Source: an uncultured bacterium (GTDB lineage Bacteria > Cyanobacteriota > Vampirovibrionia > Obscuribacterales > Obscuribacteraceae). From it: a stretch of DNA of 38,903 nucleotides. Made by a program: the position numbers and the translations under genes. Positions 1 through 38,903 of the stretch are shown here, in pieces (position 1 is the first letter of the stretch; every line of letters starts with the position of its first letter). Under the pieces are notes generated by a model. It saw nothing but the letters and a program-made list of their open reading frames with translations. It made no database searches and was not told the DNA's origin. Location of the stretch: assembly GCA_913063055.1 (NCBI GenBank), contig CAJXZK010000016.1, forward strand, positions 1 through 38,903. Reading direction: 5' to 3'.

Positions 1-75
1 TTTTTTTGTCAAGCAGAAGACGGCATACGAGATCTAGTACGGTCTCGTGGGCTCGGAGATGTGTATAAGAGACAG
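1..75. other. Illumina Nextera i7 adapter left on contig end
   Basis: Positions 10-33 are the P7 flow-cell sequence, 34-41 an 8-base index (ctagtacg, which I recognise as the N702 index), and 42-75 the Nextera read-2 primer plus transposon mosaic end, finishing in agagacag. Positions 1-9 (a T run plus gt) are probably also synthetic. None of this is genomic. The biological sequence starts at 76, inside a gene. Confidence 0.98.
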
Positions 76-592
76 CTGAGAAGCTAAGTTGTTTTCCGTT
101 TTCGCCTTGAAGGGGGTAAATGCCTTTGAAATCCGCACGATCATCGCCCCAAACATAGCCAGCTTGTGGACCATTAATTACGAGCCAGATCCGCGACGCA
201 CAACCTTTTGCGCAGATCGGTATGGCACCATTCATGACAGATGCACGCCAAGATTTTTGCCCACCCTCATTCCAGGCTTGTTCGTGTACGAACGGCTTTT
301 TAAGGTCTCCGACAAGATGCCCTCCCTTCCATTCTTGACCATCCTCCTGCTGCCCGAATGGAAAAACGCCATAGAACGGCCCAGCCCCACCATTTGCGAT
401 TTCGGTTAGGAAGTATCTATAGTCGGCAGGCAAAACCAAAGAGTGTTTAACCTCGAACTCTCTTAGAACTTCCACCGAAAGTGGCGGATTCAGTTTGTAA
501 TGATGCCCAAGCGCACCGAATGATCTCCTTAGCAAATCTCGCCATTTCATCTCGCGAATAAGAGAAAGTACAACCTGTTTCTCGAATTTCAT
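76..592 (-). CDS. SMI1/KNR4 family protein, 3'-truncated by contig end
   Basis: I read this gene from the minus strand; it has no stop because it runs into the adapter. About 172 codons remain from ATG at 590-592. The N-terminal part has the SMI1/KNR4 (SUKH) pattern: a helix followed by L-P-A-D-Y-R-Y-F-L near residues 54-62, then NGGAGP, an FPF strand and later W and G positions, ending at a YVWGDD stretch typical of the family's C-terminal strands. In bacteria such proteins are often immunity proteins against polymorphic toxins, though others are housekeeping. The ATG overlaps the stop of the 62-aa gene upstream as ATGA, so the two are probably translationally coupled. No toxin is visible. 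Family assignment is fairly safe; role is inference. Confidence 0.8.
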
Positions 593-777
593 TCTTCAAT
601 CTCTGTTTGACCTGGCAATTGTTCGGGAGATGAAGTAATCAATCTAAGGTATTCCGGCGCCGCCGAAACAGAGAGCGACCAAACAACTGCGGCGTCGACT
701 GACTCCGGATTCTGCATAAATTCAGGTACGGCCCGAAGACGCTCTCGCCATTCTTTAACGCCTACGTATCCTCGCAT
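589..777 (-). CDS. small hypothetical protein, 62 aa
   Basis: I do not recognise a family. The protein starts MRGYVGVKEWRERL, is mildly acidic at its C-terminus and has no membrane segment or signal peptide. Its start lies 9 nt after the stop of the SnoaL-like gene and its stop overlaps the ATG of the SMI1/KNR4 gene by 4 nt. That packing is the main reason to call it real. A partial purine-rich stretch (tcgag) directly before the ATG is a poor ribosome site, so translation may depend on coupling to the gene upstream. Confidence 0.6.
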   Translation of the reverse strand: MRGYVGVKEWRERLRAVPEFMQNPESVDAAVVWSLSVSAAPEYLRLITSSPEQLPGQTEIEE

Positions 778-786
778 CTCGATTTA

Positions 787-1182
787 CTAATGCTTCGAGA
801 ATGCTGCAGATGGCGCAGTGCCAGAGTTCTCATCGCCTTCCATAAGGTCCATGCGTTCAATCAGGCCACTAGCGACAGTGTAAACGTGCCACACTTCACT
901 ATCAGAGAGTAAGTTGCCATCAAGGCTTTTTACAAGCTGATGCACTCTAACCTTAGCAATACCGCCTCCCTGCTCGATTATCTCAATTGGCTCCACGTGC
1001 GGATTAAACTCCATCCACTGACGGGTCCAGTAAGAGCGAATCTCATCTTTCCCAACAACACGTCCGCCTTCGGATGCCTTGGGCCAGCTAACATTCTCAC
1101 TCATAAGCGCCAGCGCAGCATCAATATCGCGATGATTGAAGGCCGAGTAAGCCTGAGCTATCAATGCCTGTGTGTTCGACAT
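787..1182 (-). CDS. SnoaL-like / NTF2-like domain protein
   Basis: This 131-aa protein has the layout of a single NTF2-fold (SnoaL-like) domain: an N-terminal helix (ALIAQAYSAFNHRDIDAAL), then the W-P-x-A-S-E-G-G-R-V-V-G-K-D-E-I-R-S-Y-W segment, and four strands ending in VWHVYTVASGLIERMD near residues 97-112. The family includes small polyketide cyclases, ketosteroid-isomerase-like enzymes and many proteins of unknown ligand. The sequence does not tell which. It is the first gene of a three-gene minus-strand unit with the 62-aa protein and the SMI1/KNR4 protein. An aggat stretch sits just before the ATG. No signal peptide, so probably cytoplasmic. Confidence 0.85.
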   Translation of the reverse strand: MSNTQALIAQAYSAFNHRDIDAALALMSENVSWPKASEGGRVVGKDEIRSYWTRQWMEFNPHVEPIEIIEQGGGIAKVRVHQLVKSLDGNLLSDSEVWHVYTVASGLIERMDLMEGDENSGTAPSAAFSKH

Positions 1183-1260
1183 GAATCCTCCAGAGTAGAT
1201 ACAAGTATAGTACTGTAGTCCAATGCAAGACTAATTAGTGAATGGGAACTGACAGGTTAA

Positions 1261-1530
1261 ATGGGAAAGCAAAGAACTAGCAGGCCACAGGCATTCAAGG
1301 CCACGGCTGCCGCCACAAGTGAAATAAAGGCTCACGTTGGCGAGAAAAATCCACTAAATGCTGATTTGCGCAAAGCCAACGCTCCTGAAACACACTTTGC
1401 CGATGGTGAGCTAGCCGAGTTGCTAGATAGCTACTTGAACGATGCTGCAGGCCTGAAGACCAGTCGGCTTATTCCCATGAACGGATACCCCAGCCTCAAG
1501 CTTCCTAACGGCTTCTCTGGCGAAGGCTAA
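1261..1530 (+). CDS. small hypothetical protein, 89 aa
   Basis: I do not recognise this protein. It starts MGKQRTSRPQAFKATAAA, is basic and Ala/Thr-rich at the N-terminus, more acidic in the middle (DGELAELLDSYLNDAA, probably one helix) and ends in a Pro/Gly-rich tail. There is no signal peptide or membrane span. It is divergent from the SnoaL-like gene and converges on the oxidoreductase gene with only 9 nt between the stops. Codon choice resembles neighbouring genes, and nothing longer overlaps it on the other strand. The ribosome site is weak (caggt about 4 nt before the ATG). Confidence 0.5.
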   Translation: MGKQRTSRPQAFKATAAATSEIKAHVGEKNPLNADLRKANAPETHFADGELAELLDSYLNDAAGLKTSRLIPMNGYPSLKLPNGFSGEG

Positions 1531-1539
1531 GCTAACACG

Positions 1540-2589
1540 TTAACTCTTAGCGATCCACTTAGCTCCTGACTTCTCAAGCAACTCTTTAATCAGCTTGGCT
1601 CCACCTATCATCGCCGGTGTGATTGCACCGAACTGGCTTGGTGGGTTGCTCAACAAATGATCAACAGCGCCACAAATAATTAGCGCCGTTAGCCAATATG
1701 GGTCATTGCCTTTGACCGTGATACAAGGGGATGACCCACTGATTGTTGTGCTTGCTTGAATTAGAAATGTGGTGCTCTGACGCTCAGTGACGGATGGCAC
1801 TTTGGCTGAAGTTCTTTTGACAATAAAGTCACCGGCCACCTTCATTAGCAGCTGACCAAAAGCTGCCGACACTTTAAGCAAAATCGGTGGGGCTGCAACG
1901 GTGAAGTAGGTGTTCACGTCTTGCACATTCGTGTGACGGGGCAGCATTAGAGCCTCGCCTGCAGGAAATGACACGATCGAAAAAGCTTTCCCATCAATAT
2001 GAGCCTTTCGAGATAGAGCACCAGGTCTGCCTTCAACCAATTGTCCTTTGTTCAAATAAAAGCCTGAAGCAGCAAAGGCCCGCACGATACTCTTGCGGGT
2101 ACCAGGGCTGGTGCTCATTTCTTCCAAGCTATAAACGAACTCAATTGACTGGCATTGAGCAAAGTCGTTGCACAACTGGGCCCCCATAGCATCACCAATG
2201 GCAAATTCGTAGGCACAAGCTGGCACCAAAACAATTCCAGCAGCCTTTGCCTGTTCATGATATTTGTCATAAACCAGCTTTATAAAGCCTTGTTCGCCAG
2301 TGGTATCGAGATAATGAGCGCGCCGCGCAATTGCTTCTTGAACAATCGGTTCGCCAAAATCAGTGAATGGTCCGGCGCAATTTATGATGATCTTGCAACC
2401 ATCCAAAGCCTTGAATGTTGAGCGGTCTTGCACATCTATTACACGAAAAGGCACGCCGCCCAGGTCTTGCGACATGGTCCGCAAGGCCTGCTCGTTTCTA
2501 CCGGTAATGAAAAACTCTGCCTTACGTTCTATCAGTTCGCTGGCGACCAGTCGACCGGTAAATCCAGTGGCGCCAATTATTCCTATCAT
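1540..2589 (-). CDS. saccharopine dehydrogenase-like NAD(P)-binding oxidoreductase
   Basis: The protein (349 aa) begins with a Rossmann fold: MIGIIGATGFTGRLVA carries the GxxGxxG dinucleotide-binding motif at residues 6-12, followed by an acceptor strand ending ITGRNEQAL (R31) that suggests NADP(H). The INCAGPFTDFGEP segment near residues 69-81 is typical of the saccharopine dehydrogenase / trans-acting enoyl reductase group. Despite the family name many members act on lipid or polyketide substrates; the substrate here cannot be read from sequence. Length fits the short bacterial members. An aaagg site lies about 9 nt before the ATG. The gene upstream on the same strand ends 20 nt earlier, so the two are probably co-transcribed. 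Confidence 0.85.
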   Translation of the reverse strand: MIGIIGATGFTGRLVASELIERKAEFFITGRNEQALRTMSQDLGGVPFRVIDVQDRSTFKALDGCKIIINCAGPFTDFGEPIVQEAIARRAHYLDTTGEQGFIKLVYDKYHEQAKAAGIVLVPACAYEFAIGDAMGAQLCNDFAQCQSIEFVYSLEEMSTSPGTRKSIVRAFAASGFYLNKGQLVEGRPGALSRKAHIDGKAFSIVSFPAGEALMLPRHTNVQDVNTYFTVAAPPILLKVSAAFGQLLMKVAGDFIVKRTSAKVPSVTERQSTTFLIQASTTISGSSPCITVKGNDPYWLTALIICGAVDHLLSNPPSQFGAITPAMIGGAKLIKELLEKSGAKWIAKS

Positions 2590-2609
2590 TTTGCATTGCC
2601 TTTATCTAT

Positions 2610-3569
2610 TCAGCTTAAACTTACAGATGCCCGGTAGAGATTTGCAGGAACCTTTTCGTTGTCGGTATCGGACACAAGCAGAATCTCCAAAGTGCGCATA
2701 ACAGCATCTGAACTAATTCCGGAGTGAATTCCATGACTCAAATAATCGGCGCATATACCTTCAAACTTTTCGCGACCAGCAATGCGAACAATGCTCTCAA
2801 TGTCACCGTTCCCTTTCATAATTCCTAATGATGAACCTAAACTTGCGCCGTCTTGATATTCATCATCGGTGGCCTCAGCGGCGGCTAAAAATACTATGCG
2901 CCCATCTGACATTGGCACTGCATCAGTAAAAGACAGCCCCACTCCTTCAATATCGCCGAGGTCATACTCTCTCAAACTAGAAATGCATGTACTACTTGGT
3001 CTGTGAGTATCGTGCAAGTCGTGCAAAAAAGCTTCGGTATCGAGTTCGACAACCACGCTTTTCCCTTTAGTCTTGCTACCGCGATGAAAGAGTTTTGTCA
3101 CTTTCTTCTGAATAGCTATACCTTCGACGTTCAGCCCATCAATTGACGCGGTGAGTTTATTACGAATGTCAGAAAAGTCAATTGGTATTGGAGATTCAGC
3201 ACTAACCTGCCCCTTCTCTAAGTGGAGCATGGCTCCGTTAACGCGATTCGAACGTGACATCGAGGGCATCACCAGCAGTGCACCACCAGCGGCGTAGGTG
3301 TCTGGTTGAATGCGCGTTATTGTTTCTAAGTCGGGCTTCTGCTTCTTTCGTTCTTTGTAATCGCTCGGAAGCATACCAGGAAGGAGCCTGAACCAGCGAC
3401 CAGGCTGACTGCTTCTCAAGTCAAACTCAGCAAGATGCAATTCGTCGTCAGCCACAATAAAGATGCGATTTTCCAGCCTGACAAGTCCGCTTGCCGATAC
3501 GACATAAGCAGGACGATTCTCGCTGAGAGGCTCAATTACCAGTTCTCTAACCTTTTCAAGGGCAATCAT
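2610..3569 (-). CDS. probable beta-propeller protein, DUF6929-like
   Basis: This 319-aa protein has repeated short strands with turn residues (VVSASGLVRLENRIFIVADDELHLAEF, later VNGAMLHLE, VVVELDTEAF, IVFLAAAEAT), a pattern expected of a beta-propeller. It resembles what I remember of the DUF6929 family and, more distantly, esterase-like phytase propellers; this could not be checked. The N-terminus has no signal peptide, so it is probably cytoplasmic. No catalytic motif is evident. An aggag site lies about 12 nt before the ATG. It precedes the saccharopine-dehydrogenase-like gene by 20 nt on the same strand, so they may act together, but the link is only positional. Confidence 0.6.
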   Translation of the reverse strand: MIALEKVRELVIEPLSENRPAYVVSASGLVRLENRIFIVADDELHLAEFDLRSSQPGRWFRLLPGMLPSDYKERKKQKPDLETITRIQPDTYAAGGALLVMPSMSRSNRVNGAMLHLEKGQVSAESPIPIDFSDIRNKLTASIDGLNVEGIAIQKKVTKLFHRGSKTKGKSVVVELDTEAFLHDLHDTHRPSSTCISSLREYDLGDIEGVGLSFTDAVPMSDGRIVFLAAAEATDDEYQDGASLGSSLGIMKGNGDIESIVRIAGREKFEGICADYLSHGIHSGISSDAVMRTLEILLVSDTDNEKVPANLYRASVSLS

Positions 3570-3646
3570 TTCGCGAGCTAACTCCTGAAGTCAATGCAAT
3601 TGTCGGCGACCACAAGGTTGCTGCTCACAACCTGACGCGGCAAGAG

Positions 3647-4378
3647 CTAATCTATGTTGCCTAAATCTGAATTACCTGTATCAGAGCTGACCGCTGCGTG
3701 GTCAGGCTTAGATACTTTGTAGCCGAGATTTTTGACATTGACAATATAGCCAGGGGCCAGCTCAGCATCAAGCTTCTGGCGCAGCCGACCAACACACTTT
3801 CGCACAGCTTGCTCGGTCGAATCAGACTCTGAACTCCACAGTCTATTTAGCAACTCTTCAGCAGAGAAGAACTGATTTTCATGACGCATGAAAAACTCGA
3901 GCAGAGCTAACTCTTTGGCATGCAATGTAATTTCTTTGCTACCAATTTTTGCCAGGCCACATTTGCGATCAAGGCTTAAGTCACCAACTGTAAGTACGTC
4001 AAATATTTTGGCCGAGCGCGGCCGCCGGAGAATAGCCGAAACCCTCGCAAGCAATTCATCTAACGAAAAAGGCTTGGTCAGATAGTCATCGGCTCCAGTA
4101 TCTAGGCCGGCCACTCTATCTTGAATGGCATCGCGGGCTGTGACAAATAAAATTGGCACGACGCCGCCCCGGGCTCTATACTCAGCGCAAAGAGCCAGGC
4201 CGCTGTCTGCCTTGATGTTCCAGTCTAGGATGACCAGGTCGTAGTCATAGATAAAAAGTCGTTGCAAACCCTCTGGGGCAGAGTCAACCCACTCCACGGT
4301 ATAATTTGCGAACTCAAGGCCATCGGTAATTGCCTCCGCAGTATCGGCTTCGTCTTCAATTAAAAGAATTTTGGCCAT
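3647..4378 (-). CDS. OmpR/PhoB-type response regulator
   Basis: Residues 1-120 are a receiver domain: acidic pair E8-D9, phospho-acceptor D52 in VILDWN, T80 and K102 in GADDYLTKPF. Residues about 128-228 form an OmpR-type winged-helix DNA-binding domain, with the strand VGDLSLDRKCGLAKIGSKEITL, the LHAKELALLEFFMRH helix and the final VNVKNLGYKVSKP hairpin. A 15-residue polar tail follows. The phospho-acceptor loop reads DWN rather than the usual D-x-x-L/M-P, a minor deviation. The gene diverges from a membrane histidine kinase with only 44 bp between start codons, so the two are almost certainly a cognate pair and may be controlled from that gap. Target genes are not evident. Confidence 0.95.
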   Translation of the reverse strand: MAKILLIEDEADTAEAITDGLEFANYTVEWVDSAPEGLQRLFIYDYDLVILDWNIKADSGLALCAEYRARGGVVPILFVTARDAIQDRVAGLDTGADDYLTKPFSLDELLARVSAILRRPRSAKIFDVLTVGDLSLDRKCGLAKIGSKEITLHAKELALLEFFMRHENQFFSAEELLNRLWSSESDSTEQAVRKCVGRLRQKLDAELAPGYIVNVKNLGYKVSKPDHAAVSSDTGNSDLGNID

Positions 4379-4422
4379 AACTCTCGAGGGTTCAGAACAG
4401 CTAATTACGTTGCGGGAAACCA

Positions 4423-6290
<1,868 letters not shown>

Positions 6291-6302
6291 TCTAGCAATA
6301 AA

Positions 6303-6836
6303 CTACTTTGCTTTATCTTCGAGCTTTTCTAAATACTGACCATATCCTTGATCAATCTTGCTGTTTGAAGGCACTCTCTCGTGACCAGTTGGTCGGGGCC
6401 AGCTCGGCTGATAAGTTGGCCGGATATCACCATGAGGCAACTTATCACCAGGATTAAAACCTTGATGGCTCTTGGAAGAACCCAGGTCAATATTGATAGT
6501 AAGATCGATGCACATATCTTCTCTATGATGCTTGTGCCCATTGTTAAGGCGATTGCCATTTTCACGCTGCTCGATTGTAAATGGTGGTTGAGTCATTGGT
6601 TTCTTGTTGCCATCGATTTCTCTATCACCGCGGTTCTGAGAAGCGGCATCAGAAGCGGCACCGCCAACAAGTTTTGCCCCCATGGCCAAGGTCGAATCAT
6701 TGCTACCAAGGCCCTTACCGACGGCACCCATAGCACCCCACAATTCGCGAGACAAGGCACTGGCAGCGCTAGTATCACGATTGTCGTTGCCTGCTCTAAA
6801 AGTGCTTGATTCAGTTACTAAGTCTGGATTCGGCAT
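6303..6836 (-). CDS. hydrophilic hypothetical protein
   Basis: The start was placed at ATG 6836 (MPNPDLVTESS) because ggag lies 9 nt before it; an upstream ATG at 6869 would add 11 residues but has no ribosome site. The 177-aa product is polar and glycine/asparagine-rich, with no signal peptide or membrane segment. A small Ala/Gly-rich helical stretch (residues about 25-60) is followed by a basic, His-rich, probably disordered half (HKHHRED, PTYQPSWPRP). I recognise no domain. Its character, an N-terminal polar head with low-complexity body, resembles the partner gene at the right end of the window, but no alignment was made. It lies 71 nt downstream of the exported LRR gene on the same strand. 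Confidence 0.65.
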   Translation of the reverse strand: MPNPDLVTESSTFRAGNDNRDTSAASALSRELWGAMGAVGKGLGSNDSTLAMGAKLVGGAASDAASQNRGDREIDGNKKPMTQPPFTIEQRENGNRLNNGHKHHREDMCIDLTINIDLGSSKSHQGFNPGDKLPHGDIRPTYQPSWPRPTGHERVPSNSKIDQGYGQYLEKLEDKAK

Positions 6837-6907
6837 GGTAAAAAACTCCTCTTGCGACGTCCGATGCAAGCATTATGCCAAGCCAAGTAGACATGAAATA
6901 GACAGAG

Positions 6908-7954
6908 CTAATGCAATGGTCCATAGAGAGTTTTTTCGTAGTCCCCAACTTTACTATTGCGGCAAACCAGCTTAGTACCTGGCAAGGCGCGCCGCAGTAG
7001 ATTTAAATCTTGGGGGCTATAGACAGCCTCTGGCAAATTGAGGGTAGATAGTCTTGCCCCCTTTAGCAAAAGAAGATCAGCAGTGGTCAACTTATCATTA
7101 GTCAACGAAAGGATACTCAAAGAATTCATTCGAGGAATATAGGCGATTCCCTTTGCCGTGATCAAGTTCTGAGCAAGTCCAAGTAATTTCAAATTATGCA
7201 GTTTAGAGATCTCTGCCATATCACTGTCTTTAACACCACAGCGATTGAGGTGCAAAGTCATTAGACTGTCAAACTTACTAAGGTATCCATAGGCCTTAGA
7301 GTCAAGCATGTTTGATGTTAACTCAAGAGCAATTAGTTTTTTCAAACCGCTCAATTCTTTGAGACAAGTACCATCTATGCCAGCCATGGATAGATTTAAG
7401 CGCTCAAGGTTGGTCAGGGCTTTCAGGGCTACTAAAGACTGATCAGACAGCTCTGAAATTGACAAATCAAGATAACGCAAACCGGTCAAATGCGACAAGG
7501 GCTTAATTGTCTTCGTCAAATCAGACATGATTCCTGTGCTGGCAAAGCTCAGGCAATCGACAATATTGGCATCAAGCTTGCTTAAAACTTCAGGTTGTTC
7601 AGTGAGCTGATAAGACGCCACTAAGTAGACCACCGCATGCTTTGGTAACTTTATTTTGACTGTTCCTTTTGCTTCGCCAACAAACTGCCCGAGCGACTCG
7701 GCCACTAATTTGCTGTGAGCAAAGTGATGCGGGCTAAGGGGGTCTTTATATACATAAAGGCGACCGAGAGAAAACTGACTGGGAAAAACTAGCTCACGCT
7801 CATACATTTTTGCCTTTGCTGCTACGGGCTTAGACACAGGAGTAGGCAATGGCTTACTAGAAGACTGAGCCAAAGACAAATCGGCAGACAAAAAAATGGA
7901 AGATAATACTGCACCACTGGCGCAAAAACAGTTTACGGTCTGTCTCTTATTCAT
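6908..7954 (-). CDS. exported leucine-rich-repeat protein, kinase-ectodomain paralogue
   Basis: A signal peptide is evident (MNKRQ, a hydrophobic core, likely cleavage after SLAQ near residue 30). After a Pro/Lys linker comes FPSQFSLGRLYVY near residues 57-69, matching the entry motif of the outer domains in the three receptor-like kinases of this window (FPSDTSIG, FPQDFSLG, FPEKFSLG). From about residue 130 to 320 there are LRRs of about 24 residues (LTGLRYLDLS, LTNLERLNLS, LKKLIALELT, HNLKLLGLAQN). The end (LPEAVYSPQDLNLLRRALPG) resembles the LRR cap of kinase 3 (LPEGLY...LEQLLPG). It is therefore a secreted version of the kinase ectodomain without a kinase. Possible roles are decoy, ligand-sharing or scaffold; none is shown. 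Start lies 5 nt after the UDG-family gene. Confidence 0.9.
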   Translation of the reverse strand: MNKRQTVNCFCASGAVLSSIFLSADLSLAQSSSKPLPTPVSKPVAAKAKMYERELVFPSQFSLGRLYVYKDPLSPHHFAHSKLVAESLGQFVGEAKGTVKIKLPKHAVVYLVASYQLTEQPEVLSKLDANIVDCLSFASTGIMSDLTKTIKPLSHLTGLRYLDLSISELSDQSLVALKALTNLERLNLSMAGIDGTCLKELSGLKKLIALELTSNMLDSKAYGYLSKFDSLMTLHLNRCGVKDSDMAEISKLHNLKLLGLAQNLITAKGIAYIPRMNSLSILSLTNDKLTTADLLLLKGARLSTLNLPEAVYSPQDLNLLRRALPGTKLVCRNSKVGDYEKTLYGPLH

Positions 7955-7959
7955 CGCCC

Positions 7960-8583
7960 CTACTCAATTCCTTGCAGGAGAGCCTGCCAGGCTGGATGCA
8001 AAGAAATCTCCCGCAGAGACTGGTGTAGAAGCGAAATACCGGGTTCTTTTTTGAACCAAGTTGAGGCACCAGAAGGATGGGGGAGTGGTATCACATCACA
8101 ATCTACGCCGAACAAAGTTTTCTCAAACTTTTGACCAATAACATCTACCAATTGACCTTTGCCTAAAGACTGTTCAATTGCTAACTTGCCTACCGGTATA
8201 ACAAGCTGTGGTTGCAAGATTTCGAATTCTGCCGCCATCCAGCCTGAACAATTGGCTACTTCGACGGGGCTAGGCACCCGATCCCCTCCACTTAAGGTCT
8301 TGCCCGGAAAACAACGGCAAACTGCAGCCATATAGGCAAGAGAGCGAAACTGCTCTTCATTTAAACCAATGGTAGAGAACCAGCGAAATAGAGTTTTTCC
8401 AGCCGTCCAGGCGAATGGTTTACCAAATGAACCCTCGTGGGGTCCCGGTGCCTGACCAATCATATAGACCTTTGAGAGTAGAGCGTGGTGGCTCACCACC
8501 GGACCCACCATCAACGGACAAAGGGTGCAGTTCTTGAGAGCTGCTACATGCTTTTCAATTGCAACCTGAGACTTCATGGGCAC
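7960..8583 (-). CDS. uracil-DNA glycosylase family protein
   Basis: The 207-aa protein has the two hallmark segments of the UDG superfamily: GQAPGPHEG (residues about 43-51) followed by GKPFAWTAGKTLFRW, and near the C-terminus PLPHPSGAS. The N-terminal C19-x2-C22 pair plus two later cysteines (CRCFPGK region and the one in NCSGW) are placed as in the iron-sulphur families 4 and 5, so a [4Fe-4S] cluster is likely. It should remove uracil or related damaged bases from DNA. Start codon is GTG at 8583 (agg 5 nt before) or ATG at 8577. The exported LRR gene follows after 5 nt, an odd partner for a repair gene, so co-transcription may be incidental. Confidence 0.88.
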   Translation of the reverse strand: MPMKSQVAIEKHVAALKNCTLCPLMVGPVVSHHALLSKVYMIGQAPGPHEGSFGKPFAWTAGKTLFRWFSTIGLNEEQFRSLAYMAAVCRCFPGKTLSGGDRVPSPVEVANCSGWMAAEFEILQPQLVIPVGKLAIEQSLGKGQLVDVIGQKFEKTLFGVDCDVIPLPHPSGASTWFKKEPGISLLHQSLREISLHPAWQALLQGIE

Positions 8584-8625
8584 TATCGCCTAAAACACTA
8601 ATGATACTGCTAAAATTACCAGCTT

Positions 8626-10188
8626 ATGCCAATAGATGCGACCTGGCTAATAGACCTAACAATCATTGGTCTCTATTTCGTCATTATTATGTATGTGGGC
8701 CTTAAATTTGGCGAGCGGGAGAACACCCTCGCAGACTTTGCCCTTGGCGGACGCTCTCTGCCCTGGCTGGCGGTACTGGCTTCAATTATTGCGGCAGAAA
8801 CAAGTGCTGCGACCTTTTTAGGCGCTCCCGGCGAAGGCTTTAAGCTACTCAATTACTCTTATTTACAAATTTTAGTCGGCACTGTACTTGGCCGCATTAT
8901 TGTTGCCTTCCTCTTTATAAAGCCCTTTTTTGATCTCAATGTCTATTCTATTTATGAATATCTTGAGACACGTTTTGGTCGAGCCACAAGATTGGCTGCT
9001 TCGGCAACGTTCTTAGTAACGCGGGTATTGGCATCTGGTGCCCGTCTATACGTATCAGCAATAATTCTGGCAGTGGCCTTTACCTTAATTACAGGCTCGG
9101 CACCAACCAAGGCACAAGAATTAGCTGTCTATCTGTTAGCAATAATATCGATCACCATAATCACGGCTATTTACACCTCCATTGGTGGCATTAAAGCGGT
9201 GGTTTGGACAGACTGCATTCAAGCAACTGTCATGCTTGGTGGCGCCAGTGGTGCAATAGTTGTACTGCTATTGAATATGCCTGAAGGGGTAAAATCAATT
9301 CAGTATTTTTACAGCCATACGCCAATGCCATTTTTCATCAATGGCACAAAACCAGATGCCAGCTTATGGCAAAACATTAAAGCCGTCCTCGGTGCCGACT
9401 ACACTATCTGGGCGGCATTTCTAGGTTCAACCTTTACCACCTTGGCCACCCACGGCACCGATCAAGACATGGTGCAAAGAATGCTCACGGCTCAAGACTA
9501 CAAGAAGAGCAGACTTTCGCTAATTCTGTCAGGTCTGGCTGATTTACCAATCGGCTTCATCTTTCTCACTATTGGCATATTGCTACACCTTTTCTTTCAA
9601 CAACAGCCAGACCCCAGCTTGCCGCAAAAAAACAGCGAGATTTTTGCCTACTTCATTTTGACAAAAATGCCCGTGGGCTTGCGCGGTCTTTTAATTGCCG
9701 GCATATTTGCCACGGCCATGGGCTCTCTTAGTGCAGCTCTAAATGCCCTTTCAACCAGCGCCACCCGTGACTTTAGCCACAGCTCAGGGGCTGAAGCCAA
9801 TGAGCCTGGCGCCCAAAGAGCTGAAGTAAAAGCGGCACGGCAACTGACTTTTGTCTTTGCATTCCTGATGATCCTGGTGGCCAGTGCCACGGCCTACTTT
9901 GTAATAGACCATCCCACATCGCGCATTATCCCCATTGTTCTAGGTATATTCGGCTACACCTATGGCTCTTTGCTCGGAGTCTTCTTACTTGGACTACTAA
10001 GCAAAAGAGGCAGTGACCGCGGCAATTTAATTGCTATGGTCGCCGGAGCTACCCTTGTAGCCTGTTTGCCACAAATTGCCTTTCCCTGGAGAGTAATGTT
10101 CGGCTCCTTGACCACTATGGCCATAGGCTCGCTTTTCAGCAAAGAAACCATTAATGACAAAGACAAATCGCTGGAAGCCAAGGCCTGA
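8626..10188 (+). CDS. sodium:solute symporter (SSS family)
   Basis: A 520-aa polytopic protein with roughly 13 hydrophobic helices. Family landmarks include FALGGRSLPWLAV (residues about 38-50), AAETSAATFLGAPGEGF (about 56-72), the YTSIGGIKAVVWTD segment (about 182-195) and the QDMVQRMLTA stretch in the middle loop. SSS proteins import organic solutes (sugars, amino acids, nucleosides, osmolytes) with sodium; the substrate cannot be predicted here. It is divergent from the UDG-family gene with 42 bp between starts and ends in TGA, showing TGA is an ordinary stop in this genome. A structured non-coding stretch follows. Confidence 0.95.
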   Translation: MPIDATWLIDLTIIGLYFVIIMYVGLKFGERENTLADFALGGRSLPWLAVLASIIAAETSAATFLGAPGEGFKLLNYSYLQILVGTVLGRIIVAFLFIKPFFDLNVYSIYEYLETRFGRATRLAASATFLVTRVLASGARLYVSAIILAVAFTLITGSAPTKAQELAVYLLAIISITIITAIYTSIGGIKAVVWTDCIQATVMLGGASGAIVVLLLNMPEGVKSIQYFYSHTPMPFFINGTKPDASLWQNIKAVLGADYTIWAAFLGSTFTTLATHGTDQDMVQRMLTAQDYKKSRLSLILSGLADLPIGFIFLTIGILLHLFFQQQPDPSLPQKNSEIFAYFILTKMPVGLRGLLIAGIFATAMGSLSAALNALSTSATRDFSHSSGAEANEPGAQRAEVKAARQLTFVFAFLMILVASATAYFVIDHPTSRIIPIVLGIFGYTYGSLLGVFLLGLLSKRGSDRGNLIAMVAGATLVACLPQIAFPWRVMFGSLTTMAIGSLFSKETINDKDKSLEAKA

Positions 10189-10230
10189 CACTTTGCAGCC
10201 AAAGATAAAATGTGTTCTAATCTGGGCGCG

Positions 10231-10272
10231 ATTTGCCACGCTATCGCAACCAGCTGTTGCGTTAGTGCAAAT
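10231..10272 (+). ncRNA. structured RNA candidate, hairpin 1
   Basis: ATTTG (10231-10235) pairs with CAAAT (10268-10272), CAC (10237-10239) with GTG (10265-10267), and CGCAAC (10245-10250) with GTTGCG (10256-10261), giving 14 pairs around a small internal loop. No T-run follows, so it is not a classic terminator. It may cap the symporter mRNA or belong to a larger RNA. Confidence 0.4.
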
Positions 10273-10393
10273 GCTGTCATCTAGTATTGAGAATACTTGC
10301 AGACCAATCGCTGGCCAATAGTTTTCTAAACCTGCACAGAAACACTTAGCTGTTATTGACCAAGAGCCCTAAAAGCAAGAGCGTAGCGGCTCA

Positions 10394-10452
10394 CACCCCT
10401 TGGTCACTACAGTAAAAGAAGAGCAGAAGTAAGAAAGTAGCCACCAAGGGTG
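10394..10452 (+). ncRNA. structured RNA candidate, hairpin 2
   Basis: CACCCCTTGGT (10394-10404) pairs with ACCAAGGGTG (10443-10452) with one bulged C. After a 2-by-2 internal loop, CTAC (10407-10410) pairs with GTAG (10437-10440) around a purine-rich loop of 26 nt. An alternative pairing exists: CCAAG at 10360-10364 with CTTGG at 10399-10403, mutually exclusive with the first. This suggests either a switching leader or a compact small RNA. Confidence 0.4.
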
Positions 10453-10808
10453 AAGGCAGAAAAGCCAAGAGAAGATGACAGCGCCAATTTTAGGCCCAAG
10501 AGGCTAGAACCCTTACAGAGCAAGTAATTCGGGGGCATCAATCAACTTTGTCGATTTTGAGAATGAATGTCAATCTTCACATAAAGGTGAGAGTTAAGAC
10601 CTAAGTGCAATAAAGGCTCCAATTGTGGGAAAATCAGAGAGGAGACCATCGATGATGCGATTATCTGGCCACACTTTCAATCCCACTATTATTTTTCGGC
10701 ATTAGCCTAGCGCTTGAGCAAATTTAGTAGGGGTCGTTAATGGGAAAAGAAAGATAGGGCTCGTCAGCGAACCACTTGTCTCTGACAGCGATAACTAAGG
10801 AGAGCGAA

Positions 10809-11030
10809 ATGTCATATACCATCGTAAGCGATATCTGTGAAGGCGTAGGCGACTGTATTCCAGTTTGCCCAGTTGAATGTATTCACTGGACAGAAAAAAC
10901 CAATGTCAAAGGTCACAAATATCCGACTATTGACGACAGTACCTGCATTGACTGCGGCGCTTGCCTCTCAGCCTGCCCTGTAGAAGGCGCTATTCTCGAC
11001 GACTGGCAACCTGAACTGCAAAAGCCATAG
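10809..11030 (+). CDS. 2[4Fe-4S]-type ferredoxin, cyanobacterial-like
   Basis: The start was set at ATG 10809 because AAGGAG (10797-10802) sits 6 nt upstream. The 73-aa protein carries C10-x5-C16-x3-C20-P with C24, and C46-x2-C49-x2-C52-x3-C56-P, which supports two iron-sulphur clusters; the first, with its 5-residue spacing, could be [3Fe-4S] or [4Fe-4S]. The CEGVGDC...CPVECIHW and TCIDCGACLSACPVEGAI segments closely resemble small bacterial-type ferredoxins I know from cyanobacteria. It is a soluble electron carrier; the partner enzyme is not in the window. It appears monocistronic, with a long leader upstream and a strong terminator downstream, both consistent with high expression. Confidence 0.95.
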   Translation: MSYTIVSDICEGVGDCIPVCPVECIHWTEKTNVKGHKYPTIDDSTCIDCGACLSACPVEGAILDDWQPELQKP

Positions 11031-11099
11031 TCAAGAAGTCATAACAGGATAGAGATAGCGGCTTTTGCACCTGTCTCTCCTGTATGCACAGTTACTATT

Positions 11100-11128
11100 A
11101 AAGCCGAGGTCAAGCGCCTCGGCTTTTT
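11100..11128 (+). terminator. strong rho-independent terminator after ferredoxin
   Basis: AAGCCGAGG (11101-11109) pairs perfectly with CCTCGGCTT (11117-11125) around a 7-nt loop, extended by A11100-T11126, and runs straight into a T5 tract. This is the clearest terminator in the window and ends the ferredoxin transcript about 70 nt past its stop. Confidence 0.93.
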
Positions 11129-11211
11129 GCTTATTTGCTTAGGCCTAGGGTATATCGGGTAACCAAGAGCAGCCCAAAATAGAAGCCTAAATCAGCGCCA
11201 ACAATTGGTAC

Positions 11212-11547
11212 TTATATAGATAGTTCAGCCAAAATTGTCGAAGCCAAACGACTTCTGCTATGAGCAGCCATACCCTCCGTATAGTGCACAGCAAAGGCGA
11301 CTGTAGTGTTCTCGGGAGCAGCTCCTATTTCAAGCACGGCTGAGGCTCTGACACTGACAGTTTGATAGAGGTTAAGTAGCTGCATTGAATCAGCATTGAA
11401 GATTGCAATTAGGCCTGGGGCGTCATTAACTTCAACAGAAGATTTAAATGGCCCAAGAAAAGTCTCACTACCCATCACAAATGGTTGATTGGCGACTTCA
11501 CCGGCACCGGGAAAACTCTTGAATTGAGCTTTCGCTATAGTCAGCAT
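11212..11547 (-). CDS. hypothetical protein, 111 aa
   Basis: I do not recognise a family. The protein alternates strands and one helix (GPFKSSVEVNDAPG, LIAIFNADSMQLLNLYQTVSV, TVAFAVHYTEG) like a small alpha/beta domain, with no signal peptide or membrane span. An agagg site is about 12 nt before the ATG. It is divergent from receptor-like kinase 1, with 121 bp between starts that contains a small inverted repeat. Its stop lies 83 nt from the ferredoxin terminator, which comes from the opposite direction. Length and codon use are compatible with a real gene. Confidence 0.55.
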   Translation of the reverse strand: MLTIAKAQFKSFPGAGEVANQPFVMGSETFLGPFKSSVEVNDAPGLIAIFNADSMQLLNLYQTVSVRASAVLEIGAAPENTTVAFAVHYTEGMAAHSRSRLASTILAELSI

Positions 11548-11591
11548 TTTTTCTTTTGACCTCTGAGCAAGCTAAAAACCGCAATCAACAC

Positions 11592-11610
11592 AAGGGATAA
11601 TAATACCCTT
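11592..11610. promoter_or_regulatory. inverted repeat in divergent intergenic region
   Basis: AAGGG and CCCTT arms flank a 9-nt A/T-rich centre (ataataata) between the divergent 111-aa gene and kinase 1. The position and A/T core fit an operator or a promoter -10 region, but the arms are only 5 bp. Confidence 0.3.
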
Positions 11611-11668
11611 CGCCCCAAGGTTATACTTCTTACACAATACCTTTATGTTGTGAAAAGAATGGCCCATT

Positions 11669-13849
11669 TTGAACACACCTGAAGATCAAATTAGCGGCGA
11701 AAATAAAACAATTGTATTCACCTCCCAGGCGAATACATCTATTCAATATGCCATAGGCGATATTGTCGGCGAGAGCTATGTTTTACTGTCGCTTTTAGCC
11801 AGCGGTGGCATGGGCGTGCTATTTAAGGCTCGACATCTTCAACTGGACCGTATTTTCGCCCTAAAACTATTGCCGCCCAGCCAAGTTAGCGAAATCAACT
11901 GGCGTCGCTTTGAGCTGGAAGGCCGAGCCTTAGCTCAGCTAAACCATCCAAACATTGTGCAAATCTACAACATGGGTGTGGACAAAAAGGGTTGCCCATT
12001 CTATGTAATGGAATTGCTTGAGGGTCAATCAATGGCCGACTACATTCAGTCTCAAAGCATGCCGATGGAACAGTTCTTACAGTCCTTCAAAGAAGTCTGT
12101 GCAGCACTGCAGCTCACTCACAGCAAAGGCATTGTGCACCGCGATATAAAACCATCCAATCTATTTATGGTGCAGTCTAGCTCTGGTTCTGCTTCTGGTT
12201 CTAGTTCCCATACAAGAAGTACAAAAGTAGTCGACTTTGGCATAGCCCGACTAACTGGTAGTGAAGGTCAAAACCTGCAAGGTCTTACGCGCCCAGGCGA
12301 AGTCTTTGGCAGCCCAGCCTATATGAGCCCAGAACAGACAGAAGGAAAGGCCGTCACAGCGGCGACTGACATTTATTCACTGGGCTGCACTATGTATGCG
12401 GCCCTGACTGGCCACGCGCCGTTTAAGGGCAGCACAGCTATTGAGACCATGATGGCCCATCAAGTAGACCAAGTGCCTGAAATAAAGCGCCCTGATTTTA
12501 GCCCTGGTCAGAACAATGCTTGCAACCGCATCATCGCCAGATGCATGGAAAAGGCCCCGGAGGACCGTTTCGCCAATGTCGAGCAGATTGCTCGGTTACT
12601 CGACACCATTGAAAGTGGCGACTTAAGGCCAGATAAAAGAGACAAAGAAGCAGACCGCCCAGGCCATTTTCAGAGTGACAAAAATAATGATGACACAACA
12701 ACAACCAGCACAATAACCAGCACCGCTGCCCAGGGTGGGAATCAAACGAAATGGCTTATTATTGCCGCAATTTCTACTCTGATTGTCACTGGCACAATTG
12801 TAGCTGCGGCCTTGCAACTCAATTCAATAACACAAAGGCGGCAAGTCGACACTGCAGATCTTCCAGGCACAATCTCGCCAGAAGCCCAAAGACGCAATGC
12901 CAGTGTAAAGCTGATGCAAGAAAAAATGCCTGCGGTTCCAGAAAAAATCGACCTAGAAGTTTGCATCAAACGGTCAAACAAAGCCCTTTCCGAGATCGAA
13001 GAAATAGAAGGGAAAGAGCACCGAGTCTTCAACTTTCCGAGCGATACTTCCATCGGTTATGTTGCTCCCAATAAAGCCATCGAAAAGATGATCAAGGTCA
13101 GCACGGGTTCAAGCAAGCGCCTCGAGCAACCAGCCCAGGGTAAGATAATTTGGCCTGACATCCAGCCGGTAAGCTTTACTGGCGGAAGTAAAATAACCAA
13201 TTTCCCTGAAATATACGAGCACTTTGATGACGATGCCATAGCTAGTCTCACTTTAAAAGGAGCCAACCGCCTTCCAGCAATTGAAACCCTGGCGAACTGG
13301 CGCAATTTAAGGTGGCTTACATTGCAAGACTGTGATCTTGATGCAAAATACACAAAGGGTCTAGGTCAGCTAAAACACTTACAATCACTGACCCTAAAGC
13401 AGACTAAATTTGACGTCGATAGCATTAAAGAACTTAGCCTTCTACCGCAATTAAGATCTCTACAATTAGACCAAATTGAAGGACACTCTCAAATCTTGCA
13501 AGCCTTAGCAAACAGCGAACTGCTCTATCACCTGGAACTAAGAGGTCTCAAACTAAGTGATGCGGATTTGCAACTGCTTACGACTCTTCCCAAATTGACA
13601 CAACTTGACCTGCGCGCTGCCACACTGCCAGCCAATGCGATGAAAAAGTTGAGCCAAATAAAGAGCTTATTCTCACTAAGCCTGGACAAAGCAAAATACG
13701 AGCCCGAAGCACTCTTTGATCTAGGTACGAGCATAAGCCTGCGCAAAATATACGTCAGCCCTGATGTTCCCACAGATCAGATGCTTGGGCGCTTTCGCAA
13801 ACGCTTTGCCAATATCAAAATAGTGAGAAAAGAGTCACAAGGACTCTAG
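11669..13849 (+). CDS. receptor-like Ser/Thr protein kinase 1 with LRR ectodomain
   Basis: The 726-aa protein starts at TTG. Residues about 37-315 are a Hanks-type kinase: glycine loop ASGGMG (44-49), K66, catalytic D159 in HRDIKPSN, DFG at 189-191 and an APE-like SPEQ. A Ser/Gly-rich insert (about 170-184) sits between catalytic loop and DFG, an unusual place. A basic, acidic and Thr-rich linker leads to one membrane span (about 362-384). The outer part has the entry motif FPSDTSIG (about 454) and LRRs from about 510 to 700 (LRWLTLQDC, LQSLTLKQT, LRSLQLDQ, LTQLDLRAA). All catalytic residues are present, so it should phosphorylate Ser/Thr in response to an extracytoplasmic signal. This is the most diverged of the three kinases here. 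Confidence 0.95.
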   Translation: MNTPEDQISGENKTIVFTSQANTSIQYAIGDIVGESYVLLSLLASGGMGVLFKARHLQLDRIFALKLLPPSQVSEINWRRFELEGRALAQLNHPNIVQIYNMGVDKKGCPFYVMELLEGQSMADYIQSQSMPMEQFLQSFKEVCAALQLTHSKGIVHRDIKPSNLFMVQSSSGSASGSSSHTRSTKVVDFGIARLTGSEGQNLQGLTRPGEVFGSPAYMSPEQTEGKAVTAATDIYSLGCTMYAALTGHAPFKGSTAIETMMAHQVDQVPEIKRPDFSPGQNNACNRIIARCMEKAPEDRFANVEQIARLLDTIESGDLRPDKRDKEADRPGHFQSDKNNDDTTTTSTITSTAAQGGNQTKWLIIAAISTLIVTGTIVAAALQLNSITQRRQVDTADLPGTISPEAQRRNASVKLMQEKMPAVPEKIDLEVCIKRSNKALSEIEEIEGKEHRVFNFPSDTSIGYVAPNKAIEKMIKVSTGSSKRLEQPAQGKIIWPDIQPVSFTGGSKITNFPEIYEHFDDDAIASLTLKGANRLPAIETLANWRNLRWLTLQDCDLDAKYTKGLGQLKHLQSLTLKQTKFDVDSIKELSLLPQLRSLQLDQIEGHSQILQALANSELLYHLELRGLKLSDADLQLLTTLPKLTQLDLRAATLPANAMKKLSQIKSLFSLSLDKAKYEPEALFDLGTSISLRKIYVSPDVPTDQMLGRFRKRFANIKIVRKESQGL

Positions 13850-13898
13850 CACTAAACTCTTGGCCTGACTTTCAATGAGATTATCAGCCCAGAGCTAA

Positions 13899-15998
13899 CT
13901 ACCAAATTTTTGCTCGCTTCTCTTGCTCACGCCACATTGGGTCACCAGACTTAATACCAAAGGCATCGTAGAACTCTTGGAAGTTTACCAGCGGGCCAAC
14001 AGAACGGAATGGCCCTGGTGAATGGGGATCTACAGTAATTAGTCTTCTTTGCTCAGCTTCGCGAATATTGATACGCCAGAGCTGAGCGAACGATAGAAAG
14101 AACCTTTGTTCAGGGGTAAAACCATCAATATTCTTGCGCTTGCTTGGATCTTTCTTCAATGCTCGCTGCAGTGCATCGTAACCGATACTGACGCCACCCA
14201 AATCGGCAATGTTCTCACCGAGAGTGAGCTTGCCATTTACGTGCAGCCCAGGCAGGGCTTCAAAGCTATTGTACTCTTCAACAACTTTTTGAGCGCGGTC
14301 ATCGAATTGCTTGGTATCACTCTCTGTCCACCACTCAGTCAAATTGCCATCAGCGTCAAAATGTCGGCCTTCATCATCATAACCGTGGGTGATTTCATGG
14401 CCAATCACTGCTCCAATACCACCATAGTTGACAGCATCATCCATGGTGATATCAAAGAAAGGAGGCTGCAGTATGCCAGCAGGGAAGACTATTTCATTCA
14501 TAGTAGGATTGAAATAAGCATTGACAGTGGGCGGTGTCATCATCCACTCGCTGCGATCAACGGGTTTGCCAATTCTGGCAATTTGCCTAGCAACTTCAAA
14601 AGCATCAGCCCTGATCACATTGCCAAAGTAGTCATCTCTTTTGATAACAACTGCTGAGTAATCACGAAATTTATCCGGATGACCGATTTTCTGCACAAAG
14701 CGCTCGAACTTAACCATAGCTTTCTTGCGAGTAGCCTCACTCATCCAATCAAGCTTTTGCAAATGTTCTGAAAACACTTCTCGCAAATTAGTCACTAATT
14801 CGGCCATGCGCTGCCGGGCATCAGCAGTAAAATATTTCTCGACATAGAGTTGACCAAGGGCCTCTCCGATTTCACGATCAATCACTTTTGCAACACGCTT
14901 CCAGCGCGGTTCTTGTTGTTCTTGGCCGCTTAGTGTTTTGCCGAAGAAATTAAAGTTTTCGGCTTCAACAGCATCGTGTAAAAATGGTGCAGCCTCATGC
15001 AAAACATGCCAGCGTAAATAGGTCTTCCACTCATCAAGAGAATGAGCTTTCACTATCTTGTTCAAAGCTTCAAAATACTCGGGCTGGCCGACCACAGCAT
15101 AAGGTAAGTCGTGAATACCACGCTCATCGAAGTAAATCTGCCAGGGCACAACCTTACTGCCTGAAATTAAGTCGACAGCCTTAACTTTATTGTAGTTCTT
15201 GATGGGATCGCGCAAATCAACCCGCGAACGACTCTCTTGAGCCAATTCTTTCTCTAATTTAAAAACCGTATCGGCGTCTTTAGCAGCAGCAGTGTTGCTC
15301 TCGCCTAAAAGAACAAACATTTTTTTCAAGTGTTCAATATAGGCAGCGCGCTGAGTAGCGAAAGTCTCTTTTAGATAGTAGTCACGGTCTGGCAGGCTCA
15401 AGCCGCCCTGCATCAACTGAAAAGCATAAATACTGCTGTCTTTGGCATCGGCGTCCACGCCACTGGCAAATATTCCACCGAGTCCGTGGTTGTGAAAATC
15501 AGCCAGTAATTTGAACATCTGGTCGACTGTTTGCAATTGCGCAATAGAGTCTAGTTGAGACTTAATCGGCTCAAAACGTTTTTTCTCAATTAGCTCAGTA
15601 TTCATACCAGAAGCGAAGAAATCTCCCACTTTTTGTCTGGCTGAGGGCGTCGACGTAGAACTATATTTCTCCTCACTGGCGCTCTTCAAAATGCCGTGAA
15701 TGAGAAAGTTGTTCCGTTCGGCTAATTCGCTAAAACTTCCCCAGCGAGCCTTGTCAGCAGGAACAGGATTATTTTTAATCCAATTGCCATTGGCATAGCG
15801 ATAAAAATCAACTGAAGGTTTAACACTCTTATCGAGATAATCTACTGAAAAGCTGGGGATCTTCGGTTCTTTAGGGCTATCTATTGCTGCTTTGAGCGGT
15901 GGGGTGAGAGCCAAGGCGCTATTGGCAAGGAGCAGACCACTGCATGACAATGCCGTTATAATGCCCTTGGTCAAGTTACTTTTTACAGACCTTTTCAT
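13899..15998 (-). CDS. M13 (neprilysin-like) zinc metallopeptidase, exported
   Basis: The start was set at ATG 15998 (MKRSVKSN), with aaagggg 5 nt upstream; an upstream start at 16034 lacks this. The 699-aa protein has a signal peptide (cleavage probably after ALALT, near residue 31), an M13 N-terminal domain with YANGNWIKNNPVPADKARWGSF near residue 70, and the zinc site H534-E535-x2-H538 with the third ligand in E595-NIAD (D599 supporting). The NAYFNPTMNEIVFPAGILQPPFF stretch before the zinc site is also typical. Length matches the family (about 650-750). It should cleave small peptides outside the cytoplasm. It is divergent from the TPR-thioredoxin gene. Confidence 0.97.
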   Translation of the reverse strand: MKRSVKSNLTKGIITALSCSGLLLANSALALTPPLKAAIDSPKEPKIPSFSVDYLDKSVKPSVDFYRYANGNWIKNNPVPADKARWGSFSELAERNNFLIHGILKSASEEKYSSTSTPSARQKVGDFFASGMNTELIEKKRFEPIKSQLDSIAQLQTVDQMFKLLADFHNHGLGGIFASGVDADAKDSSIYAFQLMQGGLSLPDRDYYLKETFATQRAAYIEHLKKMFVLLGESNTAAAKDADTVFKLEKELAQESRSRVDLRDPIKNYNKVKAVDLISGSKVVPWQIYFDERGIHDLPYAVVGQPEYFEALNKIVKAHSLDEWKTYLRWHVLHEAAPFLHDAVEAENFNFFGKTLSGQEQQEPRWKRVAKVIDREIGEALGQLYVEKYFTADARQRMAELVTNLREVFSEHLQKLDWMSEATRKKAMVKFERFVQKIGHPDKFRDYSAVVIKRDDYFGNVIRADAFEVARQIARIGKPVDRSEWMMTPPTVNAYFNPTMNEIVFPAGILQPPFFDITMDDAVNYGGIGAVIGHEITHGYDDEGRHFDADGNLTEWWTESDTKQFDDRAQKVVEEYNSFEALPGLHVNGKLTLGENIADLGGVSIGYDALQRALKKDPSKRKNIDGFTPEQRFFLSFAQLWRINIREAEQRRLITVDPHSPGPFRSVGPLVNFQEFYDAFGIKSGDPMWREQEKRAKIW

Positions 15999-16050
15999 GG
16001 AACCCCTTTCAAAAACTGGCACTAACAACCGCAATTCAGATTAGAGATTA

Positions 16051-16074
16051 TAGAGGATTATCACAGCTCCTCTA
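16051..16074. promoter_or_regulatory. inverted repeat between divergent M13 and thioredoxin genes
   Basis: TAGAGGA (16051-16057) and TCCTCTA (16068-16074) form a perfect 7-bp inverted repeat with a 10-nt spacer, midway between the two divergent start codons. The geometry fits a dimeric repressor or activator site controlling one or both genes. No T-run follows on either strand, so it is not an obvious terminator. Confidence 0.45.
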
Positions 16075-16133
16075 AACTAACTACTAGCAATCATCAAAGC
16101 TATAAAACTATCGTTGCTTCGACCGGAGGTTTT

Positions 16134-16847
16134 ATGTACAGCCGCAAATCGCAAACAAAAGCCCGAAAAGGCAGCCCGGGCTTAAGTGCCCTTATTTCGC
16201 TGGGCCTTTTCTTTTGCCAATTTAGCCCAGCACTTGCTGCGCCGTCGTACCCTCAGGCCAAAGCCGACTATGATAGCGGCAAGTATTCGCAAGCTCTAGC
16301 AGCATTCCAGGCCCTGAGCGCCACCTACCCAACTAACGCCCTGGTGCACTATTACTTGGCACTCTGTCACCAAAATCTCGGTCACCTGGGGCAAGCAAAA
16401 GCTGAGTACCAAATTGTGGTTAGCAGCGGTCAGCCACAACTAGTTCCTCTGGCCGCCAAGGGCCTGGCCACTTTGGCTGGGGCCCGTTCTAGTTCTGGTT
16501 CTGGTTCTAGCGCAAGCGCTTCATTTAGCGCTCCTAGCCATGAAAGCAGCACTGGTTCGAAAGTCGCCATGGGCAAAGTGAAGAAAGTGCTCGAATTCTG
16601 GGCCGAGTGGTGAGGGCCTTGTAAAACATTTGCGCCCGTGTTTGGCGCAACAAAGTCTAAGTTTTCTGATATACGATTCGAAGAACTCAATGTAGATGAT
16701 GGAGCTACCAAAGAACTCTCAGCCAAGTATGGCGTCAGCGGCATACCTTGCGTAGTTTTCTTAGATGGTTCCGGCAATGTGCTCTTCAAGGGTGGCCCGC
16801 AGCGAGATGTAGAAGGATTTTCTGAACAGATACAGCAATATCGTTGA
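16134..16847 (+). CDS. exported TPR-thioredoxin, probable selenoprotein (in-frame TGA = Sec160)
   Basis: One reading frame of 237 residues is interrupted only by TGA at 16611-16613. Before it are a GGAGG site 4 nt from the ATG, a signal peptide (likely cleavage after ALA near residue 35), one or two TPR units (about 38-115) and a Ser/Gly linker (about 118-140). Around the TGA the protein reads VLEFWAEW-[TGA]-GPCKTFAPVF, so TGA replaces the first cysteine of the thioredoxin WCGPC motif. C163 remains, cis-Pro 205 sits in GIPC, and C206 is an extra cysteine. A SECIS-like hairpin follows. TGA is otherwise a normal stop, including this gene's own terminal TGA. Alternatives are a sequencing error or a pseudogene; the intact downstream frame and the hairpin argue against decay. 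Kinase 2 starts 7 nt later. Confidence 0.82.
16630..16650 (+). promoter_or_regulatory. bacterial SECIS-like hairpin for Sec insertion
   Basis: TTGCGCC (16630-16636) pairs perfectly with GGCGCAA (16644-16650) around the loop CGTGTTT (16637-16643). The loop has G at its second position and begins 23 nt after the TGA, as I recall the bacterial SECIS rules recognised by SelB. A competing weaker pairing (GGGC 16614-16617 with GCCC 16634-16637) is possible. Confidence 0.72.
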
Positions 16848-16854
16848 CGGCTAG

Positions 16855-18990
16855 ATGACAAATCCGAACAAGCTTGAAAGTGGCACCATTTTCGGTGCCA
16901 CTTATAAGATTATTGACTTTATTGGCGAAGGCGGCATGGGCTTGGTCTATAAGGTCGAGCATTTGCTCCTGAGCAAACTGCTTGCACTGAAAATATTGAA
17001 AACTGAGAATCTCACTGAAGCAGTATGGAAAAGATTTCGCGCTGAAGGGCAAGCCATAGCCAGACTAGATCACAGCAATATTGTACGCATCTACGACATG
17101 AGTCAAAGCGAAGATGGTGTGCCTTTCTATACTATGGACCTACTAATCGGTCAGTCACTGGCCGACTACCTGCAAGAAAACCGCCGACTTACCGAAGCAG
17201 AAGCTCTACCAATTTTCAGACAAGTGAGTGCTGGTCTGGCCTATGCCCACGAACGAGGAATCATTCACCGCGATATCAAGCCAGGCAATATCATGCTTAT
17301 CGACAGAGCTGAGGCCGACAAAACAGAGGCTGTAGATATCAGCAAAAAGCTCGTAAAAATTGTCGACTTTGGCATTGCCAAGCTCACCGATGAAAGAGGC
17401 AATACAATTCAAGGCCTGACTAAACCAGGCGAAGTTTTCGGCAGCCCCCTGTACATGAGCCCTGAACAATGTAACGGCCAAAAAGTTGATCAACGAAGCG
17501 ATCTCTATTCTGTGGGCATCACTCTTTTTCAAGCTCTAACTGGCAAACCACCTTTGCTCGGTAAAACAGCAATTGAAACCACAATCATGCACCAAACAAC
17601 TAAGCCAGCCAGGCTGAACGATCTATCCGACCAAGTCGAATATTCGCCCAGGCTTGAGGCATTAGTGGCCAAGATGCTAGAAAAGCGACCTCAGGATAGA
17701 TACAGCTCGCTAGCCGAAGTAGCAAAAGAGCTATTAGAGATTGAACGCTCTGAAGAGAAAGAGAAAGGGGTTGGACTAAGGAAAGTACCAGCCATGGTGC
17801 CGAACAAACATATTGATTTACAAGAAGACAGTCAGACCATCTCTAAGCCTCAGAGTATCTTCAGTACCAACAATATAGTGGCATTCACAGCTATTGCCAC
17901 CATGCTTGCAGCGGCAGGGATTGCCATAACAATTATTGTTGGCACTGAGGCCAAAGACAAGCAGAAGCAAGCTCAAATAATACAAGCGAAAATAGAAGAA
18001 AAGGAAGAAGCAGATCAAGTTAGACGAGCCTGGAATCTACCACCTGAACCGGAAATCAAGAAACGGCAAATATCTACTATCCTTCAGCCCGTTCTCAATC
18101 AAGCAACCAATGATGCAGTAAAAGCCTTTCTGCAAAGCAATGAAAATAAGTTTTCGCAATCGAAACTAGTCGCCAGCAAAAAACAATTGACCTTCAATTT
18201 TCCGCAAGACTTTTCCTTGGGTAAGCTGGTCTGTCTGGGAGAGCACAACGATATTTCTGAAACTCAAGCACAAAGGCAAGTAATTGTGCCAGAGATGACT
18301 CTGCGACGGCTGCACTGCAACGATGTCGTGCGAGCTTATCCCCAACTATTGACCTATTTTGCCCCAGGCGATTTATGGTCTTTGATTTTCGAAGGACAAT
18401 CTTCCAACCCGGAGCTCTTGGTCACAAGCATTGGCGAGATGAAAGACTTGCATATTCTCAGTCTAACAAGAACAATCTTGCCTGATGACAAACTAACCAG
18501 TCTCGATGCTCTAAAGAGTCTCCAGACACTAGGACTAGCAAACACTCAATTCAATTCCACAAGCCTCTCCAAATGCCAATTTCTCGGCCACCTACAAAGT
18601 TTAGATCTAGAAAACGGCGAAAAGCTTCTGCCACTTTTAGAAAAGCTAAAACAGAGCAATCACTTGGATAGCCTGGTCCTGAGCAAATGCGCTTTAGACA
18701 ATGACGAAATCAAGGCAGTGAGCGAGATGACAAAACTAAAGAAACTCACCTTGAGCAAGAGCAAAGTTTCAAATAACGATCTAAAGCAACTTACCAGCTT
18801 GTCAAGACTAGAAGAGCTAAACCTCGAAAAGTGCAGTAATTTAGACAGTTCCTGCCTGCAGGCATTGAAAACCTGGCCCCGATTATCAACCCTGAAGCTA
18901 TCACCAGGTCTGCTAAGCGCCGCCCAGATTAAGGAACTACAAGACCTCCAGCGGCAGCGCTACATTGAGTTGAATGTCTCCAATAACTAG
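16855..18990 (+). CDS. receptor-like Ser/Thr protein kinase 2 with LRR ectodomain
   Basis: The 711-aa protein starts at ATG, 7 nt after the thioredoxin stop, so the two genes are probably co-transcribed. The kinase domain (about 17-295) has glycine loop GEGGMG (24-29), K46, D140 in HRDIKPGN, D171 of DFG and activation-segment GEVFGSPLYMSPEQ, all intact. After a charged linker there is one membrane span (about 341-363), a short coiled, Lys/Glu-rich stretch (KDKQKQAQIIQAKIEEKEEA), then the entry motif FNFPQDFSLGK (447-457) and LRRs to the C-terminus (LHILSLTRT, LQTLGLANT, LKKLTLSKS, LEELNLEKC). The kinase faces the cytoplasm and the LRR domain the outside. It is closest to kinase 3 (shared GLVYKVEH, YDMSQ, IHRDIKPGNIML), which suggests duplication. 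The ligand is unknown. Confidence 0.96.
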   Translation: MTNPNKLESGTIFGATYKIIDFIGEGGMGLVYKVEHLLLSKLLALKILKTENLTEAVWKRFRAEGQAIARLDHSNIVRIYDMSQSEDGVPFYTMDLLIGQSLADYLQENRRLTEAEALPIFRQVSAGLAYAHERGIIHRDIKPGNIMLIDRAEADKTEAVDISKKLVKIVDFGIAKLTDERGNTIQGLTKPGEVFGSPLYMSPEQCNGQKVDQRSDLYSVGITLFQALTGKPPLLGKTAIETTIMHQTTKPARLNDLSDQVEYSPRLEALVAKMLEKRPQDRYSSLAEVAKELLEIERSEEKEKGVGLRKVPAMVPNKHIDLQEDSQTISKPQSIFSTNNIVAFTAIATMLAAAGIAITIIVGTEAKDKQKQAQIIQAKIEEKEEADQVRRAWNLPPEPEIKKRQISTILQPVLNQATNDAVKAFLQSNENKFSQSKLVASKKQLTFNFPQDFSLGKLVCLGEHNDISETQAQRQVIVPEMTLRRLHCNDVVRAYPQLLTYFAPGDLWSLIFEGQSSNPELLVTSIGEMKDLHILSLTRTILPDDKLTSLDALKSLQTLGLANTQFNSTSLSKCQFLGHLQSLDLENGEKLLPLLEKLKQSNHLDSLVLSKCALDNDEIKAVSEMTKLKKLTLSKSKVSNNDLKQLTSLSRLEELNLEKCSNLDSSCLQALKTWPRLSTLKLSPGLLSAAQIKELQDLQRQRYIELNVSNN

Positions 18991-19003
18991 ATGTAACATA
19001 ATA

Positions 19004-19036
19004 AGCTACCCTTAAGGTGCCCCAGTAGCTGCTTTT
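19004..19036 (+). terminator. weak terminator or attenuator after kinase 2
   Basis: AGCTAC (19004-19009) pairs with GTAGCT (19025-19030), then gcttttgtt follows. The stem is only 6 bp with a 15-nt loop, so it may reduce rather than end transcription into the next gene. Confidence 0.3.
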
Positions 19037-19096
19037 GTTAGAATACTTGGCATCTATGTCTGCGTCCGCCGCAGCCTTAAAAGTGAGTGAGTTATT

Positions 19097-19621
19097 GTGA
19101 GCAAAATCGTTAAAGACAAAGAGAAAGAAGTAGCTTTTAACCAAGCACCAAATATGGTTGCTAATGCTTCAGCAAAAGACGGCGCCCCAAGCAAAATAGT
19201 CAAAGCAAAAGAAACAATGAGCTTTGTCGCCACTTCTATTCCTGTCATTGGATTTGTTGGCACCATCGCAGTCTGGACCGCGACCAATTACTATGTCGGT
19301 GATGTGGTTGTGGAAACCAGCAAACCTTTCACCACTCTTACAGTCAAAGCTTTTGATAAAAAGGGGCAAGAATCAACCTTCCACACCCCGCGCTTTCAAC
19401 TAATGCCCGGAAGCTACCACCTGGAAATTCAAGCAGACAGTGCCAAACCTCAACATGCCGACACTGAAGTAATTTTTCAAAAGACAGCAACGGTGCCTGT
19501 AAGTATTAATGGCAGCACTGAAGACCTGAGCAGTAAAGAACAGAGCAGTGAAACTGAGAATTCCGCTAATAGTCAAAAGAAACGTCACTGGTGGCAACTC
19601 TGGCGGCGTTCTGAAAATTGA
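19097..19621 (+). CDS. single-span membrane protein with PEGA-like outer domain
   Basis: The 174-aa protein starts at GTG. Residues 1-40 are charged and probably cytoplasmic, about 43-66 form one membrane span (FVATSIPVIGFVGTIAVWTA), and about 70-135 look like a small beta domain: VVVETSKPFTTLTVKAFDKKG...FQLMPGSYHLEIQAD, where the P-G-S-Y-x-L-E-I turn resembles PEGA-type domains often found with bacterial Ser/Thr kinases. The C-terminus is polar and ends with a Trp/Arg cluster (HWWQLWRR). It sits between kinases 2 and 3 and overlaps kinase 3 by 4 nt (TTGA), so translation is probably coupled. A role as partner or substrate of these kinases is inference. Confidence 0.75.
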   Translation: MSKIVKDKEKEVAFNQAPNMVANASAKDGAPSKIVKAKETMSFVATSIPVIGFVGTIAVWTATNYYVGDVVVETSKPFTTLTVKAFDKKGQESTFHTPRFQLMPGSYHLEIQADSAKPQHADTEVIFQKTATVPVSINGSTEDLSSKEQSSETENSANSQKKRHWWQLWRRSEN

Positions 19622-21705
19622 GCGATAACTTTAAGACAGGCTCATTGATTGCCGGTACCTATAGAGTATTAGACTTTATTGGTGAAGGAGCAATGGGCCT
19701 TGTTTATAAAGTCGAGCATACCCTGCTCAATAAAGTTCTAGCCTTCAAAGTTCTAAAAACAGAGCATCTTTCAGAGTCAGTTTGGAAGCGATTTCACATC
19801 GAGGCCCAGGCAATTGCGAGGCTTGCGCATCCAAACATAGTCAAAATCTATGACATGAGCCAAACAGAAGATGGGACGCCATTCTTTACTATGGACTTCC
19901 TGGTCGGGCAATCCCTCGATGACTATTTGCAAGAATACGGCAGACTAACGGTCGAAGAGGCTCTGCCAATCTTTCGCCAAATCTGCTCGGGGCTAGCTTA
20001 CGCCAACGATCACGGCATAATTCACCGCGATATAAAGCCGGGCAATATCATGTTGACCGACATCAAGGATGACAATATCGCTCAATGCACTGTGAAAATT
20101 GTCGACTTCGGCATAGCCAAATTAGTTGACGATGGCAACACGGCGCAGCAGGGGTTAACCAAGCCGGGCGAAGTTTTCGGCAGCCCGCTCTATATGAGCC
20201 CAGAGCAATGCATGGGCAGCAAGCTAGATCAACGCACCGATATGTATTCGGTAGGCATCACTATGTTTCAGGCGCTGACAGGCAGGCCACCACTTCTGGG
20301 CAAATCAGCCGTTGAAACAGCTGCTCTGCACCAAACCCAAGAGCCTCCCATGCTCCGCGATATTGCTCCCGATATAGATTTTCCAATTGAGCTAGAAGAA
20401 GTTATAGCAACTATGCTGGAAAAATCACGAGAGGATCGCTATTCATCATTGGCAGAAGTAGCCAACGAACTGCTGCGCATTGAAAGAGGCGAAGACAAAG
20501 TCAGCCCAAGAGAACGGTCAAAGAACGGCAGACACAGCCAAAATCAGTGGTTGCCTGATAGAGAAAGTAACTTAGACGACACCCAAAATCGCACCGGACA
20601 AAGAGCACAACCGCTAACAAAAGCGCAGCTCTTCTTAGTAGCCGCTCTAGCTCTCACAGGACTGGCCGCCACTCTCTATGTGTTGTTTCCTGTCAAGGTT
20701 AAAAGTGCAAAAACAGTAGCCACTTATGACCAGCTTGTACCCGGCCCCAAAGACGACACAAGTGAGAGCTATGAACTAATTAGTATGCCAGAAAGAAAAG
20801 ACGTCAACGAATACTTAACTAGCCACAAGGGCAGCTATAGTCGAACAGAAAATATCAATGGCAAACTTTTCAAAGTTTTCGACTTCCCTGAAAAATTCTC
20901 ACTAGGAAAATTCTACTACAACCACGGCCTAAAGGGCGATAGATTTGAAGCCATTGGAACGCACCGTATATCAGCCAGCAGCCAAACGAAACTCGAGGCT
21001 AATCAGTTTGTTGAAGCCTATCCTGAATTGATAACCAGGTTCAGCCCCGATGATCTCAACTGGTTCAGTATCAATGAAGTAGCACCGCGCAATCCTAAAC
21101 TGGCAACTAGTGTGGCGCATCTAAGATTGCTAGACCATCTTGATCTTAAGCGCTGCGCGCTCAATAGCGCCGACCTGAAAGTACTAGAAGCGCTAAAGAG
21201 GCTAACAATACTAAATATAAGCCAATCTGTGAAAAGTAAAGAATTGGCAGAATTTACCCTACTCAAACAAATCCGCTCCCTTCAACTTGAGTACTTAGAA
21301 GAGCCGTCAGTCTTAATCAAGGTCTTACAGCGCTACAATGTCCTTGAAGTCTTTGATCTGCGACACTCAAATTTGAGCAAAAATGATTTTATCTGTCTAT
21401 CACAAATGAATAAATTGGTATCACTAACAACCAAAGACTGCCACATGGCCGATAGCGATCTTGAACTGTTGTCCAAACTTCCGAATCTGAAACGCCTTAA
21501 TGTTGACGCTTGCAATGATCTAACCAGCAATTGTTTGGCTAGTCTCAAAAAATTCAAAAAGCTTGAAATACTTACTCTGCCCGAGGGCCTTTATCGAAAG
21601 CAGACCAAGAAGCAACTAGAGCAGCTCTTGCCTGGAATCATAGTTATCGAAGGCGACTCAAACAAAGGACTAATGCCTAAAATATCTGACGGCAAAGAAG
21701 ACTAA
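19618..21705 (+). CDS. receptor-like Ser/Thr protein kinase 3 with LRR ectodomain
   Basis: The 695-aa protein starts at TTG overlapping the previous stop by 4 nt. The kinase domain (about 15-290) has glycine loop GEGAMG (22-27), K44, D138 in HRDIKPGN and D163 of DFG, with the same activation segment as kinase 2 (GEVFGSPLYMSPEQC). A polar linker precedes one membrane span (about 337-357). The outer region carries VFDFPEKFSLGKFYY (starting about 420) and then LRRs (LDHLDLKRC, LTILNISQS, LEVFDLRHS, LKRLNVDAC), ending in LPEGLYRKQ...LLPG, like the end of the free exported LRR protein. All catalytic residues are present. Kinases 2 and 3 look like a duplication with strongly diverged LRR surfaces, suggesting different ligands. 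Confidence 0.96.
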   Translation: MSDNFKTGSLIAGTYRVLDFIGEGAMGLVYKVEHTLLNKVLAFKVLKTEHLSESVWKRFHIEAQAIARLAHPNIVKIYDMSQTEDGTPFFTMDFLVGQSLDDYLQEYGRLTVEEALPIFRQICSGLAYANDHGIIHRDIKPGNIMLTDIKDDNIAQCTVKIVDFGIAKLVDDGNTAQQGLTKPGEVFGSPLYMSPEQCMGSKLDQRTDMYSVGITMFQALTGRPPLLGKSAVETAALHQTQEPPMLRDIAPDIDFPIELEEVIATMLEKSREDRYSSLAEVANELLRIERGEDKVSPRERSKNGRHSQNQWLPDRESNLDDTQNRTGQRAQPLTKAQLFLVAALALTGLAATLYVLFPVKVKSAKTVATYDQLVPGPKDDTSESYELISMPERKDVNEYLTSHKGSYSRTENINGKLFKVFDFPEKFSLGKFYYNHGLKGDRFEAIGTHRISASSQTKLEANQFVEAYPELITRFSPDDLNWFSINEVAPRNPKLATSVAHLRLLDHLDLKRCALNSADLKVLEALKRLTILNISQSVKSKELAEFTLLKQIRSLQLEYLEEPSVLIKVLQRYNVLEVFDLRHSNLSKNDFICLSQMNKLVSLTTKDCHMADSDLELLSKLPNLKRLNVDACNDLTSNCLASLKKFKKLEILTLPEGLYRKQTKKQLEQLLPGIIVIEGDSNKGLMPKISDGKED

Positions 21706-21735
21706 AATAAATTGTCAAAACTTCTGGAGGCAACG

Positions 21736-22614
21736 GTGGACGTATACTTAATTGACGGCACATACGAACTCTATCGTCATTTTTACGCTCTACCAGATGC
21801 AACGGATGACAATGGTCAAGAAATAGCGGCCACTAGAGGTGTAATAAACTCAGTGGTATCAATGCTAGAGCAAGGCGCCACGCATATTGCAGTAGCCACT
21901 GATCATGTCATAGAGTCTTTCCGCAACGACCTCTACGACGGCTATAAAACAGGTGATGGTGTACCGCCCGAAATTATGTCGCAGATAGCTATCGTAGAGA
22001 CTGCTTTAGAGGCCCTCGGTGTCAAAGTCTGGCCCATGATCGAGTTTGAAGCCGATGACGCCCTGGCAGCAGCGGCGGTGAAAGCGGCATCAATCGCCGA
22101 AGTTAATCAAGTATTGATTTGCACTCCTGACAAAGACCTATGCCAGTGCGTCAGCGCCTCTAAAATAGTACAACTAGATCGCAGGCGCGATAATTCCATT
22201 CGCAACGAAACCGGCGTCGAAGAAAAGTTTGGTGTCAAGCCAGCTTCTATTCCTGACTTTTTGGCTCTAGTTGGTGATACCGCCGACGGTTACCCTGGTC
22301 TGTCCGGCTGGGGCGAAAAAGGAGCTGCCACCATACTAGCCCACTTCAAGCATTTAGAAGACATACCCAAAGACTTAGCCCAATGGCCAACAATCAGGGG
22401 TGCCGCTAAATTAGCAGCTACGCTCTTTAGTCAGTGGGAGGAAGTTCTACTCTATCGCCAATTGGCAACATTAAGGCTTGATGTACCAGTCTTTGAAGAC
22501 ATCAACGAATTAAAATGGCTCGGCCCCAAAGATGAGTTTGAAGCAATTTGCGAGCGCTTGAAAGCTAAAAACACCTATAAACGAGTACAGAAACTAATCT
22601 GTCCTAAAGTCTGA
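21736..22614 (+). CDS. 5'-3' exonuclease / FEN-like nuclease
   Basis: The start was set at GTG 21736 because GGAGG lies 5 nt before it; a TTG at 21712 would add 8 residues. The 292-aa protein matches the 5'-3' exonuclease domain that is the N-terminal part of DNA polymerase I or stands alone: DVYLIDGTYELYRHFYA (metal-binding D), ESFRNDLYDGYK, FEADDALAAAA, CTPDKDLCQCV and the helix-hairpin-helix GDTADGYPGLSGWGEKGAATIL. The metal-binding acidic residues are all in place. It should remove RNA primers or flaps in DNA repair and replication. No polymerase domain follows, so it is the free form. It begins 30 nt after kinase 3 and may be read from the same transcript. Confidence 0.93.
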   Translation: MDVYLIDGTYELYRHFYALPDATDDNGQEIAATRGVINSVVSMLEQGATHIAVATDHVIESFRNDLYDGYKTGDGVPPEIMSQIAIVETALEALGVKVWPMIEFEADDALAAAAVKAASIAEVNQVLICTPDKDLCQCVSASKIVQLDRRRDNSIRNETGVEEKFGVKPASIPDFLALVGDTADGYPGLSGWGEKGAATILAHFKHLEDIPKDLAQWPTIRGAAKLAATLFSQWEEVLLYRQLATLRLDVPVFEDINELKWLGPKDEFEAICERLKAKNTYKRVQKLICPKV

Positions 22615-22638
22615 CACCTTGATGCAAAATCATACAGC

Positions 22639-22659
22639 CGAATAGCAATAGTCTATTCG
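22639..22659. promoter_or_regulatory. perfect inverted repeat upstream of DUF486 gene
   Basis: CGAATAG (22639-22645) and CTATTCG (22653-22659) are perfect 7-bp arms around a 7-nt loop in the 85-bp gap between the exonuclease and DUF486 genes. No T-run follows, so an operator or mRNA-processing hairpin is more likely than a terminator. Confidence 0.4.
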
Positions 22660-22699
22660 ACAATTAGTTGATGAAAACCAGAGGAGATCAAGACCTAAG

Positions 22700-23092
22700 A
22701 TGAATGCATTTCTGACTGTTGCCCTATTGACCATCTCAAACGTTTTTATGACTTTCGCCTGGTATGGCCATCTAAAGTTCAAGTCGGCTCCGATTTGGCA
22801 AGCAATCTTAATTAGCTGGCTGATAGCTCTGCTCGAATACTGCTTTCAAGTACCGGCAAACCGCATGGGTAGTTTCCAATTTACAGCAGCACAATTGAAA
22901 ATTATGCAAGAAGTAATCACACTCATTGTCTTCGGTGGATTCTCAATCCTTTACCTAAAACAAGAGCTACGCTGGAACTATCTGGTTGCCTTTGCCTTCA
23001 TCATTGGAGCAGTTTTCTTTGTATTCGTCGAGACCGACGCCAAATTGATGCCAAAAGTGACCGAAGCTCAACTAGAAGTGGAAGCAAAATAA
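22700..23092 (+). CDS. DUF486 (DMT-like) small membrane protein
   Basis: The 130-aa protein has four membrane helices and the DUF486 signature: TISNVFMTFAWYGHLKFK (residues about 11-28), then ISWLIALLEYCFQVPANRMG and FTAAQLKIMQEVITL, followed by two final helices. DUF486 is related to the drug/metabolite transporter superfamily, about half the size of typical EamA proteins, so it may work as a dimer. Its substrate is unknown. A gaggag site lies about 13 nt before the ATG, a little far. It is followed after 3 nt by the NtrC-like regulator, so the two are almost certainly one transcript. Confidence 0.9.
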   Translation: MNAFLTVALLTISNVFMTFAWYGHLKFKSAPIWQAILISWLIALLEYCFQVPANRMGSFQFTAAQLKIMQEVITLIVFGGFSILYLKQELRWNYLVAFAFIIGAVFFVFVETDAKLMPKVTEAQLEVEAK

Positions 23093-23095
23093 ATA

Positions 23096-24358
23096 ATGGC
23101 CAATGCCCTTCTACTACACGACAAAATCTCAAATAATGGCAGCTTATGCGAAGCAATAGAAAAGCTTGGCCACAAAGTTGCGGAAGTCTACAGCCTTACT
23201 GATGCAGTGGAATGCTTGAGACAAAGCCCAATCGAGGTTGTTTTCATTGAGCAAAATGAAGAAGCCGCCATTGCCTCCCTAGCGAAACTGAAGAACGAAT
23301 CAGATCTTGCCCCAGTACCGGTTGTGGTAATTAGTAGCAGCGAAAGTGACAATGTCATCGAAGTCATGAGGCTTGGGGCCTTAGATCAATTAGTAAAGCC
23401 CAGCCTCAATCAACTCAAGTCAACTATAGATAGAGCCATCACCACAAACAAACTAGCTAATAAGAATCAGCTAGCGGACGACATTCTATTAGGTCAAAGC
23501 CCAGCTATGCGCCAAGTGCAAAAGCTCATTGGCATGGCAGCAAGCTGTGATACCACTGTTATAGTATTCGGCGAAACAGGCACTGGCAAAGACAAGGTTG
23601 CCCGCGAAATACACAAACACAGCCGTCACCAGACTACGCCCCTAACTATTGTAGACTGCACTGCTGTTCCCGAGAATTATCAATCATTCCAAGCCCTCAG
23701 CGCAGATGCCTCAGGAACTGTAATTCTTGATGAAATCGGAGACCTCAACAGTCAGACCCAAGCACTATTGGTGCGGGCTCTGAAAGAAGCCAGTGTGGGC
23801 TCACGCATCATTGCCACCACACAATATAATTTAGCCGATATGGTCAAAGAGAAAAAATTTAGAGAAGACCTGTACTATCGCTTAAACGTTTTATCAATAC
23901 ATCTACCACCACTAAAAGTTCGAGGCTCTGACATTTTAGCCCTTGCTGAACTGTTCCTTCAGCAAGCTCTGCCACACTCGCCAAAGCAACTCAGCAGTGC
24001 TGCGGCTAAGATACTTCTCGACTACGATTGGCCTGGCAATGTGCGCGAGCTACAAAACCTTATCTACCACCTGTCCCTCACGGTTCGAGCAGAAATAATC
24101 GCAGTCGATGATCTTGAGGCAGTAATAAAAGCTACAGAAAAAGACAACCTCAATAGTTCAAAGCAAAGCCTGGAGAGCGAAATAACACCCGACCAGAACT
24201 TGGATTTTTACAAGAACATGGCGGATGTAGAAAAGCGCCTCTTAAACCAAGCCCTGACAAAAGCCAATGGCAGCCGAGCAGAGGCGGCGCGCCTGCTCGG
24301 CATCAATCGTCAGCTCTTGTATAGCAAACTAAAAGCCCATGGCCTGATGAAGCCCTAA
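23096..24358 (+). CDS. NtrC-like AAA+ regulator lacking GAFTGA, degenerate receiver
   Basis: The 420-aa protein has a receiver-like domain (1-120), an AAA+ domain (about 130-340) and a Fis-type HTH at the C-terminus (SRAEAARLLGINRQLLYSKLK). The receiver is unusual: the phospho-acceptor position is E52 (VVFIEQN) and the acidic pair is H8-D9, so it probably cannot be phosphorylated and may mimic the active state. Walker A (GETGTGKDK, from 159) and Walker B (VILDE, 209-213) are intact. However, the sigma-54-contacting loop with GAFTGA is absent: only about 15 residues separate CTAVPE from SGTVILDE. It therefore cannot be a normal sigma-54 activator, consistent with the general absence of RpoN in cyanobacteria. 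It may act as a DNA-binding regulator by another route. Confidence 0.9.
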   Translation: MANALLLHDKISNNGSLCEAIEKLGHKVAEVYSLTDAVECLRQSPIEVVFIEQNEEAAIASLAKLKNESDLAPVPVVVISSSESDNVIEVMRLGALDQLVKPSLNQLKSTIDRAITTNKLANKNQLADDILLGQSPAMRQVQKLIGMAASCDTTVIVFGETGTGKDKVAREIHKHSRHQTTPLTIVDCTAVPENYQSFQALSADASGTVILDEIGDLNSQTQALLVRALKEASVGSRIIATTQYNLADMVKEKKFREDLYYRLNVLSIHLPPLKVRGSDILALAELFLQQALPHSPKQLSSAAAKILLDYDWPGNVRELQNLIYHLSLTVRAEIIAVDDLEAVIKATEKDNLNSSKQSLESEITPDQNLDFYKNMADVEKRLLNQALTKANGSRAEAARLLGINRQLLYSKLKAHGLMKP

Positions 24359-24406
24359 AACTACGAAATCCCCTAGTGCCGCCTTCCATTGACAAAGAGA
24401 CAATAA

Positions 24407-24898
24407 ATGCCAGAAAAGAGCAAAAAGCATCCACCAAAGCCAAATAGCTCAGCCGAGCGCGCCTTTAATACGGCAGAAAATGCTATTAGAGCCGCAGGTA
24501 CAGCTAGAGCAGCACTGCCAGCCATTGCCCCAGGCAAGGTTTGGAACCATACAGCCCCGAGGGGCGAGCACGAGATCAAAGGGGCTTTGAACCTTAATCA
24601 CGAGCCCGTAATTATGTTGAGATTCAGTCCGGCAGACGGAAGCTTATTACCCAAAGGCCTCCACGGCTTGAACAAAAGTACGCCGGAGACCGTGGCACTT
24701 GTAGAGCAGAGACTGAGGGAAATAGCCCTTGAATTAGTTGTGCTCGATGGTGCTGAATTCAGGGAACCAGAATTTTGCTGGTCGCTACCAATCGCTCACC
24801 AGGGTCGAATAGTCGCCGACATTAAGGTCTCAGCCGATGGCAAGACCATAGTGCCCAACCGAAAAGCAGCTGAAGAACTAGAATTGCTAGGCCTTTAA
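24407..24898 (+). CDS. hypothetical protein, 163 aa
   Basis: I do not recognise this protein. The N-terminal 45 residues are basic and Ala/Pro-rich (MPEKSKKHPPKPNSS, then ENAIRAAGTARAALPAIAPGKVW). The rest looks like a compact alpha/beta domain: HEIKGALNLNHEPVIMLRFSP, a helix VALVEQRLREIALELVV and hairpins through VADIKVSADGKTIVPN. There is no signal peptide or membrane span. It starts 48 nt after the NtrC-like regulator on the same strand and may belong to that transcript. The ribosome site is weak (aaagaga about 6 nt before the ATG). Confidence 0.7.
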   Translation: MPEKSKKHPPKPNSSAERAFNTAENAIRAAGTARAALPAIAPGKVWNHTAPRGEHEIKGALNLNHEPVIMLRFSPADGSLLPKGLHGLNKSTPETVALVEQRLREIALELVVLDGAEFREPEFCWSLPIAHQGRIVADIKVSADGKTIVPNRKAAEELELLGL

Positions 24899-24956
24899 CA
24901 AATTTCTCTGCGCTTCCCTCAAATTTTCCCAGGGGAAATACTGGCATCCCCGGCAA

Positions 24957-27098
24957 ATGCATATGGTAGTCTCAAACCATATGCCAAATAAACTCATAAC
25001 CCCAAAAGCCACATGCATAGCTGCGGCCTTAGGTAAAATGCCTGGTCTAAGGCTAGGCAAACAACTAAGTCAGAGGCTAGCAACAACACTACTTCTTGCT
25101 AGTGTTGGCTCAACAAACTTGTATCTTAACGGCAGTTACCAGCCTTGCTGGGCGATACCAAAGGGCAAGCCAGCCGCAGTGGAAGGCAAGATGATAACTA
25201 AATCGGTAATTATCACAGGCGAGAAGGCCGCAGCGCAATCATACGGTGAAAATATTGATCAAGCAGACCTAATTGTTAGCGCTGAGTATCAAGAAAACGG
25301 CAGCATTCTAGTAAAGCAAGTGCTCAAAGGTGACAGGAGCTGGAGCGGCAAAACTATTAAGCTGGCCAGTGCAATCAAAATGGGTTGCCGCCAACAGCCT
25401 GTGCCATCTATTAAGAACGCTGCAGTGCTACTGCGCGACAATGGCAAAAGAGAATTTAGCGTAGTTGAAATCTACGACACTCCCGATCAAATTGCCTTTC
25501 TGCATTGCTTCATACCGATATATGCAAACAATTCAGCTACTACAGAGAAGACAAAATTCGCCTTATTGAGCAAGCTATTTACTAATCCAAACAGCAATGA
25601 CACTGCCTTTGAAGCAGATCCAACCCCTACGTTCAAAAAAGAGTTTTTGGCGGCCTTAGGCACCATGAAACAACCAGCAAATTTCGACCTGGTAAAAGAA
25701 CTATATTTACGACCAGATCTTTCAGCTACAGACAAGTTATCGCTGCAAGAATGGATGGCCAATACTGGCGACGACAGAGTGCTTCCAATACTCTACATCG
25801 CCCTTAAAAGCAAAGACAAATTTATCAGCAGTGATGCCCTCTCAAGGCTAACCTATAACTATTCAAGCCCGGCAACAGACAAGGCAATCGCTGAAGCCTA
25901 TAACTCTCTACCAGATCAAAGCAAACCAATGGCAGCGCGCTACCTAGTCAAACGCGGCGCCAGTAACTTAGTGAAGCCGCCTCTTGTGGCTAGTGCAGCT
26001 GCTGCCGCAACCCCATTTCAAAAAGCAAGCGAGCTAGAGCACCAGGGCAAAGTCAAAGAAGCTCAAGCAATCTATTTATCGATATTAGAATCACCCGAGG
26101 ACAACACCTATGTCATCGGAACTGCCATGGCTAAAGTATTAAACGCTGCCAAGACACAGGATGCAAGTGCTATCAAACAAAGGGTGCTCAAAGCCCGGCT
26201 AAACTGGCTCAACAAGTATGCCAAAAATGGCAATTATCTCGAAGCTCAGAGTGCGGCAGATATACTTGCCAAACTTCACGATGACAGGGGCCTCGATGCC
26301 CTGCTATCAATTCTGGCCAAAAGAGAGTCTATCTTTGCCAAAGCCAACCAAACAGCGACTTTTGCCATTGCCGATCTAGGCTCTACTGCCAAACAAAGCA
26401 CAACAACCATTCTCTTAAAAGAAATAGAAAGCAACACGGCCCTGGCTCAAAAGCCTGACGAACAGATAATTTTACTCTTAGAGTTAGCCTGGCTGCAGCA
26501 GCCCGATGGCAGCAAACAAGTGAGTAAAGCAATAGAAAAGAACAATGCCTGGCTCGGCTCTTACAATCAAGTTCAACCCCTCTTAAATGGCCTACCGAAC
26601 AAAGATGAAGGCCAATTTCTGACACAAAAACTGGTCGAGAAAAAGCTGCCAGCTCAAGCTCTCGACTGGGTCATATCAAGACTGGGCGATCTGCACGAGA
26701 CCCGCGCTATTGATGCACTGATGGCTGAATTTGAGAAACCCTATTCTTACTCTCCTGAGACAACAAAAGTCGCCCTAGAAAAGATTGCGACCAATGGCCA
26801 AGCAAAAGACGTGCTAGTTAGAAAGCTCAAGTCAATTGCCCTGAATTCGCACTCTGCTGCCCAAGCCAATGCCATAGAACTTCTGGCCGCGATTGACGGC
26901 AAACAGGCACTACCGGTAGTGCGTCAAATTATCAAGAATGGTCAACTTGAAGCAAAAGTTCGAGCGCTTAATATCATTTCACGCCTCGGTACTAAAGAAG
27001 ACCTAGCTGTTCTTCTACCCATGTCAAATTACTGGAGCGGAGACCGCAAAACCCATTATTGGGTAATGCAAGCAGTCGGGGAACTTCATAATAAATAG
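24957..27098 (+). CDS. exported HEAT-repeat-like protein
   Basis: The 713-aa protein has a long basic N-terminus and a hydrophobic stretch (LATTLLLASVGSTNLYL, about 41-57) that fits an extended signal peptide; the true start may be a later ATG (24981 or 25038). Residues about 75-185 look like a beta-rich domain (LIVSAEYQENGSILVKQVLKGD). From about 225 to the end there are repeated helical pairs of about 30-40 residues with the HEAT-like pattern (RVLPILYIALKSKDKFISSDAL, DDRGLDALLSILAKRE, TRAIDALMAEFE, KQALPVVRQIIKNGQLEAKVRAL). Such solenoids bind protein partners. No enzyme motif was seen. It probably acts outside the cytoplasm as a scaffold. A perfect inverted repeat covers the start codon region. 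Confidence 0.75.
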   Translation: MHMVVSNHMPNKLITPKATCIAAALGKMPGLRLGKQLSQRLATTLLLASVGSTNLYLNGSYQPCWAIPKGKPAAVEGKMITKSVIITGEKAAAQSYGENIDQADLIVSAEYQENGSILVKQVLKGDRSWSGKTIKLASAIKMGCRQQPVPSIKNAAVLLRDNGKREFSVVEIYDTPDQIAFLHCFIPIYANNSATTEKTKFALLSKLFTNPNSNDTAFEADPTPTFKKEFLAALGTMKQPANFDLVKELYLRPDLSATDKLSLQEWMANTGDDRVLPILYIALKSKDKFISSDALSRLTYNYSSPATDKAIAEAYNSLPDQSKPMAARYLVKRGASNLVKPPLVASAAAAATPFQKASELEHQGKVKEAQAIYLSILESPEDNTYVIGTAMAKVLNAAKTQDASAIKQRVLKARLNWLNKYAKNGNYLEAQSAADILAKLHDDRGLDALLSILAKRESIFAKANQTATFAIADLGSTAKQSTTTILLKEIESNTALAQKPDEQIILLLELAWLQQPDGSKQVSKAIEKNNAWLGSYNQVQPLLNGLPNKDEGQFLTQKLVEKKLPAQALDWVISRLGDLHETRAIDALMAEFEKPYSYSPETTKVALEKIATNGQAKDVLVRKLKSIALNSHSAAQANAIELLAAIDGKQALPVVRQIIKNGQLEAKVRALNIISRLGTKEDLAVLLPMSNYWSGDRKTHYWVMQAVGELHNK
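24959..24984 (+). promoter_or_regulatory. 8-bp inverted repeat at the translation start
   Basis: GCATATGG (24959-24966) and CCATATGC (24977-24984) pair perfectly across 10 nt, beginning in the first ATG of the HEAT-like gene. In mRNA it could hide the start codon and two further ATGs; in DNA it could be an operator. A second small hairpin (TTTCC/GGAAA, near 24914-24927) lies just upstream. Confidence 0.45.
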
Positions 27099-28408
27099 TG
27101 GGAACCATTGGAACAAGTCGACGTCGAGGCCATGAGATTCAACAATCTAGCCAAAGACGAAACAGTAGTATGCAGTCAGACTTCATCCAGCCTACAACTA
27201 ATCCTCTTATTCTAAGCCTGGTTAAGGCGATGATTCCGATCGCGCTAAAGATGGAAAAGCTGGATGTGCGACCCAGCGAGCATTGCATTGAACTGGTCAA
27301 ATCGATAAAAAACATGCCAGCAATATTGGCAGTCAACCATACTGACCGCTGCGACCCATCGGTAGTAGCGGCACTTTCTCTAAAATGCCAAGAAGATTTC
27401 TACTATTTAGCCGCCCGTGAGCTGTTTGACGAAAATCTAGGGCTGCGGGGCTGGCTGATGCAAAACAGTGGGGTCTACTCTGTAATTAGAGGAACACCTG
27501 AAGACACAGAGTCAAAAGCCGAGACAATCGCCTTAATCGCCCAGGGCAAACAGAAGTTGGTAATGTTTCCGGAAGGCGACGTAACTGGGCGAGACGACGT
27601 CATGCTGCCCTTCAAGCGCGATGGTATCGCTAATATACTGGAAGCTCAGAGAATCTGCTTTGAGCACGAAAGTAACCGCACCGTTCAAGTAATACCTCTG
27701 GCCATATACTACGAAGTGTCTGAAAATGCCATTCCGCAACTAAAACATTGCTTGGATAGACAAGAAGAATTTCTTGGACTTAGCAATTGGAATGGCCCGA
27801 TAGAAGCGCGGGTTCAGCGTATTCTCTTCAGCATGCTCAGGCACTTAGAGCAGCACTATGGCAAACAACCAGAAGCAAAAGCTGCTGACCAGCGCATTCG
27901 TGAACTCAGCTACCACATCACTTCACTTGTCGCCCATATTACCGGCACTGACAACTACGATCAATCATCTATAAATACATACCTTTATTCGGTCAGGGGG
28001 CGCTTGCAACGACTAATTGACAACAAAACTGACAGCCCAATTTGCTTCGATAATGTATTGCGCAAAGAGAACATCAATAGTTTTCAAACTGGAGTGCACG
28101 ACCTCGATCGCGTGCAGCATTTGCTCATACTGCTATCAACCCTGCAGCAACAGCCTGCCACGCTTGATGTTCTATGGCGAATAATTGATCGCATGGAGCA
28201 TTTGATAATAGGCAACACATCGGCAAAAGGTAACCGCATTGCCTGGATTGAAGCAGGGCAGCCAATTAACTTAGAAAGCACAGTCGGAGAATACTCGCGG
28301 AACCCGAACCAGGCAATCGATCGCACAGAAGAACAGCTTAGAGGAAGTATGCAAAACCTGCTCAAGCAGCTCAAGGAACAATCGCTGGCCTTCTCTGAAA
28401 CAGTTTAG
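27098..28408 (+). CDS. PlsC-type 1-acylglycerol-3-phosphate acyltransferase domain protein
   Basis: The 436-aa frame opens with GTG overlapping the previous stop by one base, but the first 24 residues (MGTIGTSRRRGHEIQQSSQ) look atypical and ATG 27170 (MQSDFIQP) may be the true start. The acyltransferase domain shows H81-x4-D86 in VNHTDRCDP, a GVYSVIRG block and FPEGDVTGR, the standard PlsC motifs for transferring an acyl chain to lysophospholipid. The C-terminal 200 residues (from about 240) are helical with no known domain, making the protein longer than a plain PlsC. No clear membrane helix is seen; membrane association would be peripheral. Proximity to the exported HEAT-like protein suggests envelope functions. 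Confidence 0.85.
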   Translation: MGTIGTSRRRGHEIQQSSQRRNSSMQSDFIQPTTNPLILSLVKAMIPIALKMEKLDVRPSEHCIELVKSIKNMPAILAVNHTDRCDPSVVAALSLKCQEDFYYLAARELFDENLGLRGWLMQNSGVYSVIRGTPEDTESKAETIALIAQGKQKLVMFPEGDVTGRDDVMLPFKRDGIANILEAQRICFEHESNRTVQVIPLAIYYEVSENAIPQLKHCLDRQEEFLGLSNWNGPIEARVQRILFSMLRHLEQHYGKQPEAKAADQRIRELSYHITSLVAHITGTDNYDQSSINTYLYSVRGRLQRLIDNKTDSPICFDNVLRKENINSFQTGVHDLDRVQHLLILLSTLQQQPATLDVLWRIIDRMEHLIIGNTSAKGNRIAWIEAGQPINLESTVGEYSRNPNQAIDRTEEQLRGSMQNLLKQLKEQSLAFSETV

Positions 28409-28453
28409 AAAGCACTTTCAGCCAACAGCAACAACAAAACTGGAACTTTCAGC

Positions 28454-28470
28454 CAGTGACACCGTCACTG
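28454..28470. promoter_or_regulatory. perfect 7-bp inverted repeat, 3-nt centre
   Basis: CAGTGAC (28454-28460) and GTCACTG (28464-28470) flank acc, 40 nt before the start of the 27-aa peptide gene. No T-run follows, so it is better read as an operator-like palindrome than a terminator. Confidence 0.4.
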
Positions 28471-28510
28471 AGCCTGACTTATAGGCAGAGCCAGTGGAGA
28501 GGAAATCATC

Positions 28511-28594
28511 ATGGGTAAAGCAGCACTTTTATGGGTAATGGGCGTACCAACAGGGGCTATCGTCGTGCTCTGGATGATGGGAATGCTTAACTAA
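28511..28594 (+). CDS. 27-aa single-span membrane peptide
   Basis: A short frame with a good ribosome site: ggagagg ends about 8 nt before the ATG. The peptide starts MGKAALLWVMGVPTGAIV and ends VVLWMMGMLN, a short N-terminus followed by one membrane span with the G-V-P break. I have a general memory of small bacterial hydrophobic proteins with K-A-A-L-L-W-x-x-G-V-P; this could not be checked. It sits alone in the 240-bp gap between the acyltransferase and the next exported protein, with a palindrome upstream. Small membrane peptides of this kind are often stress-induced or modulate larger membrane proteins. Confidence 0.6.
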   Translation: MGKAALLWVMGVPTGAIVVLWMMGMLN

Positions 28595-28650
28595 TAAACA
28601 GATCACCACAAAACATTTGTCTTCCGATAAACTATCTAGCTACAGTAACA

Positions 28651-29745
28651 GTGGATAGAGAAGTGATTGCAAACGTGGTTGAAAAATTAGCTGAAAGACA
28701 GGCAAAAAGCATAGCTAATAGACTAGCTAAAAGAGTGGTAAGGAATCTAATTTTGGCAGTGATCATTGCCGCTTTACCACTAGGCAATTCGGCCTCAGCA
28801 GAAACCACAGCGCCTGAAACCGCAGCGCCGGCATCTCCAGCAACTACAGCCCAAACTACTCCAGCTCCGGCAACAACAGCCCCCGCAACACTAGTGCGCG
28901 GCACCAGAGTCAGCATCAACAAAACTGACAACTTCAGCGCTGCCCCCAATTTTTCTGGTTTCATTGATAAGGCCACTCAGTCATCAATCATGGTGACCGA
29001 GATGCCATCACCATTTGAGGCAACTACAGCTGGGTTTAACCAAGAGGGCCTGGCCAGCCGCTCCATGAAGCTAGTGAGCAAAGAAGCAATAACTGTGGGA
29101 GATTACCCCGGCATACTCTGCTCTGTTAAACAAACGGCCTATGGGACAGACTTCTCAAAATGGATATTAGCCTTCGGCGATAAAGACCGAACTATCGTTG
29201 TCACAGCGTCCTTTCCTGATAGTGAAGCAGAGAAGCTCTCAGCATCCCTAAAGCAAACTCTATTAAGCGCTCGCTACGACTCCAAAGCGCAGCCGCCAGA
29301 TCCAATGGCTGACTTGCCCTTTACTATATCGGGCTCAAAGACACTGCTCATGGCCGGACGCATTCAAAACACTCTGTTGTTCTCACCTACTGGCAAAATA
29401 ACTGCAATTGATCCCAAAGACCACAGTTTATTTCTGGTTGGCCAAGCACTCAACGATATCGACATTCCAGATAAAGCAGATTTTGCTCGCACTCGGTTAA
29501 AAATGACAGCCAATCTCACCGATGTCCAAATTCTTTCAGAGAAAGATATTACTGTCAGTGGCATGCCAACCCGAGAAATTCTAGCCTCCGGCAAAAATAA
29601 ACAAGGCGACGAACTGTTCGTACTTCAAGATATTGCCTACGGCGGCGGCAGTTATTTCTTCCTACAAGGAATTACGGACCTTGATCAGAAAGCCGAAAAA
29701 GAGCCCGAATTTAAAGCGATCGTCGAGTCCTTCAAACTAAAATAG
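28651..29745 (+). CDS. exported or membrane-anchored protein, PsbP/DcrB-like
   Basis: The 364-aa protein starts at GTG. A long basic, amphipathic N-terminus precedes a hydrophobic stretch (LILAVIIAALPLGNSASA, about 33-50), giving a signal peptide or anchor. A Pro/Ala/Thr-rich linker (about 52-85) follows. Two similar beta-rich halves come next: FSGFIDKATQSSIMVTEMPSPF...WILAFGDKDRTIVVTASFP (about 105-195) and a second from about 225 (TLLMAGRIQNTLLFSPTG...FFLQGITDLDQK). The pattern resembles Mog1/PsbP/DcrB-type domains, but this is only a resemblance. No catalytic residues are evident. The gene's final codons form the first unit of a short tandem repeat. Confidence 0.65.
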   Translation: MDREVIANVVEKLAERQAKSIANRLAKRVVRNLILAVIIAALPLGNSASAETTAPETAAPASPATTAQTTPAPATTAPATLVRGTRVSINKTDNFSAAPNFSGFIDKATQSSIMVTEMPSPFEATTAGFNQEGLASRSMKLVSKEAITVGDYPGILCSVKQTAYGTDFSKWILAFGDKDRTIVVTASFPDSEAEKLSASLKQTLLSARYDSKAQPPDPMADLPFTISGSKTLLMAGRIQNTLLFSPTGKITAIDPKDHSLFLVGQALNDIDIPDKADFARTRLKMTANLTDVQILSEKDITVSGMPTREILASGKNKQGDELFVLQDIAYGGGSYFFLQGITDLDQKAEKEPEFKAIVESFKLK

Positions 29746-29789
29746 AGCAAACTAAAATAGGCAAAATAAAATCGGCCAAACTGAAATAG
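29731..29789 (+). repeat. degenerate 15-bp tandem repeat, 4 units
   Basis: Units begin at 29731, 29746, 29761 and 29775 and share a core like CAAACTAAAATAG. Units 1 and 2 differ only in the first two bases; unit 3 is one base short and unit 4 has one change in the core. Unit 1 holds the TAG stop of the exported-protein gene, and units 2 and 4 repeat that TAG. The tract fills the 51-bp gap to the convergent hybrid kinase gene. Confidence 0.8.
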
Positions 29790-29796
29790 CTAAATA

Positions 29797-31677
29797 CTAC
29801 TTGCTAGCATCAGTGCCAATTAGTATGCTGCGCAATCGACTGACGAAGTCACTTTCAGAAAGCTTTTCTGCCGAAATTAGCTCGCTAACTAGACCGTTTA
29901 AAGCCTGGCTAGTCTTGCTCGAAAACTTCTCCTTCGAGCAAACGATTATCGCCTTTGAACTAGTCAGCCCCTTCGCTAAACGCACAATATTATTCTCGGC
30001 CTTGTCCGAACCATCAAACTTGACAATAACATTTCGATTTGGACCGATGTCAGCTATAGCATCGATACAAGAATCTTGAGAGCAGTCAATTGTAGCGAAC
30101 TCTTCATCGCCAATAAGCGAAGGTAAAACGTCCCAATGCGATTCAGCATTTTCAAAAATTACCAGTCTTTGACAAATACCGCTGAGCATTTGTTTGATGT
30201 GAATAGCCAATTCACCTAGTTCAAATGGCTTATAGAGCCAACTTACAGTGACAGGTGAGCCCAGCTCAGAATCATTAAAACGTGAAGCTGAAGTCAGCAG
30301 AATTGGTACCTTAGCATTTAAAGTACTCTTATCGATTTTCTCAACAAGACTCATGCCCATGCCATCCGGCAATATCATATCGATAATACAAGCATCGAGT
30401 TTAGTCGTTGCCAGCACTGCAACGGCCTCTGTCAGAGTTGATACTGAATGCACTGCATAGCCCTCAGAGATCAAGTGAAACTTGATCAACTTCGCCAAGC
30501 TTTTATCATCCTCAACCAGCAACAACGCTTTTGTTGGAGGAGGAGCAGGAGCTTCTGCCACAGCCTCCCCAACAGCATCAAGTTCAAACCAAAATGTGCT
30601 GCCTTGACCCACCTTGCTAGAAACCCCCAATCGACCCGAGTGCTGTTCCACTAGAGCCTTCACTGTAGATAAGCCAAGGCCGGTTCCCTGACGCTGAACG
30701 CCATCAGCCGAGACGAGCTGCCTAAACTTGGTAAAGAGTTTAAGCTGGTTCTCTTCGCTGATGCCTGGCCCCTTATCAGAGACAGAAAAGCGAACGGCAC
30801 CGCCTTCCTGGCTTACCGAAACTAACACAGCAGCGTTAGCAGGGGAAAACTTCATGGCATTGGAAATTAGATTGATAAGAACCTGAACTATACGATCTCT
30901 ATCCACCCTGACTTGGGCATCTATACTTGCAATTTCAATTGTGACGTGGTCATCAGCGCGATAGTTGATTAAGGCTTTAGCGGCTGTATCAACTAATTCT
31001 GTCACCGAAACATCAACCATCTTTAGCTCTATCTGGCCACTTTCAATCTTGCTCAGCTCTAACAAATCATTTACTAGCGACGACAATCTAACAGTGCTTG
31101 AGATGGCGATTTCCAAAAACTCTTTGCCTTCAGCACTGTGAGGATTGTCGAATTCTTCTATTAGACGCAAAGAACCAAGAATTGAAGTAAGGGGGGCACG
31201 CAACTCATGGGAGAGCATAGAGTGGAAGTCTTCAATGCGCTGCTGAGCAGCCTTGGCTTCGCTAATATCGCGCTGAAAGGCAATGAAATTAGTGATCTTG
31301 CCACTAGCATCCTTAACTGGCGAGATTTTCCATTCCATCCAGAATGGAGCCCCATTCTTTCTATAATTAACAGCCTCGCCATGAAAGTTAGCACCCGCGA
31401 TAAGACACTGCTTCAAACGAGCAAGAACTTTTTTATCGGTTAGTGGCCCCTGCAGGATACGTGGAGTTTTATCAATTACCTCAGCAGCCGTCCAACCGGT
31501 AAGCAGCTCAAAGGCATGGTTAACATAGACAAATCGGGGGCCCGGTTCGTCTATCTCACAGTCGGTGATGCAAATTGACTCCCAGGCCTGCTCAGCAGCA
31601 GTCGAAAGCAGGTGGCGGCGGTGCTCTTCAAGTGATTTTCGAAGATCTCTAGTTAGGTCACCCTGAGACTGCGCCAT
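29797..31677 (-). CDS. hybrid histidine kinase (LOV-like PAS-HisKA-HATPase-REC)
   Basis: The start was set at ATG 31677 (MAQSQGDL), which has aggtg 7 nt upstream; ATG 31725 adds 16 residues without a site. The 626-aa soluble protein has a PAS domain (about 25-145) that follows the LOV pattern very closely (RILQGPLTD, NYRKNGAPFW, FIAFQRDISEAK), but the flavin-bonding cysteine of NCRFLQ is proline (P72), so classic photochemistry is not possible. HisKA (H157 in SHELRAPL) and HATPase (GPGIS, GTGLGLS) are intact. A receiver follows from about 385 with IIDMILPDG and LYKPF. The last 120 residues look like a second, degenerate receiver without an acceptor Asp. It should pass phosphate within itself and on to an unknown partner. 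Confidence 0.92.
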   Translation of the reverse strand: MAQSQGDLTRDLRKSLEEHRRHLLSTAAEQAWESICITDCEIDEPGPRFVYVNHAFELLTGWTAAEVIDKTPRILQGPLTDKKVLARLKQCLIAGANFHGEAVNYRKNGAPFWMEWKISPVKDASGKITNFIAFQRDISEAKAAQQRIEDFHSMLSHELRAPLTSILGSLRLIEEFDNPHSAEGKEFLEIAISSTVRLSSLVNDLLELSKIESGQIELKMVDVSVTELVDTAAKALINYRADDHVTIEIASIDAQVRVDRDRIVQVLINLISNAMKFSPANAAVLVSVSQEGGAVRFSVSDKGPGISEENQLKLFTKFRQLVSADGVQRQGTGLGLSTVKALVEQHSGRLGVSSKVGQGSTFWFELDAVGEAVAEAPAPPPTKALLLVEDDKSLAKLIKFHLISEGYAVHSVSTLTEAVAVLATTKLDACIIDMILPDGMGMSLVEKIDKSTLNAKVPILLTSASRFNDSELGSPVTVSWLYKPFELGELAIHIKQMLSGICQRLVIFENAESHWDVLPSLIGDEEFATIDCSQDSCIDAIADIGPNRNVIVKFDGSDKAENNIVRLAKGLTSSKAIIVCSKEKFSSKTSQALNGLVSELISAEKLSESDFVSRLRSILIGTDASK

Positions 31678-31756
31678 AAACAACACCTGAGGTGGGGTAA
31701 CTAAAATGCTTCCGGGAGCCTTCATACATTATTAGCAGTTTTACGAACAAATGGCG

Positions 31757-32614
31757 CTATTTTGCTCGGTAAACCCATCCCTCAAGCAATACTTCAAGGG
31801 AATCGGCTGAAAATGGATCATCGAAATGTTCTGGCACGGCGCTATACATTGCCGTGGTGTAGCAAGATACTAGAGCATTTATGGCTCTATCTGAGTGGCG
31901 AAAATTATGAAGAAACGACTTTTGAATTATTAAGGCCGGAATCTCTTTCAAAGTAAGGGCTTTGCGCTCCTTTACCTTCATCAGATTCTGCACGAGCTTA
32001 TCGCGGTGAGCCTCCGCTTCATTTTCGTCGTGCTTATCTTTACTGACATAAGAAACATCAGTTATGCCAAGGTATTTCAATGTTTCTTTCGGCTGCACTT
32101 CAATGACTGCACAACCAAAGGGAATTGGATCTTGAAAAGGAAGTATAAAATAGCGGCTGGGATCAAGTGATGCCAGGGTGCGCATGCCATGATAAGTAAG
32201 GTGAAGCATGGCTGGGTTGACCCGTTTCATTGGACTGTTGAGCGCAGCACCACCAATAGTATCGGTAACCCGCTTTGGCTCTTTACCAAATTCTTTTGCA
32301 AGAGCAGCAAATTCGTCAAAAGGAATGAATACAAGCTCTTCGACTACTTCTTGCCACGACTGATAGCCTTTTTTTATTTTCTTTGAAGCGAGAAAGTCGA
32401 GAAAAGCCACTGGCAATGAGAACGGGCAATCAACACCAAGGGCGCTGAGAGTCTTATGAGCGTCAAGGTCTTTGTTCAGAACATGGGAGCCTGTTTTCTT
32501 TACTTCTAATATCTCAAAACCTAAATTGCTCAGCCGACCAACCACAAGCCAGGTCTCATTAGGGTTTTCCTTAGAGCTTGAAAAATCTACTCCAGCCACT
32601 ACTTTATCGCGCAT
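31757..32614 (-). CDS. DUF429 family protein, predicted RNase H-like nuclease
   Basis: The 285-aa protein shows DUF429 landmarks: VAGVDFSSS at the N-terminus (first acidic position D10), GVDCPFSLP near residue 60 (second), VIEVQPKETLKYLG near 170 (acidic E) and SDRAINALVSCYTTAMYS near 245 (final D). These positions fit an RNase H-like active site, and the family is predicted to act on nucleic acids, though no activity is well established. The ATG overlaps the end of the TPR gene by 11 nt, a long overlap that implies coupled translation. It is the last gene of an aldo/keto reductase-TPR-DUF429 unit. Confidence 0.85.
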   Translation of the reverse strand: MRDKVVAGVDFSSSKENPNETWLVVGRLSNLGFEILEVKKTGSHVLNKDLDAHKTLSALGVDCPFSLPVAFLDFLASKKIKKGYQSWQEVVEELVFIPFDEFAALAKEFGKEPKRVTDTIGGAALNSPMKRVNPAMLHLTYHGMRTLASLDPSRYFILPFQDPIPFGCAVIEVQPKETLKYLGITDVSYVSKDKHDENEAEAHRDKLVQNLMKVKERKALTLKEIPALIIQKSFLHNFRHSDRAINALVSCYTTAMYSAVPEHFDDPFSADSLEVLLEGWVYRAK

Positions 32615-33566
32615 TCATACCCTCCTGCTCTTCTCTCTTCTCTGCTGCCAAAGCAGACTCTAGCCGCTTGCATTCTAATTGCAGCTTTGAAATTTGCTCT
32701 GAGTCTTTCAGTTTTTTATCATTGCGAGCTTTTAAGGCTGAAATTTTCAACTCATTAAAATCGATAAGCCACTGCCTGTCGTCAGCTATCAGCTCCATAG
32801 CCTCATCACAGGTGGCGAGAGCCTCAGAGAATCTCTTCAGGCCAATCAAGGCATCAACTTTGCCATGGAAGATGCGCCAGTGATCATCGTCATTTTTTAT
32901 CGTTCCCTTAAGTGCTAGTTCCGAATCTTGCAATGCCTCTTTATAGCGATGGGCACAGTTGTAAGCGTTGGCACGGTTTTGCAACAAACTGGTAGAAACA
33001 TCGGCATCAATAGGTCTGATAGCAAGCGCGAAAGTACAATCGTCTATTGCTCGTTGATCTTGATTGAGATCAGTATAGGCATAGGCGCGATTAACATAGA
33101 ACTTGGGAACATTGGGATTGATAGCCATTGCCAAGCTCTCAAGCCGCACCACTTCTGATGGATCACCATCATCTCTAATTAATAGAAAAGCCTTATGGTG
33201 CAAATCAAATGCCAGTTGGGGTTTCACTTTTGCCACCAACTGCAAATCAGGCTGTGCTTCACTTTGGCGATCCAAAGCGTAAAGAGCATTAGCTCTTAGC
33301 AAAAAACTCTCTGCCTGATTTTCTCTGGCTTTAATTGACAGTTCAGCCTTTTCTAGCGCTTCAGTGTATTGACCCTTATCCATAGAGCGCACTCCTTGAT
33401 CATAGAGTTCGCCCTTTGAACCGTAGGTCATAACATAGTTAGCGCAGACTTGATACATGACAAAAACAGTCAGGCCCATAAACATCAAAACGCTGGCGAT
33501 GATTAGACCAATCCAAATTTTTCGACTAGACACGCTAGATTTACTGCTGTCAACCAACTTAGACAC
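32604..33566 (-). CDS. membrane-anchored TPR protein
   Basis: The 320-aa protein starts at GTG. A short polar N-terminus is followed by one membrane span (about 18-40, IWIGLIIASVLMFMGLTVFVMY), then about five TPR units from 55 to 260 (YDQGVRSMDKGQYTEALEKAE, ESFLLRANALYALDRQSEAQ, FYVNRAYAYTDLNQDQRAID, LLQNRANAYNCAHRYKEALQ, IFHGKVDALIGLKRFSEALA), and a charged coiled-coil-like tail rich in Lys and Glu. TPR arrays bind protein partners; with an N-terminal anchor and no signal cleavage site the array is probably on the outer face. It starts 6 nt after the aldo/keto reductase stop and overlaps the DUF429 gene by 11 nt. Confidence 0.88.
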   Translation of the reverse strand: MSKLVDSSKSSVSSRKIWIGLIIASVLMFMGLTVFVMYQVCANYVMTYGSKGELYDQGVRSMDKGQYTEALEKAELSIKARENQAESFLLRANALYALDRQSEAQPDLQLVAKVKPQLAFDLHHKAFLLIRDDGDPSEVVRLESLAMAINPNVPKFYVNRAYAYTDLNQDQRAIDDCTFALAIRPIDADVSTSLLQNRANAYNCAHRYKEALQDSELALKGTIKNDDDHWRIFHGKVDALIGLKRFSEALATCDEAMELIADDRQWLIDFNELKISALKARNDKKLKDSEQISKLQLECKRLESALAAEKREEQEGMNAR

Positions 33567-33572
33567 CGCAGC

Positions 33573-34685
33573 CTAGCGCACACCTACAGGAGCTTTATCG
33601 AAGCGCTCAGCATCTGATTTCGGTGCCATAGGGCTAACGCCCACAACTTCACCATTAATAGTTGTCTCAGCACTGCGGAAAGGCCCGGAGGTTTTAACAA
33701 AGTCGTAAGGGAAGTTAAGTTTAGGAGCTGATACTTCATCTAGCATTTTCATATGCTCAGCACTGAGGTGCAAATCAAGGGCACCTAAATTGTCATCGAG
33801 CTGCTCTAAAGTGCGAGCGCCAATGATAGATGAGGCAACACCGGGCTTAGCCTGCAACCATGACAAAGCAACGCGAGCGGGGCTAGAGTCTGTTTCTTTA
33901 GCAACTTTGATCAAGACATCAATAACATCATAAGTGCTATCTTTCTTGAGATGGCCAGTAACCCACTCACCACGGGCGGCATCAACTTTATCGCGGTTCT
34001 CGCGGGTATACTTTCCGCTGAGAATGCCATATTTAAGCGGAGACCAAGGAGTAATACCTAAGCCCATTTCTTTGGCCATTGGCACTAACTCACCTTCAAC
34101 TGTACGCTCAAGCAGCGAATATTCAATCTGTAAGGCAATTAGTGGTGCCCAGCCCCTGAACTTAGCGATCATTTGCGCTTGAGCAACTTTCCAGGCCGGT
34201 GTATCAGAAAAACCGATATAGCGAACTTTACCCTGGCGCACAAGATCATCAAGAGCAGCCATAGTCTCTTCAATCGGTGTATGGTAGTCCCAGCAGTGCA
34301 TCCAATAAAGATCGATATAATCGCTCTTCATGCGGCGCAAAGAAGCCTCGCAGGCAGCCATAATTGACTTACGGTTGGCACCACCGGCATTAGGGTCACC
34401 AGGGTATAGAGTGCCAAAAAACTTAGTGGCAATCACGGCCTGGTCACGGCGAAAATTATTGCGATGGAGATAATTACCGATGATTACTTCAGAGTGGCCT
34501 TTGGTATAAACATTGGCCGTATCAAGAAAATTACCGCCCTTATCAAAGAAATGATCAAGAATCTTGTGTGACTCTTCTTCTGTCGAGCCCCATCCCCATT
34601 CCATGCCAAAGGTCATAGTGCCAAGACAAAATGGACTAACACGTAGACCAGAATTGCCAAGAGTAACGTAATTATTTAGTGCCAC
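33573..34685 (-). CDS. aldo/keto reductase
   Basis: The start was set at GTG 34685 (VALNNYVTLG) because gaggt lies 8 nt before it; an upstream GTG at 34700 overlaps that site. The 370-aa protein has the aldo/keto reductase TIM-barrel tetrad: D55, Y60, K88 and H130, in the segments GNFLDTANVY, VIATKFFG and IDLYWMHCWD. The NADPH-binding end appears as IIGARTLEQLDDNLGALD. It most resembles the AKR11/12 or YakC-like group acting on diverse aldehydes and ketones; substrate unknown. A slightly extended C-terminus (SPMAPKSDAERFDKAPVG) is present. It is the first gene of a tightly packed three-gene unit with TPR and DUF429 genes. Confidence 0.95.
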   Translation of the reverse strand: MALNNYVTLGNSGLRVSPFCLGTMTFGMEWGWGSTEEESHKILDHFFDKGGNFLDTANVYTKGHSEVIIGNYLHRNNFRRDQAVIATKFFGTLYPGDPNAGGANRKSIMAACEASLRRMKSDYIDLYWMHCWDYHTPIEETMAALDDLVRQGKVRYIGFSDTPAWKVAQAQMIAKFRGWAPLIALQIEYSLLERTVEGELVPMAKEMGLGITPWSPLKYGILSGKYTRENRDKVDAARGEWVTGHLKKDSTYDVIDVLIKVAKETDSSPARVALSWLQAKPGVASSIIGARTLEQLDDNLGALDLHLSAEHMKMLDEVSAPKLNFPYDFVKTSGPFRSAETTINGEVVGVSPMAPKSDAERFDKAPVGVR

Positions 34686-34890
34686 GATTCTATACCTCAC
34701 CAGGAGCGTCAGATGCTTCGAGCATCGCTAACAGACAAAGACCCTAAGTTTCTCGTTTCTTGAGCAATCAGAATAATGCAGGCCAAAGATTAAACGGCCA
34801 ATCATAGCCAAAGCTTTAGATCTGGCAGCCAATACGTGCGATTATATGCGCATAAATATTAAATCCCAGGTCTTAAGCAAGGGCGTCAGT

Positions 34891-35403
34891 ATGACTAAAT
34901 TTCAATCAAGCCAAGAGACAAGTATCCAAGCGATTCGCGATGCTAAAGAGGAAGAGCGGAGCGCCATGCTTGAAGTGACATTGAATGCCTACAGAGAGTT
35001 CGAAGCCAATGCCGATGACAAATTCTGGCAGATGTACGAACAGAATATCGCCGAGGCAATCCATCGCGGAGAAGACATAGAAAGAATCGTCTACTTACTT
35101 GATGAAAAAGTAGTTGGCAGTGTTCTTCTGTGCAAACAAAGCTTCAACTCCCCAGAGCCAGAAATAAGGCTACTCGCAGTCGATCCAGCCCATCGTCAAA
35201 AAGGAATAGCCAAAGCACTAATGGACGAATGTGAGCAGCGCCTGGCAAAACGGGGCCACAAACAAGTAGTGCTGCACACAACTCATTTAATGCAAACAGC
35301 CAGAGAGATGTACGAACGCAACGGCTATAAGCGCTATGAAAAAATTGATTTCTCACCCGTGCCCGGCTTCAATGTATTGGGCTTCATCAAAGACTTAATT
35401 TGA
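34891..35403 (+). CDS. GNAT family N-acetyltransferase
   Basis: The start was set at ATG 34891 (MTKFQSSQ) with aaggg 7 nt upstream; ATG 34846 would add 15 residues without a site. The 170-aa protein has the GNAT fold: IVYLLDEKVVGSVLLC (strands 2-4), EIRLLAVDPAHRQKGIAKALMDECEQRL, which holds the acetyl-CoA pyrophosphate loop (R-x-x-G-I-A), and a C-terminal REMYERNGYKRYE motif B. It should acetylate an amine on an unknown small molecule or protein. It diverges from the aldo/keto reductase gene across a 205-bp gap in which I see no clear signal, and precedes the TfoX-like gene by 49 nt. Confidence 0.93.
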   Translation: MTKFQSSQETSIQAIRDAKEEERSAMLEVTLNAYREFEANADDKFWQMYEQNIAEAIHRGEDIERIVYLLDEKVVGSVLLCKQSFNSPEPEIRLLAVDPAHRQKGIAKALMDECEQRLAKRGHKQVVLHTTHLMQTAREMYERNGYKRYEKIDFSPVPGFNVLGFIKDLI

Positions 35404-35452
35404 GAGTGCAGCGGCCGCTTTCCACAACGCAACTACACCCTCGAAGATTAGA

Positions 35453-35857
35453 ATGACAATGCAGAAAAGTACTAAAAAACCGAAACAGCTTGATGGCTTA
35501 ACTATTCACGTACTTGACCTGCTAGCACCATGGCAGCAAGTGGATGCCAAAAGGATGTTTGGTGGTATTGGCTTATTTGCTGCGGGCACTATGTTTGCCA
35601 TCATTATTGATGAAATTCTCTATTTCAAAGAAACTCTCGATGCCAAAGGTAAGCCCGTTCCCTGTGACGTCGAGCGCAATTACTTTGAATACGATCGCAA
35701 TGGAAAAACTGTAGCGCTCTTCTATTATCAGGTACCAGAACAAGCCTTAGACGATAGCCAACTCATGATTGAGCTAGCATCTGAGAGTTATCGCAGCGCC
35801 TGCTCGCAGCCAAAGAAGAGCAAGAAGAAGACGGCGCAACCAGTAAAGAGGTATTAG
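35453..35857 (+). CDS. TfoX/Sxy N-terminal domain protein
   Basis: The 134-aa protein matches the TfoX N-terminal domain: KRMFGGIGLFAAGTMFAIIIDEILYFKE (residues about 33-60), then NYFEYDRNGKTVALFYYQVPEQALDD and the final helix with LASESYRSACSQ. In gamma-proteobacteria TfoX/Sxy promotes competence gene expression, but single-domain proteins of this type are widespread and of unknown function. The C-terminal domain is absent, and the protein ends in a Lys-rich tail (KKSKKKT) that could bind nucleic acid. A partly purine run (gaagattaga) precedes the ATG. It follows the GNAT gene by 49 nt, perhaps as one transcript. Confidence 0.88.
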   Translation: MTMQKSTKKPKQLDGLTIHVLDLLAPWQQVDAKRMFGGIGLFAAGTMFAIIIDEILYFKETLDAKGKPVPCDVERNYFEYDRNGKTVALFYYQVPEQALDDSQLMIELASESYRSACSQPKKSKKKTAQPVKRY

Positions 35858-35913
35858 GATTTGGGATATTTTCTAGCCGTAACGGCCTTTCAAACAGACA
35901 AAGTTGAAGCAGT

Positions 35914-36477
35914 ATGAATAATTTTAAAATGAAAAGATGGGGTATCTTATCTACTCGGTCGGATTTGGAAGACTGTTGGGTGGCTCAGTGTAAATTCTTA
36001 TCCGGTTACACGGGCACCGGTATTAGCATGGATGATTCAATCACCTCACTCCTTAGAGAGCTTCCCAAAAGAGATGCATGGCGTGAGGTTGCGTCTACAA
36101 TGCTTGGGAAAGCTCTCCGCGGTTGCTCTAACATTATTGAAGAGTCTCCTTTTGACTCACCAGACAAGCTTTGGACAAATGTTGTAGATACGGTTTTTCT
36201 TCCCTCATACGGGAATTTCCAGAATGAGGAGCTGATTAATAGCGTATATGCGTTTTCGGAATGGTGTCTATCTATCGACGAGTTGGCAGAATGTAGAGTG
36301 GCCGGTAGTTTTCGAAGCGCAGTGCATGTCATTTTATACGAAGCTATCCCTACCTCACCCCCTGCACTAAATGACCTACCGAATTGGTTCTGCTTTAACG
36401 AAATACAAGAGTCGTTTTTAACCAACCCGTTTATGAGTGATTATTTTGATGTATTGACTGCCGTATTTAGCAGATAG
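35914..36477 (+). CDS. hypothetical protein with atypical composition
   Basis: I do not recognise this 187-aa protein. It is rich in Trp, Cys and acidic residues and looks mainly helical (VAQCKFLSGYTGTG, SITSLLRELPKRDAWREVASTMLG, LINSVYAFSEWCLSIDELAEC), with no signal peptide or membrane span. By eye its codons differ from those of its neighbours: more T-ending and GGG/TCG/CGG codons, and fewer of the AAG/GCC choices common around it, which suggests acquisition by transfer. In size, acidity and helical content it could be an immunity-type protein, but no toxin lies nearby. It sits 56 nt after the TfoX-like gene and converges with the cysteine-peptidase gene across 94 bp. Confidence 0.6.
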   Translation: MNNFKMKRWGILSTRSDLEDCWVAQCKFLSGYTGTGISMDDSITSLLRELPKRDAWREVASTMLGKALRGCSNIIEESPFDSPDKLWTNVVDTVFLPSYGNFQNEELINSVYAFSEWCLSIDELAECRVAGSFRSAVHVILYEAIPTSPPALNDLPNWFCFNEIQESFLTNPFMSDYFDVLTAVFSR

Positions 36478-36571
36478 ATTCGACAATACAGAAACCCAAT
36501 CAACGTTCAAGATATTGAAATGAGTCGATAGTCCGTGACTGCTACAATCTCGCCCCGAGGCGGATATTTTA

Positions 36572-38263
36572 TCACCGCAAACTCAACGACCGAGCGCTGC
36601 GCCAGCCATCGGCTTGACCGCCCCACCAATTGTTGACGTAGAAGCGATCGGTTTTAGGATCATAATCATCAATAGCCATACAGTGACCAGGCACAATATA
36701 TGCCACACTGCCACGCTTCTTCAAAGAATCAATAATGTCGGCCTTACGAGCACCACGGCCGGTCCAATTGTCTAAGAAGCCCATGTTCTTACCACAAGCC
36801 AACCGACTGACATAATCTAGCTGTTGGTTAGTGGTGCCACCATAATCGCGACCATTTGAGCGGTAACCTAGAGCTGCTATTGAAGCAAACTGGAAGATTT
36901 GATTGGAATAAGATCTATTCCAGCTTGGCTCATAGTTGAGCTGATTCTCAGTCAACTGCACCTTAACGTGCTCGCCTCTATTATTGACACCACGCGAAGT
37001 GACATAGCCTTTGGTTGCAGCTTCTCTAAGCCAGCGAGTCAACTCCTGTGGGCGACGATTAGCCAAATTGCTTTCTAGTGAATTGAGCGAGCAAGTGCCG
37101 ATACTGCCCTGGTTAATATAGCGACTGGGGTCAGCCAGCTCTTTCAATGCCGTCTCAACCAATAATCTTCTCTCTTCAGAGCCAACCACACGAGCGCGAC
37201 CAGAAACTGAATCAGTAAATATCCGGCTCAAATTGCTATAAGTATCAGCTAACTCTAAATCAGTCGGTGCCAACCAACCACGTTTGCTGAAGCCATCGGT
37301 TCTGCGCTCAAAGCGATTAATCCACTGCATAGTTGTATTTTCATTACCTTGAAATACTCTATGCTGTGCCGCAACACGCAAGAAATCTTCTCTCGCTGTT
37401 TGCAAGTCGAAGGCATGACCGTCATCAGCATTACGTGGACCAACAAAGAATCTCTCATTCAGTTCACGGTAGGCAAGCTCACCATCGCTTTTGGCAGTAA
37501 CATCAGTGCGCCAGGTGGGCGTAGCCTTGTCGCTTAAACCTTCGGTGTGAGTGACAAATTTCTCGGTATCACCAATTCGATCGCTATACTGAACAACAGA
37601 AGTACCCATTGAAGTTGTATAGCGCTCGGTTACTTGAGTCATGCGCAGCGGCTTCTGCGGGTCGCCATACTTATAATCGACCCGCGACCCATTTGGTCTA
37701 AATATTGCACTGACACGTTCTTGCTCACTTGCGCTTGAGCCCGAACCTGCCACGCTAACCTTCTCACGCTCTACCCGACAAAAATCGGTGCGCAGTGTTG
37801 AAGAAGTGCGGCCGTCCTCCGATGTTATTACTACCGAGCCAACTCCTTCTCCCTTCTGGACGACTTTAACGCGGCTAGAAGCTGAACCAAGAGCAGCGGC
37901 ATCAATTTCGGTAATGTTATTGCCGACATTGGCGACAATCTTTGCCACCTGAGGCTCGCCAGCACTGTTTAAAACAACTTTGCCATCGCGCTTTTGATAC
38001 TCGATGGCTAGCTCGTTGGCACCGTTTTTAATGCCACAAACCAGTCCATCATGCATCTCAAACATGGCACCATTGACTTTCTTAATTTCAATGGCACCGT
38101 TGAAATTCTCAGGCAGCTTGCCGCCATGTTCAATGCGATCGAGGCGATTAAGCAGATTGACACCAGCTTGATCCATCAAAGCAAAAGGTCGAACCTCTTT
38201 CTCTGCGGCCCTATCTTTGGCCTCAAAAGCAGTATCTCGCTTCAAAATACCTGGCGTATCCAT
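36572..38263 (-). CDS. papain/calpain-like cysteine peptidase with beta-rich N-terminal region
   Basis: The 563-aa protein has no signal peptide. Residues about 1-370 are polar: a short helical head, then beta-rich segments with repeating strand-turn patterns (NGAMFEMHDG, IVANVGNNITEIDAA, VVITSEDGRTSSTL, SAIFRPNGSRVDYKYGDPQKPLRM). The C-terminal part has a papain-fold triad: Q385 in YINQGSIGTCSLNS (oxyanion), C391 as nucleophile, H527 in GHCMAIDDYDP and N544 or N545 in NNWWGG. The Q-G-x-x-G-x-C pattern is closest to calpain-type peptidases. It could be a processing protease or a secreted effector. Its start lies 4 nt after the stop of the upstream gene, so the two are one operon. Active-site residues are all present; the substrate is unknown. 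Confidence 0.78.
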   Translation of the reverse strand: MDTPGILKRDTAFEAKDRAAEKEVRPFALMDQAGVNLLNRLDRIEHGGKLPENFNGAIEIKKVNGAMFEMHDGLVCGIKNGANELAIEYQKRDGKVVLNSAGEPQVAKIVANVGNNITEIDAAALGSASSRVKVVQKGEGVGSVVITSEDGRTSSTLRTDFCRVEREKVSVAGSGSSASEQERVSAIFRPNGSRVDYKYGDPQKPLRMTQVTERYTTSMGTSVVQYSDRIGDTEKFVTHTEGLSDKATPTWRTDVTAKSDGELAYRELNERFFVGPRNADDGHAFDLQTAREDFLRVAAQHRVFQGNENTTMQWINRFERRTDGFSKRGWLAPTDLELADTYSNLSRIFTDSVSGRARVVGSEERRLLVETALKELADPSRYINQGSIGTCSLNSLESNLANRRPQELTRWLREAATKGYVTSRGVNNRGEHVKVQLTENQLNYEPSWNRSYSNQIFQFASIAALGYRSNGRDYGGTTNQQLDYVSRLACGKNMGFLDNWTGRGARKADIIDSLKKRGSVAYIVPGHCMAIDDYDPKTDRFYVNNWWGGQADGWRSARSLSLR

Positions 38264-38267
38264 TTGA

Positions 38268-38903
38268 CTATCTACCTAACTGAGGCACTACAGAAAACGG
38301 TTCAAGAGGTTTAACTTTAGCCACCGGTGCCCGTTGCAAATCAGCAATAAGCGCGGCAGCTTTCTCAGCATTGAGCTTAGACAAATCAGCTTCTCCACCC
38401 AGGCTGGTATCGTACTTCTTCGCCCCTTCGAGCATCTGTGAGCGACGAATAGCGCCTTCTAAACCAGAATTGTTGTCAAACATGGCGTGCACATCGCTAG
38501 GGTTTGCAGAGCCATTGCTGGCACGTTCGGTAAAGTCTGCCATGGCAGTGGCAAATTTATCGAGACGAGCAGGGTCTTGCGCTACTTTCTCAAAATTATC
38601 GGCAAAATCATTGATTGCTTTAGAGCCTTCTTTATCTCCTTGCTTATCAAGAGCAGAAGCACGTTTACCCATCTTGTCTTTGATTTCTTTTGAATGCTTC
38701 GACAAATAAGCGGCCAGCTTCTTAGGGTCCCATGGTGGTGGGCCAAGTTCTTCCATGAAGCCGTCGGGCATGCTTGAAGCTAACCAATTGCCGTAGTTAA
38801 CAGCATTCATATCGGTCAGTTTTCCAGCCAGTTCGTTGAAGGCACGGGAGCCAGATACAGAAGTATCAGTGCCACCATCTAAGCGTTTATCAGTGCTGTT
38901 ATC
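38268..38903 (-). CDS. hypothetical polar helical protein, 5' end beyond window
   Basis: The frame stays open to the right edge: 31 in-frame codons precede ATG 38810, so the true start is probably outside the window and 211 residues are seen here. The protein is hydrophilic and mostly helical (KKLAAYLSKHSKEIKDKMGKR, AINDFADNFEKVAQD, RLDKFATAMADFTERAS), with a Pro-rich turn (GPPPWDP) and a Pro/Lys-rich C-terminus (APVAKVKPLEPFSVVPQ). I recognise no domain. Its stop lies 4 nt before the start of the cysteine-peptidase gene. Tight pairing with a peptidase suggests an inhibitor, chaperone or propeptide-like partner, but there is no motif to prove it. Confidence 0.6.
   Translation of the reverse strand, partial: DNSTDKRLDGGTDTSVSGSRAFNELAGKLTDMNAVNYGNWLASSMPDGFMEELGPPPWDPKKLAAYLSKHSKEIKDKMGKRASALDKQGDKEGSKAINDFADNFEKVAQDPARLDKFATAMADFTERASNGSANPSDVHAMFDNNSGLEGAIRRSQMLEGAKKYDTSLGGEADLSKLNAEKAAALIADLQRAPVAKVKPLEPFSVVPQLGR

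Follow-up and report, generated by a model that had tools for sequence, protein, structure and literature searches.

A TPR-fused thioredoxin gene with an in-frame UGA codon: a probable exported selenoprotein of Obscuribacterales

We analysed a stretch of 38,903 nucleotides (hereafter, the window) from an uncultured bacterium of the Obscuribacteraceae family, whose draft genome (G000) consists of 395 contigs and is 91.6% complete with 4.4% contamination. The gene at positions 16134-16847 of its forward strand very likely encodes a 237-residue TPR-thioredoxin selenoprotein with a U-G-P-C active site, predicted to be exported. A sequence-only reading had already proposed a probable selenoprotein here, and the recurrence of the TGA codon in homologues, the selenocysteine (Sec) machinery and a conserved hairpin now support this proposal.

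Results

Gene and domain layout

A ribosome-binding site, GGAGG (16125-16129, forward strand, as are all features below), lies 4 nt 5' of the ATG at 16134, from which 237 codons run in one frame to the terminator at 16845-16847. The sole interruption of this frame is the TGA at 16611-16613, in the context LEFWAEW-U-GPCK; start, ribosome site and frame are just as the sequence-only reading had them. When this TGA is translated as U, a product of 237 residues results, with predicted Sec at residue 160. Since the gene's own terminator is again TGA, UGA needs two readings inside one gene.

The N-terminus of the product shows, by eye, a basic start, a hydrophobic run and A-L-A-A, so that residues 1-35 (16134-16238), up to A-L-A, form a candidate signal peptide, with low pLDDT in the structural model. 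It is followed by a TPR part of five helices (residues 39-120, 16248-16493; Pfam TPR PF14559, best stretch at residues 47-95), a Ser-rich linker disordered in the model (residues 121-149, 16494-16580) and a thioredoxin domain (residues 150-237, 16581-16844), the last being indicated by Pfam, the model and PDB matches. The read-through protein matches Thioredoxin PF00085 over residues 143-216 with 56.5 bits (cut-off 23.5). Sequence, PF00085 and the TPR match thus agree with the earlier claim that the TGA occupies the first catalytic position of W-x-G-P-C in a TPR-thioredoxin. The predicted resolving residue, Cys163 (16620-16622), and the predicted cis-proline of the thioredoxin fold, Pro205 (16746-16748), are also found where they had been placed, and both are invariant in 29 aligned sequences, including the window's.

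An AlphaFold2 model, built with Cys for Sec from 23 sequences, has a mean pLDDT of 82.8, with values of 93-98 in the TPR and thioredoxin blocks; its pTM of 0.45 makes the relative placing of the two parts unsure. The top PDB matches of the model are thioredoxins. None of the 17 listed NCBIfam thioredoxin and selenoprotein models reaches its curated cut-off on this protein, and the sole match to a selenoprotein model is TsoB, with 28.7 bits against a cut-off of 805.

The TGA codon recurs in homologues

Homologues were sought in six frames, in 60 relatives first and then in 50 genomes of the window's family. A TGA at the aligned position was present in 25 genes from 24 of the 50 family genomes, the window's included, and these TGA homologues were 32-92% identical to the window's protein, the highest value belonging to G005 from the same genus. 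The 50 family genomes gave 72 match rows, some of them two pieces of one gene: 25 with one inner TGA, one with TAA and 46 without a stop. Comparison of homologues, proposed earlier as a check, revealed either TGA or Cys at exactly the Sec position, the 19 Cys homologues examined having TGC (11) or TGT (8). The SECIS and tree comparisons below cover all 25 TGA rows and the 19 Cys homologues caught by a motif pattern, with further Cys rows lying outside. Among the rows listed, the TPR-thioredoxin is the only thioredoxin-domain gene with an inner TGA, in five of the six genomes of the genus; in the congeneric genome G001, residues 3-74 of a close homologue lie at a contig end.

Some variants deserve mention on their own. 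Two TGA copies stand in tandem at one locus (L020, G010:C15:223904-225251), and in L024 (G032) and L214 (G064) the active site is G-U-V-P-C and not W-U-G-P-C. In genus g23, several genomes have the TGA copy and Cys copies arranged in tandem, and in four (G027:C1, G068:C14, G070:C39 and G072:C414; loci L034, L209, L207 and L208) the TGA TPR-thioredoxin shares its contig with a tRNA-Sec gene at a distance of about 11-18 kb.

A draft genome of 395 contigs and a database annotation that ends at the TGA might suggest a sequencing error or a decaying pseudogene, the TGA being false or dead and only the TPR part being made. Such a reading is hard to reconcile with 25 genes from 24 genomes sharing this TGA, a recurrence which renders a base error very unlikely. 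The frame-destroying downstream changes that would have spoken for decay are absent: after the TGA, the frame is open for 75-79 codons in 25 of 25 genes. Furthermore, dN/dS after the TGA is 0.080 between G000 and G005, 0.079 between G000 and G004, and 0.12-0.19 in four further pairs (computable in six of eight pairs, with synonymous sites saturated in two), the values before the TGA being 0.04-0.24 where computable. The frame after the TGA is therefore under purifying selection, and synonymous sites past the TGA are frozen (see below). The earlier view that the gene is not decayed holds, and we give next to no credit to error or decay.

Another reading is that UGA is decoded as ordinary Trp or Cys, through code reassignment or plain read-through, with no selenium involved. 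Two full-length database proteins, P0003 and P0027, do have W at the Sec position, which probably reflects code-4 gene calls; Trp would not pair with the Cys of other homologues. UGA is, moreover, a normal stop here, ending 6 of 28 window frames counted, while the terminators of the 25 TGA genes are TAA (10), TAG (8) and TGA (7). Keeping in mind also that a hairpin with a GUGU loop is confined to TGA genes, and that SelA, SelB, SelD and tRNA-Sec are present, we consider decoding without selenium very improbable. Recurrence, selection and normal TGA stop use led us to rule out sequencing error, pseudogene and code reassignment.

The expectation that standard annotation splits the gene was borne out in part. 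Databases hold eleven entries of 157-161 residues with 83-99% identity, which correspond to the truncated TPR product (two are named "tetratricopeptide (TPR) repeat protein"), and this truncation explains how the TPR-Sec-thioredoxin was missed; P0003 and P0027, on the other hand, are full length. Entries of the latter type, which carry Trp where Sec is expected, could serve as leads to hidden selenoproteins.

A predicted SECIS hairpin follows the TGA

In TGA genes, a hairpin of the bacterial SECIS kind is conserved past the TGA, as the earlier reading had suggested looking for. In the window, it is predicted at 16630-16650 (alignment columns 20-40, T of TGA being column 1) from covariation, codon constraint and the GUGU pattern; the stem joins columns 20-24 to 40-36 and column 26 to column 34, and the loop of columns 27-33 reads CGTGTTT (16637-16643). 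A bacterial SECIS is a hairpin just past the UGA, with its loop 16-37 nt away and a G near the loop start, and the TGA genes show all of these features, G being at loop position 2 in 25 of 25. GUGU occupies columns 28-31 in all 25 TGA genes and in none of the 19 Cys homologues.

Codon choice speaks in the same direction. Val+9 is GTG in 25 of 25 TGA genes and Pro+8 is CCC in 24 of 25. At codons +6 to +13, the codon is identical in 77.7% of same-residue comparisons between TGA genes, versus 37.9% between Cys genes. Elsewhere in TGA genes, the identical-codon share is 39.6% upstream, 56.0% at +1 to +5 (52.3% in Cys genes) and 41.7% at +14 to +77.

Across 22 distinct TGA sequences, 94.7% of stem cells are paired (81.8% in shuffles), the covariation score is 0.346 (0.161 in shuffles) and 12 cells have a double change (3.3 in shuffles), each value being reached by 0 of 500 shuffles. 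Four of six stem pairs are changed on both sides (reached by 8 of 500 shuffles), and seven further pair types occur (19 of 500). Because this shuffling takes no account of relatedness, codon choice tests the hairpin better. Slid stem partners pair only 18-58% of cells. TGA genes form on average 5.7 of the six stem pairs versus 3.4 in Cys genes, one of which (the second copy of G027) forms all six. When 16 TGA sequences were folded singly, the hairpin was the minimum-energy fold in six, that of G000 among them; G016, G033 and G019 form 3-4 of six stem pairs, and in these, visual inspection suggests that the loop is closed by a C/G stem in a shifted register.

In the six frames of the window and of six further stretches from this genome, 45 TGAs have 60 or more open codons before them and 40 or more after; that at 16611-16613 alone is followed by CC[CG]GTGT at +14 to +35, this motif having been picked after the family had been seen. 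An Rfam scan of window positions 16000-17000 gave no match up to E 1. Judging from its conservation, we infer that the hairpin with the loop CGUGUUU is a SECIS element bound by SelB.

Selenocysteine machinery in the same genome and family

The earlier reading had pointed to the Sec machinery as a check, and the genome of the window indeed encodes tRNA-Sec (71.3 bits, cut-off 47; ARAGORN also calls SeC), SelA, SelD and SelB. Its SelB, a single 638-residue frame whose end is cut off by the contig, was matched in two segments and contains a low-complexity insert; TIGR00475 at 1e-60 did not detect it, but a search with SelB from a relative did. A low-complexity insert between two conserved segments, with no TIGR00475 match at 1e-60, characterises SelB of the window's genus (L233 at G000:C145; G002-G005). 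At G000:C28:9025-9729 on the reverse strand (in L232), a frame that by eye is TusA/YedF-like adjoins selD.

The 16 TGA genomes of the 60-genome set contain tRNA-Sec (16), SelB (16; eleven via the TIGR00475 profile and five via a relative's SelB query), SelA (15, no match in G033) and SelD (14, no match in G019 and G033). Across the 50 family genomes, tRNA-Sec was found in 22 of 24 genomes with a TGA gene versus 17 of 26 without one (Fisher p 0.04); the two TGA genomes in which it was not found, G066 and G071, are 75% and 83% complete. Nine family genomes in the first set, five of them 91-96% complete, have no tRNA-Sec, and none of these has a TGA gene. Of 14 well-known control genomes, five also score above the tRNA-Sec cut-off; among these five, SelA matches E. 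coli only and SelB matches E. coli and M. jannaschii only. The tRNA-Sec search is thus unspecific alone, and the weight lies with the joint presence of all four machinery parts. Scores for tRNA-Sec exceed the cut-off in 39 of the 50 family genomes, in all three genomes of a sister family and in none of 21 further genomes of the class, where SelA, SelB and SelD also gave no match. Within this sample, the Sec trait is therefore confined to one order.

Seventeen family genomes have tRNA-Sec and no TGA TPR-thioredoxin row (e.g., G001, G006, G008, G013, G017, G020, G021, and further G025, G026, G028, G031 and G036-G038), and one would therefore expect further selenoproteins in them. Formate dehydrogenase was tried as the usual Sec user and rejected: relatives of TIGR01591 are found at 1e-40 in 41 of 50 family genomes, 0 of 50 exceed the cut-off, and none of those listed has an inner stop.

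Exchanges between Sec and Cys

In a tree of 44 genes (25 TGA and 19 Cys) with the Sec column masked, six Sec/Cys changes are counted (5-7 in bootstraps), two of which are forced by well-supported branches. A single Sec clade was rejected (p-AU 1.45e-5), and the tree fits gain or loss alike.

Gene neighbourhood

An M13 peptidase gene adjoins the TPR-thioredoxin in all four genus relatives examined (G005, G004, G002 and G003), and a kinase gene follows it in three of these, not directly in G004. In six relatives examined from outside the genus, this neighbourhood is not kept. Being preserved within the genus only, the context yields no function for the protein. In the window itself, three Ser/Thr kinase genes lie close together (11669-13849, 16855-18990 and 19618-21705), the second starting 7 nt past the selenoprotein gene.

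Discussion

We propose that tRNA-Sec and SelB read the UGA at 16611-16613 as Sec, guided by the predicted hairpin that starts 16 nt past it. Outside the cytoplasm, Sec160 may then attack a disulfide or other oxidised sulfur of a client, as fold and motif suggest, and Cys163 would resolve the selenenylsulfide. Re-reduction might be carried out by a DsbD-like membrane protein encoded in the genome, while the TPR part could keep the client or a partner in place. An exported thiol-disulfide reductase, the function we infer, is consistent with the motif, the fold, the probable export and the DsbD-like gene. The DsbD-like gene is found in five of six genomes of the genus, and not in G002 (77% complete). 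In the window's own genome, it lies on contig C53, where it adjoins a thioredoxin gene, with a Cys paralogue of the TPR-thioredoxin 3 kb away, a location that gives only a hint of function.

The selenoprotein might instead act as a peroxidase or as an oxidant of exported proteins. Sec is often used in peroxide reduction, and several Cys relatives have C-H-V-C or C-H-Y-C, spacers which we take to be more like those of oxidants. TGA genes, by contrast, mostly encode U-G-P-C, with Ile before Pro in most, presumably as in thioredoxins; the best fold matches are thioredoxins as well, and a DsbD-like protein is on hand to supply electrons. A peroxidase or oxidant role thus appears possible but rather doubtful.

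When selenium is lacking, translation would end at the UGA, giving a TPR part of 159 residues. One may ask if this short protein is the main product of a two-product gene, the selenoprotein being minor or a selenium-set option. Any bacterial Sec UGA competes with termination, and the TPR part is conserved by itself. Cys homologues, however, yield the full protein with no stop, and the thioredoxin part is at least as constrained as the TPR part in two of the six computable pairs (less so in others), which together indicate that the full product matters. We therefore regard a mainly short product as unlikely, and retain the full-length selenoprotein.

Overall, a broader picture can be drawn only tentatively. 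The TPR-Sec-thioredoxin may be a new family and a main selenium user in Obscuribacterales, in which Cys and Sec were exchanged several times at one site and at least two separate Sec groups settled on the same GUGU loop, with the gene perhaps yielding, as set by selenium, either the TPR protein alone or an exported selenoenzyme.

Comparison with known systems

The available parts of two surveys state that the Sec trait was not detected in Cyanobacteria (PMC1794560; repeated in PMC9312934), so the use of Sec in Obscuribacterales would place it in a branch of the cyanobacterial phylum where surveys had found none. One Melainabacteria protein, PWT95605.1, carries Sec, with no other species in that set, according to the portion available of PMC9529120; Sec in this group is thus not wholly unreported. 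The 25 Sec and 19 Cys homologues offer a case where a SECIS element is readable from codon choice alone, and a natural series that makes the Cys-to-Sec exchange testable.

The sequence-only reading had also claimed novelty, which stands for the TPR-fused, probably exported family and for the lineage, and not for Sec in thioredoxin as such: the Sec thioredoxin (PF00085, UxxC) is listed in the accessible portions of PMC1794560, PMC9312934 and PMC13188914. The last of these, a 2026 inventory, includes in its accessible portion a PF13098 UxxC thiol:disulfide interchange protein, SaoT, a HUIPC motif and a TlpA-like UGC. "TPR" and "tetratricopeptide" are absent from its main text, and no TPR-thioredoxin selenoprotein appeared by title or abstract opening among the matches listed from the open-licence literature.

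As far as the available parts of PMC1794560 and PMC13188914 go, the window's protein resembles the bacterial Sec thioredoxin in its thioredoxin domain and in having Sec first and Cys second in the motif; it differs in that a TPR part and a probable signal peptide precede this domain, and in belonging to a lineage that those parts do not name. With the thioredoxin-like selenoproteins in the available part of PMC13188914, it shares a thioredoxin-like fold and Sec in the motif, whereas it falls below every NCBIfam cut-off. The Cys TPR-thioredoxins of the same family (e.g., those on G000:C88 and G000:C53) share both domains and their arrangement, at identities as low as about 31%; unlike the window's gene with its TGA, they have TGC or TGT, and lack the GUGU loop and the codon constraint there. 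Exported TlpA/ResA/DsbE thioredoxins are probably alike in location and redox chemistry, yet the window's sequence scores far below their cut-offs, and to our knowledge they have no TPR part. What is new is therefore the TPR-fused, probably exported Sec-thioredoxin family in Obscuribacterales, UxxC Sec-thioredoxins as such being already known.
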